Positions 1 to 64,000 of a stretch of DNA of 64,000 bases are shown here, one piece after another (position 1 is the first letter of the stretch; each line of letters starts with the position of its first letter). The notes under the pieces were generated by a model. That model searched no databases and was not told the origin of the DNA. It saw only the letters and a program-made list of their open reading frames with translations. Source of the stretch: Sinimarinibacterium flocculans (GTDB lineage: Bacteria; Pseudomonadota; Gammaproteobacteria; Nevskiales; Nevskiaceae); the NCBI RefSeq assembly GCF_003201205.1, contig NZ_QICN01000001.1, positions 372,001 through 436,000 of the forward strand, written 5' to 3'. Position numbers and translations under genes: made by a program.

Positions 1-1383
1 GCCCAGGGCATCAGGCTCGACCGAGTCAAGGAGTGGCCGGACTACTACGACGAACTGCCCGGCGGGTCGGTGCCGGGGCGTACCGTCGTCGCCGAGTTGT
101 TCGATCTCAACGAGCTGGGCGAATGGGCATCGCGGCTGCGACCGAGCTTCGTGCAGATCCCGCTGCCGGCCTCGCTCGAGGAGATGCTCGAACTGCCGGC
201 GATGAAGCGCTCGTGGCGAGTGAAGGGGCTGCTGCTGCGGCTGATCCTGCGCGCCATCGTCGCCCGGCTCACCGGGAAGCGCTGGGTGGCCGGCGGTGCG
301 GCCCTGCAGGGGCGGATGCTGCAGGCGGCGCTGCGCGCAGGCACCGACATCCGCACCGACGCCCCGGTCCAGGCGTTGATCGTCGACAACGGCCGCGTCA
401 GCGGCGTCATCACGACGAGGAATGGCCGTCCCTGGCGGATCGGGGCGCGCCTCGGCGTGCTGGTGAACGCCGGCGGGTTCGCGCGCAACCAGGCGATGCG
501 CGATCGCTACATGCCGGATACGCGGGCGCAGTGGTCGCTGGCGGCGCCCGGCGATACCGGCGAGATGATCGAGGAGATGATGCGTATCGGCGCCGCGGTC
601 GCGCAGATGGACGAGCGCGTCGGCAACCAGCTGACGATTCCGCCGGGTGCCGAGGACGCGGAAGTCAAGCCGACGGCGCAATCGATGACGGCGGCACCGC
701 ACTGCATCCTCGTCGACCGCTGCGGCGTGCGCTACATGAACGAAGGCGGCTCGTACATGGCCTATGCCAAGGGCATGCTCGAACGCCACAAGACCGTACC
801 GGCAGTGCCGGGCTGGGCGATCTTCGACAGCCAGTACCTCGCCAGGTACATGCTCGCGGGCACGATGCCGGGCAGCCGCAAGCCGCAACGCTGGTTCGAT
901 GAGGGCTATCTGCGGCGCGGCGACAGCCTCGCGGATCTCGCCCGGCAGCTCGACCTTTCTGCGGACACGCTGCAGGCGACGATCGAACGCTTCAACCGCT
1001 TCGTCGACGCCGGTCGCGACGCCGACTTCCATCGCGGCGAGCGCGCCTACGATCGCTGGCTAGGCGACGAGTTCCACCAGCCGTCGCCGAGCCTCGGGCG
1101 CATCGACCGGCCGCCGTACTACGCGGTGCCGGTGGTGCCCGGCGACGTCGGCACCTATGGCGGCGTGGTCACCGACGCGCATGCGCGCGTCCTGCGTGCC
1201 GACGGCTCGGTCATCGACGGCCTGTACGCGACCGGCGTGTCGACGGCGTCGGTGATGGGTCGTTTCTATCCGGGCGCTGGCGCCAGTGTCGGACCGTCGT
1301 TCGTCTGGGGCTACGTTGCCGCCCGCCACGCGGCGTCGACTGTGCAGCGTGCAGAACCGGCAGTCTCCGGGGTCGCCGGATGA
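1..1383 (+). CDS. FAD-dependent 3-ketosteroid dehydrogenase-like flavoprotein (5' truncated)
   Basis: The reading frame is open from base 1, so the N-terminus with the FAD-binding Rossmann motif lies outside the window; about 460 codons are present. The protein resembles the fumarate reductase/3-ketosteroid delta-1-dehydrogenase flavoprotein family, which abstracts hydride from a ring ketone onto FAD. Visible family marks are 'GVLVNAGGFARNQ' in the middle and the C-terminal FAD-contacting stretches 'YGGVVTDAHARVL' and 'GLYATGVSTAS', followed by 'FYPGAGASVGPSF'. A second, complete relative lies at 24794-26521. The start and the substrate cannot be given; family assignment is firm, steroid specificity is inference. 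Confidence 0.85.
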   Translation, partial: AQGIRLDRVKEWPDYYDELPGGSVPGRTVVAELFDLNELGEWASRLRPSFVQIPLPASLEEMLELPAMKRSWRVKGLLLRLILRAIVARLTGKRWVAGGAALQGRMLQAALRAGTDIRTDAPVQALIVDNGRVSGVITTRNGRPWRIGARLGVLVNAGGFARNQAMRDRYMPDTRAQWSLAAPGDTGEMIEEMMRIGAAVAQMDERVGNQLTIPPGAEDAEVKPTAQSMTAAPHCILVDRCGVRYMNEGGSYMAYAKGMLERHKTVPAVPGWAIFDSQYLARYMLAGTMPGSRKPQRWFDEGYLRRGDSLADLARQLDLSADTLQATIERFNRFVDAGRDADFHRGERAYDRWLGDEFHQPSPSLGRIDRPPYYAVPVVPGDVGTYGGVVTDAHARVLRADGSVIDGLYATGVSTASVMGRFYPGAGASVGPSFVWGYVAARHAASTVQRAEPAVSGVAG

Positions 1384-1451
1384 ACGCCATCTGACGCAAG
1401 ATTGCGCGCGGCTCCGGCAACGACAACCTCAGCATCATCGAAGGACATCCC

Positions 1452-1856
1452 ATGTCGAACAAGGATTTCGAAGAAGGCCTGGCGCGGCGCACGCAGCTGC
1501 TCGGCGAGGCCTACGTGACCAAGGCGATGCATCAGGCACCGGCGTTCAACCGCGAGATACAGGAGTACATCACCGGCGCGGTCTGGGGTCGCGTGTGGAG
1601 CAGCGGCGAGATGTCGCTGCGCGAGCGCACGCTGGTTACGGTGAGCCTGGTCTGCGCGCTCGGGCGCACGACCGAGATGAAGGTGCATCTGCGCAATGCG
1701 CTGCGCAACGGCATCACGCCCGATGAACTCAAGGCGCTGTTCTTCCACGTCGCCGGCTACTGCGGCGCACCGGCGGCCCAGGAGTGCTTCCGCGCCTATC
1801 ACGAGGTCGTCGCGGCGATGGCCGCCGAAGCGGAAGCGGACGGCGGCGCAAGCTGA
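1452..1856 (+). CDS. Carboxymuconolactone decarboxylase (CMD) family protein
   Basis: This is a 134-residue all-helical protein of the CMD/AhpD family, the usual size for gamma-carboxymuconolactone decarboxylase-like proteins. The core 'EMKVHLRNALRNGITPDEL' followed by 'LFFHVAGYCGAPAAQE' matches the family's hexamer-forming helices. No AhpD-type CxxC pair is present, so a peroxidase-reductase role is unlikely. It sits 68 bases after the flavin dehydrogenase and just before the MFS exporter, suggesting a role in ring-cleavage or lactone chemistry of the same pathway. The actual substrate is not known. The start is the ATG at 1452. Confidence 0.85.
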   Translation: MSNKDFEEGLARRTQLLGEAYVTKAMHQAPAFNREIQEYITGAVWGRVWSSGEMSLRERTLVTVSLVCALGRTTEMKVHLRNALRNGITPDELKALFFHVAGYCGAPAAQECFRAYHEVVAAMAAEAEADGGAS

Positions 1857-1866
1857 GCGCGTCGGC

Positions 1867-3537
1867 GTGACCGACGGTTCTGTCAGGCCGGCGCGGCGCT
1901 GGGCGGCACTGGAGCCGCTGCGCGAGCGCAGCTTCCGGCGCATCTGGTCGGCGAGCCTGCTGTCCAATTTCGGGCAGCTCATTCTCGGCGTGGGCGCCGC
2001 CTGGGAGATGACACGGCTGACGCCGTCGCCGGAGATGGTGGCCCTGGTCCAGAGCGCGCTGATGCTGCCGCTGATGCTGGTGGCGATTCCCGCCGGCGCG
2101 ATCGCCGACATGTTCGACCGTCGCAAGGTGGCGATGAGCGGTCTCGGCTTCGCGACGCTGTCGGCCACGACCCTGACCGTGCTTGCCTCCCTCGGCTGGG
2201 TATCGCCGTGGCTGCTGCTCGCGTTCTGCTTTCTCATCGGTGCCGGTGTGGCGCTGTACGGCCCGGCCTGGCAGGCCTCGGTGATCGAGCAGGTGAAGCC
2301 GGAAACCCTGCCGGCGGCGGTGGCGCTGTCGTCGGTGAGCTACAACATCGCCCGCAGTTTCGGGCCGGCGCTCGGCGGCGTGATCGTCGTCGCGGTCGGC
2401 GCGATGGCGACCTTCGCGCTCAACGCCCTGTTCTATCTGCCGCTGTTGCTGGCGTTCTGGCTGTGGCGGCGTCCGCAGGTCTCGCCGCGCCTGCCGCCGG
2501 AAGCCATGCATCGTGCCATCGTCTCCGGTGCGCGATACGCGATTCATTCCGAGGCGGTGCGCAACGTCATCGTCCGCGCCTTCGTTTCCGGTTTTGCCGG
2601 CGCCTCGGTTGTGGCGCTGACACCGCTGGTGGCGCGCGATCTGCTCGGCGGCGATGCGAGGACCTACGGCCTGCTGCTCGGTGCCAACGGCATCGGCGCC
2701 GTTGCCGGGGCCTTTGCCGTCGGCGCGATCCGCGAGAGACTCAAGCCCGAACATTCGGCGTGGATCTGCGCGACGGTGGCCGGCCTGATGATCATCCTGC
2801 TGGGCCTGAGCCGCAGTCCGTGGCTGTCGGCCCTGACGCTGCTGTTCATCGGGTCCTCGTACATGCTGCTGGTCACGCTGCTGAGCGTGGGTGTGCAGCT
2901 TTCCGCGCCGCGCTGGGTCGTTGCGCGCGCCCTGTCGTGGTTCCAGTCGGCGCTGACCGGCGGCATCGCCGTCGGGGCCTGGTTCTGGGGCGCGACGACG
3001 GCGAAATGGGATCTGAGTACGGCGATGGTCGTTTCCGGCGCGTCGCTGATGCTGACGCCCCTCGTCGGTCTGCTGCTGCCGATGCCGCGCGTCTCGCACG
3101 TCGACATCGAGCCGGCCGAGCTCAACAGCGAACCCGAGGTCGGCTTGCCGCTGACGCTGCGCAGCGGGCCCGTGGAGATCGAGATCGACTATCGCGTCGA
3201 CCCCGCGGACGCACGCCAGTTCTACGAGGTCATGCAGAAGCTGCAGCGCGTGCGCCTGCGCAACGGCGCCTTCGGCTGGTCGCTGTCGCGCGACATCGCC
3301 GACGCGAGGCTGTGGACCGAGCGCTTCCACTGCCCGACCTGGGGCGACTACCTGCGTCAGCGCAGCCGCCTGACGCTGGCCGACCGCGAGCTGCAGAACC
3401 GGGCCGACAGTTTCCACACGCCGGGCCCCGGCTCGCGTGTGCGCCGGCGCCTGGAGCGACCGTTGGGGTCGGTGCGCTGGCGTGCCGACACGCCGGCCCC
3501 CAGCGGCGACCACATGCCGCTGTATCCGCCGCAGTAG
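1867..3537 (+). CDS. MFS transporter of the MFS_3 (transmembrane secretion effector) type
   Basis: An integral membrane exporter of about 556 residues. I choose the GTG at 1867, 10 bases after the CMD stop, because the frame upstream reads arginine-rich, non-homologous sequence out of the CMD gene. Residues to about 410 form the 12-helix MFS body, with the cytoplasmic-loop motif 'GAIADMFDRRKV' between helices 2 and 3. The C-terminal extension of about 130 residues ('EIEIDYRVDPADARQFYEV' onward) has a ferredoxin-like look typical of MFS_3 (PF05977) proteins. Probable job: efflux or uptake of a hydrophobic substrate or metabolite. Direction and ligand are not readable. Confidence 0.85.
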   Translation: MTDGSVRPARRWAALEPLRERSFRRIWSASLLSNFGQLILGVGAAWEMTRLTPSPEMVALVQSALMLPLMLVAIPAGAIADMFDRRKVAMSGLGFATLSATTLTVLASLGWVSPWLLLAFCFLIGAGVALYGPAWQASVIEQVKPETLPAAVALSSVSYNIARSFGPALGGVIVVAVGAMATFALNALFYLPLLLAFWLWRRPQVSPRLPPEAMHRAIVSGARYAIHSEAVRNVIVRAFVSGFAGASVVALTPLVARDLLGGDARTYGLLLGANGIGAVAGAFAVGAIRERLKPEHSAWICATVAGLMIILLGLSRSPWLSALTLLFIGSSYMLLVTLLSVGVQLSAPRWVVARALSWFQSALTGGIAVGAWFWGATTAKWDLSTAMVVSGASLMLTPLVGLLLPMPRVSHVDIEPAELNSEPEVGLPLTLRSGPVEIEIDYRVDPADARQFYEVMQKLQRVRLRNGAFGWSLSRDIADARLWTERFHCPTWGDYLRQRSRLTLADRELQNRADSFHTPGPGSRVRRRLERPLGSVRWRADTPAPSGDHMPLYPPQ

Positions 3538-3549
3538 ACTCGGGCAGTA

Positions 3550-3592
3550 ATAGGCAACACTGTCGACTAATTGTGCCGCGCGCCGATATACT
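3550..3592 (+). promoter_or_regulatory. Thiolase promoter with TetR-type operator
   Basis: A good -10 hexamer TATACT lies at 3587-3592 with a -35-like TCGACT at 3563-3568 (18-base spacer), 56 bases before the thiolase ATG. The 18 bases 3550-3567 match the perfect palindrome at 6463-6480 at 13 positions, all in the centre and right half, and cover the -35 element. Repression by the TetR encoded at 5693-6391 is the natural reading, but this copy is degenerate in its left half. Confidence 0.5.
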
Positions 3593-3647
3593 CGGCGGAC
3601 CAACCGATCGACCGGCGCGGGCACTTCTGCCGCGCGAGGAGAGCCGA

Positions 3648-4901
3648 ATGTCCGAAGCCCTGATCATCGATGCCGTGCGCACGCCGCGCGGCATCGGCAA
3701 GCCCGGCAAGGGTGCGCTGACCGGCATGCATCCGCAGCACATTGCCGCGACCGTGCTTGCGGCACTGGCCCGCCGCAACGATCTGAACACCGGCGACGTC
3801 GACGATGTGATCTGGGGCACCAGCGCACAGAAGGGTCTGCAGGGCGGCGACATGGGGCGCATGGCCGCGCTCGATGCCGGCTATGACGTGCGCGTCAGCG
3901 GCGTGACGCTGGACCGCTTCTGCGGCAGCGGACTGACCGCGGTGAGCCTCGCCGCCGGGCAGATCCGCGCCGGCATGGAAGAACTGATCGTGGCCGGCGG
4001 TTGCGAGATGACCTCGCAGATCGCGGCGATGCAGGCGGCCGAGCAGGCGGCGGGCCTGAGGTCGCCGGGCCTCGGCACCGGCAACCGGCGCCTGCAGGCG
4101 CGCTACCCGCAGTCGCACCAGGGCGTCAGTGCCGATGCGATCGCGTCGATGGAAGGCATCGGTCGCGAGGCGCTGGATGCCTTCGGTGTCGAGAGCCAGA
4201 AACGCGCCGCGCGGGCGATCGCCAACGGCTGGTTCGACCGCTCGCTCGTGCCGGTGGTCGACGAGGACGGCAAGCTCGTGCTCGACAAGGACGAGTACCC
4301 GCGTCCGGACACGACGCTGGAAGGCCTCGCCGCGCTCAAGCCGGCCTTCGCGCAGTTTGCCGACATGCCGCTCGACAAGGACGGCACGACCTTCCGCAAG
4401 CTCATCAACAAGGTCTATCCGGACCTGAAGATCGAGTCGCTGCATCATGCCGGTACCTCGTCGGGCAACGTCGACGGCGCCGCGGCGCTGCTGCTGGCGT
4501 CCGGGAGCTATGCGCGCAGGCACGGCCTGAAGGCACGGGCGCGCGTGATCGCGAGCGCTAACGTCGGCGACGACCCGACGCTGATGCTCAATGCGCCGGT
4601 GCCGGCCGCGCGCAAGGTGCTCGCGCGGGCCGGTCTGACGCTCAAGGACATCGATCTTTTCGAGGTCAACGAGGCCTTTGCCGTTGTCGTCGAGAAGTTC
4701 ATCCGCGACCTGGACATCGACCGCGAGCGGATCAATGTCAACGGCGGTGCCATCGCGCTCGGTCATCCGATCGGCGCGACCGGTGCGATGCTGATCGGCA
4801 CCGTGCTCGACGAGCTGGAACGGCGCGATGCGAAGCGCGCGCTGGTGACGATGTGCGCCGCGGGCGGCATGGCGCCGGCCATCATCATCGAACGCGTCTA
4901 G
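3648..4901 (+). CDS. Acetyl-CoA acetyltransferase / 3-ketoacyl-CoA thiolase
   Basis: A 417-residue thiolase, normal length for the family, cleaving a 3-ketoacyl-CoA with CoA (or the reverse). Catalytic residues are visible: nucleophile Cys92 in 'DRFCGSGLTAV', His373 in 'GHPIGATGA' and Cys403 in 'MCAAGGMAPAI'. The ATG at 3648 has GAGGAG upstream and follows a recognisable promoter. The gene is followed 11 bases later by an unusual E2-like acyltransferase and then a TetR gene, probably one operon. The likely role is the thiolytic step in side-chain or ring beta-oxidation. Confidence 0.95.
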   Translation: MSEALIIDAVRTPRGIGKPGKGALTGMHPQHIAATVLAALARRNDLNTGDVDDVIWGTSAQKGLQGGDMGRMAALDAGYDVRVSGVTLDRFCGSGLTAVSLAAGQIRAGMEELIVAGGCEMTSQIAAMQAAEQAAGLRSPGLGTGNRRLQARYPQSHQGVSADAIASMEGIGREALDAFGVESQKRAARAIANGWFDRSLVPVVDEDGKLVLDKDEYPRPDTTLEGLAALKPAFAQFADMPLDKDGTTFRKLINKVYPDLKIESLHHAGTSSGNVDGAAALLLASGSYARRHGLKARARVIASANVGDDPTLMLNAPVPAARKVLARAGLTLKDIDLFEVNEAFAVVVEKFIRDLDIDRERINVNGGAIALGHPIGATGAMLIGTVLDELERRDAKRALVTMCAAGGMAPAIIIERV

Positions 4902-4912
4902 GAACAGGACGG

Positions 4913-5656
4913 ATGAGCGACAAGAACAGCATGTTGCCGTGGCCGGCCGACGACCTGTCGAGCTACGGCCCGGTCGAGAGTCAGCCGGTCGGCAGGATCC
5001 AGCAGTTCGTCGGTCGCGTGATGCACCGCAACTGGAGCCTGATTCCGCATGTCACGCATCACGACGATGCCGACATCACCGGTTTCGAGCAGCGCCGCAA
5101 GGCCTGGAATGCGGCCAACCCGGACCGCAAGCGCTCGCTGCTGGCGGCGCTGGTCAAGGCGTCGGTCGCCGCGCTGCAGCAGTACCCGCGCTTCAACAGT
5201 GCGCTGTCCGCGGACGGCACGACGCTGACCGCGCGCAAGTACTTCCACATCGGCATCGCGGTGGACGTGCCGAGCGGGCTGCTGGTGCCGTCGCTGCGCG
5301 ACTGCGATACGAAGAGCATCGACGCCATCAACGAGGAGATCGCCCGCATCTCCGACAAGGCCCGCACCAAGGGCCTGTCGATGGCCGAGATGTCTGGTGG
5401 CTGTTTCACGCTGTCGTCGCTGGGACATATCGGCGGCACCGGCTTCACGCCGATCATCAACGCGCCGGAAGTGGCGATACTCGGCATCTGCCGCACGCGC
5501 GGCCAGTTCGTGCCGGACGCCCAGGGGCAACCGGTGCTGCGCCAGCTGCTGCCGCTGTCGCTGAGTTACGACCATCGGGTGATCAACGGTGCCGACGCCG
5601 CGCGGTTCGTGCGCGCCATCGCCGATTGGCTGAACGCCTACGACTTCTCCGGCTGA
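4913..5656 (+). CDS. Stand-alone 2-oxoacid dehydrogenase E2-type acyltransferase catalytic domain
   Basis: A 247-residue protein consisting only of the chloramphenicol-acetyltransferase-like catalytic domain of dihydrolipoyl acyltransferases. The lipoyl and peripheral-subunit-binding domains of normal E2 proteins are absent. The active-site motif reads 'DHRVINGADAARF', with Asn where many E2s have Asp; from memory the Azotobacter pyruvate dehydrogenase E2 has the same Asn, so it need not be inactive. 'FTLSSLGHIGGTGFTPI' supplies the conserved serine region. It begins 11 bases after the thiolase and no E1 or E3 gene is nearby, which argues for acyl transfer to or from CoA in the thiolase pathway rather than a dehydrogenase complex. 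Confidence 0.85.
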   Translation: MSDKNSMLPWPADDLSSYGPVESQPVGRIQQFVGRVMHRNWSLIPHVTHHDDADITGFEQRRKAWNAANPDRKRSLLAALVKASVAALQQYPRFNSALSADGTTLTARKYFHIGIAVDVPSGLLVPSLRDCDTKSIDAINEEIARISDKARTKGLSMAEMSGGCFTLSSLGHIGGTGFTPIINAPEVAILGICRTRGQFVPDAQGQPVLRQLLPLSLSYDHRVINGADAARFVRAIADWLNAYDFSG

Positions 5657-5692
5657 GCCCGTCTCTGGCAAATTGCTTGCTTGTCCCACAAA

Positions 5693-6391
5693 ATGCCTGC
5701 TGGTGCAGGGTTTTACGGGGACAGTGAATTGACGCGGAGAAGCAAGCGGAATCCGGATGGAACGCGCACGGCGATCCTGCAGGCTGCGGGGAAGCTGCTG
5801 GCGCAGGACGGACCGGAAGGCCTGAGTGTCTCCCAGGTGGCCCAGCTTGCTGGCGTCAATCGCGGTACCGCCTATCAGCACTTCCCCAGTCGCGAGCTGC
5901 TGCTGGCCGCGACGACCGCCTGGGTCAGCGACCAGCTGCGACAGGCGGTGTTCGGCGACGATCCCTCGAGTGAGCACACCCCGGGTGCGATGGATCCGAT
6001 GCGCATGACCGAGCAGATGGCGGCGTTCGCGATGGAGAACCCGGAATTCGGCCGTGTCTGGCTGTTCGAGGTGCTCAGTTCCAGCAAGCCGACGAACGAT
6101 CCGTTCTGGAGCCAGTTCCGCAGCCTGTTCGAGAAGTTCGCGCAGACGGATCTGGCCCAGCCAGGCATCGACGTCGAGGTGCACGCGGTGATCATGCTGA
6201 TCGGCACCTTCCTGTGGCCGGTGTTCGCGCGTGCGCATTCGCGAACCGCCAAGGAGCGCCAGCAGATGGCCAAGCGCTTCTCCAGCGAGATGCTGCGGCT
6301 GAGCCTGCACGGCACGATGCGCCCCGAGAAGTTCCCCGAACTCAGTGCCCGCGTCGACAAGGCCGTCGGGACGCGCAAGAAGGCGAAGTAG
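5693..6391 (+). CDS. TetR-family transcriptional regulator
   Basis: The N-terminal helix-turn-helix is clear ('LSVSQVAQLAGVNRGTAYQ', roughly residues 45-63), followed by an all-helical ligand-binding domain; total about 232 residues. The ATG at 5693 is used; an in-frame TTG at 5729 immediately before the HTH homology is an alternative start. It follows the acyltransferase by 36 bases and precedes, by 72 bases, the perfect 18-base palindrome at 6463. It is therefore the best candidate repressor for that site and its relatives at 3550 and 11543. The inducer is unknown, presumably a pathway intermediate or CoA ester. Confidence 0.9.
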   Translation: MPAGAGFYGDSELTRRSKRNPDGTRTAILQAAGKLLAQDGPEGLSVSQVAQLAGVNRGTAYQHFPSRELLLAATTAWVSDQLRQAVFGDDPSSEHTPGAMDPMRMTEQMAAFAMENPEFGRVWLFEVLSSSKPTNDPFWSQFRSLFEKFAQTDLAQPGIDVEVHAVIMLIGTFLWPVFARAHSRTAKERQQMAKRFSSEMLRLSLHGTMRPEKFPELSARVDKAVGTRKKAK

Positions 6392-6462
6392 ACGCGCATT
6401 GCGTTTGCGTCGTGCGCGCGCATCAGCGTGTGCACGATCCGTCTCCTCCGCCGACGCTTCCA

Positions 6463-6480
6463 GTCAACAACACTGTTGAC
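6463..6480. promoter_or_regulatory. Perfect 18-bp palindrome, likely TetR operator
   Basis: GTCAACA-ACAC-TGTTGAC: two perfect 7-base arms around 4 bases, in the 176-base gap between the TetR gene and the SDR at 6568. The right arm contains a -35-like TTGACG (6476-6481), though no convincing -10 follows at standard spacing. A 14-of-18 match lies at 11543-11560 in another promoter region. Confidence 0.7.
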
Positions 6481-6567
6481 GATGACCGGGGCCTGAATTA
6501 GCGTTGTGCGACCCCACCGGCGGCCGTCCGGGCCGCACGCGCCAATTCCGCACGAGGAGCGCACAGC

Positions 6568-7311
6568 ATGTCACTTGCAGGCAAGACCGCCATCGTCACC
6601 GGCGCGGCATCGGGCATCGGCCTGGCGACGGCGCGGCGGCTGGCCGTCGCCGGTGCCAGCGTCGCGATCTGGGATCTGAACGAGGAAGGCGCTCAGGCCG
6701 CCGCTGCGGCACTGGTCGGCGAGGGGCGCCGCGCCATTGCCTCGCGCGTCGACGTGTCGAAGCGGGCCGACGCCGATGCGGCGGTCAAGGCCGCGCGCGA
6801 GCAGCTCGGTCCGGTCGGCATCCTCGTGAACAACGCCGGCATGTCGGCGTTCACGCCGTTCATGGAGATCGGCGAGGAGCTGTGGGACCGCATCATGACG
6901 GTCAACCTCAAGAGCCTGCTGGTCTGCACGCAGGCGGTGCTGCCGGACATGCTGGAGGCGAAGTGGGGACGCGTGATCAACGTGTCCTCGTCGAGTGCGC
7001 AGACCGGTGCCGCGACGATGGTGCACTACGCCGCGTCCAAGGGCGGCGTCATCGGCTTCACCAAGGCGCTGGCCCAGGAACTCGCCGCGACCGGCATCAC
7101 CGTCAACAACGTGCCGCCCGGCTTCGTCGACACGCCGATGCTGCGTGAGCAGCTCAAGGACCGGGTCGACATGATCGCCGCCGCGTCGCCGATGAAGCGC
7201 CCGGGTCGGCCGGAAGACATGGCCGCGGCCATCGCCTTCCTCGCGTCGGAAGAGGCGGGCTACATCACCGGGCACACGCTGAGCGTCAACGGCGGCCGTT
7301 ATTCCTCGTAA
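6568..7311 (+). CDS. Short-chain dehydrogenase/reductase
   Basis: A 247-residue classical SDR. The cofactor motif 'TGAASGIGLA' is near residue 11, 'NNAG' near 90, and the catalytic Ser-Tyr-Lys set includes Tyr154 and Lys158 in 'YAASKGG'. It has a GAGGAG ribosome site before the ATG and ends 15 bases before the double-hotdog hydratase, so the two are probably co-transcribed from the palindrome-controlled promoter. FabG-like 3-hydroxyacyl-CoA or ring-hydroxyl oxidation is the likely type of reaction; the substrate is not known. Confidence 0.93.
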   Translation: MSLAGKTAIVTGAASGIGLATARRLAVAGASVAIWDLNEEGAQAAAAALVGEGRRAIASRVDVSKRADADAAVKAAREQLGPVGILVNNAGMSAFTPFMEIGEELWDRIMTVNLKSLLVCTQAVLPDMLEAKWGRVINVSSSSAQTGAATMVHYAASKGGVIGFTKALAQELAATGITVNNVPPGFVDTPMLREQLKDRVDMIAAASPMKRPGRPEDMAAAIAFLASEEAGYITGHTLSVNGGRYSS

Positions 7312-7326
7312 ATCCAGATCGCAGAC

Positions 7327-8496
7327 ATGACCAGCAAGACGCTCGACTGTTCCGACATCGACCGCTATCTCGGCAAGCCGATGCAGCCGGGCCGCACGCG
7401 CGATCCGGTCGCCAACAACGACATCCGTCGCTGGGCGCAGGGCATGCACTTCCCGAACCGACTGCACTACGACGACGACTTCGCCGCCGAGAGCCGCTTT
7501 GGCCGCCTGATCGCGCCGCAGTCGTTCCCGGTGGCCACCGATGACGGCCACGGCGCTGCGCCGGCCTGCGTCGGCACGATTCCGGACTCGCACCTGATCT
7601 TCGGCGGCGACGAATGGTGGTTCCACGGCCCCCGCATCTTCGCCGGCGACCTGATCCGCAACGAGCGCGTGCCGTTCGACTACGTCGTCAAGGAAACCAA
7701 GTTTGCGGGGCCAACCTGCTTCCAGCGCGGCGACAACGTGTACTACAACGACCGCGGCGAGAAGATCGCGACGCAGCGCTCCACCAGCATCCGCTACCTC
7801 GCCGAGGCCGCCCGCGAGATGGGCTCGCTGAACGCCGCGTCGGAGGAGCCGGTGTGGACACGCGAGCAGATCGAGGAACTCGAAGCGAAGAAGTTCGAGT
7901 ACGTGCAGACCCTGCACGCGCTGGGACACGGCAAGCGTCTGTGGGACGACGTGAACATCGGCGACAAATTGCCGACGCGCATTTTCGGGCCGCACAGCAT
8001 CGCCAGCTTCACCACCGAGTGGCGCGCCTACCTGTTCACAATCTGGGGCAGCATGCATCGCCGCACCGACCTGGATCTCGAGGCGCTGGGCTTCACCAAG
8101 GACATGGCCGGACACGAGAACGATCCGGTCATGGAGCGGCAGAACCCGGAACTGACCGACGGCGCCTACTACGGTCCGTCGCGCGGCCACCTGTTCCCCG
8201 AATGGGCGCGCACCATCGGCATGCCCCGCGGCTACGGCTACGGCGCGTCGATGGGCGCGTGGATCATCGACTACTTCTCCGGCTGGGCCGGCGAGTGGGG
8301 GCGGGTGTTGCACTCGAACGCGGCCTACCGCGGCCCGGCCTTCACCGGCGACATCACGGTGATGAACGCCAGCATCATCGACAAGAGCGTGGACGAGCAG
8401 GGCCGCGCCATCGTGCAGGTCGACTGCAAGATGACCAATCAGCTCGGCACCGTCATGGCGACGGCCAGGGCCGAGATCGAGCTGCCGAAGAAGTAG
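7327..8496 (+). CDS. Double-hotdog MaoC-like hydratase/dehydratase
   Basis: A 389-residue protein that looks like a FAS1-like/MaoC N-terminal hotdog (roughly residues 15-160) plus a second hotdog (roughly 200-385). The first half carries 'FGRLIAPQSFPVA' and 'GSHLIFGGDEWWF'-like sequence (here PDSHLIFGGDEWWF), which recurs almost unchanged in the paralogue at 61892-63082. Such two-domain enzymes usually hydrate enoyl-CoA esters to (R)-3-hydroxyacyl-CoA. It follows an SDR that could oxidise that product and is closed by a strong terminator. Substrate is unknown; a bulky CoA ester fits the neighbourhood. Confidence 0.8.
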   Translation: MTSKTLDCSDIDRYLGKPMQPGRTRDPVANNDIRRWAQGMHFPNRLHYDDDFAAESRFGRLIAPQSFPVATDDGHGAAPACVGTIPDSHLIFGGDEWWFHGPRIFAGDLIRNERVPFDYVVKETKFAGPTCFQRGDNVYYNDRGEKIATQRSTSIRYLAEAAREMGSLNAASEEPVWTREQIEELEAKKFEYVQTLHALGHGKRLWDDVNIGDKLPTRIFGPHSIASFTTEWRAYLFTIWGSMHRRTDLDLEALGFTKDMAGHENDPVMERQNPELTDGAYYGPSRGHLFPEWARTIGMPRGYGYGASMGAWIIDYFSGWAGEWGRVLHSNAAYRGPAFTGDITVMNASIIDKSVDEQGRAIVQVDCKMTNQLGTVMATARAEIELPKK

Positions 8497-8515
8497 TCCG
8501 GCAGTCAGGCGCTCA

Positions 8516-8546
8516 CGAAAAAGGCGGCCACTGGCCGCCTTTTTCG
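8516..8546. terminator. Bidirectional intrinsic terminator
   Basis: A perfect 14-base inverted repeat, CGAAAAAGGCGGCC, separated by ACT from its complement, with A-tract and T-tract on opposite sides. It lies between the convergent ends of the hydratase gene (plus) and the small Cys protein gene (minus) and should stop transcription from both. Confidence 0.92.
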
Positions 8547-8562
8547 TTACGCGGGGCCTTCG

Positions 8563-8853
8563 TCAGTCCGATGACGGCAGCGGCTTGGCTTCCTTGAGCT
8601 GCAGGGCCACGCCGCCGATCGACAGCGAGCCCTTGCCGGGCTTGGTGCACAGCAGTTCGACATTGCCGTCGGCATCGACGTAGCGCTTGCCGATCTGCGA
8701 GCCGTTGGCGAACCCGGGGTCCAGCGCGGCCGGTGTGGCCGGCTTGTCCGGGCCCATCGGCGCGCCACCGCAGTCGACGACGACGTCCTTGCCGCGCACG
8801 ACCATGACCTCGGTGTCGCAGGCGGCGCTCTTGAGCTTCATTCCGGGCTTCAT
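8563..8853 (-). CDS. Small Cys-containing protein of unknown function
   Basis: A 96-residue soluble protein I do not recognise. The ATG at 8853 is preceded by AAGGAG. Three cysteines stand out: 'AACDTEVMVVRGKDVVVDCGG' carries two 18 residues apart, and 'VELLCTKPGKG' carries a third, suggesting a metal or disulfide site in a beta-rich fold. It starts 11 bases after the aldehyde dehydrogenase stop and is surely in its operon, so it may be an accessory to that enzyme. The end lies just inside the strong terminator. Confidence 0.75.
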   Translation of the reverse strand: MKPGMKLKSAACDTEVMVVRGKDVVVDCGGAPMGPDKPATPAALDPGFANGSQIGKRYVDADGNVELLCTKPGKGSLSIGGVALQLKEAKPLPSSD

Positions 8854-8864
8854 GGCGGGTCTCC

Positions 8865-10325
8865 TTACGACGCGCGGATGCCGATGGCCTTGGTCTCGAG
8901 GAACTCCTCGATGCCTTCGACGCCCCACTCACGACCCATGCCGCTCTGCTTGTAGCCGCCGAACGGCAGGTCGCCGGTGATGCTCATGCCGCCGTTGACC
9001 GACAGCGCGCCGGCGCGGATGCGCCTGGCGATGCCCAGCGCCCGCTGGGTGTCGCCGAACACGGCGCCGCCGAGGCCGTAGATGCTGTCGTTGGCGATGC
9101 GCACGGCATCGTCATCGTTCTCGTAAGGGATCACGACCAGCACCGGCCCGAAGATCTCCTCCTGGGCGATGCGCATGTCGTTGCGCACGTCGACGAAGCA
9201 GGTCGGCTCGATGAAGAAGCCCGTGCCCTTGTCGGTGCGGACCTTGCCGCCCGCGAGCAGGCGTGCGCCTTCCCGCTGGCCGATCTCGATGTAGTTCTTC
9301 ACGCGCTCGAGCTGCTTCTTCGAGATCACCGGGCCCATGATGCAGGTCGGCTCGTCGAAGTTGCCCCACTTGTCGGCGAAGCCGGCATAGGCCATCTCGA
9401 GGATCTTGGTGACTTCCGCATAGCGCGACTTGGGCACCAGCAGGCGCGTGGGGTAGGCGCAGCCCTGGCCGGCGTGGAACACGACCATCGACGAGGCGAT
9501 GACCATCGGGAAGTTGGGGCAGTCGTCGAGCACGATGTAGGCCGACTTGCCGCCGAGTTCGAGGAACACGCGCTTCAGCGAATCCGCGCCGTTCTTCATG
9601 ATCAGCTTGCCGACTGCGGTCGAGCCGGTGAACGAGATCAGGTCGACGCGCGGGTCCCTGGTCAGCATCTCGCCGGCCATCGCCGGGTCGGCCGAGGTGA
9701 TGACGTTGAACACGCCCGGCGGGAATCCGGCCTCGGCGGCCAGTTCGCCCATGATCGCGCCCATCAGCGGCGTGTCCGGCGCCGGCTTGAGCACGACCGT
9801 GCAGCCGGCGAGCAGCGCGGCGACGACCTTGCCGATGTTCACATACAGCGGCACGTTCCACGGCGTGATTGCGCCGACGACGCCCATCGCCTCGTTGACG
9901 ACCAGGCGCTGGGTGTCGAAGCCGTACTCGTTCTTCTTGCCCAGATCCTTCTGCCAGGTGACCTTCGGGAAGCAGTCGAGCAGGCCGTCGAAGCCGTTGA
10001 GCGCACCGTCGATCTGCGCGCGGGCGGCGGCACCGATGGCCGAGCCTGCCTCGAGACGTGCGATCTGCACCAGCTTGTCGCGGTTGGCCTGCAGCAGGGC
10101 GCGGTATTTCTTGAGCAGTTCGACGCGCAGCTCGCGATTGGTCGACCAGTCGGTCTCGTCGAAGGCGCGACGCGCGGCGGCAATCGCTTCGTTGACGTCA
10201 TCGGCCGAGGCATCGGCCGCCTTGCCGACGACCTCGCCGGTCCACGGGCCGATGTTGTCGTAGGTCTTGCCGCCGGCTGCGGGACGCAGCTTGCCGTCGA
10301 TGTACAGCTTGGCCTCTGGGAGCAT
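8865..10325 (-). CDS. NAD(P)-dependent aldehyde dehydrogenase
   Basis: An ALDH-superfamily enzyme of 486 residues from the ATG at 10325; an adjacent GTG at 10328 is equally well placed behind AGGAG. Catalytic residues are Cys289 in 'AGQGCAYPTR' and the general base Glu256 in 'LELGGKSA', with the usual 33-residue spacing. 'TPWNVPLY' and 'FTGSTAVGK' mark the nucleotide-binding part. It oxidises an aldehyde to the acid, presumably one generated by the neighbouring P450 or SDR steps. It is co-directional with the genes at 10390 and 10720. Confidence 0.95.
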   Translation of the reverse strand: MLPEAKLYIDGKLRPAAGGKTYDNIGPWTGEVVGKAADASADDVNEAIAAARRAFDETDWSTNRELRVELLKKYRALLQANRDKLVQIARLEAGSAIGAAARAQIDGALNGFDGLLDCFPKVTWQKDLGKKNEYGFDTQRLVVNEAMGVVGAITPWNVPLYVNIGKVVAALLAGCTVVLKPAPDTPLMGAIMGELAAEAGFPPGVFNVITSADPAMAGEMLTRDPRVDLISFTGSTAVGKLIMKNGADSLKRVFLELGGKSAYIVLDDCPNFPMVIASSMVVFHAGQGCAYPTRLLVPKSRYAEVTKILEMAYAGFADKWGNFDEPTCIMGPVISKKQLERVKNYIEIGQREGARLLAGGKVRTDKGTGFFIEPTCFVDVRNDMRIAQEEIFGPVLVVIPYENDDDAVRIANDSIYGLGGAVFGDTQRALGIARRIRAGALSVNGGMSITGDLPFGGYKQSGMGREWGVEGIEEFLETKAIGIRAS

Positions 10326-10389
10326 CACGATCGGGTTCTCCTGAAACGGAATTCGAATGAATGGTCGTCGCTGCGGGCGGACGGGGCGC

Positions 10390-10686
10390 TCAGGCGCGCG
10401 TCGCGGTGAACGAGTAGGACCCCATCAGGCCGGCCTTGCACTTGCCTTCCATCGTGTCGCCGCTGACGGTGGCGGTGAAGACGACCTTCATCTTCAGCGG
10501 CTTGGTGACGTGGTTGGTCCACACCAGCTTGCTGCCGTCGAAGCTGGCATCGCTGATCGGCGTGCTCGTGCCGTTGCCCGTCTGCGATCCGGTGATGGTG
10601 CCGCTGCTCTCGGCGAGTTCGAGTACCGTCTTCTGCGGACCGGTCGGCGCCTTGATCGTGACGTTCCACTTGCCTGCGATGGACAT
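10390..10686 (-). CDS. Free copy of a 98-residue beta-rich domain also found fused to a P450
   Basis: A 98-residue protein with a strong GGAGAG site before its ATG. It matches, residue for residue and without gaps, the last 98 residues of the P450 at 40858-42435: by my count about 53 of 98 positions are identical, including 'PTGPQ', 'NH.TKP.KMKV' and the C-terminal 'GSYxFTAT'. The alternating strand pattern and 'GKWNVTIKAPTGPQKTVLEL' opening suggest a small lipocalin-like beta-barrel that could bind a hydrophobic ligand. No catalytic motif is seen. It lies between an aldehyde dehydrogenase and a tandem-barrel protein in the same operon. Function unknown; ligand-carrier or stabilising role is my inference. 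Confidence 0.85.
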   Translation of the reverse strand: MSIAGKWNVTIKAPTGPQKTVLELAESSGTITGSQTGNGTSTPISDASFDGSKLVWTNHVTKPLKMKVVFTATVSGDTMEGKCKAGLMGSYSFTATRA

Positions 10687-10719
10687 GGCGTCTCTCCTGC
10701 CAGTGATTCGAAGCGGCGC

Positions 10720-11481
10720 TCAACCGCGCCCGTAGGCCGAGAGGTCCCCGGCGTAGGCGATGCCGCCGGGCCAGAACTTCTCGCCGCTGACCTTGCGGAA
10801 GTAGTGCACCGTGCGCGCGACCGAACCGGACGCGGAGCGTGGCTGCATGGCGATTCCGCTGGGGCTGCGCCCGCCCGCCCTTGCGCTGAAATCGCCGATC
10901 GTCAGGTTGAGATCGTCCGTCTGCTGCGCACACAGGATCAGCTGGTCGCCCGGGCAGTAGTGGCGCGGTTCGATCTGGAACGGCGAGAGTTCGCCGCGCT
11001 TCATCGCGACGTGGCCGGGGACGTTGATCACCTCGACGCTGTGCACCTCGTCGTACCACTTGTGGTACTCGGCGGCACGGCCCGGCACGTAGTTGCCGAG
11101 GATGATGCTGACGCCGGACAGCGGCTCGTCGCGCCGCCAGTTGTCGCTGCCCTTCCAGTCCGAGTACATGCGGTAGGTGTAGATCTTCTCGGTCTCGTCG
11201 TCGGCGATCAGTCCGCGGTCGCGCGCATCGGCGATCAGCGGTCCCAGGGCCGGCACGTCGAGCGCCGGGTCGGGCAGGTCGAAGTCGTAGATGCTCAGGT
11301 AGCGCCACGGCTGCGGGATGTCGCGCATGATCTGTTCGGGCGTCACCTCGTAACGGTCGGCAGCCGTGAGACCGCGCAGGCCGGCCAGCGCCTTGCGGTG
11401 CGCGCCGTCGAACCACGACGCGTACTCGGCGTCGCGTCCGGTGGCGACGTTGTGCAGATGAATGGTCGTGTACAGGGCCAT
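10720..11481 (-). CDS. Tandem dimeric alpha/beta-barrel protein (EthD/DUF4286-like)
   Basis: A 253-residue protein made of two similar halves. The first contains 'AEYASWFDGAHRKALAGLRG', the second 'AEYHKWYDEVHSVEVINVPG', both typical of the first helix of ferredoxin-like dimeric alpha/beta-barrel proteins such as EthD. The duplication makes a pseudo-dimer in one chain. Family members assist cytochrome P450 or other oxygenase pathways or act as small isomerases, but no catalytic assignment is possible here. Its GGAGGAG lies about 24 bases before the ATG, longer than ideal, so the start is a little uncertain. It is first in its operon and divergent from the SDR at 11605. Confidence 0.7.
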   Translation of the reverse strand: MALYTTIHLHNVATGRDAEYASWFDGAHRKALAGLRGLTAADRYEVTPEQIMRDIPQPWRYLSIYDFDLPDPALDVPALGPLIADARDRGLIADDETEKIYTYRMYSDWKGSDNWRRDEPLSGVSIILGNYVPGRAAEYHKWYDEVHSVEVINVPGHVAMKRGELSPFQIEPRHYCPGDQLILCAQQTDDLNLTIGDFSARAGGRSPSGIAMQPRSASGSVARTVHYFRKVSGEKFWPGGIAYAGDLSAYGRG

Positions 11482-11519
11482 GTCCGGGCAGCTTGTGATC
11501 GTGGGACTCCTCCGGCGGC

Positions 11520-11560
11520 ATGATAAGCCAGATCACTGACAAGTAAACAGCACTGTTGTA
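11520..11560. promoter_or_regulatory. Divergent promoter region with second TetR-type palindrome
   Basis: The 18 bases 11543-11560 match the perfect palindrome at 6463 in 14 positions (core AACA-GCAC-TGTT). For the minus-strand operon a -35 TTTACT (complement of 11542-11547) and a -10 TATCAT (complement of 11520-11525) are separated by 16 bases, so the palindrome covers the -35 element. The site is placed to control both the 11481 operon and the SDR at 11605. Confidence 0.55.
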
Positions 11561-11604
11561 TGGTTGCGGGCGCCGCATCCTGTGCGGACAGTTCCGGAGG
11601 GGAC

Positions 11605-12447
11605 ATGAGACAAGCCGCGCCGGCGGGCGCCGCCGCAGCGGGGCCCGCACAGCCTGATTCCCTGCTCGATCTGCACGGTCAGGTGGCGTTCGTCAGCGGT
11701 GCGGGGCAGGGCGCCGGCCGTGCGATCGCGCTGATGCTGGCGCGAAACGGCGCGGGCGGGATCGCCGTGAACGATTTCGTCGGCGAGCGTGCCGAGGCGG
11801 TGGCGGCGGAGATCCGGACGCTCGGTGTGCCGGCAGTGGCTGTGCCTGCGGATGTCGGCGATCTCGATGCCGTGCGCGGAGCGTTCGCGCAGGCGCAGGC
11901 GCTGGGGCCGGTGACACTGCTGGTCAACAATGCCGGCAACGCGGGGCCGGCGCAGCAGATGCGGCCGACGCCGCTGTTCTGGGAGACCGATCCCGCGGAC
12001 TGGGACCGCTTCCTGCGCACCAATCTCCAGGGGGTGCTGAACTGCTGCCACGCGGCGTTGCCGGTCATGGTCGCACAGCAGCGTGGCCGCATCGTCACCA
12101 TCGTCTCCGATGCCGCCCGCACCGGCGAAGCGCGCCTGTCGGTCTATGCCGCGGCCAAGGCCGGCGCCGCGGGCTTCATGCGCTCCTTGGCGAAGGAGGC
12201 GGGCCGCTACGACATCACGGCGAACTGCGTGTCGCTGTCGACGCTGGAGCCGGCACTCGACGAGCCGGCGAAGTCTGCGTTTCTCTCGAGCGAGCAGGCC
12301 AGGGCGCATGTCGCGCGCTACTCGATCCGGCGCTTCGGACAACCGGACGATGTCGCCGCGATGGTGCTGTTCCTGTGTTCGGACGCGGCCGCCTGGATCA
12401 CCGGCCAGACCTATCCGGTCAACGGGGGCTACAGTGCCGCGCTCTGA
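11605..12447 (+). CDS. Short-chain dehydrogenase/reductase
   Basis: A 280-residue SDR started at the ATG at 11605, which has GGAGGGG just upstream; an earlier in-frame codon would add unconserved residues. The cofactor motif reads 'SGAGQGAGRAIA' (one variation from TGxxxGxG), 'NNAGN' follows, and Tyr181/Lys185 lie in 'YAAAKAGAAGF'. The 'SDAART' strand carries an Asp-Ala pair in place of the usual double serine. It precedes an MFS permease by 33 bases. It is likely a hydroxy/keto oxidoreductase of the same pathway, under the palindrome at 11543. Confidence 0.9.
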   Translation: MRQAAPAGAAAAGPAQPDSLLDLHGQVAFVSGAGQGAGRAIALMLARNGAGGIAVNDFVGERAEAVAAEIRTLGVPAVAVPADVGDLDAVRGAFAQAQALGPVTLLVNNAGNAGPAQQMRPTPLFWETDPADWDRFLRTNLQGVLNCCHAALPVMVAQQRGRIVTIVSDAARTGEARLSVYAAAKAGAAGFMRSLAKEAGRYDITANCVSLSTLEPALDEPAKSAFLSSEQARAHVARYSIRRFGQPDDVAAMVLFLCSDAAAWITGQTYPVNGGYSAAL

Positions 12448-12480
12448 ACGCAGGCGACGTCGCTGCACGGCAGACCCGCG

Positions 12481-13713
12481 ATGAGCTACTTCGCCGAACT
12501 GCGCACGCACTGGCGCCCGCTCGCGGCCTCCACGATCGGGCATGGCGTCGGCATCGGCGTGATGGCCTATGTCGTCGGCACCTTCGCGCCGCATCTGCTC
12601 GCGGAGTTCGGCTGGACCCGGTCGCAGTTCGCGCTGCTGGGAACGGCCACGTTGCTGACGCTGGTGTTCCTGCCGGTGGTCGGTCGCGCAGCCGACCTGT
12701 TCGGCGTACGCCGCACGGCGCTGCTCGGCGTGATCTACATGCCGATGTCGTTCTACGCGTTGAGCACCATCGGCGGCGACTTTCGTGTGTTCATCGCCAT
12801 CGTCATCTCGCAGGTCGTGCTCGGCATCGGCACGTCGACGACGGTCTACAGCCGCCTCGTCGCCGAGCGCTTCGTACAGGCACGCGGGCTCGGCCTGGCG
12901 ATCATGGCCAGCGGTCCGGCCATCGTCGGTGCCATCGGCTCGCCATTGCTGAGCGACTACATCGACGAGCACGGCTGGCGTGCCGGGTACCGCCTGATGG
13001 CGGCATTCACGGCCTGTCTCGGCGTGCTGGCGCTTGCGCTGGTGCCGAGCGGGCAGCAGCCGGCACCCGCTGCCCGGCGCGCACGCAGTGCGCCCCGCGA
13101 CTACGCGGCGATTGCGCGCAGCCGCGCGTTCTGGCTGATTGCCGGCGGCATGTTCCTGTGCAACATCGCCGCGCCGCTGCACGGTCCTCAGCTCAAGCTG
13201 ATGCTGCTCGATGCCGGCGCACCGGCACTGGATGCCGCGCGGCTGGTGTCGCTCTACGCCATCGGCGTGATCGTCGGCCGCTTCGCCTGCGGACTGGCGC
13301 TGGACCGTTTCGCCGCGCATCGCATCGCTGCGCTGAGCATGGGCCTGCCGGCGATCGGCATGTTCCTGATCGCATCGCCGCTCGACGCCTGGTGGACCCT
13401 GTGGGTCGCGGTGTCTCTGATGGGCCTGTCGCAGGGCGCCGAAGGCGATATTGCCGGCTACCTCGTCGTCCGCCACTTCGGGGTCGGCATCTTCAGCAGC
13501 GTGCTCGGGCTCATCATCGCCGCGCTGGGTGTGGCGTCGTCGCTCGGCGCCCTGCTGCTGAGCCTGTCGCTGTCGCCGACCGACAGCTACGCGCCGTTTC
13601 TCGCTGCGAGCGCGGTGGCGGTACTCATCGGCAGTCTGTTGTTCCTGGGGCTCGGTCGCAGCGGCGAATTCGTCGACCCTGCCGCAGAGACCGCGCCCGC
13701 GTCAGCCGCCTGA
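12481..13713 (+). CDS. Major facilitator superfamily permease
   Basis: A 410-residue inner-membrane protein with about twelve hydrophobic segments and the MFS loop 'GRAADLFGVRRTALLG' after the second helix. A charged central loop ('ARRARSAPRDYAAI') separates the two six-helix bundles. It resembles oxalate/formate- or monocarboxylate-type MFS carriers in general layout. It is probably co-expressed with the SDR upstream and could import an acidic pathway substrate. It ends inside the convergent gene: the last 12 bases overlap 13702-13713. Confidence 0.85.
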   Translation: MSYFAELRTHWRPLAASTIGHGVGIGVMAYVVGTFAPHLLAEFGWTRSQFALLGTATLLTLVFLPVVGRAADLFGVRRTALLGVIYMPMSFYALSTIGGDFRVFIAIVISQVVLGIGTSTTVYSRLVAERFVQARGLGLAIMASGPAIVGAIGSPLLSDYIDEHGWRAGYRLMAAFTACLGVLALALVPSGQQPAPAARRARSAPRDYAAIARSRAFWLIAGGMFLCNIAAPLHGPQLKLMLLDAGAPALDAARLVSLYAIGVIVGRFACGLALDRFAAHRIAALSMGLPAIGMFLIASPLDAWWTLWVAVSLMGLSQGAEGDIAGYLVVRHFGVGIFSSVLGLIIAALGVASSLGALLLSLSLSPTDSYAPFLAASAVAVLIGSLLFLGLGRSGEFVDPAAETAPASAA

Positions 13714-14769
13714 GCGTCGCAGGTCGGGAATGAAGGCCGGCAATTCGCTCGACAGCCGGATGCCGGGCGCCGCGGCGCAGACGTAGGCCACGGCGTTGAC
13801 CGCGCGGTGGGCGGTGTAGCCCGGGGTCGTCGCCGCCTTGTGCTCGGGCGCGACGGTGAAGCGCAGGTCCAGTTCCAGTGGCGCATCGCCGTCGAGCTGC
13901 AGGCGCCAGCCGTCGCCGCGCAGATCCCAGTCCCGGTCGAGTTCGGTGGTCACGAACCAGTTGGCGGTGAAGCCGATCAGCGGCTTGCCATTGCGCAGAC
14001 CGTTCACGGTGGCGCGCTGGGCGGCGACGGTACCGGCCTTGACCTCGCCTGCGGCGATGCGCGTGTCGCGGCGGGCGAGGGCGACCTCGCCATGTGCCTC
14101 GATGTCGTCGAAGGCCAGGCCAACGGCCTCGGCGACCGCCTGCAGCGAAGGGCCGAAGGCGTGACGCAGATGCAGCGCGCGACCGGCGTCGGCCTGCGGA
14201 TTCGGCGCGCGGCCGAAGCCCATCAGGTCGAACAGCATCTCCGGCGAGTTGCGCGAGCGCATGTCGGCGAACTCGTGGATGTGCAGGCGGTCGAGCCGGC
14301 GCTGGATCGACAGCAGCGCCAGCGGCACCGCCTCGGTGATGAAACCCGGGCTGCTGCCGGTGCTGTGGATCGATGCGCCGCCCCGCGTGCAGGCGGCGTC
14401 GATGCGTTCGCGCAACGCCGGATCCATGCGTGCCGGCAGGTGGAACTCGGTGCGCGTCGTGACGACGTTGATGCCGGCGTCGAGCAGGCGGCACAGGTCG
14501 TCGGCTTCGGTGCGTTGCGGCATGTAGAGCACGCAGTCCGGCTCGAGCGCGAGGATGTCGTCGATGCTGCGCGTCGCTTTCACGCCGACGGGCGGCAGGC
14601 CGCACAGCTCGCCGGCATCGCGGCCGGCCTTGGCATCGGCGTAGACGTAGAGGCCGACCAGTTCCAGCGTGGGGTGTTCGATGACGGCGCGCAGCGAGCG
14701 CGTGCCGATGTTGCCGGTGGCCCATTGCACGACACGCAGAACGCGGTCGCCGGTGCGGGTGCTGCTCAT
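13702..14769 (-). CDS. DapB-like NAD(P)-dependent dehydrogenase
   Basis: A 355-residue protein with a dihydrodipicolinate-reductase-like N-terminal Rossmann domain: 'VVQWATGNIGTRSLRAVIEH' resembles the nucleotide-binding turn of 2,4-diaminopentanoate dehydrogenase-like proteins. Members of this group with 'GSSPGFITE' in the middle are common in actinobacterial and proteobacterial lipid or steroid gene clusters, but their substrates are mostly unknown. The ATG at 14769 has GAGGAG. It is a single-gene unit, convergent with the MFS gene and divergent from the HyuB operon. Confidence 0.8.
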   Translation of the reverse strand: MSSTRTGDRVLRVVQWATGNIGTRSLRAVIEHPTLELVGLYVYADAKAGRDAGELCGLPPVGVKATRSIDDILALEPDCVLYMPQRTEADDLCRLLDAGINVVTTRTEFHLPARMDPALRERIDAACTRGGASIHSTGSSPGFITEAVPLALLSIQRRLDRLHIHEFADMRSRNSPEMLFDLMGFGRAPNPQADAGRALHLRHAFGPSLQAVAEAVGLAFDDIEAHGEVALARRDTRIAAGEVKAGTVAAQRATVNGLRNGKPLIGFTANWFVTTELDRDWDLRGDGWRLQLDGDAPLELDLRFTVAPEHKAATTPGYTAHRAVNAVAYVCAAAPGIRLSSELPAFIPDLRRSGG

Positions 14770-15059
14770 CGGTGTCTCCTCGGGGTGTAGCCCGGACGAT
14801 GAGCCGACTATGGCCCGTCACCGCGCGACACGGTCGGTGTCGTCGCGCCCGCTGCCGTCGCGGTCAACAGCCGCTTCAGCGCACGGCAAGTCCCGGTCCG
14901 CCGCAGCCGGTCCAGGTGGAGACCCGGCGGATGTATAGGCGGCTGCAGGTTCTGACGAGACGGTCCCGGCGCCTTCTCGCACCATCGCGGTCAACCTGCC
15001 GGCGGGGGCGCTACCCGCCGTCGCGCCGGCATCACGAAGAGAACCGTGCGGAGACCGCC
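14770..15059. other. Intergenic region upstream of the hyuBA operon
   Basis: This 290-base gap separates the divergent DapB-like and HyuB genes and must hold both promoters. The only element I can point to is ATGTATAG at 14931-14938, the core of the longer motif found at 21382 and 61800; the flanking bases do not match here. I see no gene or hairpin of note. Confidence 0.4.
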
Positions 15060-16874
15060 ATGTCATTCGAGCTGAACCGGCGCCTGGCCGCCCGTCGCGA
15101 GCCGCTGCCGACCTCGGCGACCGTGGACCCGGTCACCGCGAGCATCATCCGCGGCGCGATGGAGACCGTCTGCTTCGAGGCGGCGACCCATCTCGGGCGC
15201 GCGGCCTCGTCGCCGATCATCAACTCCTCGAACGAGCGCAACGCCAGCATCATCGACGCGCATGGCCGCCTGGCGGCAGTGGCCATCGGCACGCCGCACC
15301 TGACCTTCGTCTCGCAGCTCACCGTACGCTACGGGCTGGAGATGTTCAAGGACTTCGACTGGGGGCCGGGCGATGTATTTCTGGGCAACGATCCCGACTA
15401 CGGCGGCGGCCATCTGCCGGACTACAACGTCTATGCGCCGGTGTTCGACGACAACGGCGAGCTGATCCTGATCCAGGCGCTGCAGGCGCACCAGGGCGAT
15501 ACCGGCGGTAAGGACCCGGGCGGCTTCACGCTGGAGGCGACCGACATCTTTACCGAAGGTCTGGCGATTCCCTGCCTCAAGCTGCTGCATCGCGGCGAGA
15601 AGCGGCTCGACGTGATCCGCATGATCGAGCGCAACAACCGCTTCGCGACCTTCCGCGGTGACCTCGCGGCGATGATCAGCGCCGTGCAGCTCGCGGTGCG
15701 CCGGCTCGAAGATGTGATCCGCAAGTGGGGCGCCGATGCGGTCAAGGCGACGATCAATGCCGAGATCGAGCAATCCGAGAAGCGTTTGCGCGAGGAGGTG
15801 TCGCGCTGGAAGGACGGCACCTACGAAGCCGATGTCTGGATCGACCATGACACCCAGGGCACCAAGGACATCAAGGTCCATGCCGCCTGCACGATCCAGG
15901 GTGACCAGCTCACGGTGGACCTGACCGGCACCGATGACCGGCCGAACCTCGTCGGCGTGTGGAACACCTACGGCAACACGCGCAGTTACATCATGGTGCA
16001 GGTCGCCGCGGCGATCGATCCGGGCATCGTCAAGAACGAGGGTCTGTTCAACGCCGTCGAGATGATCGTGCCGGAGGGCTGCATCGCGCACCCGCCGCCG
16101 AACAAACCGGCGGCGCTCGGCTCCTTCCATCCCGCCTGCGAGATCACCGAGGCGGTGTGCATCGCGCTGTCGCAGGTCGTGCCGGAACGGGCGACGCCGC
16201 AGGTCTACAAGATCGGCATGCCCAACGCGGTCATCGGCTTCGATGCGAAGGGCCAGATGTGGATGGACCAGGGTGTCGATGCACGGTCGATGGACTCGTC
16301 GGCGGTGCAGGGCATCGACGGCTGGGGCTCGTCCTGTGTCGGCCTGGGCAACCTGCTGCTGTCCGAGGCCGAGGATCTGGAGAGCCGCTTTCCGATCATC
16401 AACCTCAGCCGCGAGATGACGACGGACACCGGTGGCGCCGGCCAATGGCGCGGCCAACCGGGCAGCCTCAACGTCAAGAAGGTGCTCGCACCGACAATGG
16501 CAATGGCATGGATGGTCTCGTCACGGCATCCGCTGCGCGGCCTCTGCGGCGGCGAGGACGCGGGCGGCTACGAGAACCGCTTCGAGGTCGGCACCCCCAA
16601 CGAACGCAGGATCGAACTCTCGGCACTGGCGCAGCTGCCGGCCGAGGCGGTGATCGCCTACCAGCACGGCGGCGGCGGCGGCTTCGGCCCGGCCCTGTTG
16701 CGCGATCCGGAGGCGGTGAAGGACGACGTGCTCGACGAGAAGGTCAGCCTGCAGGCCGCGCGCGACAAGTACGGCGTGGTGCTGACCGGCTCGCTCGACG
16801 ATTATGACCTCGCGGTCGATGTCGCGGCAACGGCGGCACTGCGCGAGCAGATGGGCAGCGCGAAAGCGGCATAA
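15060..16874 (+). CDS. Hydantoinase B / oxoprolinase-type subunit (HyuB family)
   Basis: A 604-residue HyuB-family protein begun at the ATG at 15060. Family marks are 'DPVTASIIRGAMETVCFEA' near residue 20, 'GDVFLGNDPDYGGGHLPDY' near residue 105 and the C-terminal 'GGGGGFGPALLRDPEAV'. With the HyuA partner 15 bases downstream it should form an ATP-dependent enzyme. Characterised relatives include N-methylhydantoinase, 5-oxoprolinase and the acetone and acetophenone carboxylases. The two class III CoA transferases that follow make a carboxylase or ring-opening step followed by CoA activation attractive, but this is inference. Confidence 0.92.
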   Translation: MSFELNRRLAARREPLPTSATVDPVTASIIRGAMETVCFEAATHLGRAASSPIINSSNERNASIIDAHGRLAAVAIGTPHLTFVSQLTVRYGLEMFKDFDWGPGDVFLGNDPDYGGGHLPDYNVYAPVFDDNGELILIQALQAHQGDTGGKDPGGFTLEATDIFTEGLAIPCLKLLHRGEKRLDVIRMIERNNRFATFRGDLAAMISAVQLAVRRLEDVIRKWGADAVKATINAEIEQSEKRLREEVSRWKDGTYEADVWIDHDTQGTKDIKVHAACTIQGDQLTVDLTGTDDRPNLVGVWNTYGNTRSYIMVQVAAAIDPGIVKNEGLFNAVEMIVPEGCIAHPPPNKPAALGSFHPACEITEAVCIALSQVVPERATPQVYKIGMPNAVIGFDAKGQMWMDQGVDARSMDSSAVQGIDGWGSSCVGLGNLLLSEAEDLESRFPIINLSREMTTDTGGAGQWRGQPGSLNVKKVLAPTMAMAWMVSSRHPLRGLCGGEDAGGYENRFEVGTPNERRIELSALAQLPAEAVIAYQHGGGGGFGPALLRDPEAVKDDVLDEKVSLQAARDKYGVVLTGSLDDYDLAVDVAATAALREQMGSAKAA

Positions 16875-16889
16875 GGCAAGGAACGTCAA

Positions 16890-18962
16890 ATGGGCTATCG
16901 CGTCGGCATCGACATCGGCGGCACCTTCACCGACTTCGCGCTGTTGAAGGGCGACGAAGTCATCCTGCACAAGAACCTGAGCACGCCGGAAGACCGCTCG
17001 GTCGGCGTGATGACGGGCCTGAAGAAGCTCGCCGAGAAGGAAGGACTCGCGCTCGCGGACTTTCTGGCGCAGTGCGACGCCATCGTCCATGGCACGACCG
17101 TCGCCGACAACACGCTGATCGAGATGAACGGCGCGCTGACAGGCCTGATCACGACGGAAGGTTTTCGCGACGAGATCGAGTACCGGCGCGGCTACAAGGA
17201 GAATATCTGGGATGTTCGCCTCGATCCGCCGAAGGAGATCACGCCGCGGCGCCGGCGTCTGACGGTGCCCGAGCGCGTCCTCGCCGACGGTTCGGTCTAC
17301 AAGTCGCTGGACGAGGCGGCCGTCCGCGAGGCCTGCCGAAAGCTGGTCAAGCAGAAGGTCGAGTCGGTCGCGATCTCGCTGCTGTTCTCCTTCGTCAATC
17401 CGGCGCACGAGAAGCGCGTCGCCGAGATCGTCGCCGAGGAAATGCCGGGCGTGCCGATCTCGCTGTCGCACCAGGTGCTGCCGCGCGCGCCCGAGTACGA
17501 CCGCACCAGCACGACCGTGGTCAACGCCTATGTCGCGCCGCGCGTGAACCACTATCTCGAACGGCTGGTCGAGCGGCTGCACGAGGCGGGTTATCAGAAG
17601 CGGCTGATGGTGATGCAGGCCAGCGGCGGCGTGATGACGCGCGAGTACATCGAAGGGGCGCCGATCCGCGTGCTCGCGTCCGGACCGGCCGGTGGCGTGA
17701 TCGGCTCGGCGCATGTCGGTGCGGCGAAAGGCCATCCGAACCTGCTGTGCGTGGACATGGGCGGCACGTCATACGACATGTCGGTGGTGCTCGACGGCGC
17801 CGCACCGGCCGAAGCCGGCTGGAACATGCACCACCGCTATCTGATCGGCGTGCCGATGGTGCAGGTGGAGACGCTCGGCGCCGGCGGCGGTTCGATCTGC
17901 CATGTGCACAACGGCGCGCTGCAGGTGGGACCGGCCTCGGCCGGCTCCGAACCCGGGCCGATCTGCTACGGCCGTGGCGGCGTGCAGCCGGCGATCACCG
18001 ATGCGCTGCTGATGCTCGGCATTCTCGAAGCGGATACCGACTTCGCCGGCGGCAGCTTCTCGCTGACGCGCAAGGGGGTCGACGCAGCGTTCGCGAAGAT
18101 CGGTGCCGAGATGGGTTATGGCGCCGAGGATGCCGCCTTCGATTGCTGGCGGATGGTCAACGCCAACATGTCGCAGGCCGTGCGCCGCACTGTTGCCAGC
18201 AAGGGCCTCGATCCCAAGGACATGGTCATGCTCGCCTACGGCGGCAACGGACCGGTGTTCGCCGCGATCCAGGCCGAGGACCTGGGCATCGCCAAGGTGC
18301 TGGTGCCCAAGGCCTCGCCGACGTTCTCGGCGCTCGGCACGCTGGTCGCCGATCCGGCCATCGACGAGGAACGGTCCTATCTCTCGTCGGCGGACAAGGT
18401 CGACGGCGAGCGGCTCAAGGGGCTGTGGCAGGACCTGGAAGCACGCGCCGGCCGCTACTTCACCGACGCGCAGTTCGCCAACGACCAGATCAAGGCGCGC
18501 TACCAGCTCAAGATGCGTTATCCGGGCCAGAACTGGACGCTGGCCTTCGATGTTCGCGTCAACCAGGGCCTGGGCGATCTGTCCTTCGTCGATGCGGGTA
18601 TCGGCGTGCGTGCGGTCGAGCTGTTCAACGAACGCCACATGGCCGAGTTCGGTCACGTGCGCGACGACGAGATGCCGGAGATCACCGGCCTGCGACTGGT
18701 GACCTCGGTGCAGACGCCGTCGCCGCAGGTGAGCGCCGGCACCTCGGCGCCGCGCGCAGCGGCCAAGGCCGCCCGCAGCCGTCGCGCCAACCTCGGCCGC
18801 GGCTATGCGGACACGCCGGTGTTCCGCGGCAGCGATCTGCGGGCGGGCAGTGAAGTGGCGGGCCCGGCGATTATCGAGGAGACCTTCACGACCATCGTCG
18901 TCTATCCGGGCTGGACCGCATGCGTCGACGACGCGGGCGACTACGAACTCGTCCGCACCTGA
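16890..18962 (+). CDS. Hydantoinase A / carboxylase-type ATP-binding subunit (HyuA family)
   Basis: A 690-residue HyuA-family protein with the N-terminal phosphate-binding signature 'GIDIGGTFTDFALL' at about residue 6 and the ASKHA-fold 'VDMGGTSYDMSVV' in the middle. It couples ATP hydrolysis to the reaction on the HyuB subunit. Its stop codon overlaps the next start (TGATG at 18960-18964), indicating translational coupling with the CoA transferase. Length is typical for the family. Substrate not readable; see the HyuB entry. Confidence 0.93.
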   Translation: MGYRVGIDIGGTFTDFALLKGDEVILHKNLSTPEDRSVGVMTGLKKLAEKEGLALADFLAQCDAIVHGTTVADNTLIEMNGALTGLITTEGFRDEIEYRRGYKENIWDVRLDPPKEITPRRRRLTVPERVLADGSVYKSLDEAAVREACRKLVKQKVESVAISLLFSFVNPAHEKRVAEIVAEEMPGVPISLSHQVLPRAPEYDRTSTTVVNAYVAPRVNHYLERLVERLHEAGYQKRLMVMQASGGVMTREYIEGAPIRVLASGPAGGVIGSAHVGAAKGHPNLLCVDMGGTSYDMSVVLDGAAPAEAGWNMHHRYLIGVPMVQVETLGAGGGSICHVHNGALQVGPASAGSEPGPICYGRGGVQPAITDALLMLGILEADTDFAGGSFSLTRKGVDAAFAKIGAEMGYGAEDAAFDCWRMVNANMSQAVRRTVASKGLDPKDMVMLAYGGNGPVFAAIQAEDLGIAKVLVPKASPTFSALGTLVADPAIDEERSYLSSADKVDGERLKGLWQDLEARAGRYFTDAQFANDQIKARYQLKMRYPGQNWTLAFDVRVNQGLGDLSFVDAGIGVRAVELFNERHMAEFGHVRDDEMPEITGLRLVTSVQTPSPQVSAGTSAPRAAAKAARSRRANLGRGYADTPVFRGSDLRAGSEVAGPAIIEETFTTIVVYPGWTACVDDAGDYELVRT

Positions 18963-20134
18963 TGTCCGCGCTGAACGGATTCCGCGTGCTGGAGCTCGCC
19001 GAGGGCGTGGCCGGCGAGTATTGCGGCAAGTTGCTCGCGGACTTCGGCGCGGAGGTGATCAAGATCGAAGCGCCGGATGGCAGTCCGACGCGCCGGCTCG
19101 GTCCCTTCGCCGACGGCGAGCCGGGTCCCGAACGCAGCGGGTTGTTCGCCTACCTGAACACCAACAAGCGTTCGGCGACGCTCGATCTCGGCAACGCCAA
19201 CGGTGTCGCGACGCTGCAGCGCCTGCTCGATCGCGTGGATGCGGTGATCGACGATCACGCGCCGGGCTGGCTAACCAGCGCCGGTCTCGATCCGCTGCAG
19301 GTCGGGACGACGCATCCGGCACTGGTGCTGTGCGCGATCTCGCCCCATGGCCAGGACGCGCCGGAAGAGCGGCGACACGCCACGGACCTGACCGTGTTCC
19401 ACGCCAGCGGCTGGGGCTTCCATACGCCCACCGGCGCCGACCCGGCGCGGCCCCCGCTCAACGGGGCCGGGCGCTTCCTGCCGAGCTACGAGGCCGGCCT
19501 CGATGCGGCGCTGTGCATCGTGGCGGCACTCTTCGAGCGCGAGCAGTCCGCGCGCGGCCGCGTCATCGACATCGCCATGCAGCAGGTGCTCGCGTCGCGC
19601 GCGGACTACGTGCTCGCGCAGATGGTCGCCGGGGACATGGAGGCGAGCACGAGCCGTACGGCCTTCGACCTCGCCGGCCCGGCCGGCATCTTCCGCTGTG
19701 CCGACGGCTATGCCTACATCTGGATGTCCGCGCCTGCCCACTGGGACGCGCTGCGCACGCTGCTCGGCGACCCGGCATGGATGCAGACGTTTCCCGAGCG
19801 CTGGCTCGAGCGCGCCTGCACGCCGGAGCGTGTCGCCGAGTGCCGTAAACACCTTGCGGCGTGGCTGGCAACGCAGCACAAGGCGCAGGTGGCGGCCGAG
19901 GCACAGGCGCTGGGGCTGACGCTGGTGCCGGTCAACGACGCGGAGGATCTGCTGGCATCGCCGCAGCAGGCGTTCCGGCGATACTTCGTCGAGGTCTGGC
20001 ACCCGGTGCTGGGCCGCATGCCCTATCCGGGCGTGCCGTACCGGATGAGCGCCACGCCGCCGCGCATCGACCGGGCGGCGCCGGTTCTGGGCGCTCATAC
20101 GCAGGACGTGCTCGCCGGCGGAGACGCGGCATGA
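18962..20134 (+). CDS. Class III CoA-transferase (CaiB/BaiF family), lacking the usual catalytic Asp
   Basis: A 390-residue CaiB/BaiF-type protein, opening with 'FRVLELAEGVAGEYCGKLLADFGAEVIKIE', quoted here as the N-terminal block (residues 6-35). In this family an Asp just before the glycine-containing helix forms the acyl-anhydride intermediate. At that place this protein reads 'PSYEAGLDAALCIVAAL', with Ser where the Asp is expected, while its neighbour at 20131 has 'YADSTFGAAAAY'. It overlaps the HyuA stop and the next start. It may act as a structural partner in a heteromeric transferase, as two-gene transferases such as BbsEF do. Confidence 0.88.
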   Translation: MSALNGFRVLELAEGVAGEYCGKLLADFGAEVIKIEAPDGSPTRRLGPFADGEPGPERSGLFAYLNTNKRSATLDLGNANGVATLQRLLDRVDAVIDDHAPGWLTSAGLDPLQVGTTHPALVLCAISPHGQDAPEERRHATDLTVFHASGWGFHTPTGADPARPPLNGAGRFLPSYEAGLDAALCIVAALFEREQSARGRVIDIAMQQVLASRADYVLAQMVAGDMEASTSRTAFDLAGPAGIFRCADGYAYIWMSAPAHWDALRTLLGDPAWMQTFPERWLERACTPERVAECRKHLAAWLATQHKAQVAAEAQALGLTLVPVNDAEDLLASPQQAFRRYFVEVWHPVLGRMPYPGVPYRMSATPPRIDRAAPVLGAHTQDVLAGGDAA

Positions 20135-21333
20135 TGCCGCGCGATCGGGGTGGTCCGCTCGCCGGCGTGCGCGTCGTCGAGCTGACCAAGGTCTGGGCCG
20201 GGCCCTATGTCGGCAAGCTGCTGGCGTACCTGGGCGCCGAGGTGATCCGCGTCGAAAGCCTCGGCTCGCTCGACGTCACCCGCGTCTACGGCGTCGACGA
20301 CATGAACAACGCACCGGGTTTCCAGTCGGTGAATCCGCAGAAGCTCAGCGTGCAGATCGACATGAAGCAGCCCGAGGGCGTGAAGCTGATTCTCGACCTG
20401 CTGGCGAAATCCGACATGCTGGTCGAGAACCTGCGACCCGGCGCGGTGAGGCGCCTGGGGCTGGGCTACGACGTGGTGAAGCAGTCGCGTCCGGACATCG
20501 TCTACGTGTCGATGGGCATGTACGGCAGCGAAGGACCGCTGGCATACCAGACCGGCTACGCGCCGTGCTTCGCCGCACTGGGCGGCGTCAGCGGACGGGT
20601 CGGCTACGAGAACGAACCGCCCAGCGGCATGAACGTGCGCTACGCGGACTCGACCTTCGGTGCCGCCGCGGCCTATGCGGCCACGGTCGCGCTGCTGCAC
20701 CGGCGCCGCAGCGGGCAGGGCCAGTTCATCGACGTGTCGGCGGTCGAAAGCATGACCAGCATGATCGGCGACGAACTCGTCGGCCACGCGATGGGGCAGG
20801 TCCTGCGGGCGGACGGCAACCGCCATCCGGACATGGCACCGCATGGCGTCTATCCCTGCCGTGACGGCGAATGGATCAGCCTGGCGGCGACCACGGACGC
20901 AGCCTGGGCGGCCCTGGCCGGCGCGATGGAGCAGCCGGCGCTGGCCACCGACGCGCGCTTTGCCGATCTGCCGGCGCGCAAGGCCCACGAAAGCGAGCTG
21001 GATGCTCTGATCGGCGCGTGGACCGCCCGTCGCGATGCCGCCCAGGCCGCGGCATGGCTGCAGCGCCACGGGATTGCCGCGGCCAAGAGCCAGAGTTCCG
21101 TCGACCTGGTCTCCGATCCGCACCTGTGGGCACGCGGCTTCTATCGCGAGCTGCGGCAGCCGGACGGCAGCTCGAAGCTCACCGTGGGACCGTCGTGGAA
21201 GATGACGCGCGAAGCCGCGATCGAGGATGGCGCGCCGCATCTCGGGCAGCACAACGCCTACGTCTTCGCCGAGATCCTCGGACTCGACGCGGAGGAACAG
21301 TCGCGTCTGGCCGCGGCCGGCGTCGCCCGTTGA
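20131..21333 (+). CDS. Class III CoA-transferase (CaiB/BaiF family), canonical
   Basis: A 400-residue CoA transferase with the N-terminal 'GVRVVELTKVWAGPYVGKLL' block, 'LLAKSDMLVENLRPGA' and the expected catalytic Asp in 'VRYADSTFG'. It moves CoA between an acyl-CoA donor and a carboxylic acid, avoiding ATP use. The ATG at 20131 overlaps the previous stop by four bases (ATGA), so it is translated together with the Asp-less paralogue. It is the last gene of the HyuBA operon; the acid produced by HyuBA is the obvious candidate acceptor. Confidence 0.93.
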   Translation: MMPRDRGGPLAGVRVVELTKVWAGPYVGKLLAYLGAEVIRVESLGSLDVTRVYGVDDMNNAPGFQSVNPQKLSVQIDMKQPEGVKLILDLLAKSDMLVENLRPGAVRRLGLGYDVVKQSRPDIVYVSMGMYGSEGPLAYQTGYAPCFAALGGVSGRVGYENEPPSGMNVRYADSTFGAAAAYAATVALLHRRRSGQGQFIDVSAVESMTSMIGDELVGHAMGQVLRADGNRHPDMAPHGVYPCRDGEWISLAATTDAAWAALAGAMEQPALATDARFADLPARKAHESELDALIGAWTARRDAAQAAAWLQRHGIAAAKSQSSVDLVSDPHLWARGFYRELRQPDGSSKLTVGPSWKMTREAAIEDGAPHLGQHNAYVFAEILGLDAEEQSRLAAAGVAR

Positions 21334-21381
21334 GGCGGGGGAATGGGCTTGCGGGCAGCGCTCCGGGCAGGGCGCGGGCGA

Positions 21382-21399
21382 TGCGCCAAATGTATAGCG
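21382..21399. promoter_or_regulatory. 18-bp motif shared with 61800-61817
   Basis: The sequence TGCGCCAAATGTATAGCG lies 149 bases before the AraC start. It matches TGCGCCAGATGTATAGCG at 61800-61817 in 17 of 18 bases, and the ATGTATAG core recurs at 14931 upstream of hyuB. All three are in front of pathway genes or the regulator, so an AraC-family binding site or a special promoter element is plausible. Confidence 0.45.
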
Positions 21400-21547
21400 G
21401 GCAGCGCCCTCTGCGGGGACGCGGCCCGGGGGCGTCGATACCATCGGCTCGAGTGTCCTGGCGCCTGCGGTCGCGGTGAACGCGGTCTGCAGGACGACAT
21501 GCCCGACGCGTGAGGAGCGCGCGAGGCTCCGGATCGGAGACTGAACC

Positions 21548-22567
21548 GTGACAGAAACCCTATTCGCCTTCGACAAGCGCAACTATCGCGACTGTCAGAG
21601 CAGCTTCCGCGGTCCCAAGAACCAAGAGTACTACCTGGGCGACTACTCGATCGAGGCCGGCAACGTCATCGACGTGCGCGCCGAGCGCAAAACCGTCGGC
21701 TCCTGCTCGATCATCCGCCTGCGCTCGAAGACGCGGCTGTCGTTCCGGCGCTCGTGGTCGCATCTGCGCGAGGACGGCATCGATGTCGCGGTCCTGTGGT
21801 TCGTCAAGCGCGGCCGGCTGAGCATCTCGCACCAGCGCGGCCAGACCGTCGCCAAGCCCGGCGACTTCGTCGTCACCCGTTCGATGACGCCGTTCACGGT
21901 CGAATGCCTCACCGACGAGATGTCCGAGCACGAGGTGCTGCACATGATCGTGCCGGCCCACGTGTTCCGCCGCTTCATGAGCCACGACGTGCCGACCGGT
22001 TTCAGCCTGCCGGCGCAGGGACGGGCGTTCGCGTTGGCCGAGCGCATCCTCATCGACATCTTCGAGGACCCGGGCCGCTTCGAGGAGCATGCCGTCCAGC
22101 TGCTGGTCGACAGTGCGCTGTCGGTGCTCAGCACTGCCATCCGCCAGCACGACGTCGCGGTTCCGGTGCGCCAGACCATTTCGGAAAGACGCCTGCAGGA
22201 CGTGCTCAAGTTCATCGACGTCCACCTCTCCGATCCCAAGCTCAGCAGCACCTCGGTGGCCACCGGCGTCGGCATCTCGACGCGCTACCTGTCGTTCCTG
22301 CTCAACCAGCACGGCACGCCGTTCTCGACGCTGGTCTGGGACAAGCGGCTCAAGGTCGCTGCGCAGTGGCTGGCATCGGCGCGACCGGGTGAGGCGTCGA
22401 TCAGCGAGATCGCCTACAGGGTGGGCTTCAAGTGCCCGGCGCACTTCAGCCGCATGTTCAAGCGCGGGTTCCAGATGAGCCCCCGCCAGTACCGCGCCGC
22501 GAAGCTGGCGGCGGTCACGCCGCCGCCGGTGCAGATGCCCGAATCCGGCGCGCAGCTCCAGCACTGA
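21548..22567 (+). CDS. AraC/XylS-family transcriptional regulator
   Basis: A 339-residue regulator starting at GTG 21548. The N-terminal half is a cupin-like sensing domain ('VLWFVKRGRLSISHQRGQTV'); the C-terminal two helix-turn-helix motifs span roughly residues 215-325, with 'FKCPAHFSRMFKRGFQMSP' and 'RQYR' as the standard second HTH end. It lies 214 bases after the CoA-transferase operon and 24 bases before the P450 gene, so it could control either. AraC regulators of this layout usually activate aromatic or steroid catabolic operons in response to substrate. The motif at 21382 may be its autoregulatory site. Confidence 0.93.
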   Translation: MTETLFAFDKRNYRDCQSSFRGPKNQEYYLGDYSIEAGNVIDVRAERKTVGSCSIIRLRSKTRLSFRRSWSHLREDGIDVAVLWFVKRGRLSISHQRGQTVAKPGDFVVTRSMTPFTVECLTDEMSEHEVLHMIVPAHVFRRFMSHDVPTGFSLPAQGRAFALAERILIDIFEDPGRFEEHAVQLLVDSALSVLSTAIRQHDVAVPVRQTISERRLQDVLKFIDVHLSDPKLSSTSVATGVGISTRYLSFLLNQHGTPFSTLVWDKRLKVAAQWLASARPGEASISEIAYRVGFKCPAHFSRMFKRGFQMSPRQYRAAKLAAVTPPPVQMPESGAQLQH

Positions 22568-22591
22568 ATCCCAGCGCAAGGCAGGTTACAG

Positions 22592-23890
22592 ATGAGTTCG
22601 AGTGAGGCCATGGCATCCGGCTGTCCGGTCGCGGGATCGCTGGCGAATGCGTCGTTCGCCGATCCGCAGGTGCGGGCGCAGCCGAATGCGTTCTACGAGA
22701 CGCTGCGCCGCGAAGCGCCGGTTCACTACGACGAAAAGCTCAAGATGTGGCTGGTGTCGCGTTACGAGGACATCGTCACGCTGCTGCGCGATCCGCTCAC
22801 GTACTCGGACAAGCATGGCTACGAGGCGATGTACGCCAGCGGCCACTTCGAGGAGTTCAAGCAGATTCTCGAACGCGATGGCGGCGGCTTCTTTCCGGAC
22901 GCGATCAAGGACGACCCGCCCGCGCACACGCGCGTGCGGCGCCTGCTCGACAAGGCCTTCACCGCGCACCGTGTCGCTTCGATCGAGCCGCGCATCACGG
23001 CGGTGATCGTCGACCAGGTCGAGAAGCTGGCCGAAAAGGCGAAGAACGGCACCGTCGTCGACGGCATCAAGGATTTCTCGGTGCCGGTGACGATCCGCAT
23101 CATCTGCGAGCAGATGGGCATCCAGCAGTTCAATGCCGACAAGATCCAGCGCTGGTCGGGTGCGATCACCGCGCAGATCTCGAAGATGCAGGACCGCGAG
23201 CAGATGATCGGCAACGCCGCGCTGATCTGCGAGCTGCAGAACTTCATCATCAGCGAGATGAAGGCGCGCGAGGCCGAGCCGCGCGAGGACATGATTTCCG
23301 ACATCGTCCATGCCACGCTCGACGACGGCAGCAAGCTGACGTTTGCGGAAGCCGTATCGCTGGTGCGCGCCCTGATCATCGCCGGCAACGACACGACGGC
23401 CACGGCCCTCGGCAACCTGCTGTTCCTGCTGGCCACGCGGCCCGAGGTGGGTGTCGCGCTGGAGGCCTCGGTCGACGACGACCGTGCGCTGAACCGTTTC
23501 GTCGAGGAGCTGCTGCGCCTCGAACCCCCGGTACGCGGTCTGGCCAAGATGACCACCTGCGAGACCGAACTCGGTGGGGTCAAGCTGCCGAAGCACGCGC
23601 ACATGCTGGTGCTGTATGCGTCCGGCAACGACGATGCCGACAAGTTCGCCTGCCCGCGGAATTTCGACATCAATCGCAGCAACCTGATGCAGCACGTCGC
23701 CTTCGGCGTCGGCGTGCATCGCTGCATCGGTGCCGCGCTGTCGCGCATGGAGATCAAGGTCGCCGCGCGCGAGATCCACAGGCGCCTCGCCGACATCCGT
23801 CTTGCGGTCCCCGTCGAGCAGATCACCTATCTGCCGACGGTGGCCACGCGCTCGATCGAGCATCTGCCGCTGCAGCTCAAGGCCCGTTAG
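22592..23890 (+). CDS. Cytochrome P450
   Basis: A soluble bacterial P450 of 432 residues. The heme-thiolate loop 'FGVGVHRCIGAALSRME' gives Cys378 as the iron ligand, the I-helix has 'LIIAGNDTTATAL', and the K-helix ExxR is in 'EELLRLEPP'. There is no membrane anchor and no fused reductase, so it needs a ferredoxin; the only P450-type ferredoxin in the window is at 40532-40852. It starts an operon with an SDR and a steroid-dehydrogenase-like flavoprotein, fitting hydroxylation followed by oxidation of the new alcohol. Confidence 0.96.
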   Translation: MSSSEAMASGCPVAGSLANASFADPQVRAQPNAFYETLRREAPVHYDEKLKMWLVSRYEDIVTLLRDPLTYSDKHGYEAMYASGHFEEFKQILERDGGGFFPDAIKDDPPAHTRVRRLLDKAFTAHRVASIEPRITAVIVDQVEKLAEKAKNGTVVDGIKDFSVPVTIRIICEQMGIQQFNADKIQRWSGAITAQISKMQDREQMIGNAALICELQNFIISEMKAREAEPREDMISDIVHATLDDGSKLTFAEAVSLVRALIIAGNDTTATALGNLLFLLATRPEVGVALEASVDDDRALNRFVEELLRLEPPVRGLAKMTTCETELGGVKLPKHAHMLVLYASGNDDADKFACPRNFDINRSNLMQHVAFGVGVHRCIGAALSRMEIKVAAREIHRRLADIRLAVPVEQITYLPTVATRSIEHLPLQLKAR

Positions 23891-23939
23891 CTCTCGTACC
23901 GGCGCCGGCTCCCGGCCGGCGCGCCACCCGGAGAAGGCA

Positions 23940-24797
23940 GTGACTCAGGAACTGGCCGGAAAGGTCGCGATCGTCACCGGCGGCGCCAGCGGAATCGGGC
24001 GGGCGACCGTCGAGCTGTTCGCTGCGGAGGGCGCCAAGGTCGTGCTGGCCGACGTTAACGATGCGCAGGGCGAGGCGCTCGCCGCCGGACTCGGGTCTTC
24101 GGTGCTGTACAAGCGCACCGACGTGTCGCAGCGCGAGCAGGTGCAGGCGCTGGTCGACTTCGCGATCGAGCGCTTCGACGGGCTGCACATCATGTTCAAC
24201 AACGCCGGCATCTCCGGCGCCCAGCACGCCCGCTTTATGGACGATCCGCTGCAGGACTTCGACAAGGTCATCGGCATCAACTTGTTCGGCGCGCTGGTCG
24301 GTACGCAGTGCGCCGCGCGGCATATGAAGGACCATGGCGGCGGCGTGATCCTGAACAATGCCTCGATCGCCGGGGTGCTGCCGGGCCAGGCACTGATCAC
24401 CTACCGGGCGTCGAAGGCGGCGCTGATCATGATCAGCAAGTCCAACGCCATCGACCTCGCCGAGTACAACATCCGCGTCAACGTGCTCGCCCCCGGGCAC
24501 ATCCGCACGCCGCTGACCTCGTTCGCGCCGCCGGATGCGAGTCCCGAGGTCGCGGCGCGGGTGAAGCAGGCCGTCGGTGCGGCCTTCGACGTGAACCAGC
24601 CCCTCAAGCGCACGGGTCGCCCGGAAGACGTCGCGCAAGTCGTCTTGTTCATGTGCAGCGACCGCTCGGCACAGATCACCGGCACCGTGCTGCCGGTCGA
24701 CGGCGGCATCACCGCCGGCGATCCGGTGAACCATCTGAACGACATCATGCGGGCCCGCGCCGAGGCGCTGGCGGGCGCCGGGGAGCAGCTGCAATGA
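23940..24797 (+). CDS. Short-chain dehydrogenase/reductase
   Basis: A 285-residue SDR translated from GTG 23940 behind GGAGAAGG. It has 'TGGASGIGRA' at the cofactor site, 'NNAGISG', and catalytic Tyr155/Lys159 in 'YRASKAALI'; the usual serine position is in 'NASIAG'. The 3' end overlaps the flavoprotein gene by four bases (ATGA), so the products are made in step. Sequence flavour is that of NAD-dependent hydroxysteroid or cyclohexanol dehydrogenases, an inference from general pattern only. Confidence 0.93.
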   Translation: MTQELAGKVAIVTGGASGIGRATVELFAAEGAKVVLADVNDAQGEALAAGLGSSVLYKRTDVSQREQVQALVDFAIERFDGLHIMFNNAGISGAQHARFMDDPLQDFDKVIGINLFGALVGTQCAARHMKDHGGGVILNNASIAGVLPGQALITYRASKAALIMISKSNAIDLAEYNIRVNVLAPGHIRTPLTSFAPPDASPEVAARVKQAVGAAFDVNQPLKRTGRPEDVAQVVLFMCSDRSAQITGTVLPVDGGITAGDPVNHLNDIMRARAEALAGAGEQLQ

Positions 24798-26521
24798 GCG
24801 GAGCGGAAACATTCGATGTCATCGTCGTCGGCTCCGGAGCTGCCGGCGCGACGGCCGCACTGCGCGCGCACGAGGCCGGCCTGTCGGTGCTGATCGTCGA
24901 GAAGGCGCACAAGTATGGCGGGACCTCGGCGGCCTCCGGCGGTGTCATCTGGGTGCCGAACCACCAGTTCACGTCGAACGACGACAGCCGCGAGAAGGCC
25001 CTGGCCTATCTCGATGCCCTGATCAGAAAGCCGGTGAACCGCGAGCGGCTCGAGGCCTACGTCGATCAGGCGCCGGAGATGCTGCGCTTCGTGAAATCGC
25101 TCGGCGTGCCGGTGGCGCCGGCACCGTACTACCCGGACTACTTTCCGGATGCGCCGAACGCGCGTGTCGACCGTTCCATCCTCTGCGATACCTTCGACGG
25201 GCGCGAACTTGGCGACAAGTTCGTGCTCATGCGCGAGCAGTACGCGCGCTTCAAGATTCTCAACCGCTACGCGATGGACGTGCTGCAGTTCTTCTCCATC
25301 TCCACGCGTGCGCCGGGGTGGATCAGGACCTTTCTCAAGATGGCCTGGACCTACTGGTCGGATGTGTCGACGCGCATGCTGACGCGCCGCGACCGCCGCT
25401 TCACGCAGGGCGCGGCGCTGATGGGGCACCTGTACAAGCGCGTGTTCGATCGCGGCATCGAGCTCCGGCTGGAAACGAAGCTCGACGAGCTGGTCGTGTC
25501 CGACGGCAAGGTCACTGGCGTCAAGCTGAGCCACTTCGGGCGGCGTTACGAAATCGGCGCACGGCACGGCGTCGTACTCGCCGCCGGCGGGTTCGAGTGG
25601 AACCAGGAACTGCGCGACCGCTTCTTCCCGGTGCCCGGCCTGACGCGGCACAGCTCCACACCCGAGGATGCCAACCGCGGCGAGGCCCTGATCGCCGGCA
25701 TGAAAATCGGCGCATCGACCGAGCACACGGAAGCCGGCTGGTGGATTCCGACGATGCACATCCCGATGGAAAGCCGCTCGAACTTCGAGGACATCGTGCA
25801 GGCGGCCTTCGATATCGGTCGTCCGCACAGCGTCTGTGTCAACCGCAACGGCGTGCGCTTCGTCAACGAAGCCTGCAGCTACGACGAATTCGGCGCGGCA
25901 ATGGTCGAGGACCAGCTCAGGACGGGAGCGAATACCCCGTGCTGGCTGGTGTTCGACGCGACGTTCCGCCAGAAATTCACCGCCGGCGGCATCATGCCGA
26001 CGATCCTGATGCCGGACCGTCGCATTCCGCCGGACTGGTGGGATCACTACATCTTCCGCGCCGATACGCTTGATGCGCTGGCCGCCAAGATCCATCTGCC
26101 GGCGGCGACGCTGAAGCAGACCGTCGACACGATGAACCAGTACGCGGTGTCGGGCGTCGATACGCAGTTCAGGCGCGGCGCCAGTCCCTACGACCAGATG
26201 TTCGGCGATGCCAACGTCAAGCCGAACCCCTGCCTGGGGCCGATCGACACCGCACCGTTCTATGCCGTGCCGATCAACCTCGGCGATCTCGGTACCAAGG
26301 GTGGCCTCAGGTGCGATGCCCTGGCGCGCGTGCTCGACGGCAATGACCAACCGATTCCGAACCTGTACGCGGCCGGAAACAACGCCGGCAGTCCCTTCGG
26401 CAACCTGTACCCCGGCGCCGGTGGCACGATCGGCCCGGCGATGACCTTCGGCTACGTGGCGGCCAGCCATATCGCCACGCAGGCGCAGGGCGACGCAGGG
26501 ACACAGCGGGCGGCTGCCTGA
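24794..26521 (+). CDS. 3-ketosteroid dehydrogenase-like FAD flavoprotein
   Basis: A complete 575-residue relative of the truncated gene at window start. The N-terminal FAD motif is 'DVIVVGSGAAGATAALRAHE', followed by 'EKAHKYGGTSAASGG', typical of the 3-ketosteroid dehydrogenase/fumarate reductase group. The C-terminus carries 'YAAGNNAGSPFGNLYPGAGG', an FAD- and substrate-site block. Delta-1-dehydrogenases use a Tyr-rich pocket; several tyrosines are present but I cannot assign them without alignment. It should dehydrogenate a cyclic ketone or acyl-CoA in the P450-SDR pathway. Confidence 0.9.
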   Translation: MSGAETFDVIVVGSGAAGATAALRAHEAGLSVLIVEKAHKYGGTSAASGGVIWVPNHQFTSNDDSREKALAYLDALIRKPVNRERLEAYVDQAPEMLRFVKSLGVPVAPAPYYPDYFPDAPNARVDRSILCDTFDGRELGDKFVLMREQYARFKILNRYAMDVLQFFSISTRAPGWIRTFLKMAWTYWSDVSTRMLTRRDRRFTQGAALMGHLYKRVFDRGIELRLETKLDELVVSDGKVTGVKLSHFGRRYEIGARHGVVLAAGGFEWNQELRDRFFPVPGLTRHSSTPEDANRGEALIAGMKIGASTEHTEAGWWIPTMHIPMESRSNFEDIVQAAFDIGRPHSVCVNRNGVRFVNEACSYDEFGAAMVEDQLRTGANTPCWLVFDATFRQKFTAGGIMPTILMPDRRIPPDWWDHYIFRADTLDALAAKIHLPAATLKQTVDTMNQYAVSGVDTQFRRGASPYDQMFGDANVKPNPCLGPIDTAPFYAVPINLGDLGTKGGLRCDALARVLDGNDQPIPNLYAAGNNAGSPFGNLYPGAGGTIGPAMTFGYVAASHIATQAQGDAGTQRAAA

Positions 26522-26555
26522 GTCGCGCACGACACTCGAACCACCGGAGCCCATC

Positions 26556-27563
26556 GTGGCGAAGAAGACTGCAGGAAAGAAGGCCGCGGCAAAGAAGAAG
26601 CCGGCGGCGAAGCGGCCGAAGCCCGAAGACATCATCCGCTACCACAAGGACCCGAAGACGCGGATCGCGACGATCACGCTCGACCGCCCGGACCATCTCA
26701 ACGCGCCGACCATTGCCGCGCGTCTGCGCTACGCCGACCTGATCCATCGCGCCAACGTCGACGACGAGGTCAAGGTGCTGGTGATCCGCGGTGCCGGCAA
26801 CAACCTCGGCGCCGGCGCCGACCTGCCCGAGCAGGAGGAGATGCTCAACGACGATGGCGAGTACTCGCTGTTGCACGAGTTCCGCATCGGCGAGAACGAG
26901 GGGGTCAAGTACCCGCCCAAGGGCAGCTTCCGCTACCTCGGCCAGCTCAACCAGCTCTACGCCAATTCGAATTTCGGCTGCCGCAGCCTGCAGGACTTCA
27001 AGAAGATCAGCATTCTCGAAGTGAAGGGCTACTGCTACGGCTGGCATTTCTACCAGGCCGCCGACGCCGATCTGGTGATCTCGTCCGACGACGCGCTCTA
27101 CGGGCATCCCTCGTTCCGCTATGTCGGCTGGGGCCCGCGCATGTGGCAGTGGGCGCAGACCATGGGCCTGCGCAAATTCCAGGAAATGGTCTTCACCGGC
27201 CGTCCGTTCACGGCCAAGGAGATGTACGACTGCAACTTCCTCAACAGCGTCGTGCCGCGCGAGCAGCTCGATGCCGAGGTGCAGAAGTACGCGCTGGCCT
27301 GCAGCCGTACGCGTCCGACCGACGTGGTGGTCATGCAGAAGCAGTTCTTCGAGATCATGAAGCAGCACCAGGGCGAGTACATGGGCAGTCTGCTCACGTC
27401 CTGGCTCGAGGGCATGTTCCCGGCCGTGCGCAACGACGCCGACGAACTCACGCTCAACAAGGAAACCTTCGGCAAGGGCCTGAACAACGCCGTGAAGGAC
27501 AACGACGACCTCTATCCGCCGGAGTTCCGCCTGAGCAAGGGCGCACGCAAGGCGAAGAAGTAG
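26556..27563 (+). CDS. Atypical crotonase (enoyl-CoA hydratase superfamily) with lysine-rich N-terminal tail
   Basis: A 335-residue crotonase-fold protein read from GTG 26556 behind CCGGAG. Residues 1-21 are a histone-H1-like run of Lys and Ala ('AKKTAGKKAAAKKKPAAKR'), and the C-terminus ends 'GARKAKK'. Oxyanion-hole segments are visible ('NNLGAGADL' and 'GYCYGWHFYQAADADL'). The two Glu that activate water in true hydratases are missing: the positions read 'GWHF' and 'YGHPSF'. It is therefore more likely an isomerase, hydrolase, lyase or ring-opening member. It directly follows the flavoprotein in the P450 operon. Confidence 0.85.
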   Translation: MAKKTAGKKAAAKKKPAAKRPKPEDIIRYHKDPKTRIATITLDRPDHLNAPTIAARLRYADLIHRANVDDEVKVLVIRGAGNNLGAGADLPEQEEMLNDDGEYSLLHEFRIGENEGVKYPPKGSFRYLGQLNQLYANSNFGCRSLQDFKKISILEVKGYCYGWHFYQAADADLVISSDDALYGHPSFRYVGWGPRMWQWAQTMGLRKFQEMVFTGRPFTAKEMYDCNFLNSVVPREQLDAEVQKYALACSRTRPTDVVVMQKQFFEIMKQHQGEYMGSLLTSWLEGMFPAVRNDADELTLNKETFGKGLNNAVKDNDDLYPPEFRLSKGARKAKK

Positions 27564-27592
27564 TGCCGCACAGCGCGACGCTTCAGTCAGTT

Positions 27593-27717
27593 CCCCCTCT
27601 CCCGCTTGCGGGAGAGAGAAGGGGGGAGGGCCGCGCGAAGCGCGGAATCGCCGGCTTCGCCGGCGCCCTCTCCCGGCCCTGCGGGCCACCCTCTCCCGCG
27701 CGCGGGAGAGGGGAGGG
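27593..27717. repeat. Composite palindromic repeat, 'CCCTCTCCCGC-GCGGGAGAGGG' family
   Basis: Several nested hairpins fill the gap between crotonase and AKR genes: CCCTCTCCCGCTTGCGGGAGAG at the left, a CCGCGCGAAGCGCGG stem, a CGCCGGCTTCGCCGGCG stem and CCCTCTCCCGCGCGCGGGAGAGGG at the right. Related copies lie at 48211, 52532 and 57829. It ends 12 bases before the AKR start. Confidence 0.85.
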
Positions 27718-27728
27718 CTGACCTGCCG

Positions 27729-28757
27729 ATGCAATACACCGTCCTCGGCAGCACCGGCCTCGTTGTTTCGCGCCTCGGCTTCGGCGCGCTGACCTTCAGT
27801 GGCGGCAACACCAGCCTGCCGTCGGTCTACAAGGTCGGTGCGAAGCTCGCGGACGAGCTGGTCGGGCGTGCGCTCGATACCGGCGTCAATTTCTTCGACA
27901 CCGCTGACGTTTATGCGGACGGCGAATCGGAAGCGCTGCTCGGCGCGGCGCTCAAGCCGCATCGCGAGAAGGTGGTCATCACCACCAAGGTCGGCAATCG
28001 CGGCAGTCGCGAACTGCTGCATGCCGGCTTGTCCAAACGCCACATCCTGTGGTCAGTCGATCAAAGCCTGAAGCGCCTCGGCACCGACTGGATCGACTTC
28101 TACGTCGCTCATCGCGAAGACCCGTATACCCCTCTGGAGGAAACGCTGGAGGCGTTCGACACGGTGGTGCGTGCCGGAAAGGTCCGCTACATCGGGTTCT
28201 CCAACTGGTCCGCATGGACCGCCGCTGCGGCGCTGGAGATTCAGAAGGCCAACGGCCTCGCGCGCTTCACCCATGGGCAGATGTACTACTCCCTGCTCGG
28301 GCGCGACGTCGAGCGCGACGTGCTGCCGATGATGCGCCGCTACGGCCTGGGCCTGACCGTCTGGAGCCCGCTGGCCTACGGCTTTCTGTCGGGCGCATAC
28401 ACGCGTGCGGACCTGGCGAAGCCGGACAATCGCTTCTCGAACTTCGACATGTTGCGCTTCGACCGCGACAAGGGTTTCGCACTGCTCGAATTGATGCGCG
28501 GCATTGCGCAGCGGCACGGCAGCAGTGTGGCCCGCGTCGCCATTGCCTGGGTGCTGGCGCGACCGAGCGTCGACAGCGTGCTGATCGGTGCGACCAAGCT
28601 CGACCAGCTCGACGACAACCTCGGCGCCGTCGATCTGCGCTTGAGCGTGGAAGATCTGGCCGCACTCGATGCGGCGAGCGCGATCACGCCGATCTACCCG
28701 AGCTCGGACTGGACCGTCCCGGACGCGCGCACCGCGCGCAGTCTCGCCCGGCCGTGA
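27729..28757 (+). CDS. Aldo/keto reductase
   Basis: A 342-residue AKR with the full catalytic tetrad: Asp57 and Tyr62 in 'FFDTADVYADG', Lys87 in 'TTKVG' and His128 in 'YVAHRED'. It belongs to the potassium-channel beta-subunit/YhdN-like group by length and motif style and uses NADPH. The ATG at 27729 follows the repeat directly and has no strong ribosome site. It could reduce a ketone or aldehyde intermediate of the upstream operon, though the repeat may separate it transcriptionally. Confidence 0.92.
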   Translation: MQYTVLGSTGLVVSRLGFGALTFSGGNTSLPSVYKVGAKLADELVGRALDTGVNFFDTADVYADGESEALLGAALKPHREKVVITTKVGNRGSRELLHAGLSKRHILWSVDQSLKRLGTDWIDFYVAHREDPYTPLEETLEAFDTVVRAGKVRYIGFSNWSAWTAAAALEIQKANGLARFTHGQMYYSLLGRDVERDVLPMMRRYGLGLTVWSPLAYGFLSGAYTRADLAKPDNRFSNFDMLRFDRDKGFALLELMRGIAQRHGSSVARVAIAWVLARPSVDSVLIGATKLDQLDDNLGAVDLRLSVEDLAALDAASAITPIYPSSDWTVPDARTARSLARP

Positions 28758-28863
28758 TCGGCAATCGCTGTTGACTGCGCGGGCACGACCCGGCCAGGCA
28801 TCGACGCAGGTGCAGGCGGCGTCGATAGAGTCGAACACCGGCCTTCGAGCGAGGGGAGTGCGC

Positions 28864-29700
28864 ATGGAGTATCAGGACAAGACGGTCGTCGTCACCGGCG
28901 CGGGTTCCGGCCTTGGCGCGGCGATCGCCGATGCGTTCGCAGCCGCAGGCGCGAGGCTGGCGCTTCTCGACATCGACGCCGAACGGGCTCACGCGAAGGC
29001 GGCCGATCTGGCTGAACGGGGCACCGAGGCGATCGCGATCGGCGTCGATGTTGCCGACAAGGCGTCGGTTGCGGCGGCGGCACAGGCCGTGGCATCGCGT
29101 TTCGGCGGTTGCGACGTGCTCTGCGCCAATGTCGGCGTGCAGCAGTTCGGCGCCGTCGACAAGCTCAGCGACGAGGACTGGACCTGGGTGCTGTCGGTGA
29201 ACGTGCGCGGCGTCATCGACACGGTCTCGGCCTTTCTGCCACTGCTGCGGCATCGTGAGGGCCTGCGCCACATCGTCCTGACCGCCTCGTCGAGCTATTT
29301 CACGCCGGGTGTGCGCATGGCCGCCTATGTCACCAGCAAGTACGCCGTCGTCGGCTACGGCGAAGTCCTGCGGATGGAGCTGGCCGAAGAGGACATCAAC
29401 GTCGCGCTGCTGTTCCCGGCCGGCATGGCGACGCGTCACCTGGAAAGCAGCGTCAGGGCCCGGCCAGCGGCGCTCGGGCCGTCGCGGCTCGACCGCGACG
29501 ACATCCGCGCGATGATGGCCAGCGCGAAGATGTCGCCCGAGAAGGACGTCGCGACGCCCGAACATGCCGTGCGCAACCTGCTCGCCGATCTGCGCGCGCG
29601 CCAGCCCTACATCATCACGCACGGCGGCTATCGCGATCAGATCGAGGCGCGCAATGCGCGCATGCTCGAAGCCTTCGCGCACATGGAGGCGCGGCCATGA
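28864..29700 (+). CDS. Short-chain dehydrogenase/reductase
   Basis: A 278-residue SDR starting at ATG 28864 behind GAGGGGAG. The cofactor motif is 'TGAGSGLGAAIA', the NNAG position reads 'CANVGVQ', and Tyr155/Lys159 lie in 'YVTSKYAVVGYGE'. The altered NNAG is seen in some SDRs acting on bulky substrates. It heads a three-gene unit in which each start overlaps the previous stop (29697 and 30152), so the SDR, the SnoaL protein and the kinase-like protein are probably made in equal amounts and act together. Confidence 0.92.
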   Translation: MEYQDKTVVVTGAGSGLGAAIADAFAAAGARLALLDIDAERAHAKAADLAERGTEAIAIGVDVADKASVAAAAQAVASRFGGCDVLCANVGVQQFGAVDKLSDEDWTWVLSVNVRGVIDTVSAFLPLLRHREGLRHIVLTASSSYFTPGVRMAAYVTSKYAVVGYGEVLRMELAEEDINVALLFPAGMATRHLESSVRARPAALGPSRLDRDDIRAMMASAKMSPEKDVATPEHAVRNLLADLRARQPYIITHGGYRDQIEARNARMLEAFAHMEARP

Positions 29701-30155
29701 ACGACGTCACCGCCCTGCGCGAGATCGAGGCACTCAAGCAACTGAAGGCGCGCTACTGCCGCCTGCTCGACGCCAAGGACTGGAGCGCGTGGCGCGAACT
29801 GTTCTCCGACGATTTCGTCAGCGACACGACGCCCTCCGGCGGCAAGTACATCGAGGGTGCGGACGACTTCGTTGCCTTCGTTCGCCGTATGCTCGGGTCG
29901 ACGCGCCGCGTCACCGTGCATCAGGTCCATGCGCCGGAACTGGAACTGATTTCGGAATCGGCCGCGCGAGGCATCTGGGCGCTGCACGATATCGTCCGTC
30001 TGCTTCCGGGGCTGACCATGGACGGCTACGGTCACTATCACGAGACCTACGAGAAGCACGACGGGCAGTGGCGTTTCAAGTCGTCGACGCTGACGCGCCT
30101 GCGCGCGGACCTGAAGACGCCGATCCTGAGTATCCGCCTGCCGATGCGGCGATGA
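29697..30155 (+). CDS. SnoaL/NTF2-like protein
   Basis: A 152-residue SnoaL-like protein ('EIEALKQLKARYCRLLDAKD' at the N-terminus, then 'LFSDDFVSDTTPSGG'). The fold is a cone-shaped barrel with a central pocket; relatives include polyketide cyclases, scytalone-dehydratase-like enzymes and steroid delta-isomerase cousins. Two histidines ('VHQVHAPEL' and 'GHYHETYEK') could be catalytic. It overlaps the SDR stop by ATGA and its own stop overlaps the next start. Confidence 0.88.
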   Translation: MNDVTALREIEALKQLKARYCRLLDAKDWSAWRELFSDDFVSDTTPSGGKYIEGADDFVAFVRRMLGSTRRVTVHQVHAPELELISESAARGIWALHDIVRLLPGLTMDGYGHYHETYEKHDGQWRFKSSTLTRLRADLKTPILSIRLPMRR

Positions 30156-31432
30156 TGGCGGCGGTCTGGGCCTGCGGCGACACCTTCGGCATCCCGATTC
30201 CCGCCGATCCGGCTGCGCTGCGTGAAGGCGGAACGGACTTTCTGACCCGCGTGATGCACGCCGCCGGTACGCTGGCGGCGGACAATCGCGTCACCGCGAT
30301 CACGCGCTGCGACGACGTGCGCGGCGGCAGTACCGGGCGCAAGCTGCTGCTGTCGGTCGACTATGCGCGTGCCGAGGCCCGCTCGCCACGCGAACTGTTC
30401 GTGAAGTTCTCTCGCGACCTCGACGATCCCATCCGCGATCTTGGGCGCACGCAGATGCAGGGCGAGGTGCGCTTTGCGCTGCTGTCGCGGGCGCCGGACT
30501 TCCCGATCGCCGTGCCGGCCTGTGCGTTCGCCGACTACGCGTCCGTGAGCGGCACCGGCATCCTGATCACCGAGCGCATCGGCTTCGGCCGGGGCGGTGT
30601 CGAGCCGCAGTACGAGAAATGCCGTGACGAGGAACTGCCCGAGCCGATCGAACACTACCGCGCCATTCTCACGGCTATGGCGCGGCTGGCCGCCGCCGAC
30701 CGGACAGGACGGCTGCCGGGCGACATCGGCATGCAGTTTCCATTCGAGTTCGATCGCCTGAGCGTCGGCGAGCGGGCGCCACGCACGTCTCAGCAGTTGC
30801 GCAACCGCGTCGCCCGCTATGGGACATTCGCTGCGAAACATCCGTGGCTGCTGCCGGACAACCTCCGCACAGCGGACTTCATCGCGCGCCTTGGCGACGA
30901 AGTGGCGCGCGTGGCCGAGCGCAGGGATGCGATCCGTCACGAGCTGATGTCCACGCCGGAGCACGTCGCGCTCTGTCATTGGAACGCCAATGTCGACAAC
31001 GCCTGGTTCTGGCGCGAGTCCGGTGCCTTGCGCTGCGGCCTGATGGACTGGGGCTGCGTTGCCCGGATGAACGTGGCGATGGCCCTGTGGGGCGCGCTCA
31101 GTGCGGCATCGACCGATCTGTGGAACCACCACGCCGATGCGCTGCTCGCGCACTTCACGGACGAGTTCTCTGCGGCCGGAGCGGCAGCGCCCGATCCGCG
31201 CAGGCTCGAGCGCCAGCTCGTGCTCTATGCCTGCCTGATGGGCATCACCTGGCTGCTCGACGCGCCGGCCTACATCGAACGCGAGGTGCCACAGCTCGCA
31301 TCGGTGGAGAGCCGCCTCGACCCACGGTTGCGCGACAGCGAGACGGCGCGCGTGCAACTGCAGATGCTGACCAACGTGCTCGGCCTGTTTGCACGGCATG
31401 ACATCACGCGTCTGCTCGGCGAGACGTGCTGA
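30152..31432 (+). CDS. Aminoglycoside-phosphotransferase/ecdysteroid-kinase-like protein with altered catalytic loop
   Basis: A 426-residue protein of the small-molecule kinase fold. Around residues 273-284 the catalytic loop, normally H-G-D-x-H-x-x-N, reads 'CHWNANVDNAWF': the general-base Asp is Asn. The metal-binding 'DW' is retained in 'LMDWGCV' near residue 296. This makes either a weak kinase or a ligand-binding pseudokinase. The start ATG 30152 overlaps the SnoaL stop. A canonical relative at 53181-54257 keeps 'LLHGDAHIGN', which supports the alignment. Confidence 0.8.
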   Translation: MMAAVWACGDTFGIPIPADPAALREGGTDFLTRVMHAAGTLAADNRVTAITRCDDVRGGSTGRKLLLSVDYARAEARSPRELFVKFSRDLDDPIRDLGRTQMQGEVRFALLSRAPDFPIAVPACAFADYASVSGTGILITERIGFGRGGVEPQYEKCRDEELPEPIEHYRAILTAMARLAAADRTGRLPGDIGMQFPFEFDRLSVGERAPRTSQQLRNRVARYGTFAAKHPWLLPDNLRTADFIARLGDEVARVAERRDAIRHELMSTPEHVALCHWNANVDNAWFWRESGALRCGLMDWGCVARMNVAMALWGALSAASTDLWNHHADALLAHFTDEFSAAGAAAPDPRRLERQLVLYACLMGITWLLDAPAYIEREVPQLASVESRLDPRLRDSETARVQLQMLTNVLGLFARHDITRLLGETC

Positions 31433-31466
31433 AGCGCCGGCATCGCCGGCATCGCCGGCGGCGCCG

Positions 31467-32177
31467 TCAGGCGGGGGCCGCGGTGCGTCGTTTGCGCGAC
31501 GCTGGCGAATCGCGTTCGCGGCGCCGATGCGCACCCGGGAGCTTGTCGTACTGCGACAGGTGGTGGTCCCACGCAGCCTTGATCTCCTGGACGTCGCCGG
31601 TGGTCAGCAGGTCGAGCATGACGCCGCGCATCATGGCGACGAACAGGCGCGCGTGGATGCGGGCCTCCGCAGGGCGCAGTCCCATCCGCCGGAAGATGTC
31701 ACCGATCGGCTCCAGCCAGGCGACGACGAGCGTGTCCAGCAGGCCGGTGGCATGCGCGCGGCCTTGCAGGGCGTGCCCGTAGATCTCGACGAACAGACGG
31801 AACGCGCTTTCCTGCTGCGGGTCGCGGAGCCGCTCCCAGCCGAGGTCCAGCAACTCCAGCGGCGACCTGTCCTGCTCCTCGCGGAGCGACAGCAGCCAGT
31901 CCTGCTGCTCGCGCTCGATCTCGGCCACGACGGCCATCAGGAGATCTTCCTTGGTGCCGAAGTGATAGATCAGCAGGCGGTGGCTGGTGCCGAGCTGCTC
32001 GGCGAGCTGGCGCAGCGTCACATCGCCCACGCCGTGCTCGCGCAGATAGTGCATGGTGCCGGCGAGCAGTCGCTGCTTGGTCTCCGCGCGCGGGCCGGGC
32101 ATGAAGCCGGCGCCCTGGGCCTGTGCACGCCGCGGCCGGCGCTGTGCCGAGGTGCTCCGCTTGTCCCCGCCCTTCAT
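31467..32177 (-). CDS. TetR-family transcriptional regulator
   Basis: A 236-residue TetR protein with HTH 'VTLRQLAEQLGTSHRLLIYH' near residue 55 and a helical effector domain. It has basic, low-complexity ends: the start could be the ATG at 32177, or 32102 if the Arg/Gln-rich first 25 residues are not translated. It is the last gene of the minus-strand unit 36248-31467 and may regulate it; the candidate operators are the direct repeats at 36428-36460. Confidence 0.88.
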   Translation of the reverse strand: MKGGDKRSTSAQRRPRRAQAQGAGFMPGPRAETKQRLLAGTMHYLREHGVGDVTLRQLAEQLGTSHRLLIYHFGTKEDLLMAVVAEIEREQQDWLLSLREEQDRSPLELLDLGWERLRDPQQESAFRLFVEIYGHALQGRAHATGLLDTLVVAWLEPIGDIFRRMGLRPAEARIHARLFVAMMRGVMLDLLTTGDVQEIKAAWDHHLSQYDKLPGAHRRRERDSPASRKRRTAAPA

Positions 32178-32229
32178 TGACGACCCTGCCGGAATCCAGG
32201 CGGCACTCTAGCAGGCACGACACGGGCGA

Positions 32230-33816
32230 TCACGCCTGCGGATCGGTCAGCATCGCGCGCAGATCCTTCTTCAGTATCTTGCCGAGCAGGCCGGTGGGCA
32301 GCCGCTCGATGAAGCGGATCTCGTGCGGACGCTTGAAGGCCGACAGCTTGTCCTCGCAGCAGGCCCGGATGGCCGCTTCCAGCTCCGCGCCCGGCCGATC
32401 CGCGACGACGAAGGCCACCGGCAGCTCGTCGCGCATGTCGTCCGGCTTGCCGACCACGGCACATTCGACGACGCCGGGGACGGTCGCGATCACCGTTTCG
32501 ATCTCGATGGCCGCGACGTTCTCGCCGCCGACCTTGAGCATGTCCTTGGTGCGGCCGACGAAGAACAGCTCGCCCTGCGGCCGTGCCACCACTTCGTCGC
32601 CGGTCTCGAACCAGCCGTCGTCGTCGAAGGCCGCGGCCGTGGCCTCGGGGTCGTGCAGGTATTCGTGGAACAGCGAGAGTCCCGGCACGCCGCGGACGTA
32701 GAGCCGGCCAGGCTCGTCCGGGCCGGCCTCGCTGCCGTCGTCGCGCCGCACCGAGATCTCGTATTCCGGCCGCGGCCGTCCCATGGCGCCTTCGGGGCCG
32801 GCGAAGCCCTGCTCGGTGCTGATGCAGGCGGAAACGGTCTCGGTCATGCCGTACCACCCCGTGGTCCGTATGCCCCAGCGCTCGCGCACCATGGCCAGAT
32901 CGCCGGCGAAGGTCCAGACACGATAGTCGTGGGCCGGGGGATCGGGCTGGGTGAGCAGGGCGCGGATCGGAAACGGCGACATGCTTGCCCAGGTGCAGCG
33001 CTGGCGGACCGAGATCTCCCAGAACCGCGATGCCGAGAAGCGGGGCGTGAGCACCGCGGACGCCCCGGCCCACAGCGTGGACAGCATCGAGTAGGCGAGC
33101 GCATTGGTGTGGAACAGCGGAAAGTGGACGATGCCGCGATCCTCCGCGGTCAGCTCGAGGATCGACGCCAGCGTGCGTGCGGCCCACAAGGCATTGCCCT
33201 GCGTCCACACGACGCCCTTGGGACGCGACGTGGTGCCGGACGTGAACTGCACGCTGTTGGGTGCCAGCGGGTCGGGCGGCCGTGCCGGTGCGTCCTGCGG
33301 GTTGCCGCGCAGGCGGGCCAGCGGAACCAGGTCTGCGGCCGGCGGTGAGTCGGGCGCCTGACCGCTGTCGGTCGCGCCAACGGCGATCCAGCGGAAGGCG
33401 TGGGGCAGACCCGTCAGCAGGCTCGCGAACTTCGGTTGCGTGACCGCCACCGTGGCGCCGCTGTGTCGGGCGAAGTAGGCCAGCTCGTCCGCGGTCGAGT
33501 GCGTGTTGGTGGTGACGGCGATGGCGCCCAGACGCGCACAGGCATGCCAGAGGAACAGGAACTCCGGGCAGTTGTCCATGTGCACGAGCACGAAGGTCCC
33601 GGGTGCCACGCCCATTGCCGCCAGCCCGGCAGCGTAGGCGCGTGTCTCTTCGGCGAACTGCGCGTAGGTCCAGGTCCGGCCCGTTGCGTCGAAGGGTTCC
33701 CAGATCAGGTACGGACGCTCGCCGCGGGATGCGGCCTGGGCGTCGACCAGCCAGGGCAGGTTGCGGCCCGTGAACGCGTGGACGGCCGGTGCGCGCAGCG
33801 CGGTGGGGGCGGGCAT
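32230..33816 (-). CDS. Acyl-CoA synthetase (AMP-forming)
   Basis: A 528-residue ANL-superfamily ligase that activates a carboxylic acid as acyl-AMP and then CoA ester. Visible motifs are the P-loop 'FTSGTTSRPKGVVW', 'YGMTETVSA', the hinge-region 'GWFETGDEV' and the C-terminal catalytic Lys in 'LLGKILKKDLR'. I use the ATG at 33816; a GTG at 33831 would add five residues. Gap to the upstream alpha/beta hydrolase is 36 bases. A hydrolase that frees an acid followed by a ligase that activates it is a coherent pair. Confidence 0.94.
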   Translation of the reverse strand: MPAPTALRAPAVHAFTGRNLPWLVDAQAASRGERPYLIWEPFDATGRTWTYAQFAEETRAYAAGLAAMGVAPGTFVLVHMDNCPEFLFLWHACARLGAIAVTTNTHSTADELAYFARHSGATVAVTQPKFASLLTGLPHAFRWIAVGATDSGQAPDSPPAADLVPLARLRGNPQDAPARPPDPLAPNSVQFTSGTTSRPKGVVWTQGNALWAARTLASILELTAEDRGIVHFPLFHTNALAYSMLSTLWAGASAVLTPRFSASRFWEISVRQRCTWASMSPFPIRALLTQPDPPAHDYRVWTFAGDLAMVRERWGIRTTGWYGMTETVSACISTEQGFAGPEGAMGRPRPEYEISVRRDDGSEAGPDEPGRLYVRGVPGLSLFHEYLHDPEATAAAFDDDGWFETGDEVVARPQGELFFVGRTKDMLKVGGENVAAIEIETVIATVPGVVECAVVGKPDDMRDELPVAFVVADRPGAELEAAIRACCEDKLSAFKRPHEIRFIERLPTGLLGKILKKDLRAMLTDPQA

Positions 33817-33852
33817 GTCAGCAACCCCCACCGGCGATCGAGGGTTCGCGGC

Positions 33853-34764
33853 TCATTTCGCCCGGACCTCGGCCAGCAGGTCCTTGAGCAGGCCGAAGAA
33901 CGTCATCAATGCCTGCTGTCCGGGAAAGTGGTGGACCATGCCGTCGATGCGCGCGTGCCGGACCGCGACCCCGGCCTCGCGCAGCCGCTCCGCATAGCGC
34001 TCGCCTTCGTCCCGCACCGGATCGTTCTCGATGGTCACGACGACCGCCGGCGGCATGCCGCCGAGATCGGGGGCAAGCAGCGGCGAGATGCCGGGATCGG
34101 TCCTCGGGACGCCGGGGGCGTATTGCTCGTAGGCCCAGACCAGTTGGCGCCGGGTCAGCACGTAGCCCTCTTCGAACGTCTTGACCGACGGACACGACAG
34201 GCTGGCATCGGTCAGCGGTGCGAACAGCAGCTGGAACGCGAACGTCGGCGTACCGCGGTCGCGTGCGCGCAGGGCCAGCGCGGCAGCGATGTTGCCGCCG
34301 CTGCTCTCCCCGGCAACGCCGATGCAGTCGGGCAGGGCGCCGATCTCCCTGGCATGCGCGAAGGTCCACTGCGCCGCGGCGTCGGCGTCGTCGAGGGGCG
34401 CCGGGTACTGCGCCTCCGGCGACAGGCGCTGGTCCACCGAGACGACGATGCATCCGGTCATCTTCGCGGCGATCCGGCGCAGGGGGTCCATCTGTTCGAG
34501 TGTCGTGCGTGTGAAGGACCCGCCGCGAATCCAGACGATCGCCGGGAACGGTCCCGGGCCTTCGGGCGTGTAGATGCGCAGCGTCAGCGGCTGTCCGCTG
34601 CCGCCCTTGATGAGCGTGTCCTCGACCTTGCCGATCGGCAGCGGGTCGGCGGGCTTCATCAGACGGGCGGCAGCGTCACGGAATTCCTGGACCGTGGCAT
34701 CGGGCGGCTGGGGAATGCTTTCCATGGCCTTGAGGAAAGCGGCGGCATCGGGATGAAGGGGCAT
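33853..34764 (-). CDS. Alpha/beta hydrolase, hormone-sensitive-lipase-like
   Basis: A 303-residue esterase-type alpha/beta hydrolase. The triad is visible: Ser154 in 'GESSGG', Asp248 in 'ENDPVRDEG' and His278 or 279 in 'DGMVHHFPG'. The oxyanion motif, normally HGGG, reads 'WIRGGSFT', an unusual change of His to Arg. It starts three bases after the DUF59 stop. Probable role: hydrolysis of an ester or lactone in the pathway; the acid could feed the acyl-CoA synthetase downstream. Confidence 0.9.
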   Translation of the reverse strand: MPLHPDAAAFLKAMESIPQPPDATVQEFRDAAARLMKPADPLPIGKVEDTLIKGGSGQPLTLRIYTPEGPGPFPAIVWIRGGSFTRTTLEQMDPLRRIAAKMTGCIVVSVDQRLSPEAQYPAPLDDADAAAQWTFAHAREIGALPDCIGVAGESSGGNIAAALALRARDRGTPTFAFQLLFAPLTDASLSCPSVKTFEEGYVLTRRQLVWAYEQYAPGVPRTDPGISPLLAPDLGGMPPAVVVTIENDPVRDEGERYAERLREAGVAVRHARIDGMVHHFPGQQALMTFFGLLKDLLAEVRAK

Positions 34765-34767
34765 GGC

Positions 34768-35160
34768 TCAGTCCTCGCTCAGGATGGCGATGCGCTCCTG
34801 CCACTGGCGTCGGCGCACCGGGAAGGCGGCGCGCGAACGTTCGCGCGCGCCGGAAAGAACGCGCCGGCCCTCGTCGGTGAGGTCGGCTTCGCTCCAGGTG
34901 GATTCGCGGTCGATCTCGACCGTCACCGCCGTCACGCCGTCGACCCGGCGCACCCGCTCCTCGATGCCCTGCATGAGGCTGCCGATCATCGTGCACCACG
35001 GTGAGGTCGCACGCAGGCGCACGCGCACCGAGCCCGGCGGCTCGATCCGGATGCCGGTGATCAGGCCCATGTCGACGACGCTCATCGCCGCGTTGGCCTG
35101 CACGCTGCAGGGGTCGTAGACATCGGCGAGCGCCGCCTCGATCTGTGCGTGCCCGATCAT
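34768..35160 (-). CDS. DUF59 / MIP18-family (PaaD-like) protein
   Basis: A 130-residue protein with the DUF59 core 'DPCSVQANAAMSVVDMGLI' and 'RLRATSPWCTMIGSLMQGIE', including the conserved Asp-Pro-Cys start and the later Cys. Members assist Fe-S cluster assembly, and PaaD-like ones serve oxygenase systems. The C-terminal 50 residues are Arg-rich and less typical. Its ATG overlaps the amidohydrolase stop (ATGA at 35157-35160). A Fe-S protein client is not in this operon, but Rieske proteins and ferredoxins lie elsewhere in the window. Confidence 0.85.
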   Translation of the reverse strand: MIGHAQIEAALADVYDPCSVQANAAMSVVDMGLITGIRIEPPGSVRVRLRATSPWCTMIGSLMQGIEERVRRVDGVTAVTVEIDRESTWSEADLTDEGRRVLSGARERSRAAFPVRRRQWQERIAILSED

Positions 35161-36248
35161 GCCGCCGCTCCGAGTCGGTTCTCGCGCAGATAGCGGCGCC
35201 AGTTGGAGTAGGGTTCCTGCAGGCCGGTGCGACGCCGCTCCTCGGCGAACTCGTCGTCGGCGATCGCGTGTTTGGCCTTGGCGACGTCCAGTCCGATCAG
35301 GCGAGCGAAGTTGCCGCCGAGAATCAGCGCCTTGTCCTCGTCGGTGATCTGCCCGATGCCGAACGACTCCAGCGTCGACGGCTTGAACTGGAAGCTGCGG
35401 ATCTTCTCGACGATGGGGTGCGAGTGCAGCACCATGTTCCCGGACGAGAAGATGACCTTCTGCGGACCCGCCCAGGCCAGGAAGTTGGCCATCATCTCCT
35501 CGAACTGTCCGGGTGCCTTGGTGCAGAACGCCGAGGTGCACTCGAGGTTGGCGTAGATGTTGGGCATGGACGCCATCTGCGCCAGCGTCTCGTCCATGAA
35601 CGACCAGCCGGCGTGGACGATCTCGAACGAGAGGTCCGGGAAGGCGTCGGCCGCACCGCCGACGTCGTCGACGCGAAACGGGTTCAGGGGCACCGGGCCG
35701 AGCGGCGCGGCCTTGTGGATCGCCACGACCTTGATGCCGCGGTCCCGTGCGGCACGGAACAGCGGGAAGGCGAGCTTGTTGTCGTCCATCCGCCAGGACC
35801 GCAGCGGATCGACCTGTGCGGGGTAGAGCTTCAGGCCGACGGCCTGCGGCAGTTCGTCAAGCTGCTCGTGGAGTTCGCGCAGGCAGGTCTTGAGTCCCAG
35901 GGTCGGGTCCACGCCGACATAGGCGAAGAAGCGCTGCGGCCAGCGGCGCAGGGCCTCGACCGTCTTGTAACGCGCACACAGGCCGTCCTTGAAGTAGGAG
36001 TCGAGGCGCAGCGTATGCGTGACCGCGAGGTCGACGTTGCTCTCGAGAAACAGCGTGCGGGCAAGAATCTCCACCGGCCAGTCGGTGCACTGGTCGGCCG
36101 CGCTCAGGCCCAGCCCGGGCTGCCACGTCTCGTGCAGCCCGCAGAGCTGCGCCCGCAGCAGTTGTGCGTAGCGATGGTCGTGGGTATTGGCGTCGCTCAG
36201 GTCGTACGCATGCGCAACGGCGTCGATGATGAGTTGATCGCTGGTCAT
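35157..36248 (-). CDS. Amidohydrolase family 2 (ACMSD-like TIM-barrel) protein
   Basis: A 363-residue metal-dependent hydrolase/decarboxylase of the amidohydrolase_2 type. The N-terminal strand 'IIDAVAHAYDL' sits where HxH metal ligands normally are, but only one His is kept; later candidates are 'VVAIHKAAP', 'EIVHAGWSF' and 'LGGNFARLIGL' at the C-terminal end. Relatives hydrate, decarboxylate or hydrolyse ring-cleavage products. GGAGGAG lies upstream of the ATG at 36248. It heads the five-gene minus-strand unit. Confidence 0.88.
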   Translation of the reverse strand: MTSDQLIIDAVAHAYDLSDANTHDHRYAQLLRAQLCGLHETWQPGLGLSAADQCTDWPVEILARTLFLESNVDLAVTHTLRLDSYFKDGLCARYKTVEALRRWPQRFFAYVGVDPTLGLKTCLRELHEQLDELPQAVGLKLYPAQVDPLRSWRMDDNKLAFPLFRAARDRGIKVVAIHKAAPLGPVPLNPFRVDDVGGAADAFPDLSFEIVHAGWSFMDETLAQMASMPNIYANLECTSAFCTKAPGQFEEMMANFLAWAGPQKVIFSSGNMVLHSHPIVEKIRSFQFKPSTLESFGIGQITDEDKALILGGNFARLIGLDVAKAKHAIADDEFAEERRRTGLQEPYSNWRRYLRENRLGAAA

Positions 36249-36427
36249 GACGGCGGCTTCTCCTCCAGCCTGGTTCGGTGTTGTGGCGCGATGCAGCGGA
36301 CCGCTCGCCGGAGACGGCAGATCCGTCCGCCGGCGTCCCTCGATCCGCGCACCGCTCCGCGATGACGACGGGGTTCACATCTCACGCGGTTCATCGGTCC
36401 GTGAAGCTTCGACTCTGGACTTTTGTT

Positions 36428-36460
36428 CCAAGTGGTGAAAATAATGTACCAAGTGGTGAA
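36428..36460. promoter_or_regulatory. Direct repeat of CCAAGTGGTGAA, candidate operator pair
   Basis: CCAAGTGGTGAA occurs at 36428-36439 and again at 36449-36460, exactly 21 bases (two helical turns) apart. Each copy contains the small palindrome ACCA-AG-TGGT or a near match. The pair lies in the 274-base divergent gap between the amidohydrolase unit and the YciI-like gene, a fitting place for a regulator binding on one face of the helix. Confidence 0.5.
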
Positions 36461-36522
36461 GTCGTAATGCAAGACGGACCTCGCCGCTCGGGAACCCGGC
36501 AACGAACAAAGGAGGAGAGCCC

Positions 36523-37134
36523 ATGTGGTGTATTGCGATCTGCGACGATGCTCCGGGCGCGGCAGCCGAACGCGCGCGCCTGTTCGAGGCACACGTCACC
36601 CACAACGTCGCGCACATCGCGGCGACGCTGTTCGCGGCGCCGCTGGCGAACGCGGACGGCGCGACGGGAATCGGCGACGACCCGAACCTGCGCGGTTCGG
36701 TCTACTGCCTCGACGTGGCCGACCTTGCGGCCGCGCGCCGGATCATGGAATCCGACCCCTTCGCCGCCGGCGTGTGGGGCGCCATCGCGTACTACGAGTG
36801 GCAGGCGCCGACCGGTGCCTGGCTCGATCCGCAGCAGCGTCCGGAGGGCCTGAGCGCCGACTACCGCTGCTATCTCGCGGTGGCCCGATCGCCGCTCGAG
36901 GTGCGCGACGCGCTGGTGCTCGGCGCAGTCCGACCCGTGGAGGCGGCAACCGCATCGGGCGATCCGCTGGCGTGTGCGGCCCTGCTGCGCGCCGACAGCC
37001 TCGATCAGGCGCGACGGCAGGCTGCCGGCGCTGAGTGGGTGGCGGCGGCCCCGGTGGCGATCGGTCGCTGGGTGCGTATCGCCTCGGTGGCCGACGTCGT
37101 GCGCACGCGGCAGAAGGCGCAGGCAAGACCGTAA
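36523..37134 (+). CDS. Tandem YciI-like protein
   Basis: A 203-residue protein with a perfect ribosome site (AAAGGAGGAG). It appears to contain two YciI-like alpha/beta-barrel halves: residues 1-105 ('MWCIAICDDAPGAAAERARL', ending 'YYEWQAPTGAWL') and residues 113-195 ('YRCYLAVARSPLEVRDALVL', ending 'IGRWVRIASV'). YciI relatives include muconolactone isomerase-like and dehalogenase-like small enzymes. It precedes the TonB receptor by 204 bases. Function unknown; an isomerase or intermediate-binding role is plausible. Confidence 0.75.
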   Translation: MWCIAICDDAPGAAAERARLFEAHVTHNVAHIAATLFAAPLANADGATGIGDDPNLRGSVYCLDVADLAAARRIMESDPFAAGVWGAIAYYEWQAPTGAWLDPQQRPEGLSADYRCYLAVARSPLEVRDALVLGAVRPVEAATASGDPLACAALLRADSLDQARRQAAGAEWVAAAPVAIGRWVRIASVADVVRTRQKAQARP

Positions 37135-37338
37135 CGGACGACGGTGGAGAGAGGCGAGAGGGCGGGAGCACGCGGAGGCCGCATGGCGCGGTTCACCGGT
37201 ACCCGGCATGGGACCGGGTCGCGCATCGCGAGGTCCGCGCTAGTCCGGCAATCTCGACGCTTCTGCCACCGTCTCGGACGCGATGTGAGCCCCTGAGCCG
37301 TCGCGAAAATACTGATTCGGCGCAGAAGGAGGAGACCG

Positions 37339-39783
37339 ATGCGCTGGCCGACCAGCAAAGAAGCGCTGTACATCACTCTGGTGATCGCCTGCCTGCATCC
37401 CGCAGCGCGGGCCCAGGACGACCTCGACGCCCTGCTCGGCGGCGACACCGCGGCTGCACGGCCGGCCGAGGTACGTAACGATGCCGAGCCGTCGGCGGCG
37501 GAGGAACCGCAGGCACTCGACACCATCGCGGTCGGAAGCGGGCAGGAGATGCCGGCCGAAGCGGTGGCCGCGGGCCGTCGTCCGTCGAGCCGCCTGGTGG
37601 AGGAGATCGTCGTGACCGCGCAGAAGCGCGAGGAGAACCTGCAGGACGTTCCGGTCAGCGTCGCGGCGTTTTCCGGCGACCAGCTCCAGGCACTGGGCGT
37701 CGACAATCCCAAGGATCTCGGCAACGTCACGCCGGGCTTCGTGACCAACGACAGCCTCGGCTTCGCCGCGTACAGCATCCGCGGGGTCGGCAGCGACATC
37801 TTCGTGCCGTCGGCAGACACCGGCGTCGCCACCTACGTCGACGGCATCTATCAGCCGCTGCCCATCGGCCTGGCAACGGACTTCGGCAGGCTCGAACGCA
37901 TCGAGGTGCTGAAGGGGCCGCAGGGCACGCTATACGGCCGCAATACCGTGGGCGGCGCGGTGAACATCATCACCCGCAAGCCCGCGGAGCAACTGGAGGT
38001 CTACGTCCGCGGCGAGCGCGCGAGCTTCGACACGACCAGGCTCAAGGTCTACGTCAGCGGACCGCTGTATTCCGACGTGGTGTCGGCGGGCATCTCGGCG
38101 ATCCGCAACCGCTCGCAGACCTATTATCGGCCGACTCCCGAATCGGTGATCCAGGGCTTTGCCGACGACGTCACCGAGGGCGTCAACCCGCGCGTGATGC
38201 TGCGGCTGGGCGACGATCTGGACCTGACGCTCAGCGCCATGTACGTGAAGCTGACCGGGCCGAGCGTGATGCTCGGGACGCTCGATCCGTGGCCGGCCTA
38301 CGATCTGCTGATGGCCGACCAGGGCGACTACGAGGTCAGCCGCGATTCGGTGGAGGATCACTGGCAGAACGAGAACCTGCTCGGCTATCTCGAACTGAAC
38401 TGGCGACTGCCGATGTTCGGCGTCAAGCTGCTCGCCAGCCACCAGGATCAGGAGCAGCGCCAGCCGATCGGTGCGCTGGACTACGACCAGTCCGAGCTGC
38501 CGCTGGCGACGGCGCGTCAGGACCCGGCGTTCGGCAAGGTCGATACGGTGGAGTTGCAGTTGTCGTCGACACCGGGAGGCTGGCTCGCGGAGGACTTCGT
38601 CTGGACCGCCGGCCTGTACTACTACCACGCGGTCACCGGCATCGACCCGATGTATCTGGCCGCTGCTCCGTTGCAGACCGACCGCCTGCCCCTGATCGGT
38701 GCACTGCCGCTGCCGCCGATCGGCGTCACCCTGGCCAGCCACGGCATTCTGGCGACGGATGCACTGGCGGGCTTCGGCCAGATGACCTGGCATGCGCTGG
38801 ACTGGTTGAGCCTGACGCTGGGTGCCCGGTATCAGGTCGAGGATCGCGGCTTGACGCGCGCCGACTCCAATCTCGTCAATCCCGATGGCTCGGAGGCGCG
38901 GATCGACAACTATCCGCTGGACAGCGTCACCACGCGTCGCTTCTCGCCGAAGGTTTCCCTGGAGTTCCGCCCGTTCGGCGGCGACACGCTGCTTTATGCC
39001 TCCTTTCAGCAGGCGACGAAGAGCGGAACGTTCAATGTCGTGAACTTCAGTGCGCCGCCGAGCGCGGTCCGGCCGCAGGATGTGACGGCCTACGAGGCCG
39101 GCCTCAAGGGCACGCTCCTCGATGGCGGCCTGCGTTACGACCTCGCGGTCTACCACTACGAGATCGACGACTTCCAGGCGCAGTACGTGTCCGTGAGCAG
39201 CGGCGGCGCCCTGAACCTCTACAACGCACTGTCTGCCTACTCGCGAGGGGCGGAGGGCAATCTCGTCTGGCAGGTGTTTCCCGAGTGGAATCCGGGTTTC
39301 GCCCTGAGCGGCGGCGTCGCGTTCATGGACGCGCACTTCGACGAGTTTCCCAACGGCTCCGGCTACGACGAGCAGACCGGCCTGTTCTTCGGCGAGCGTG
39401 CCCTGGCCGGGCCGCTCGCCCCGCCGCAGGACTTCACCGGCAACGAGATGACCGCGTCGCCGGAGCTGACCGCGACGCTCGGCGTCAACCAGCTGCTTCA
39501 GGCGCCGGGCGGCGAGATCGAAATCGGCGTGCAGGCCTCGTACAACTCGGGCTTCTTCTTCGACGTGCAGAACATGCAGCGTGCCTCGCAGCCGGAGTAT
39601 TGCCTGATCGGCGCGCGTCTGAGCTACCTGTTCGAACGATGGCAGCTGCGCGCCACGCTGTCGGGTCAGAACCTGACGGACGAGCTGTACTACCGCTCGC
39701 GCTTCACCTTCGACTTCGGGACCGCAAGCCAGGTCGCGCCACCGCGTTCGCTGGCGTTCAGTCTGGAGTGGGATTTCCAGTGA
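37339..39783 (+). CDS. TonB-dependent outer membrane receptor
   Basis: An 814-residue receptor. A signal peptide of about 25 residues ends 'HPAARAQDD'; a 60-residue Ala/Glu-rich spacer leads to the plug domain with the TonB-box-like 'EEIVVTAQKREENLQDVPVS' and 'GPQGTLYGRNTVGGAVNI'. The barrel ends with the aromatic C-terminal residue 'LEWDFQ'. The 'TAQKREENLQDVPVSV' plug type is widespread in receptors of sphingomonads and other degraders and probably imports large hydrophobic substrates. AAGGAGGAG precedes the start. It is the only outer-membrane uptake gene in the window. Confidence 0.95.
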   Translation: MRWPTSKEALYITLVIACLHPAARAQDDLDALLGGDTAAARPAEVRNDAEPSAAEEPQALDTIAVGSGQEMPAEAVAAGRRPSSRLVEEIVVTAQKREENLQDVPVSVAAFSGDQLQALGVDNPKDLGNVTPGFVTNDSLGFAAYSIRGVGSDIFVPSADTGVATYVDGIYQPLPIGLATDFGRLERIEVLKGPQGTLYGRNTVGGAVNIITRKPAEQLEVYVRGERASFDTTRLKVYVSGPLYSDVVSAGISAIRNRSQTYYRPTPESVIQGFADDVTEGVNPRVMLRLGDDLDLTLSAMYVKLTGPSVMLGTLDPWPAYDLLMADQGDYEVSRDSVEDHWQNENLLGYLELNWRLPMFGVKLLASHQDQEQRQPIGALDYDQSELPLATARQDPAFGKVDTVELQLSSTPGGWLAEDFVWTAGLYYYHAVTGIDPMYLAAAPLQTDRLPLIGALPLPPIGVTLASHGILATDALAGFGQMTWHALDWLSLTLGARYQVEDRGLTRADSNLVNPDGSEARIDNYPLDSVTTRRFSPKVSLEFRPFGGDTLLYASFQQATKSGTFNVVNFSAPPSAVRPQDVTAYEAGLKGTLLDGGLRYDLAVYHYEIDDFQAQYVSVSSGGALNLYNALSAYSRGAEGNLVWQVFPEWNPGFALSGGVAFMDAHFDEFPNGSGYDEQTGLFFGERALAGPLAPPQDFTGNEMTASPELTATLGVNQLLQAPGGEIEIGVQASYNSGFFFDVQNMQRASQPEYCLIGARLSYLFERWQLRATLSGQNLTDELYYRSRFTFDFGTASQVAPPRSLAFSLEWDFQ

Positions 39784-39828
39784 CCGGCATCGGCCGCCGT
39801 CACGGCCCGTCTGCGCAGGCTACGCAGC

Positions 39829-40434
39829 CTAGCGGCGGCGCTTCCTGGTCAGCACGCCCTTTTCCAAGAACGCCGCGAACTCGCGCGCGAAGCGCCGTGC
39901 GAGGTCTTCCGGATCGCTGTCCGGCAGGCGGCTGAGCATGACCAGCGTCGAGGTCATGCCGAGGAAGATGTAGCTGATGACGTCGATGTCGAGATCGGCC
40001 CGCGCTTCGCCGGCGGCCTGCATGCGCTCCAGCGACTGCCGGATCAGGCGGTTGATCGGGTGTTGGGGCGACAGGTCGCGGCCGGCCATCGCGTCGCTGA
40101 TCAGCAGGCTGGCGGCGTCGCGGTTCTGCAGGATCAGGCGCGTGGCGTTGAGCAGCACTTCGTCGGGATCGGCCACCGCTTCCTTCTGGATCGACTCCAG
40201 CAGGCGCACGGTGATCCAGTCCTTGGCCTCGCGCAGCAGGTGGTCGCGATGCTCGAAGTGCTGGTAGGCGACGCCGCGGCTGACGTTCGCCAGCTCCGCG
40301 GCGTCCTTCAGCGAGACGCCGTCCGGACCCTTCTGCGCGAGGATTTCGACGGTCGCCTGCAGCAGCCGCTCGCGCGTCAGCGCGGGGTTGCGGATGCGGG
40401 GTTTGCGCGCGATCGCTGCTTTTGTTTCGGTCAT
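39829..40434 (-). CDS. TetR-family transcriptional regulator
   Basis: A 201-residue TetR regulator from ATG 40434; upstream in-frame sequence belongs to the repeat at 40456 and is not likely coding. HTH: 'VSLKDAAELANVSRGVAYQH'. It lies downstream of the ferredoxin and P450 genes on the same strand, 97 bases away and separated by an inverted repeat, and is a good candidate to bind the 22-base palindrome at 42528. It converges on the TonB receptor gene. Confidence 0.9.
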   Translation of the reverse strand: MTETKAAIARKPRIRNPALTRERLLQATVEILAQKGPDGVSLKDAAELANVSRGVAYQHFEHRDHLLREAKDWITVRLLESIQKEAVADPDEVLLNATRLILQNRDAASLLISDAMAGRDLSPQHPINRLIRQSLERMQAAGEARADLDIDVISYIFLGMTSTLVMLSRLPDSDPEDLARRFAREFAAFLEKGVLTRKRRR

Positions 40435-40455
40435 TGCGACCACTTTATTCGAGTC

Positions 40456-40513
40456 GTCGCGCCCAGGTGCGCTCCTGCAAACCAGAACCTGTAGGAGCGC
40501 ACCCGGGCGCGAC
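40456..40513. repeat. Inverted REP pair (REPIN-like), 'TGTAGGAGCG' family, copy 1
   Basis: Two 24-base units face each other: GTCGCGCCCAGGTGCGCTCC... at 40456-40479 and its near-complement TGTAGGAGCGCACCCGGGCG... at 40490-40513, separated by 10 bases. The pair can fold into one long hairpin. Equivalent pairs are at 53103, 61714 and 63129. Confidence 0.85.
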
Positions 40514-40531
40514 GAAGCCGGCAACCAACCC

Positions 40532-40852
40532 TCAGAACTGCGACGCCGGCATTCGTACGACCAGACCGTCCAGCTCCGCCTTGACGGTGATCTGGCAGGA
40601 GAGGCGGCTGTTGCTCTCGGTGTTCATCACGCCATCGAGCATGATTTCTTCCGTCTCGTTGCGCGCATCGACCTTGTCGGCCCACGCCGGGTCGACGTAG
40701 CAGTGACAGGTTGCGCAGGAGCAGGCGCCGCCGCAGTCGCCGATGATGCCGGGCACCAGGTTCTCCGTGGCGGCCTGCATGACGGTCTTGCCGGCCTCGG
40801 CATCGATGACGTGCTCTTTGCCGTTGTGTTCGATGAAGTGGATCTTCGGCAT
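40532..40852 (-). CDS. [2Fe-2S] ferredoxin, putidaredoxin/adrenodoxin type
   Basis: A 106-residue ferredoxin with ligands Cys40, Cys46, Cys49 and Cys86 (C-x5-C-x2-C-x36-C, in '[15 protein letters not shown]' and 'LSCQI'), the pattern of P450-donor ferredoxins such as putidaredoxin and terpredoxin. It starts five bases after the P450 stop, so it is the natural electron donor of that enzyme and perhaps of the P450 at 22592. No ferredoxin reductase is encoded in the window. Confidence 0.96.
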
Positions 40853-40857
40853 GGTGA

Positions 40858-42435
40858 TTACGCCTTGGTCGCAGTGAAAGGATAGGAACCCATGAAGCCG
40901 GCCTTGGCCTTGCCGGTGATCGTGTTGCCGCTCAGTTCGCCCTTGAACTCGACCTTCATCTTCATCGGCTTGGTGATGTGGTTGCACCAGTAGATCGCGT
41001 TGCCGTCCTTCTTGAAATCGGCGATCGGCGAGGTCGAACCCTGTCCGGTCTGCGCACCGGTGATCTTGTCGCCGCTGCGTTCGAGCACCAGCGTCGCCGG
41101 CTGTGGGCCGGTCGGCCCCTTCACGACGACGTTCCAGGTGCCTTCCAACGTCACTTCCGCCGATGCCGCTGCGGCAGGTGCCGGCGCCGGCGCCGGTTCG
41201 GCGGCCTTGGGCACGCTGTAGGTTGCGTTCTTCGGCTTGGAGCCGATCCACGCCGGCAGGCTGTCCCAGCCGCGTACCGACGACGTCGACGACAGCACCG
41301 CGTGATCGAGGTCCACCTCCCAGTCCGGGAAGCGCTTGAGAATCTCCTCCAGCGCGACACGGCCTTCGAGGCGCGCCAGCGGCGCACCGATGCAGACGTG
41401 GATGCCCTGACCGAAGGTCATGTGGGGGCGCGCCTCGCGATGGATGTTGAAGGTGTCGCCGTTGACGAAGCGGCGCTCGTCGCGATTGCCGGCGGCGACG
41501 AGCAGCATCATCACCGCGCCCTTGGGCACTTTCTTGCCGTGCAGCTCGATGTCGCGCATCACCTCACGGGCGAGGAACGGCCCGGGCGGTTCGAAGCGCA
41601 GCACTTCCTCGACCGTCTGCGGCACGAGGGCGAGGTTTTTCGCGACGTCGCGGCGCTGGTCGGGGTGCTCGGACAACGTCTTGCCCATCCAGCCGATCAG
41701 GCGGTTGGTGGTCTCGTTGCCGGCACCGGCGATGACGTTGACGATGTTGGTGATCTCGTCGCGCGTGAGCCTGCGGGTTTCGCCGGTCGGGTCCTTGAAC
41801 TCGGCCTGCAGCAGCTCCGTCATCATGTCGTCCGACGGGTTCTTCTCGCGCCAGGCGATGTACTCGTCGAAGCCCGACAGCGCCTCATCCTGCAGCTTCT
41901 TGTTGTGCTCGATATCGAGCGGCTTGCCGGCCTCGGTGCGGATGCGGTCGTCCACCGACTGGCGGATCGCCTCCTGATCCTTCTCGGGAATGCCGAGCAG
42001 CATGCTGACGGCGCGCATCGGCATTTCTGCGCCGAGGTTGGTGATGAAGTCGAAGCGGTCGCCGCCGACCAGCGGATCGAGGCTGCGCGCACACAGCTTG
42101 CGGATGTCCGCCTCGACGGCGGCCATGCGCTTGGGCGTGATGATGCGCTGCATCAGCGCGCGATAGGCGGTGTGCTTGGGCGGGTCCTGGTGGATGAACA
42201 CCGAGTCCGGCATCACCGACTTGGCCTTGATGAACTCGAGGATGTCGCCGTGGCGCGAGCTGAACAGTTCCTTGTCGCGCAGCGTGGATTCGATGTCGGC
42301 GAAGTGGCTCACCGCGTAGAAGTCGTGCTCTTCGTTGTAGTACAGCGGCGCTTCTTCGCGGAGCCGCTTGTACGTCGGATAGGGATTCTTGGTGAGCTCG
42401 GTGTTGTACGGATCCCAGGAAAGCTCTGTGCTCAT
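40858..42435 (-). CDS. Cytochrome P450 with a C-terminal fused 98-residue beta-rich domain
   Basis: A 525-residue protein. Residues 1 to about 408 are a standard soluble P450: I-helix '[11 protein letters not shown]', ExxR in '[10 protein letters not shown]', heme loop '[17 protein letters not shown]' with Cys348 as ligand. An Ala/Pro linker ('[15 protein letters not shown]') joins residues 428-525, which align ungapped with the free protein at 10390-10686. P450s of this class normally end near residue 410, so the extension is a true fusion and not a known redox domain: it has no Cys, flavin or Fe-S motif. The start ATG 42435 has AAGGTGGAG. Substrate unknown; the fused part may present or retain a hydrophobic ligand. 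Confidence 0.92.
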
Positions 42436-42527
42436 GTCTCCACCTTCGGCGTGTCGTTTGGATGTGCGCTGGATCGGATCGCAGCGGTACCGGCATCCGG
42501 CATCGCGGCGGCGTGCATGTCGGGCGC

Positions 42528-42549
42528 TAATGTACACGCATGTGCATTA
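42528..42549. promoter_or_regulatory. 22-bp near-palindrome upstream of the P450 operon
   Basis: TAATGTACACGCATGTGCATTA is symmetrical at 18 of 22 positions (TAATG...CATTA arms). It lies about 93 bases before the P450 ATG, in the promoter region of the P450-ferredoxin-TetR unit. Size and symmetry suit a TetR dimer. Confidence 0.55.
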
Positions 42550-42609
42550 AGCTGCAAAGACCTCATCGCGCCGAAATCAGTCGGGCACTCAGAGGCACCC
42601 GATTCACGT

Positions 42610-42645
42610 ATATGTCATTGACATATCCATCGGCCTCTCTATCAT
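42610..42645 (+). promoter_or_regulatory. vapBC promoter with operator palindrome
   Basis: ATATGTCA-T-TGACATAT (42610-42626) is a perfect 8-base-arm palindrome whose right arm contains the -35 TTGACA (42618-42623). A -10 TATCAT follows at 42640-42645 after 16 bases. A second partial inverted repeat, CATGT-GG-ACATG, lies at 42660-42671 just before the antitoxin start. VapB-type antitoxins autorepress through such sites. Confidence 0.75.
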
Positions 42646-42675
42646 CGAAGCGTATATCCCATGTGGACATGTCAG

Positions 42676-42906
42676 ATGGAGCAGGGCGCAGTTTTCAAGA
42701 GCAATCGCAGTCAGGCCATCCGGTTGCCGAAAGCGGCGGCGCTGCCCGAGGACGTGAAGCGCGTGGATGTCGTGTCCATCGGGCGCACGCGCGTCATCGC
42801 CCCGGCCGGAGAGGCATGGGACAGCTGGTTTGATGGTGCCGGCGTCAGCGCCGATTTCATGGCAGAGCGAGAGCAAGCGGCGGAGCAGGAGCGCGAGACG
42901 CTTTGA
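42676..42906 (+). CDS. vapB: VapB-type antitoxin
   Basis: A 76-residue antitoxin. The N-terminus 'MEQGAVFKSNRSQAIRLPKA' is the SpoVT/AbrB-type DNA-binding strand of VapB proteins, and the acidic C-terminus ('MAEREQAAEQERETL') wraps the toxin. I choose the ATG at 42676 because family members begin with this block; an ATG at 42661 would add 'MWTCQ'. The stop overlaps the toxin start (TGATG), the normal coupling in these modules. Confidence 0.93.
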   Translation: MEQGAVFKSNRSQAIRLPKAAALPEDVKRVDVVSIGRTRVIAPAGEAWDSWFDGAGVSADFMAEREQAAEQERETL

Positions 42907-43307
42907 TGCTGCGCTACATGCTCGATACGAACCTGTGCATTGGCGTCGTCCGGGACAAGCCGACGGCAGCGCGTGCCGCGTTCAAGCGTCACCACGCGCA
43001 GATGTGCATCAGCTCGATCACCGTGATGGAGCTGTTGTACGGGGTGGAGCGGTCCGCGCAGCCGGAACGAAATCTGGAGGAAGTGGAGGGCTTCATCGCG
43101 CGGCTGGAGGTCTTGGACTACGACACACCGGCGGCAGCCCATACGGCCCAGATTCGGGCAGAACTCAGAAAGGCGGGCATGCAGATCGGCCCCTACGACC
43201 AGATGATCGCTGGCCATGCACGGTCGCGCGGACTGGTGGTGGTCACCAACAACATGCGCGAGTTTCAGCGCGTTGCCGGCCTTCGCTGCGAAGACTGGCT
43301 TGCATGA
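42906..43307 (+). CDS. vapC: VapC-type PIN-domain ribonuclease toxin
   Basis: A 133-residue PIN-domain toxin with the acidic metal site intact: Asp8 in 'MLDTNLCIGV', Glu42 in 'VMELLYGVE' and Asp98 in 'GPYDQMIAGHA'. VapC toxins cleave tRNA or rRNA when the antitoxin is degraded. The gene overlaps vapB by one base. GC content of the stretch I counted (57%) is lower than that of neighbouring metabolic genes, consistent with acquisition. Confidence 0.95.
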   Translation: MLRYMLDTNLCIGVVRDKPTAARAAFKRHHAQMCISSITVMELLYGVERSAQPERNLEEVEGFIARLEVLDYDTPAAAHTAQIRAELRKAGMQIGPYDQMIAGHARSRGLVVVTNNMREFQRVAGLRCEDWLA

Positions 43308-43356
43308 TCGGTATGCACGTTTTCACGGCTCCCACCCGGCTGCCGTTGAGTTCCAC

Positions 43357-44964
43357 ATGAAAGACCTCGGCAGCTACGACTACGTCATCCTCGGCGCCGG
43401 CACTGCCGGCTGCGTGCTCGCCAACCGGCTGTCGCAGGACCCGAGCAAGTCCGTGCTGCTGCTCGAAGCCGGCGGCAAGGACGACTGGATCTGGATACAC
43501 ATCCCGGTCGGCTATCTCTACTGCATCGGCAATCCGCGCACCGACTGGTGCTACCGCACGCAGGACGAACCGGGCCTGGGTGGACGCAACATCCTCTATG
43601 CGCGAGGGCGCGTGCTTGGCGGCAGCTCGTCGATCAACGCGATGATCTACATGCGCGGCCAGCAGCGCGACTACGACGAATGGGCGCGCTTAAGCGGCGA
43701 CGACTCGTGGCGCTGGGAGCAGGTGCTGCCGGTCTTCAAGCGCAGCGAGGACCACTGGCGCGGCGGCGACGACTACCACGGCAGCGGCGGCGAACTGCGG
43801 GTCGAGCAGCAGCGCCTGCGCTGGGACGTCCTCGACCGCTTTGCCGAAGCCGCCGAGCAGGCCGGCATCCCGCGCACCGACGATTTCAACACCGGCAACA
43901 ACGAAGGATCGGGCAAGTTCGAGGTCACGCAGCGTCGCGGCTGGCGCTGGAGCGCATCGCGCGCCTTCCTGCAGCCCGCGCGCAAGCGTCCGAACCTGCG
44001 CGTCGTCACCGGTGCGCTCATCGATAAGCTGCGCTTCGACGGCACGGGCGTCAGCGGCGTCGAGTTCACGCTGAACGGCGAGCCGCATCGTGCCGGTGCG
44101 CGTCTCGAAACCGTGATGGCGGCCGGTGCCATCGGCACGCCGGCGATCCTGCAACGCTCCGGCATCGGCGATGCGCGCAAGCTCGCCGATCTAGGCATCA
44201 CGCCGGTGCTCGACCTTCCCGGCGTGGGTGCCAACCTGCAGGACCATCTGCAACTGCGCTCGATCTACAAGGTGAGCGGCATCCGCACGCTCAACCAGGT
44301 TGCTAATCACTGGTTCGGCAAGACGATGATGGGACTCGAGTACGCTTGGCGCCGGGGCGGCCCGCTGAGCATGGCGCCGAGTCAGCTCGGTGTGTTCACG
44401 AAGTCGGACGCTTCACGGCAAACGCCGAATCTCGAATACCACGTGCAGCCGCTGTCGCTCGACAAGTTCGGCGACCCGCTGCATCGATTTCCCGCCTTCA
44501 CCGCCAGCGTCTGTAACCTGCGCCCGACCTCGCGCGGCAGCGTCGACATCGTCTCGCGCGATCCCGCCGATGCGCCGCGCATCTGCCCGCGCTACCTGTC
44601 CACCGACGAAGACCGCAGGATCGCCGCCGACGCCCTCAAGCTGACCCGCCGCATCGCCGCGATGCCCGCGCTCGCCCCCTACCAGCCGGACGAATATCTG
44701 CCCGGACCGGACTACCAGACCGACGAAGCACTCGCGACTGCCGCGGGTCTCATCGGCACGACCATCTTTCACCCCGTGGGCACCTGCAAGATGGGCAAGA
44801 CCGATGACGCCAGCGCCGTCGTCGACACGCACCTGCGCGTCCGCGGCATTGACGGCCTGCGCATCGTCGACGCCTCGATCATGCCCACCATCACCTCGGG
44901 CAACACCAACGCGCCGGTGGTGATGATTGCGGAGAAGGCGGCGGAGATGATTCGATCCGGCTGA
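43357..44964 (+). CDS. GMC-family FAD alcohol/choline dehydrogenase
   Basis: A 535-residue GMC oxidoreductase started at ATG 43357. FAD site: 'YVILGAGTAGCVLANRLSQD' at residues 9-28; signature 1 near residue 85 in 'GRVLGGSSSINAMIYMRG'; C-terminal active-site region 'FHPVGTCKMG' and 'ITSGNTNAPVVMI' supplying His and Asn. Relatives oxidise primary alcohols (AlkJ), choline or polyethylene glycol and pass electrons to the respiratory chain. It stands 49 bases after vapC, an accidental neighbour. Confidence 0.93.
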   Translation: MKDLGSYDYVILGAGTAGCVLANRLSQDPSKSVLLLEAGGKDDWIWIHIPVGYLYCIGNPRTDWCYRTQDEPGLGGRNILYARGRVLGGSSSINAMIYMRGQQRDYDEWARLSGDDSWRWEQVLPVFKRSEDHWRGGDDYHGSGGELRVEQQRLRWDVLDRFAEAAEQAGIPRTDDFNTGNNEGSGKFEVTQRRGWRWSASRAFLQPARKRPNLRVVTGALIDKLRFDGTGVSGVEFTLNGEPHRAGARLETVMAAGAIGTPAILQRSGIGDARKLADLGITPVLDLPGVGANLQDHLQLRSIYKVSGIRTLNQVANHWFGKTMMGLEYAWRRGGPLSMAPSQLGVFTKSDASRQTPNLEYHVQPLSLDKFGDPLHRFPAFTASVCNLRPTSRGSVDIVSRDPADAPRICPRYLSTDEDRRIAADALKLTRRIAAMPALAPYQPDEYLPGPDYQTDEALATAAGLIGTTIFHPVGTCKMGKTDDASAVVDTHLRVRGIDGLRIVDASIMPTITSGNTNAPVVMIAEKAAEMIRSG

Positions 44965-45028
44965 CTTCCGGAGGAGTTGACCGGGGTCGCCGATCAGCCC
45001 GATGCAGTCCTTCGATGGCTTCGAGTCA

Positions 45029-45095
45029 ATGGCTCAGACCGGCCAGGAGCGGACATAATTCTCTCTGTTTGGCATATGGCTCATGCTTTGAGCCA
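45029..45095. promoter_or_regulatory. Inverted and direct repeats before the GHKL gene
   Basis: TGGCTCA-TGCTT-TGAGCCA at 45077-45095 is a perfect 7-base-arm palindrome 48 bases before the start of the ATPase gene. Its left part ATGGCTCA also occurs at 45029-45036, 47 bases earlier. There is no T-tract after it, so an operator is more likely than a terminator. Confidence 0.45.
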
Positions 45096-45143
45096 CCCTC
45101 CGCACCAAGATGATCAGCCCTTTACTGATTGAGAGGACCGCCC

Positions 45144-47183
45144 ATGACAATGAATACCAATCTACGGGGCCGGCTCCGCAACACCTCACTTCCGGCAAAC
45201 CAAGGCCTCCTTCCAGTCTTCGAGGCAGTGGTCAATTCGATCCAGGCAATAGAAGCTGCCGACGGCTTGGGCGATCCCACGATCACTGTCGAAGTTCATC
45301 GCTCTCCGCAGACGGAGATCGTGTTGGGCGACGGTCGTGGAAAAAGGGGGGCTCCACCCAGTGAGCCTATCGTGGGTTTCACGGTCATCGACGAAGGCAT
45401 AGGATTTGATGACGAGAATTTTCGGTCGTTCGAGACCCTGGACACCGATTTCAAAGCGTCAAAAGGATGTCGCGGCGTCGGCCGTCTGCTCTGGCTCAAG
45501 GCATTTGCATCCGTCGCGGTTACAAGCACGTATGTTGACTCACCGGGAGTCCTTCTCACGCGCACCTTGACGTTCGATATACAGAGGGGCGTGGTAGCTC
45601 AGCCGCCCACCAAGGCTGGTCTAGGGGCGACACGAAAGACCAAAGTGATGCTCCAGTCGTTTAAGGAGGAGTTCCGAGACCGAGCAGCGAAGACCGGTCA
45701 TCGAATCGCCGCGGAGCTGTTTGAGCACTGCATCTGGTACTTTGTGCGCGCGGGCGGAGCCCCTCGCATCTTGGTGCGAGATGGAGAGGAGATCATTGCG
45801 CTCGAAGAGATCTACAACGAATACATGGTCTCGTCGGCGTCGATGGAGAAGCTAACCCTTAAGGATCAGAACTTTGAGATAACCCATCTGCGCCTTAAAG
45901 CTAGTTTGGCCAAAGAAGCTTTCATTGCTTGGGGGGCTGCGGGCCGGGTTGTTCAAACAGAAGGGATTGCAGCAAAGATTCCCGGCCTTCATGGGCGCCT
46001 CCGGGATGGTGACACTGAATTCTTGTACGCCGCCTATGTAACGTCCGACTACCTTGATCAGGCTGTGCGGGCAGAACGAACAGCATTCGATGTCAGGAAT
46101 GATTTATTTCACGACCAGAAGATCAGCATGACTGAGCTTCGGGATGCAGTCCTGGCTGCCTCCCGAAAGCAGCTAAAGCATTTTCTAGAGGCTAGTCAGA
46201 GAGCCAGTCGCGAACGCGTTACGACATTTGTTGACACGAGGGCGCCCCGATATCGCCCCGTGCTCGACCGGATGGATCCCGACAAACTCAGCATCAATCC
46301 TGACATCTCGGACCGCGACCTCGATCTACTTCTGCACAAAGAACTTGCGGTCATCGAAGGGGAGGTTCTATCAGAAGGCCACTCCATCATGGAAGTTGGA
46401 GATAACGAGACGGTCGCTAAATATCGAGAGCGCCTCGCTAACTATTTGAAGCGAGTAGACGACATAAAGAAGTCTGACCTTGCGAACTACGTCTTTCATC
46501 GCAAAGTCGTGCTGGACCTGCTCGATAAGGCCATCCAGAAGGGTCCCGACGGCAAGTACGCACGTGAAGAGGTAATACACGAACTCATCATCCCTCTCAG
46601 GAGGACATCCAATGAGGTTCATCCTGACGGAGCCAATCTCTGGCTTATCGACGAGCGCTTGGCATTTCACAATTTTCTAGCATCCGACAGAACGCTCGAC
46701 TCGATGCCCATTACTGGAGCCACAGACCGCTCCGAGCCGGATATTTGCGCACTTAATGTTTACGATGAACCCCTGCTCATCGCTGAAGGCGCAAAGCTCC
46801 CTCTGGCGTCTCTAGTCATCATCGAGATCAAGCGTCCCATGAGGAATGACGCCGGCAGCGGAGAGAACAAAGATCCTATTGAGCAAGCCCTCGGCTATCT
46901 TGAGCGGATCAGGGCTGGCGGAGCGCAGACCTCCACTGGCCGCCTTATTCCGCAATCAAGAGACATCCCCGGCTTTTGCTACATCATCTGCGATCTAACC
47001 CCGTCCGTAGAGAAGCGATGCAAGCAGGCCTCGCTCAGGGTTACCAGCGATAAGCAGGGCTACTTTGGATACAACGAAAATTACAAGGCCTATATCGAAG
47101 TGCTTTCATTCGACAAGCTTGTGAACGCGGCTCGCGAGCGTAATCGGGCCTTTTTCGACAAGTTGGGGCTCCCAAACAACTAG
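45144..47183 (+). CDS. Orphan GHKL-type ATPase with possible C-terminal nuclease domain, foreign composition
   Basis: A 679-residue protein with no close family I can name. The N-terminal 120 residues carry the Bergerat ATP-binding fold: N-box 'FEAVVNSIQAIEAAD', G1 box 'VIDEGIGFDDENF', G2 box 'GCRGVGRLLWLKAF'. A long middle region (about 200-480) is helical. Near residues 500-570 a sequence 'EPDICALN' followed about 25 residues later by 'LVIIEIKRPMR' has the D...ExK layout of PD-(D/E)XK nucleases. GC is about 42-57% in the lines I counted against 73% in the preceding gene, so it was acquired. GAGAGG precedes ATG 45144. A defence or DNA-metabolism role is an inference. Confidence 0.8.
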   Translation: MTMNTNLRGRLRNTSLPANQGLLPVFEAVVNSIQAIEAADGLGDPTITVEVHRSPQTEIVLGDGRGKRGAPPSEPIVGFTVIDEGIGFDDENFRSFETLDTDFKASKGCRGVGRLLWLKAFASVAVTSTYVDSPGVLLTRTLTFDIQRGVVAQPPTKAGLGATRKTKVMLQSFKEEFRDRAAKTGHRIAAELFEHCIWYFVRAGGAPRILVRDGEEIIALEEIYNEYMVSSASMEKLTLKDQNFEITHLRLKASLAKEAFIAWGAAGRVVQTEGIAAKIPGLHGRLRDGDTEFLYAAYVTSDYLDQAVRAERTAFDVRNDLFHDQKISMTELRDAVLAASRKQLKHFLEASQRASRERVTTFVDTRAPRYRPVLDRMDPDKLSINPDISDRDLDLLLHKELAVIEGEVLSEGHSIMEVGDNETVAKYRERLANYLKRVDDIKKSDLANYVFHRKVVLDLLDKAIQKGPDGKYAREEVIHELIIPLRRTSNEVHPDGANLWLIDERLAFHNFLASDRTLDSMPITGATDRSEPDICALNVYDEPLLIAEGAKLPLASLVIIEIKRPMRNDAGSGENKDPIEQALGYLERIRAGGAQTSTGRLIPQSRDIPGFCYIICDLTPSVEKRCKQASLRVTSDKQGYFGYNENYKAYIEVLSFDKLVNAARERNRAFFDKLGLPNN

Positions 47184-47368
47184 GCAGCCAATCCCAACCC
47201 CCAGATCGATCAATGCTTAACCCTCGGCATGAGCGCGGGCACCCCCTCAGGGAGAAGCGAGTCTCTAAGCGTCAGAACTCGCTGATCTAACAAACATTCG
47301 GCTAGCTGTCCGCTCGGGGTCGGTCTGAGTCGATGGACCTCGCGCCTGAGAAGGACCGCTACTGGCAC

Positions 47369-48112
47369 CTAGCTCCCCATCATTCGGCTAACACCGTAGA
47401 TGAAGCCAGCCGCGGCTGCGGCACCGATCGCGAGAATCGCGTACGCACCTCCGACCAATTCCCGCTTGATCTTCTGAAACTCCGCACGGCTGTTGACGTT
47501 AGGGAACGGCGTTTCGGGGACCGGCAGGCCGAGAAACGCACATAGTGGTCCCCAGCCCTGATCGACCGTGAACACGAGCAGTCGATCCGGCGGGACCTCC
47601 GCCTTGATCGTTTCGATGTGTCGCTCGTAGTAGGCAATCGCGCGTTCGCGGTTTTCCATCGTGTTCTGGTGGCCGCGCTGCCAGATGAGTTTCTCGGCCA
47701 TGGTGCCGAACTTGCGGCCGAAAGGCGTCAGTGCCTTGAGCACCTTGAACTGCCAGGCGCTCTGCGTGAAGTAGATCGTATCCATCGTGCTGTCGTACCA
47801 GGCGTCTGCGCCCTCGGGGTGCAGGGTGAGGATGATCTTGGCGTCGGGATAGGTCGCCAGCAGCTCGCGCCAGACGACGCACGCGGGGTTGTCGACCGCG
47901 GCGGTGTAGCGCGAGAAGACCTGTTCCCAGTCGTGCTGCTTGCCGGCCCCGGCCTTGGCGACCCTGAGCCAGAAATCGAGATGGGTCTTGTTGGCCTTGT
48001 TCCGCAGGACCTCGAACATGTGGTAGCACGGATAGCCCAGTTGATTGAGCGCCGTGTACAGGGATTCGGTGCCGGTGCGGCCGAAGCCGACACCGATGAT
48101 CTTGAGTGGCAT
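47369..48112 (-). CDS. Sulfotransferase-family P-loop protein with C-terminal membrane anchor
   Basis: A 247-residue protein begun at ATG 48112. The N-terminal 'MPLKIIGVGFGRTGTESLYT' holds the phosphosulfate-binding P-loop of sulfotransferases (Sulfotransfer_4-like layout), and 'YPDAKIILTLHPEGADAWYD' matches the strand that follows. The last 27 residues ('GGAYAILAIGAAAAAGFIYG' onward) form one hydrophobic segment, so it is likely tethered to the inner membrane. Acceptor unknown. It lies alone, convergent with the GHKL gene. Confidence 0.85.
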   Translation of the reverse strand: MPLKIIGVGFGRTGTESLYTALNQLGYPCYHMFEVLRNKANKTHLDFWLRVAKAGAGKQHDWEQVFSRYTAAVDNPACVVWRELLATYPDAKIILTLHPEGADAWYDSTMDTIYFTQSAWQFKVLKALTPFGRKFGTMAEKLIWQRGHQNTMENRERAIAYYERHIETIKAEVPPDRLLVFTVDQGWGPLCAFLGLPVPETPFPNVNSRAEFQKIKRELVGGAYAILAIGAAAAAGFIYGVSRMMGS

Positions 48113-48210
48113 GTGTCCCCCGCTGGCGATGTGCGCATGAGCCGGATGCGCGAATGGAGCGTAGCAGGGCGGTGGCGCAGGCGGCGATTCGATTGCGACG
48201 CTGGCCAACC

Positions 48211-48257
48211 CGCTTCGCGGGCCCTCTCCCTGGCCCTCTCCCGCTTGCGGGAGAGGG
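48211..48257. repeat. 'CCCTCTCCCGC' palindromic repeat, second copy
   Basis: CCCTCTCCCGCTTGCGGGAGAGGG at 48234-48257 is a perfect 24-base palindrome with a TT-centred loop; a partial CCCGCTTCGCGGG stem precedes it. It falls in the 207-base gap upstream of the sulfotransferase gene. Confidence 0.85.
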
Positions 48258-48319
48258 AACATACGTTGCGAGTGCCTGGCGGACGGCGGGGGGCTGAGCG
48301 TTCGTGCGCGGCGGGCGTA

Positions 48320-49102
48320 TCAAACGTCTTCGAGCAACTGCGCGCGCATTTGCTGTTCGAGCGGCGGCGTGAGGCCGCAGGTACGCAGGTATCCGGTGAT
48401 GGAGCCGTGATCCTGGTCGATCCGGTCGAAGGCGGCGTCCAGATACTCCGCTTCGACATCGGCCAGCACGCGCACCATCTGCCGGGCGGCGGCGTCACCA
48501 ACGACTTCGCGCAGACGCTCGGCGATGCGTGAGGCCATCGCGTCGATCGCGAGGTGCTCGCGGGTGGCGAGGTAATGGGCGTGAATCTGTTCGCGGTCGA
48601 CGCCGAGCGCGTGCTGGATGCAGGCGCAGATGAAGCCGGTGCGGTCCTTGCCGGCGGAGCAGTGGATCAGTGCAGGCAGCTCGTCGTTGGCCAGTCGCTC
48701 GAACAATTGCGGGAGCAGCGGCGCGGCGGCGGCGGGCAGCGCCTCGTAGGTCGCGATCAGCATGCGGCGCACGCCGGCGGGCGTCGGATCTTCGATCAGC
48801 ATGCGACGCAGGTCGACGTGGCCGGAGCGCACGTCGAGCAGGCCGGCGACGAGCCATTCGGTCTGCAGGTCTTCGGGCCACTGGCTCGGGCGCGCTGTGC
48901 GTTCGAATTCGCTGCGCAGGTCGCAGACCAAGCGGATGCCGAGGGCACGGAGCCTGTCGTGGTCGGCGGCGTTCAGTGCCGAGAGATCGCCGGAGCGGAA
49001 GATGCGGCCGCTGCGGATGCGGCGGCCGTCGGCGGTTGGCGTGCCGCCGAGGTCGCGGAAGACCTTGAGGCCGGAGGGTGGGGTGGTGGCGCTGGCGGTC
49101 AT
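48320..49102 (-). CDS. Tyrosine-specific protein phosphatase (dual-specificity/LipA-like)
   Basis: A 260-residue phosphatase. The cysteine-phosphatase P-loop 'HCSAGKDRTG' gives Cys148 as nucleophile and Arg154 as phosphate binder. The N-terminal 'FRDLGGTPTADGRRI' and 'GRIFRSGDLSAL' are typical of bacterial tyrosine/lipid phosphatases of the MptpB/LipA group. ATG 49102 is preferred to the adjacent TTG. No signal peptide is seen, so it is cytoplasmic. Single gene; substrate unknown (phosphotyrosine or phosphoinositide in relatives). Confidence 0.92.
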   Translation of the reverse strand: MTASATTPPSGLKVFRDLGGTPTADGRRIRSGRIFRSGDLSALNAADHDRLRALGIRLVCDLRSEFERTARPSQWPEDLQTEWLVAGLLDVRSGHVDLRRMLIEDPTPAGVRRMLIATYEALPAAAAPLLPQLFERLANDELPALIHCSAGKDRTGFICACIQHALGVDREQIHAHYLATREHLAIDAMASRIAERLREVVGDAAARQMVRVLADVEAEYLDAAFDRIDQDHGSITGYLRTCGLTPPLEQQMRAQLLEDV

Positions 49103-49117
49103 CAATGGCGCTGAAGT

Positions 49118-49260
49118 GTCATCCCGAGCGTGGCGAGGGATCTGATTTTGCGGCGTGCGCGTGGCCCGGGTGCGAGATTCTTCGCTGCGCTCAGAATGAC
49201 AGTGGATTGGCGGACGCGAGTTCTATGATGGAGAAGTTCTTCGCTGTACCCAAAATGACA
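49118..49260. repeat. 'GTCAT(C/T)C(C/T)GAGCG...AGGATCT' intergenic repeat cluster
   Basis: Three units: forward at 49118-49143 (GTCATCCCGAGCGTGGCGAG...), reverse at 49175-49200 (...TTCGCTGCGCTCAGAATGAC) and a diverged reverse copy at 49232-49259. The first two can pair as a hairpin. This is a repeat type seen between genes of many bacteria. The third unit lies inside the 3' end of the molybdopterin gene. Confidence 0.8.
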
Positions 49261-51430
49261 GGGGCGGAGATCCGGCGAGCTTGTGCAGGCGCAGGTTGAC
49301 CGGCACACCCGAGAAGCGCGGCATGAAATTGATCGGTTCCAGGTCGCGCTGTAACGAGGTGAGCTGGCCGGTGTGGCTGCCGCGCTGGGCATGCGGGTCG
49401 GTCGCCGGTGCGAGCGAGCCGTACAGGTGCGTCATCGAGACGACACCGCGACGCAGGCCGGGATCGGCGCGCGCGATGCCGAGGATGCGGCCGTGCTCGG
49501 ATGCGATCTCGATCGTGGCGCCGTCGGCGATGCCTTCGTCGGCCATGTTGTCCGCGTTCATCCACGCCCAGTTGACCGGATGGCGCCTGAGCGTTCGCGG
49601 CGCGTCCCGGTAGGCGCTGTTCATGGCTTCGAGGATACGGCGGCAGCTCAATTGGTATTGGTAGCGCGTGTCCGGCGTCTCCCGCAGCAAGGCTTGCAGC
49701 TCCGCAGCGATGTCCGGCGGGCAGAGCTGCAGGCGTGCGCCGTTGTCGGCGGCGGGCTGGACGAACTCCGCCTCGAACTGAGGACGCACGCCCTCGGGGT
49801 GATTGCGCAGCGTCTCGAAGGGCGCGCGGCTGTTCTCGCACAGATGACGGATCATCGTCTCCGCATCGGGTGGCTGGTCCGTGCCGAGGTCGAGCCCCCC
49901 GGGCAGCGCGGCGTAGTCGCTGCCGTAGCTCCAGTACTTGAGCGTGAGTCCGATGCCCATGCGTGCGGCCACGCCCCAGAAGAAGAACCAGTCGTCGATC
50001 GTGTCACCCGGCCGGGGCAGCGCCGGCCGCGCGTACTGCGCGAAGGCCTCGGGGTAGAGCCCGTCGCCGGCGATGCTGAGGTCGTGGCGCTCGAAGGGCT
50101 GCGTGGTCGCGATCACGTAATGCGCATGCTGCGCGGTCTCGTTCATGCGCGCGTCCAGGCAGACCAGCAGCTCCAGGTCCTCGAAGGCGGGCACGGCCTG
50201 CGCCGGGTCGCCGAGCGCCGGCAGCGGATTGCCGCCGAAGACGATCAGCGCGCGGATGCGATCCGGGCCCGGCGTCAGGATCTCGCGCGGCAGCAGTGCG
50301 GTCGGCAACTCGCCGAACAGCGGACCGATGTCGGCGCTGCGGCATTTGGGGCCGCGCTCCCAGCTGCGCGTCGGCGGCACGACGGTCTCATGGAACTTAC
50401 GTGGCCTGAGCGTGCCCGGATTGCGTACGCGATCGCCCGCGCGCCGGTAACCGCCGACCAGCGCGTTGACGGCCTCGATCATGTGGTCGTTGAGGTTCGA
50501 GTGCGCGGACATCGACGGGCCCGTGCCGCTGCCGACGAAGGGCCGTTGCGCCTCGCCGAGCCAGCGGGCGAGGGTCTCGATCTGCTCGACCGGAATGCCG
50601 GCGCGTTCGGCCGCGAACGCCGGTGTGAATGGCGCGACGGCCGCACGCAGCTCGTCGAGCTGTGCGACGAAGCGAGCGCAGAACGCCCGGTTGTACGTGG
50701 CGTCGCGCAGCAGGATATGCGCGACCGCGGCAAACAGCGCCGCGTCGTGGCCGGGCAGCGGCTGGATGAGCAGGTCGGCATGGCGCGCCGTCTCGGTACG
50801 GCGCGGATCGACGACGACGATGCGTGCGCCGCGCGCCTTTGCCGCGGCGAGTGACTTCCCCGGTGCGCCGCTGTCGCCGGCGGCGAACGGATAGGTCTGG
50901 TGGCTGACCAGCGGGTTGTTGCCGACGATGACGGCGAGATCGATGTCGCGCGTGCTCGGCTTGCCGCTGGCCATCACGCCCATGCGGCCCATCGTCACCC
51001 ATTTGGCCGACTGGTCGATGGTCATCGTCGAAAAGAAGTTCGGCGTGCCGATCCGCGCCGCCAGTGCGCGCTCCAGCAGGCCGCCGAGCGTGCTGCGATA
51101 GGCGCCGGTGCCGTGGTAGAACGCGACCGCCCGCGGTCCGTGCGTCGCGATCAGGTCCGCGAGCCTTGCGGCGATTTCGTCGAGCGCGCGTGCCGCAGCG
51201 ATCGGAACATGGCCGCCGTCATCCGCGCGCTTCAGGCTCTGAAGCAGGCGCGGCTCATCGCCGTTGTGGAAGTCGGCGGCCGCGCGACCTTTCGCGCACA
51301 TGTAACCGCCGTAGGGCGAGACGCTGCCGTCGCCGCTGACGGCAACGATGCGGCCGTCTTCCACGGTCAGGTCCATCGCGCACAGCGCGCTGCAGTTGCG
51401 GCAGAAGGACTTGTGCTGCTGCTGCGCCAT
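49223..51430 (-). CDS. Molybdopterin (bis-MGD) oxidoreductase
   Basis: A 735-residue DMSO-reductase-family catalytic subunit. The N-terminal [4Fe-4S] site uses Cys10, Cys13, Cys17 and Cys45 ('FCRNCSALCAMDL', 'YMCAKGRAA'). Molybdopterin contacts include 'VIVGNNPLVSHQTYP' and the C-terminal dinucleotide-binding domain with 'WAWMNADNMADEGIADGA'. No signal peptide, no [Fe-S] beta subunit and no membrane subunit are nearby, so it is a cytoplasmic single-subunit-like enzyme. The last dozen residues ('SFWVQRRTSPS') are encoded by the dispersed repeat at 49232, which seems to have replaced the original 3' end. Confidence 0.92.
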   Translation of the reverse strand: MAQQQHKSFCRNCSALCAMDLTVEDGRIVAVSGDGSVSPYGGYMCAKGRAAADFHNGDEPRLLQSLKRADDGGHVPIAAARALDEIAARLADLIATHGPRAVAFYHGTGAYRSTLGGLLERALAARIGTPNFFSTMTIDQSAKWVTMGRMGVMASGKPSTRDIDLAVIVGNNPLVSHQTYPFAAGDSGAPGKSLAAAKARGARIVVVDPRRTETARHADLLIQPLPGHDAALFAAVAHILLRDATYNRAFCARFVAQLDELRAAVAPFTPAFAAERAGIPVEQIETLARWLGEAQRPFVGSGTGPSMSAHSNLNDHMIEAVNALVGGYRRAGDRVRNPGTLRPRKFHETVVPPTRSWERGPKCRSADIGPLFGELPTALLPREILTPGPDRIRALIVFGGNPLPALGDPAQAVPAFEDLELLVCLDARMNETAQHAHYVIATTQPFERHDLSIAGDGLYPEAFAQYARPALPRPGDTIDDWFFFWGVAARMGIGLTLKYWSYGSDYAALPGGLDLGTDQPPDAETMIRHLCENSRAPFETLRNHPEGVRPQFEAEFVQPAADNGARLQLCPPDIAAELQALLRETPDTRYQYQLSCRRILEAMNSAYRDAPRTLRRHPVNWAWMNADNMADEGIADGATIEIASEHGRILGIARADPGLRRGVVSMTHLYGSLAPATDPHAQRGSHTGQLTSLQRDLEPINFMPRFSGVPVNLRLHKLAGSPPLSFWVQRRTSPS

Positions 51431-51442
51431 GCGCTGAATCGC

Positions 51443-52501
51443 TCAGTGCCGGTCGAGGCGGATGTTGCCGAACATCGGTCCCATCGCCGGCGAGTTCAGC
51501 AGGCTGTGCGGAAAGCCGGGGTCGATGCGGCTGACGGCATCGAGGGTCTGCCGCTGCGCATCGGTGAAGTCCAGTTCGAGCGCGCCGAGGTTGTCTTCGA
51601 GCTGTTCGAGCGTGCGTACACCGAGGATCGGGGAGGTCACCGCCGGGTGCAGCAGCGTCCAGGCGAGCGCGACCTGGGAGGCGCTGCGGTCCATCTGCTT
51701 GGCCACGTCGATCACCGCTTCAGCCATCGCCAGAGTGCGCTCGGACAGCCGTCCGGTGGCGAGGTTGATGTCCTTGCGCGAGTCGAGCTTGCTGCGGTCC
51801 ACGGCGGTGCCGAGGTCTTGCGCGCGATACTTGCCGCTGAGCACGCCGCCGGCCAGCGGCGACCACGGCAGCACCCCCATGCCCATCTCGCGCGCCATCG
51901 GCAGCAGCTCGCGCTCGACGGTGCGTTCGGTGAGGTTGTAGGGCAGCTGCAGCGCGGCAAACGGTGTCCAGCCGCGCAGCGCCGCGACCGCCTGCATGCG
52001 TGACGCCTGCCAGGCCGGCGTGTCGGACAGGCCGGTGTAGAGAATCTTGCCGGCGCGCACCAGATCGTCGAAGGCGCGCAGGATTTCCTCCACCGGCGTG
52101 ACGCCGTCCCACATGTGCAGATACAGCAGGTCGATGTAGTCGGTGCGCAGCCGTCGCAGGCTGTCCTCGACGGCCTGCACCATGCTCTTGCGGTGGTTGC
52201 CGGTGGCATTCGGGTCGCCCGGCGAGGTTGTCAGGCTGTACTTGGTCGCGATGACGAAGCGATCGCGGCGGCCCTGCACGAGACGTCCGACCGCGCGTTC
52301 CGATTCGCCGCCCGCGTAGAAATTGGCGGTGTCCAGATGATTGCCGCCGTGTTCGGCATAGGCGTCGACGATGTTCCGCGCCTCGGCCTCGGCGGTGCCC
52401 CAGGCCTGCGCGACGCCGAAGCTCATCGTGCCGAGCGCGAGGGGTGACACGCGCAGGCCGGAGCGGCCGAGCAGGCGGTAGCGGTCGAGGGCGAGGGTCA
52501 T
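51443..52501 (-). CDS. Aldo/keto reductase
   Basis: A 352-residue AKR started at ATG 52501. The tetrad is Asp57 and Tyr62 ('HLDTANFYAGGES'), Lys87 ('ATKYSL') and His129 ('LYLHMWDG'). It belongs to the YajO/AKR11-13-like oxidoreductases. It is 12 bases upstream of the molybdopterin gene and probably co-transcribed. Sequence upstream of 52501 in this frame is repeat DNA and is not coding. Confidence 0.93.
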   Translation of the reverse strand: MTLALDRYRLLGRSGLRVSPLALGTMSFGVAQAWGTAEAEARNIVDAYAEHGGNHLDTANFYAGGESERAVGRLVQGRRDRFVIATKYSLTTSPGDPNATGNHRKSMVQAVEDSLRRLRTDYIDLLYLHMWDGVTPVEEILRAFDDLVRAGKILYTGLSDTPAWQASRMQAVAALRGWTPFAALQLPYNLTERTVERELLPMAREMGMGVLPWSPLAGGVLSGKYRAQDLGTAVDRSKLDSRKDINLATGRLSERTLAMAEAVIDVAKQMDRSASQVALAWTLLHPAVTSPILGVRTLEQLEDNLGALELDFTDAQRQTLDAVSRIDPGFPHSLLNSPAMGPMFGNIRLDRH

Positions 52502-52531
52502 CTGGTGGTGCTCCGGGGTTCGGTCAGAGAT

Positions 52532-52661
52532 GCCCCTCTCCCGTATGCGGGAGAGGGTGCCCGAAGGGCGGGAGAGGGCGGCGCGCAGCGCCGTGGGGAA
52601 GCGGGCAAGAATCCGCTTCGCGGCCCTCTCCCCCGCCCCTCTCCCGCAAGCGGGCGAGGGG
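52532..52661. repeat. 'CCCTCTCCCGC' composite palindromic repeat, third copy
   Basis: CCCCTCTCCCGTATGCGGGAGAGGG at the left and CCCTCTCCCGCAAGCGGGCGAGGGG at the right enclose GC-rich stems (GGCGCGCAGCGCC, AAGCGGGCAAGAATCCGCTT). It fills most of the 295-base divergent gap between the AKR and the DUF1330 gene; I see no other gene there. Confidence 0.85.
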
Positions 52662-52796
52662 AAGAGAAGAGGGTAAGCCGATGAAGAATGAAGGCGCAGG
52701 CGTCTGCCTATCGGTGCGTGGATCCTCCAGCCGACCACTTGAGCCACACGATCGGGTGCCGCGAGAATTCGGCGATCTCCGAGGACAACGACTGAC

Positions 52797-53087
52797 ATGC
52801 CCGCCTACATCATCTTCCTGCGCGAAGGCGCCGTTCGCGACGCCGAGGCGCTGGCGACGTATCGCAACTCGAACCGCGATGCGCCGCGCGATCCGAAACT
52901 GCAGCCGCTCGTGGTCTACGGCGCGCTCGAGGCGCTGGAGGGCAAGGCGCCGGATGGCGTCGTCGTGTTGCAGTTTCCGAGCGTCGCCGATGCGAAGGCC
53001 TGGTACGACAGTCCGGGCTACCAGGCGGCGATTCCGCATCGGCAGCGTGCGGCGGACTATCGGGCGTTCATCGTCGAAGGCTTGTAG
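52797..53087 (+). CDS. DUF1330 family protein
   Basis: A 96-residue dimeric alpha/beta-barrel protein of the DUF1330 type, with 'YGALEALEGKAPDGVVVLQF' and 'AKAWYDSPGYQAAIPHRQRA' as the conserved strand-helix block (the Asp-Ser-Pro-x-Tyr signature). GAGGA precedes ATG 52797. Function of the family is unknown; the small barrel resembles other accessory proteins in this window. Single gene followed by an inverted repeat. Confidence 0.93.
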   Translation: MPAYIIFLREGAVRDAEALATYRNSNRDAPRDPKLQPLVVYGALEALEGKAPDGVVVLQFPSVADAKAWYDSPGYQAAIPHRQRAADYRAFIVEGL

Positions 53088-53102
53088 CGATCGTACGACC
53101 CT

Positions 53103-53170
53103 TGTGGGAGCGCCTTCAGGCGCGACGCTGTTGCGCCACGTACAGATCGCGCCTGAAGGCGCTCCTACGA
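53103..53170. repeat. Inverted REP pair (REPIN-like), copy 2
   Basis: TGTGGGAGCGCCTTCAGGCG... at 53103-53126 faces GATCGCGCCTGAAGGCGCTC... ending at 53170. The near-perfect pairing (GGAGCGCCTTCAGGCGCGA with its complement) makes a long hairpin between convergent genes and could also terminate transcription. Confidence 0.85.
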
Positions 53171-53180
53171 TTGGCATGAC

Positions 53181-54257
53181 TCAGGGCCTCGTGAGGTCAT
53201 CAAGCGCGTCCGCCGTATCGAGCTCAACGAAGGCGCTCGCGTAACGCTGCACCAGCGCACGCGAGATGGCCGGTGGCTGCCAGCCGTCGGTGCCGAGCGT
53301 CGACAGCCAGATCGCCAGGCCATAGGCCGGCGACGCGCGGTAGTGCAGCCACGCAGCCTCCGACGACGGGCGCTGCTCCGGGTGGATGTCGAGTGCGGTG
53401 CGCCAGGCCTCGATGAGGTCGCGTTCGCTGCGGCGGCGGTCGACCTGCGTCAGCGCACCGACGAGAAAGTAGCCGACGTCCTGCGACCAGCCGCCGCGCC
53501 GCACGACCTGCCAGTCGAGGAAACCAACGCGGTCGTCGGGCAGCACATAGGTGTTGCCGATGTGCGCGTCGCCGTGCAGCAGCGTGACTGGCTCGTGCGC
53601 CAGCGTGCCGACGTAGCGTGCCCACAGGTCGACGATCGTGTCGCCATCGACCGCGCGCAGCGTTTCCGGCAGCAGCCCGGCCGCGCGCTCCAGGCCGACA
53701 GGCACACGCTTGCGCAAGCCCACCTGCCAGCCCTCGGTCGGCGCCCAGGTCTGCACCCAGGCGAGCGACGGCTGCGATTCGGCTGAGAAGTTCCAGTAGC
53801 GGCTGTGAAGCCGTGCGAGACCGCTCACGCCGTTGGCGACCTGCTCGACGGACAGCGGTCGCGTCGCGTCGCGCGGATCGGCGTCGCGCGCCGCGAGGTC
53901 TTCCATCACCAGCAGGAAGTTGCCGCCCTCGCGATCCACGACCGCCTCGTATACGAGCGGATGATCGACAGGTAGCGTGATGTTGTCGGCGAACAGCTGC
54001 GCCTCGTTGAACAGATTGCCGTTGCGTAGATGCACTGCGCGGTGCGCCGGGTCGTTGGACTTGATGAACAGCGTTGCCGGCCCGGTGCCACGCTCGTAGC
54101 TCAGACCGATGCGCGCACGACGATTGGTGCCGTCGTCGCACCAGAGCACATCGGCCTTCGCGACGCGCGACTGCGGATGCCAGCGGGCGATGGCCGCCGT
54201 CGCCCACTCCGGCGTGAGCGTGTCCCAGGACTGCGGAATACGGGGATGCACGCTCAT
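53181..54257 (-). CDS. Aminoglycoside-phosphotransferase-like kinase
   Basis: A 358-residue small-molecule kinase with an intact catalytic loop 'LLHGDAHIGNTYVLPDD' and metal-binding 'GFLDWQVVRRG'. The N-lobe has 'GTGPATLFIKSND' (ATP-binding Lys) and 'NFLLVMEDLAARD'. ATG 54257 is chosen because the frame further upstream is arginine-rich and unconserved. Relatives phosphorylate small alcohols, and ecdysteroid kinases are distant kin. It is 70 bases downstream of the oxidoreductase gene on the same strand. Confidence 0.9.
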   Translation of the reverse strand: MSVHPRIPQSWDTLTPEWATAAIARWHPQSRVAKADVLWCDDGTNRRARIGLSYERGTGPATLFIKSNDPAHRAVHLRNGNLFNEAQLFADNITLPVDHPLVYEAVVDREGGNFLLVMEDLAARDADPRDATRPLSVEQVANGVSGLARLHSRYWNFSAESQPSLAWVQTWAPTEGWQVGLRKRVPVGLERAAGLLPETLRAVDGDTIVDLWARYVGTLAHEPVTLLHGDAHIGNTYVLPDDRVGFLDWQVVRRGGWSQDVGYFLVGALTQVDRRRSERDLIEAWRTALDIHPEQRPSSEAAWLHYRASPAYGLAIWLSTLGTDGWQPPAISRALVQRYASAFVELDTADALDDLTRP

Positions 54258-54327
54258 GCCGCACACCTGCGTGCAGCACGCTGACGAGCGGCCTGCAGCC
54301 GTGCACTTAGGCTGTCCTGCCGAAGGC

Positions 54328-57300
54328 TCACGCCGCACGCCACTGCGGCGGCGCGACCGGATTCTCGAACGCGGCGAGCAGTTGCGGCAGACGTTCCACG
54401 TAGGCCTTGGCGTTGGCGTCCTTGACCGGGCCGTAGCCGGCAATGTCCTGCGCGGCGCCGGCCAGCTCGATCGCAGCGGAAAGGTTCCGCTCGTCGACGC
54501 GATCGACGATGTCGAGGATCAGCGCGCGATAGTCGGCGATCAGCCGGCGTTCGAGGCGCCGTTCGTGCGTGTATCCGAGGGGATCGAAGGCGGTGCCGCG
54601 CAGGACTTTCAACGGTGCGAGCAGGCGGAAGGCGTGCAGCATCCACGCGCCGAAGCGACGCTTCTTCGGGCGACCGGCGCCGTCCTGGCCCGGCAGCATC
54701 GGCGGGGCAAGGTGGAACTGCAGCTTGAAGTCCCCTGAGAACTGTTCACGCAGGCGCTGGGTGAACGCGGGGTCGGTGTACAGCCGCGCGACCTCGTACT
54801 CGTCCTTGTAGGCCATCAGGCGTGCGAGTGTCAGCGCGACTTCACGCACGAGGCGCTCGCCATCCTGCGGCACGCGCGCCATGACCCGCGCGCGGATGTC
54901 GGCAACGAAGTCGGCGTACTGCTTCGCGTAGTCCGCGCTCTGGTAGGCGGTGAGCAGGCGCGTGCGACTCGCGAGCACGTCGTCCACCGTGGCCAGCGGC
55001 ACCAGTTCCCGTGGGGCACCGAGTTCGCGCAGCAGCGCATCCGGGTCGTGTGCCGCGAGGCGGCCCAGCGCAAAGGTGCGCAGGTTGCCGTCGACGAAGC
55101 TGCCGTTGAGGCGGATGGCCTGTTCGAGGGCGGCGGCGCTGACGGGCAGCAGCCCCTTCTGCGCGGCGTAGCCGAGCATGAGGATGTTGGTGGCGATGCT
55201 GTCGCCGGTCAGCTCCGTGGCGAGGCGGCTCGCGGCCAGCTCGAACAGCGTGCCGCCGTCCAGTGCGGCGACGATGGCCTTGCGCAGGCGTTGCTCGTTC
55301 AGGTCCAGCTTCTTGTTGGTCTGGAACTCGCCGGTGGGCGCGACATCGGTGTTGAGCACGGCGCGGGTGTGTCCCGGCCGCACGGTCCTGAGCACCGTGG
55401 CGCCGGCGCCGACGATCGCATCGCAGGCGATCAGCACATCGGTCATGCCTTCGGACAGCCGCGCGCTGTAGATGCCGGCCGGGTCGGGGCCGATGCGGAT
55501 ATGGCTGGTCACGGCACCGCCTTTCTGCGCCATGCCGGTCAGGTCGAGGATCGTGCAGCCCTTGCGGTCGAGATGCGCGGCCATGCCGAGCAGCGCGCCG
55601 ATGGTCAGCACGCCGGTGCCGCCGATGCCGGCGACCAGGATGTTGCAGCCGCGCGCGTCCATCGCTGCGACCGGCGCCGGCGGCAGTGCGGCGATGAGCT
55701 GCTGCAGGCGCGCCGCGTCGCCGCCCGCGCGCACGGCAATCTTCGCGCCGGTGACCGTGACAAAGGACGGGCAGAAGCCCTTGAGGCAGCTGTAGTCCTT
55801 GTTGCAGTTGGACTGGTCGATGCGCCGCTTGCGGCCGAACTCGGTTTCCAGCGGCTGCACCGACAGGCAGTTGGACTGCACCGAGCAGTCGCCGCAGCCT
55901 TCGCAGACATCGGGGTTGATGAAGACGCGCTGGTCGGGATCGACCATCTGCTTGCGCTTGCGCCGGCGGCGCTTCTCCGCGGCGCAGGTCTGCTCGTAGA
56001 CAATTGCGGACACGCCCGGGCTGTCGCGCAGTTCGCGCTGCAGCGCGTCCATCTCGTCGCGGTGATGCAGGCTGGCGTTGGCCGGCAGCGCGAGATGGCG
56101 GAACTTCCCGGGATCGTCGGACACCAGCTTCACCGGGCGCACGCCCTCGGAGAGCAGCTGGTTGACCATGTCGATCGGCGTGATGCCCTGCTCGACCGGC
56201 TGGCCGCCGGTCATCGCGACGGCATCGTTGTACAGCAGCTTGTAGGTGATGTTGGCTTTGGCCGCGACCGAGGCACGGATCGACAGGATGCCCGAGTGCG
56301 AGTAGGTGCCGTCGCCCATGTTCGCGAATACGTGCGGCGTGTCGACGAAGGCGCTGACCGAGGCCCAGTTGGAGCCTTCGTGCCCCATGGGCATGAACTG
56401 CATCGTGTTGCGATCCATGACCACGGCGACCAGGCCGTGGCAGCCGATGCCGCCCAGGGCCTTGGAGCCGTCAGGAATCCTGGTGCTGGTGTTGTGCGGG
56501 CAGCCGGAGCAGAAGTACGCCGGACGCATCGTGCTGCTGCCCACGGTGGCGGCGTGCGCCTCGATTGCGCCGTATGCGCGCTGCCGCGTATCGAGGACGT
56601 CGTCCGACAGGCCCAGCTGGTCGAGCAGCATGCGCAGCGCGCGCCGCACCTGCGGGACGCTGAGTTCGCCGGCGGCCGGCAGCAGCGTTGCCCCATGCAG
56701 GTCGTGCTTGCCGGCGATGCGCGGACGCCGCGCGTCCGGCAGATCGTAGAGATGGCGCGCGATCTGTTCTTCCATCAGCGCGCGCTTTTCCTCGACGACG
56801 AGCACCGCGCGGCTGTCCTGCGCGAAGTCGAGCAGGCGCTGCGGGTCCATCGGCCAGATCAGGCCCGGCTTGTAGACGCGGATGCCGAGCTGGCGGCAGC
56901 GCGCCTCGTCGAGGCCCAGGTCGTCGAGGGCCTGGCGCACGTCGAGGTAGGCCTTGCCCGCGGTGACGATCGACAGCGTGCGACGTTCGCCGTCGATGAC
57001 CACGCGGTCGATGCCGTTGGCGCGCGCGAAGGCCTGCGCCGCCGGCAGCCGTTTGTTGACCAGCCAGTCCTCCTCGACCAGCGGCGGCAGGTTGGGGCGC
57101 AGGTTCAGGCCTTCGGGCGGCAACGCCACGTCGCCTGGCGTCACGTAGGTGACGCGCGGATCGGGCAGCTCGACCTCGCCGGACAGGTCCAGCGTATCGG
57201 TGATGCACTTCAGGCCCACATAGCAGCCGCTGTAGCGCGACATTGCCCAGCCGAACAGGCCGAACTCGATGATCTCGCCGATCGTCGCCGGGTACAGCAC

Positions 57301-57807
57301 CGGCACCATCGCGGCGATCAGCGTGTGCTCGGACTGGTGCGCGCTGTCGGAGGATTTGCCGCCATGATCGTCGCCGGCGACGACGAGCACGCCGCCGCGC
57401 GCCGACGTGCCCTCGAAGTTCGCGAGCTTGAGCGATTCGCAGGCACGGTCGACGCCGATGCCCTTGCCGTACCACAGGCCGAACACGCCTTCGAACTGCG
57501 AGGCGCCGAACCAGTTCAGCTCCTGTGTGCCGCGAATGCCGCTGACCGCCAGTTCCTCGTTGAGGCCGGGCACGAAGCGGATGTGGTGTGCATCGAGCAG
57601 CTTCTGCGCGCCCCACAGCGCGACGTCGTAGACGCCCAGTGGCGAGCCGCGGTAACCGGAGATGTAGCCCGCCGTCTTCAGTCCCGCCGCGGCGTCACGC
57701 CGCGCCTGGTCCAGCGGCAGACGCACCAGCGCCTGGTTGGACGAGATGAAGACGCGGCCGCCGTCCTGCAGGTACTTGTCGTCGAGGGTGGTGGCGGACT
57801 TGGTCAT
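54328..57807 (-). CDS. Fused indolepyruvate:ferredoxin oxidoreductase
   Basis: A 1159-residue single-chain 2-oxoacid:ferredoxin oxidoreductase of the aerobic proteobacterial type. The thiamine-diphosphate domain has 'NMGDGTYSHSG' near residue 500; two [4Fe-4S] motifs follow at about 634 ('CEGCGDCSVQSNCLSVQ') and 'DYSCLKGFCPS'; the gamma domain begins near 726 ('VAGIGGTGVLTIG'). The remaining C-terminal third is the usual extra domain. It converts arylpyruvates or other 2-oxoacids to acyl-CoA with reduced ferredoxin. ATG 57807 lies after the repeat. Size agrees with the family (about 1150-1190). Confidence 0.95.
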   Translation of the reverse strand: MTKSATTLDDKYLQDGGRVFISSNQALVRLPLDQARRDAAAGLKTAGYISGYRGSPLGVYDVALWGAQKLLDAHHIRFVPGLNEELAVSGIRGTQELNWFGASQFEGVFGLWYGKGIGVDRACESLKLANFEGTSARGGVLVVAGDDHGGKSSDSAHQSEHTLIAAMVPVLYPATIGEIIEFGLFGWAMSRYSGCYVGLKCITDTLDLSGEVELPDPRVTYVTPGDVALPPEGLNLRPNLPPLVEEDWLVNKRLPAAQAFARANGIDRVVIDGERRTLSIVTAGKAYLDVRQALDDLGLDEARCRQLGIRVYKPGLIWPMDPQRLLDFAQDSRAVLVVEEKRALMEEQIARHLYDLPDARRPRIAGKHDLHGATLLPAAGELSVPQVRRALRMLLDQLGLSDDVLDTRQRAYGAIEAHAATVGSSTMRPAYFCSGCPHNTSTRIPDGSKALGGIGCHGLVAVVMDRNTMQFMPMGHEGSNWASVSAFVDTPHVFANMGDGTYSHSGILSIRASVAAKANITYKLLYNDAVAMTGGQPVEQGITPIDMVNQLLSEGVRPVKLVSDDPGKFRHLALPANASLHHRDEMDALQRELRDSPGVSAIVYEQTCAAEKRRRRKRKQMVDPDQRVFINPDVCEGCGDCSVQSNCLSVQPLETEFGRKRRIDQSNCNKDYSCLKGFCPSFVTVTGAKIAVRAGGDAARLQQLIAALPPAPVAAMDARGCNILVAGIGGTGVLTIGALLGMAAHLDRKGCTILDLTGMAQKGGAVTSHIRIGPDPAGIYSARLSEGMTDVLIACDAIVGAGATVLRTVRPGHTRAVLNTDVAPTGEFQTNKKLDLNEQRLRKAIVAALDGGTLFELAASRLATELTGDSIATNILMLGYAAQKGLLPVSAAALEQAIRLNGSFVDGNLRTFALGRLAAHDPDALLRELGAPRELVPLATVDDVLASRTRLLTAYQSADYAKQYADFVADIRARVMARVPQDGERLVREVALTLARLMAYKDEYEVARLYTDPAFTQRLREQFSGDFKLQFHLAPPMLPGQDGAGRPKKRRFGAWMLHAFRLLAPLKVLRGTAFDPLGYTHERRLERRLIADYRALILDIVDRVDERNLSAAIELAGAAQDIAGYGPVKDANAKAYVERLPQLLAAFENPVAPPQWRAA

Positions 57808-57828
57808 GGGGAAAGGAGGTTGCCTGTC

Positions 57829-57922
57829 TCCCTCTCCCCGCGAGCGGGGAGAGGGCCGGGGTGAGGGGCGATCGGTGCGCGGCCCCTCACCCCAACCCTC
57901 TCCCCATTGCATGGGGAGAGGG
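57829..57922. repeat. 'CCCTCTCCCC' composite palindromic repeat, fourth copy
   Basis: CCCTCTCCCCGCGAGCGGGGAGAGGG at the left and CCCTCTCCCCATTGCATGGGGAGAGGG at the right are two perfect hairpins, joined by GGGGTGAGGGG...CCCCTCACCCC, which pair with each other. It sits in the gap between the VOC and oxidoreductase genes, just upstream of the oxidoreductase start. Confidence 0.87.
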
Positions 57923-57930
57923 GGACTGGT

Positions 57931-58416
57931 TCACGGCCGCGTCGGCTTGCCCGTGAGCGCACTCAGTGGAAAGTCGCACTTGCCCTCGATCGTCTGCTGG
58001 ATCTCGATCAGGTTGCCTTCCGGGTCGCGGCCGTAGATGGTCTTCACGTGGCCGACGTCGATCGGGCCGGGCTGGCCGAAGGTCATGCCCAAGCCCTTGA
58101 GGCGCTCGAACTCCTGCTCGATGTCGGTCACGTCCACGCAGAAGTGCGTGTAGCCCTTGTCGTAGGCGTTCTTCGGCTCCGTGGAGGTCGGCTGGGGCTG
58201 CTGGTACTCGAACAGCTCCATGTAGCAGGTGCCGCAGCGCAGCATCGCGCCCTTGGCGGCCGAGTCCGGCACATCGACGATGCGGTCGATGAACTCGCTC
58301 TTCTCCCAGGCGAAGGGCTCGCCGACGACCTCGAAGCCGAAGGCGTCGCGGTAGAACGCGATCATGCGGTCCAGGTCGCGGACGTGGACGGCGACGTGGT
58401 GAATGCCTCGGATCAT
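57931..58416 (-). CDS. VOC (glyoxalase/dioxygenase superfamily) protein
   Basis: A 161-residue vicinal-oxygen-chelate protein. Putative metal ligands are in the expected places: His7 ('IHHVAVHV'), Glu67 ('YMELFEY'), His91 ('THFCVDV') and Glu138 ('NLIEIQQ'), i.e. the glyoxalase I-type H-E-H-E set. It may isomerise, epimerise (methylmalonyl-CoA epimerase-like) or cleave a diol. It is divergent from the amidohydrolase at 58608 and precedes the oxidoreductase on the minus strand. Confidence 0.92.
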   Translation of the reverse strand: MIRGIHHVAVHVRDLDRMIAFYRDAFGFEVVGEPFAWEKSEFIDRIVDVPDSAAKGAMLRCGTCYMELFEYQQPQPTSTEPKNAYDKGYTHFCVDVTDIEQEFERLKGLGMTFGQPGPIDVGHVKTIYGRDPEGNLIEIQQTIEGKCDFPLSALTGKPTRP

Positions 58417-58607
58417 GCCGGGTTCCTCCGTTTCGCAGCGGCTTTTCGGTGGCGATCCGGTCGTAATTTAGCGACCGGGGACAGGTCTGAATCGTCCGTG
58501 GCGGAGTCAGACAAGATGCCCTGCGCAGCCGGGCATTCGGGGCCTGTGGGTCGGGGTCGATAATCAGTGATGACATCGGCGGACCCCGTGGAGGAGGCGC
58601 TCGACAG

Positions 58608-59885
58608 ATGAACAGAACGATCTTTACAGGCGCGACCGTCTGGGACGCCAGTGGCGCCAAGCCCTTCGTCGGCGATGTTCTGGTTGACGGCAACCGCATC
58701 GCGGCAGTCGGCCACGGTGCCGGCAAGCTCAAGGCCGGCGATGCCCACGTCGTCGATGCCAAGGGCCTGTTCCTGATGCCCGGCATGACCGAGGGGCATG
58801 CGCACCTGTCGTTCGAGTCCGTCGCCGCCACCGAGGACCTGATCACGCCGTCGCCCGAGGCGCACACGCTGCTGACCGCGCGCGTCGCCAAGGTGCTGCT
58901 CGACGCCGGTTTCACCAGCGCCTGGGGCGCGTCCGAGGCCAAGCTTCGTCTCGGCGTTGCGGTGCGCGATGCGGTCAACGCCGGCCTGCTGCCGGGGCCG
59001 CGCATCCGCGCCGGCTCGCTGGAGATCTCCGTCACCGGCGCGATGGGCGACGAGAGCCGCGAGCACAATCCGCGCAAGGGTCCGTCGATCATCGTCGACG
59101 GCCCGGAAGAGATGCGCAAGGCGGTGCGCCTGAGCTGCCGCGAGGGCTGCGACAACATCAAGCTCGACGTTTCCGGCGATCCGTTCTATCCGGGCACGCC
59201 GGCGCACACCACGCCGATGAGCTTCGACGAGATCCGCATGGCGGTCGAGACCGCGCATGCCTATGGCCGCAAGGTCAACGCGCACACGCGCTCGATCGAG
59301 GGCAGCAAGGCCTGCCTGCGCGCCGGCGTGGACATGCTCTACCACTGCGAATTCTCGGACGAGGAACTGCTCGACCTGTTCGAGGAGCACAAGGATCACG
59401 TCTTCGTCGCGCCGACGGTCAGCCTGTTCCACACGATCAACAACAACGAGGCGGCCGGCGTCGGCCTCACCGCTGAGATCGGCGGCTACATGGGCATTCC
59501 GGGTCTGGTCGAGGCGTCGGTGCAGACGCACACCGCGCTGCGCAAGCGCGGTATCCGCCATCTGATCGGCGGCGATTACGGGTTCAAGTGGAGCCCGAAC
59601 GGCACCAACGCGCGCGACCTGCAGTTCTTCGTCGACTACTACGGCTACACGCCGGCCGAGGCGCTGCGCTGCGCGACTTGGAACGGCGGTCTGGCTATGG
59701 GCATGGGCGTCGAGAAGCTCGGCGCGGTGCAGGAGGGCTATCTGGCCGACCTGCTGCTCGTCGACGGCGATCCGTTGGCCGACCTGTCGGTGCTGCTCGA
59801 TACGAATCGGCTCGTCGCGATCATGAAGGACGGGCAGTTCCACAAGAATGCGATGCATGTCGCCGAACGGCGCGCGGCGGCCTAG
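58608..59885 (+). CDS. Metal-dependent amidohydrolase (imidazolonepropionase/prolidase-like)
   Basis: A 425-residue amidohydrolase. The first metal pair is His64/His66 in 'TEGHAHLSFE'; a possible carboxylated Lys is in 'NIKLDVSGD'; later ligands are in 'VNAHTRSIEG', 'YHCEFSDEE' and 'LIGGDYGFKW' (Asp). This matches class I amidohydrolases with a binuclear site, as in the Sgx9260/prolidase group. 26 bases separate it from the Rieske oxygenase, so it belongs to that operon and may hydrolyse an amide, lactone or cyclic product. Confidence 0.92.
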   Translation: MNRTIFTGATVWDASGAKPFVGDVLVDGNRIAAVGHGAGKLKAGDAHVVDAKGLFLMPGMTEGHAHLSFESVAATEDLITPSPEAHTLLTARVAKVLLDAGFTSAWGASEAKLRLGVAVRDAVNAGLLPGPRIRAGSLEISVTGAMGDESREHNPRKGPSIIVDGPEEMRKAVRLSCREGCDNIKLDVSGDPFYPGTPAHTTPMSFDEIRMAVETAHAYGRKVNAHTRSIEGSKACLRAGVDMLYHCEFSDEELLDLFEEHKDHVFVAPTVSLFHTINNNEAAGVGLTAEIGGYMGIPGLVEASVQTHTALRKRGIRHLIGGDYGFKWSPNGTNARDLQFFVDYYGYTPAEALRCATWNGGLAMGMGVEKLGAVQEGYLADLLLVDGDPLADLSVLLDTNRLVAIMKDGQFHKNAMHVAERRAAA

Positions 59886-59911
59886 CCTCAGCGAAGCACG
59901 CGGAGAAAACG

Positions 59912-61333
59912 ATGTCAGTCAAGACCGAAGAAGTGATCAAGCTCAAGGATCTGCCGAAGGGCGACGCCCGTTGTCCCGGGGCACCCAGCACGCAGGACAT
60001 CATCGCCGCTGACACGGTGAAGGCGCCGGGCTGGGTCTGCTCGGAGTCCTACCAGTTCCTCGGCGACGAGGACATCCCGACCGATCGCTACACCGATCCG
60101 GCCTACGCAAAGCGCGAGCTGGACACGCTGTGGAAGAAGACCTGGCAGTTCGCCTGCCGCGAGGAGCACATCGCGGAAGTCGGCGATTACTACGTCTACG
60201 ACCTCGGCCACTACTCGTTCATCATCACCCGCGTCGCCGAGAACGAGATCCGCGCGTACTACAACGCCTGCCTGCATCGCGGCACCAAGCTGCGCGCCTC
60301 GGGCACCGACGGCAACGCCGAGGAGTTCAAGTGCAGCTTCCACGGCTGGAGCTGGAATCTCGACGGCACGCACAAGTCGACGACCTGCGACTGGGACTTC
60401 CCGCATGTCGATTCGAAGAAGTTCTCGCTGCCGCAGGCGCGCGTCGCCCGGCTCGGCGGCTTCGTGTTCATCAACATGGACCCGGTCGCGCCCTCGCTGG
60501 AGGACTACCTCGGCCCCGAGGCGCTGTCGCACATCAAGGCCTGGAAGCTGGAAGACCGCTACGTCTACCTGCATGTGTCAAAGCGCATCCCGGCGAACTG
60601 GAAGCTGACGATCGAGGCCTTCATGGAGGCCTATCACGTCATCGAGACGCACCCGCAGGTGGCGCCGAGTAACGGCGACGCCAACTCGCAATACGACATC
60701 TACGGCGAGCACGTCGACCGCTTCATCTCGACGCTGGGCGTCGTCAGCCCGCACCTCTACGGCCAGGTCAGCGAACAGGACATCCTCAACCAGTTCACGC
60801 TGGGCGACAGCAGCGCACTGGGCGATACCAAGTTCACGCTCAAGGACGGCGGCACCGCGCGCAGCGTCATGGCCGAGATGTTCCGCAGCATGTTCGAGAA
60901 GGCGACCAACACCGACCTGTCGAAGGTCTCGGATTCCGAGCTGCTCGACTGCTTCTCGTACACCGTTTTCCCGAACACCTTCCTGTTCCCGGGCATCTCG
61001 CTGCCGATGGTCTACCGCTTCCGCCCAGACCGTCACGACCACCGCAAGTGCCTCTACGAGGTGCTGTTCCTGCGTCCGGTGCCGGTCGACGGCAAGCGTC
61101 CGGTGCCGGCGATGCCGATCCACCTCGAGGATCACCAGTCGTTCACCGAGGCGGCCGGCATGGACCCGGGCTTCGGCGCGATTCTCGACCAGGACACCGA
61201 GAACCTGATCCTGCAGCAGGAAGGTGTCGAGGCCAGCGCCAAAAAGGGGCTGACGCTGGGCAACTACCAGGAGATCCGCGTGCGCCACTTCAACCGGGCG
61301 CTCGACAAGTACGTCGGCAAGTCCTCGGGCTAA
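59912..61333 (+). CDS. Rieske non-heme iron oxygenase, alpha subunit
   Basis: A 473-residue ring-hydroxylating-oxygenase large subunit. The Rieske [2Fe-2S] site is Cys120-x-His122 ('CLHRG') and Cys141-x2-His144 ('CSFHGW'). The mononuclear iron is bound by His242 and His247 in 'EAYHVIETHPQ' plus an Asp in 'LDQDTENL' (426 or 428); the bridging Asp before His242 is Glu here. No beta subunit is present, so a homo-oligomer is expected. It is followed by its own Rieske ferredoxin. Confidence 0.95.
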   Translation: MSVKTEEVIKLKDLPKGDARCPGAPSTQDIIAADTVKAPGWVCSESYQFLGDEDIPTDRYTDPAYAKRELDTLWKKTWQFACREEHIAEVGDYYVYDLGHYSFIITRVAENEIRAYYNACLHRGTKLRASGTDGNAEEFKCSFHGWSWNLDGTHKSTTCDWDFPHVDSKKFSLPQARVARLGGFVFINMDPVAPSLEDYLGPEALSHIKAWKLEDRYVYLHVSKRIPANWKLTIEAFMEAYHVIETHPQVAPSNGDANSQYDIYGEHVDRFISTLGVVSPHLYGQVSEQDILNQFTLGDSSALGDTKFTLKDGGTARSVMAEMFRSMFEKATNTDLSKVSDSELLDCFSYTVFPNTFLFPGISLPMVYRFRPDRHDHRKCLYEVLFLRPVPVDGKRPVPAMPIHLEDHQSFTEAAGMDPGFGAILDQDTENLILQQEGVEASAKKGLTLGNYQEIRVRHFNRALDKYVGKSSG

Positions 61334-61340
61334 CGGTCGC

Positions 61341-61682
61341 GTGACGGATCAAACCGAACCGGCGCCCTCGGCCGAGGGCGCATACACGCGTTTCTGCGCG
61401 GTGACCGAACTCCCGCCGGAGTCGAAGAAGGCGGTGCGGATCGGTAGCCACTGGATCCTGGTCTGCCACACCGAGGGCAGGTACTACGCGGTGTCCAACA
61501 TCTGCTCGCACGCGACCCGCCCGCTGATGATGGGGCGCGTGCGCCACTGCACGATCACCTGCCCGGTACACGGCGCGCGCTTCAACCTCGAAAGCGGTGC
61601 GGCACTGAACCTGCCGGCGACCAAGCCGATCGCGACCTATCCGGTGCGCATCGTCGACGACTGGATCGAGGTGATGTTGTAA
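61341..61682 (+). CDS. Rieske-type [2Fe-2S] ferredoxin
   Basis: A 113-residue Rieske ferredoxin translated from GTG 61341, seven bases after the oxygenase. Ligands are Cys55/His57 ('ICSHATRPL') and Cys74/His77 ('TCPVHGARF'). It should carry electrons to the oxygenase. No matching ferredoxin reductase is encoded in the window, so an unlinked one must serve. Length is normal for NdoA/BphF-type proteins. Confidence 0.95.
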   Translation: MTDQTEPAPSAEGAYTRFCAVTELPPESKKAVRIGSHWILVCHTEGRYYAVSNICSHATRPLMMGRVRHCTITCPVHGARFNLESGAALNLPATKPIATYPVRIVDDWIEVML

Positions 61683-61713
61683 ACGGCCGTAACGGGCCGC
61701 CCCACCAGCTTCT

Positions 61714-61784
61714 GTAGGAGCGCACCTGGGCGCGACGGCTTGGCCGGTGTGGCGTGGGTCGCGCCTAGGAGCGCTCCTACGAGC
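61714..61784. repeat. Inverted REP pair (REPIN-like), copy 3
   Basis: TGTAGGAGCGCACCTGGGCG... at 61714-61737 faces GTCGCGCCTAGGAGCGCTCC... at 61759-61784. It separates the Rieske ferredoxin from the second hydratase gene and could end the oxygenase transcript. Confidence 0.85.
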
Positions 61785-61799
61785 GCTCATGTTTAGCGC

Positions 61800-61817
61800 T
61801 GCGCCAGATGTATAGCG
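61800..61817. promoter_or_regulatory. 18-bp motif shared with 21382-21399
   Basis: TGCGCCAGATGTATAGCG, 17 of 18 bases identical with the copy upstream of the AraC gene, lies 75 bases before the hydratase ATG at 61892. See the entry at 21382 for the comparison. Confidence 0.45.
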
Positions 61818-61891
61818 CTCGGCGGTCTTGGTCGGGATCGTTGCTGACGGCGGCGATATATTGCGTTCAATCCGAAATGGAAAGCCCGTAC

Positions 61892-63082
61892 ATGTCTGCA
61901 AAACCGGAACAAGCAGCTGCTCAACTCGATCTCAGCGATCTCGACCGCTGGGTCGGAAAGCCGGTGGTCTTCGCCGAGCTGTGGGATCCGTGCAACGCGA
62001 CCGACATCCGCCGCTGGGTCATGGCGATGGACTATCCGAACCCGATCCACTGGGACCAGGAGTTCGCGCTGGCGTCGAAGTTCGGCGGCATCGTTGCGCC
62101 GCAGTCCTTCGCGGTGGCGATGGACTACGGACACGGCTGCCATCCGGCCGGGGTCGGCAAGATTCCGGGCTCGCATCTGATCTTCGGCGGCGAGGAGTGG
62201 TGGTTCTTCGGCGCACCGGTGCGTCCGGGCGACAAGCTGTTCCAGAAGCGCCGCTTCGACGGCTACGACGTCAAGGACACGAGCTTCGCCGGTCCCACCG
62301 TATTCCAGCGTGGCGACACCGAACACCGTAACCAGGACGGCGTGCTCGTCGCACGCGAGCGCGCGACCTCGATCCGCTACCTGATCGAGGAGGCGAACAA
62401 GCGCGGCGTGTTCGGCAAGGAGAAGGCCTCGCCCAAGCGCTGGGACAAGCAGGAGCTGGCCGAGATCCACAAGCTGCGCTACGACTGGATCCTGTCCAAT
62501 CGTGAAGGCCGCTCGCCGTTGTGGGCTGACGTGAAGGTCGGCGACAAGCTGCCGCGCCGCGTGATCGGCCCGCATTCGATCGCGACCTTCGTCACCGAGT
62601 ACCGGGCCTTCCGCCAGAACATCTGGGGCACCTGGCGCTGGAACGTGCCCGAAGGCATGGTCGATCCGGCGACCGCGGACGCCGGCTTCGCCAAGGACAT
62701 GAGCTACGACTACAGTGCGCGCAAGATCGACCCGCGCCAGGGCGACGGCCTGTACCACGGGCCGTCGAGCGGTCACGTGAACCTGGAGAAGGCGAGCAAC
62801 ATCGGCATGGGCGGCATGTACGGTTATGGCGCATCGATGAACGCCTGGCACCTGGATTACGTGTCCTACTGGGCCGGCCACGACGGCTTCGTCTGGCACT
62901 CGAAGACGCAGTTCCGCAGCCCGGCGTTCGAGGGCGATGTGACCTTCATCGACGGCGAAGTCGTCGACAAGCAGCCGAACTCGGCCTACGGCTGTCCGGT
63001 CGCGGTCGTCGAAGTGAAGATGACGACGCAGAAGGGCGAGCAGATCCTCAAGGGCACGGCCGACGTGCAGCTGCCGTACTGA
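61892..63082 (+). CDS. Double-hotdog MaoC-like hydratase/dehydratase, paralogue
   Basis: A 396-residue paralogue of the protein at 7327-8496, with the same order of blocks: 'DIRRW', 'APQSF', 'GSHLIFGG-EWWF', 'FAGPT-FQRGD' and 'TSIRYL'. The first hotdog holds 'YPNPIHWDQEF', close to the N-P-x-H active-site turn of R-specific hydratases. Start: ATG 61892 behind GGAAAG, though ATG 61877 is in frame. It is followed by an acyl-CoA synthetase. Two such enzymes in one region suggest two successive hydration steps or two substrates. Confidence 0.82.
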   Translation: MSAKPEQAAAQLDLSDLDRWVGKPVVFAELWDPCNATDIRRWVMAMDYPNPIHWDQEFALASKFGGIVAPQSFAVAMDYGHGCHPAGVGKIPGSHLIFGGEEWWFFGAPVRPGDKLFQKRRFDGYDVKDTSFAGPTVFQRGDTEHRNQDGVLVARERATSIRYLIEEANKRGVFGKEKASPKRWDKQELAEIHKLRYDWILSNREGRSPLWADVKVGDKLPRRVIGPHSIATFVTEYRAFRQNIWGTWRWNVPEGMVDPATADAGFAKDMSYDYSARKIDPRQGDGLYHGPSSGHVNLEKASNIGMGGMYGYGASMNAWHLDYVSYWAGHDGFVWHSKTQFRSPAFEGDVTFIDGEVVDKQPNSAYGCPVAVVEVKMTTQKGEQILKGTADVQLPY

Positions 63083-63128
63083 TTCCGTTGCCATGATTCC
63101 ACGTCGCAGGCTGCCCCCTGTATCCCCC

Positions 63129-63203
63129 TGTAGGAGCGGCTTCACCCGCGACACGGCGGGCACGCCGCACGAAACAGGGTCGCGGCTGAAGCCGCTCCCA
63201 CAA
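63129..63203. repeat. Inverted REP pair (REPIN-like), copy 4
   Basis: TGTAGGAGCGGCTTCACCCG... at 63129-63152 faces GGTCGCGGCTGAAGCCGCTC... at 63178-63203. The right unit ends directly at the start codon of the next gene (63204), so it covers its ribosome-binding region. Confidence 0.85.
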
Positions 63204-64000
63204 TGACGTCTCCTGTCGCCGAACAGATGTCGATCGTCCGCGGCATTCCGCTGCAGGAGGAGCCGGGGCAGGGCGCGCACACGATTCCCGGCTACCTGCG
63301 CGAGGTCACGCAGCGTTACGCCGGTGCCGAGGCGCTGGTGATGCACACCGCTGCCGGGGTTGAGCGCTGGTCCTACGAGATGCTGTGGGAGCGCTCCGTC
63401 GAAGTGGCCAGGGCCCTGATCGCCAGCGGTGTCGGCAAGGACAGCCGCGTCGGCATCCTGATGGTCAACCGGCCGGAGTACCTGTCGTCGGTGTTCGGCA
63501 TCGGCCTGGCCGGTGGTGTCGCGGTGGCGCTGAGCACCTTCTCGACGCCGGCGGAGCTGGAGCACCTGATTGCCGTCTCCGGCATCTCGGTGCTGTTGTT
63601 CGACGGACGCGTGCTCAAGCGTGATTTCGGCGCCGTACTGGCCGAGCTGGAGCCGGCGCTGCTGGACGCGGCGCCGGGCGCGCTCCAGTCGACGAAGTTT
63701 CCGTTCCTGCGCCATCTAGTGCGCCTCGATTCGGTCACCGCGGACGATGCCGGAGACCTGAAGGCGCGCAGCTTCGAGTCGTGGACGGATTTCCTCGGCC
63801 GCGGCCGCACGGTGACGGATGCCATCGTAGACGCGCGTGCGGCGGCGGTTGCGCCGTCGGATGCCGGCGGACTGTTCTTCTCGTCCGGGACCACCAGCCT
63901 GCCCAAAGGCATCCTGCACGCGCAGCGGGCGTTCGCGATCCAGTGGTGGCGATGGCCGCGCGTGATGTGCGTGAAGGGGCCCGCGCGTGCCTGGACCGGC
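63204..64000 (+). CDS. Acyl-CoA synthetase (AMP-forming), 3' truncated by window end
   Basis: The frame opens at ATG 63204 and is still open at base 64000, giving 265 residues. 'TIPGYLREVTQRYAGAEALV' and 'WSYEMLWERSVEVARALIAS' are the N-terminal block of ANL ligases, and the P-loop 'LFFSSGTTSLPKGILHAQRA' is present near residue 230. The C-terminal half with the adenylate and catalytic Lys motifs lies outside. No ribosome site is visible because a repeat abuts the start; the later in-frame ATG at 63228 is an alternative. It probably activates the acid degraded by the neighbouring oxygenase operon. Confidence 0.9.

Follow-up and report, generated by a model that had tools for sequence, protein, structure and literature searches.

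The window, by which we mean the whole 64,000-nucleotide stretch of the Sinimarinibacterium flocculans genome analysed here, holds two copies of a 98-residue domain, one encoded as a free protein and the other forming the C-terminus of a cytochrome P450 (Table 1). The length given for the fused protein takes the likely ATG as the start; among the listed open reading frames (ORFs), the longest covers 559 residues and begins with GTG at position 42537. BLASTP aligns the free protein with residues 428-525 of the P450 without any gap, 53 of the 98 positions being identical and 70 of 98 similar, exactly as in the initial annotation, which had counted about 53 identities in an ungapped match. The pairwise score (119 bits, E = 1e-37) is far beyond chance. 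The linker between the P450 and its copy of the domain belongs to a 37-residue stretch with an Ala plus Pro content of 49%.

Table 1. Genes and features around the two copies of the domain (positions in the window) and the six copies found in the whole genome (contig:position).
Feature	Location	Strand	Basis or remark
96-aa ORF ending the same gene run as the free copy	8563..8853	minus	no Pfam match at 1e-3
Aldehyde dehydrogenase gene downstream of the free domain gene	8865..10328	minus	Pfam and sequence clusters
Free copy of the domain	10390..10686	minus	98 aa, ATG start; AF2 pLDDT 93.6, 8 strands
253-aa ORF upstream of the free domain gene	10720..11481	minus	no Pfam match at 1e-3
2Fe-2S ferredoxin gene directly downstream of the fused P450	40532..40852	minus	PF00111, 2.9e-10
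P450 ORF with the domain at its C-terminus	40858-42435	minus	525 aa from likely ATG start
Domain copy, P450 residues 428-525	40861..41154	minus	BLASTP; strands at 432-524 in fusion model
Ala/Pro-rich linker, residues 401-427	41155..41235	minus	pLDDT <50 at 400-426
Cytochrome P450 part of the fusion	41236..42435	minus	Pfam PF00067, 1.7e-26
Genome copy 1: free protein	C1:382393		
Genome copy 2: window P450	C1:412864		
Genome copy 3: second P450, 522 aa	C4:80781		
Genome copy 4: third P450, 568 aa, ~14 kb before the window	C1:357834		
Genome copy 5: C-terminus of molybdopterin hydroxylase large subunit	C4:59032		MoCoBD, Ald_Xan_dh_C
Genome copy 6: N-terminus of 758-aa protein with PKD domain	C4:8696		

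The gene neighbourhoods bear out the earlier remark that both copies sit with catabolic oxidoreductases, since the gene after the free copy encodes an aldehyde dehydrogenase and the one after the fused P450 a 2Fe-2S ferredoxin, each on the same strand. Relatives of this aldehyde dehydrogenase (84-85% identical) adjoin free copies in loci L059, L076 and L077, and distant ones (merged cluster c17) are adjacent to, or one gene off, the fused P450s of L099, L101 and L104. In L076 and L077 the free copy has relatives of the 253-aa ORF (c22, 79-80% identical) close by; relatives of the 96-aa ORF (c16, 67-76% identical) are found near the free copies of these two loci and near the fused P450 of L070. 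The window encodes another P450 (22610-23890, plus strand), which does not carry the domain. Adjoining the fused P450 are two ORFs of 76 and 133 aa (42676-43307, plus strand) that have, from their sequences, the look of a VapB/VapC-type toxin-antitoxin pair.

Natural P450 fusions with ferredoxin, flavodoxin or reductase domains have these, as here, at the C-terminus and on a linker. A role of the domain as a redox accessory of the P450, docking for or carrying out electron transfer, would also agree with the ferredoxin gene that follows the fused P450 in the window and whose relatives (cluster c3) occupy the equivalent position in six related loci (L042, L045, L048, L065, L068, L075). Unlike those fusions, the domain has no cofactor motif and is encountered on enzymes other than P450s, hydrolases and DJ-1 proteins among them, and as a free neighbour gene. 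A 55-row alignment of the family shows no conserved Cys or His column, and Pfam finds PF00067 alone in the fused protein, with no Fe-S or flavin domain of the kind that defines self-sufficient P450 fusions; the previous claim that the domain lacks a redox motif was therefore right. The domain is not an electron carrier, and we rejected the redox-partner explanation as highly improbable because the motif is absent and the partners are wrong.

The AF2 model of the free protein, built from 27 alignment rows, is an eight-stranded antiparallel barrel (pLDDT 93.6, pTM 0.85). The predicted strands (residues 5-13, 16-27, 30-37, 40-49, 53-60, 66-75, 78-85 and 90-97) follow one another in series (+1 topology), without any helix of four or more residues. 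Eight strands appear again at residues 432-524 in the model of the fusion (19 rows, pLDDT 79.3), where the linker is predicted to be disordered, residues 400-426 having a pLDDT below 50. A Foldseek search against the PDB returned 1,222 matches at E<=10, three of them at E<=0.001. The 50 matches listed include a tardigrade SAHS protein (E 4.9e-4), a group-13 allergen, Cap15, many FABPs and designed barrels, and most have a TM-score below 0.65. The highest TM-scores among these 50 belong to two kinds of barrel of the same size class as the domain, the cyclic-dinucleotide receptor Cap15 (PDB 7n35, 0.68/0.64) and the designed mFAP-type barrels 6czg and 6czi (0.72-0.75/0.66; 0.75/0.66 for 6czg). 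Both differ from it in sequence (14-15% identity); moreover, the designed barrels are artificial and, judged by their neighbours, the loci encoding the domain are not defence loci. A very close predicted structure is that of the Caudovirales protein A0A6J5MD96 (BFVD, uncultured phage; TM-score 0.90/0.82, rmsd 1.5), which is listed as uncharacterised and shares 20% identity with the domain. Phage records and viral contigs yielded no sequence relative of the domain at the settings used.

Searched alone, the domain has no match in Pfam, NCBIfam or PHROGs, even at E<=10. Against PDB sequences, the single sequence gave five weak matches (E of at least 0.56), mostly antibody light chains, and the profile search gave none, so that the profile match to a known unrelated family that would have spoken against the proposal did not appear in any of these four collections; nor was the domain significantly related in sequence to any known lipocalin or FABP in Pfam or the PDB profile search. 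A literature search covering mostly papers available without subscription found none on the domain, as judged by titles and the first lines of abstracts. The domain is an uncatalogued family, with no model in Pfam, NCBIfam or PHROGs, that combines a predicted fold of a known kind with what would be an unusual role.

Two calycin signatures are present in the sequence. G5-x-W7, in strand 1, is invariant in all 55 rows of alignment A3, and strand 8 has K or R at residue 97 in all 54 rows with a letter there. (A3 retains 55 rows of 66 distinct stretches, omitting the fragments of G050 and G037:C24, the broken Steroidobacter copy L108, the weak L080-L083 and near-identical rows; L159, L111 and L114 have no gene-called domain.) The SCR2 motif, which sits at the F-G turn of calycins, is absent, the consensus of residues 75-78 being D-G-D-T. 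A paper on Tp0751 gives G-x-W (SCR1) and a basic residue in strand H (SCR3) as calycin features (PMC5040251); a second paper also gives G-x-W, names the TDY triplet of SCR2 and describes FABPs (iLBP) as having ten strands and two helices (PMC3493614). The AF2 model differs from FABPs in its eight strands and lack of helices. The domain resembles calycins (lipocalins, FABPs, avidins) in the serial order of its eight predicted antiparallel strands, its G-x-W in strand 1 and the basic residue in its last strand, whereas its length of only 98 aa, its lack of a C-terminal helix, a lid and an SCR2-type motif, and its fusion to enzymes set it apart; it is at most an outlier calycin. The lipocalin-like barrel for which a structure prediction had been suggested is thus what the model, the Foldseek matches to FABPs, Cap15 and designed barrels, and the two signatures point to.

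Loops 1-2, 3-4, 5-6 and 7-8 lie together at one end of the barrel, which we take to correspond to the open end of lipocalins; this assignment, like that of inward-facing positions, follows from strand order and not from coordinates. The loops of this end are better conserved than the others in alignment A4 (3.24 vs 2.36 bits, p 3e-4), the same contrast being weak in the broad alignment A3 (2.57 vs 2.08 bits, p = 0.046). They carry on average 4.5 K/R and 1.1 D/E per row, compared with 1.4 and 3.4 at the other end. In our reading of the alignment, inward positions near the conserved end (18, 20, 35, 37, 58, 85) tend to be small or polar, and those near the opposite end are mostly large and hydrophobic. 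Most outward positions of the strands are, again in our reading, polar and variable; they include no conserved hydrophobic patch, although K82 and K84 are conserved.

The genome to which the window belongs (4.40 Mb) contains six copies of the domain (Table 1), arranged as two triplets spanning 55 and 72 kb. In a rough test that ignored contig breaks, two triplets within 73 kb arose in 3 of 200,000 random placements. Genes for Fe-S, FAD and CoxG proteins adjoin the molybdopterin hydroxylase, and the PKD protein of 758 aa may be a hydrolase, as read from a G-x-S-x-G stretch. A seventh match (C7:191995, E 0.31), which covers 47 query residues only and is absent from the profile search, was dismissed as chance. 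Another genome, G024, has six copies inside 158 kb.

Among 58 genomes of the same bacterial family, 12 match the domain, in 44 places. Three of these places are fragments; we assigned the remaining 41 full copies to types from gene calls and sequence clusters, applying Pfam to representatives only. Fourteen are on P450s (12 in clade c1 and two in clade c5), nine on large subunits of molybdenum hydroxylases and seven on other or putative enzymes (four on the PKD protein and one each on a DapB/DAP_DH-like dehydrogenase, an Abhydrolase_6 and an Abhydrolase_3 protein); 11 are free, including one 163-aa ORF. At the level of the order, 11 of 73 genomes match, all from the window's own family, and none of the 23 genomes from the other families does. 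The class sample gave 4 matching genomes out of 370, the own genome included and the other three weak (E 1e-7 to 7e-6), and the phylum sample 36 of 397, again with the own genome included, the 35 others having one copy each. Since 28 of these 35 matches fall within open frames no longer than 152 codons, these are probably free copies. Relatives by name (24 loci) include Solimonas, Stenotrophobium, Hydrocarboniphaga, Nevskia, Halieaceae, Ketobacter, Aestuariicella and Demequina, and a search with five family members found the domain in nine plasmid records from Sphingomonas, Novosphingobium, Sulfitobacter, Streptantibioticus, Streptomyces and Paenibacillus. The domain is therefore present in at least three phyla.

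The grouping of copies along the chromosome bears on the main rival to ligand binding, namely that the domain serves enzyme assembly, its conserved basic end docking onto an acidic partner (a ferredoxin, a subunit or another copy) to build a metabolon. The presence of several domain-carrying proteins per region, as in the triplets of the own genome and in G024, would agree with this, as would the flexible tether and the conserved basic end itself; engineered self-assembling tags improve P450-reductase coupling (PMC4930934). Such docking is harder to reconcile with outward strand faces that are mostly polar and variable and lack a conserved hydrophobic patch, K82 and K84 notwithstanding, and with a tree in which domain lineages sort mostly by partner enzyme. 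In addition, the 35 other genomes of the phylum sample, each with a single copy, offer nothing alike to assemble with, and docking to a ferredoxin would leave hydrolases and DJ-1 proteins unexplained. We regard assembly as a tentative possibility.

The relation between fused and free forms is clearest in P450 clade c5, for which the nearest PDB entry is camphor 5-monooxygenase. All seven c5 genes that the family yielded, 75-100% identical to the query, are accompanied by the domain: it is fused in two, and in the other five it has a gene of its own, which lies 70-140 bases downstream in the same orientation; none of 23 more distant homologues has it within 5 kb. In the five split loci the P450 stop codon precedes the start of the domain gene, and a purine-rich stretch lies before its ATG. 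In the tree, a single clade with support 100/98 unites the eight domains of the c5 type: two are fused, five are split, and the eighth, also split, comes from the metagenome contig L101. With the same domain fused in two loci and a neighbour gene in five, the free and fused forms look interchangeable, and the proposal that the domain works with an oxygenase either in cis or in trans is supported. In clade c1 the domain is fused to 12 of 14 P450s, vs none of 11 more distant homologues.

These data also bear on the idea that the barrel is a folding or solubility appendage, which would merely stabilise its enzyme or keep it soluble near a hydrophobic substrate. Attachment to many unrelated enzymes, the linker predicted to be disordered in the one fusion modelled and the existence of two c1-clade P450s that do without the domain are what such an appendage might look like. 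A stabiliser acting in cis would nevertheless be lost in the five loci where the domain is a separate gene beside the same P450, and the conserved end and invariant residues suggest a site; we thus consider this explanation quite unlikely.

Free copies lie near P450s elsewhere too. The Nevskia locus L097, at the same place as L059, has a CYP150-type P450 that lacks the domain; next come a ferredoxin gene and then the free domain gene. In Demequina, the free gene belongs to a run with an Lcp-like oxygenase, an aldehyde dehydrogenase and a CYP268-like P450, together with what read as a 69-aa ferredoxin-like ORF and a 404-aa putative reductase. On a Novosphingobium plasmid the gene next to the domain is a P450. 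Partner and neighbour P450s are closest in the PDB to CYP101, CYP150A6 and CYP268A2/CYP125/CYP124, and the nearest entries of the fused P450 of the window point to no substrate. Within the family, genomes that match the domain have more P450 matches (mean 11.8, n=12, including G050, which has fragments only) than those that do not (mean 4.6, n=46; p = 7.7e-6), a difference that gives weak and confounded support, because P450-rich genomes may be generally catabolic and related to one another.

The genome survey that had been proposed thus gives an association with oxygenases that is strong but limited by lineage. Other carriers of the domain are molybdenum hydroxylases, alpha/beta hydrolases, DJ-1/PfpI proteins and a DapB-like dehydrogenase. 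In two Sulfitobacter and two Paenibacillus records, the matching gene bears the annotation DJ-1/PfpI, Pfam agreeing for one, and in Streptomyces KN37 a DJ-1/PfpI gene comes just before the free domain gene. In 20 loci of the phylum sample, what most often adjoins the free gene is an M16 peptidase gene (cluster c1019; Pfam on one member), which lies directly upstream in nine. Five loci share another neighbourhood, with a septation-protein gene, and in four of these an RPE65-type oxygenase gene (Pfam on one member) is two or three genes off; two loci are near GcpE, three have no common pattern and one has no called domain gene. With many free copies beside M16 peptidase or other genes, the link to oxygenases is not universal, and because neighbours and partners differ so widely, the domain looks like an old, scattered module that was joined repeatedly to different enzymes. 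The window itself encodes a DapB/DAP_DH-like protein without the domain (13702-14769, minus strand); its relative in G024 (L063:8089-9525, 33% identical) carries the domain at its C-terminus.

All copies belong to one homologous family, which occurs fused to and as a neighbour gene of the same P450 clade, and on unrelated enzymes that cluster in the same regions. We infer that the domain binds a ligand, and propose with moderate confidence that it is a minimal calycin-like accessory barrel of catabolic enzymes, especially P450s, that binds a ligand of their pathway in cis or in trans. We judged ligand binding the likeliest reading given the lack of a redox motif, the unrelated partners, the fused and free forms with the same P450 and the predicted barrel with its basic end. 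The domain would be held to its enzyme by the disordered Ala/Pro-rich linker, or be encoded by the next gene and act in trans; its conserved basic end, open by strand order, would bind a pathway ligand that is hydrophobic and probably acidic; and the domain may then raise the local concentration of this ligand at the attached enzyme, or hand it over or take it away. That the ligand is isoprenoid-like is a guess, prompted by the nearest PDB entries of the partner or neighbour P450s and by RPE65, Lcp-type and GcpE genes near some free copies; M16 peptidase and septation-protein genes are near others. Ligand binding has points against it: the predicted barrel is of small size and lacks a lid helix, two c1-clade P450s do without the domain, and no single ligand explains the DapB-like, DJ-1/PfpI and M16 contexts together. 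A more far-reaching version, in which the barrel is a substrate carrier common to a whole route, with the P450, molybdenum hydroxylase, dehydrogenase and hydrolase each bearing a tethered copy and the free copy shuttling a hydrophobic intermediate, appears unlikely to us; it would be the calycin counterpart of a swinging carrier domain.

A domain that holds or hands over substrate would be an unusual partner for a P450. If it binds the substrate, it would offer P450s and other enzymes a new supply route for hydrophobic compounds, of use in biocatalysis. A non-redox calycin-like domain on P450s, together with its natural split versions, makes a ready experiment on what an accessory domain contributes to oxygenase catalysis. 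It would also name a family that the searched libraries missed despite its reach of at least three phyla.

Some matches at the margin of the family are worth recording. The three fragments, L055 and L056 (both in G050) and L050 (G037:C24), cover 39-47 profile positions and look as if they were decaying copies from the same bacterial family; in L055 the c3 ferredoxin gene is still present beside the fragment. Two methyltransferase proteins (L080:1444-2325 and L082:1426-2256, minus strand) show a weak, partial profile match at their C-termini (E 1e-7 and 9e-6).
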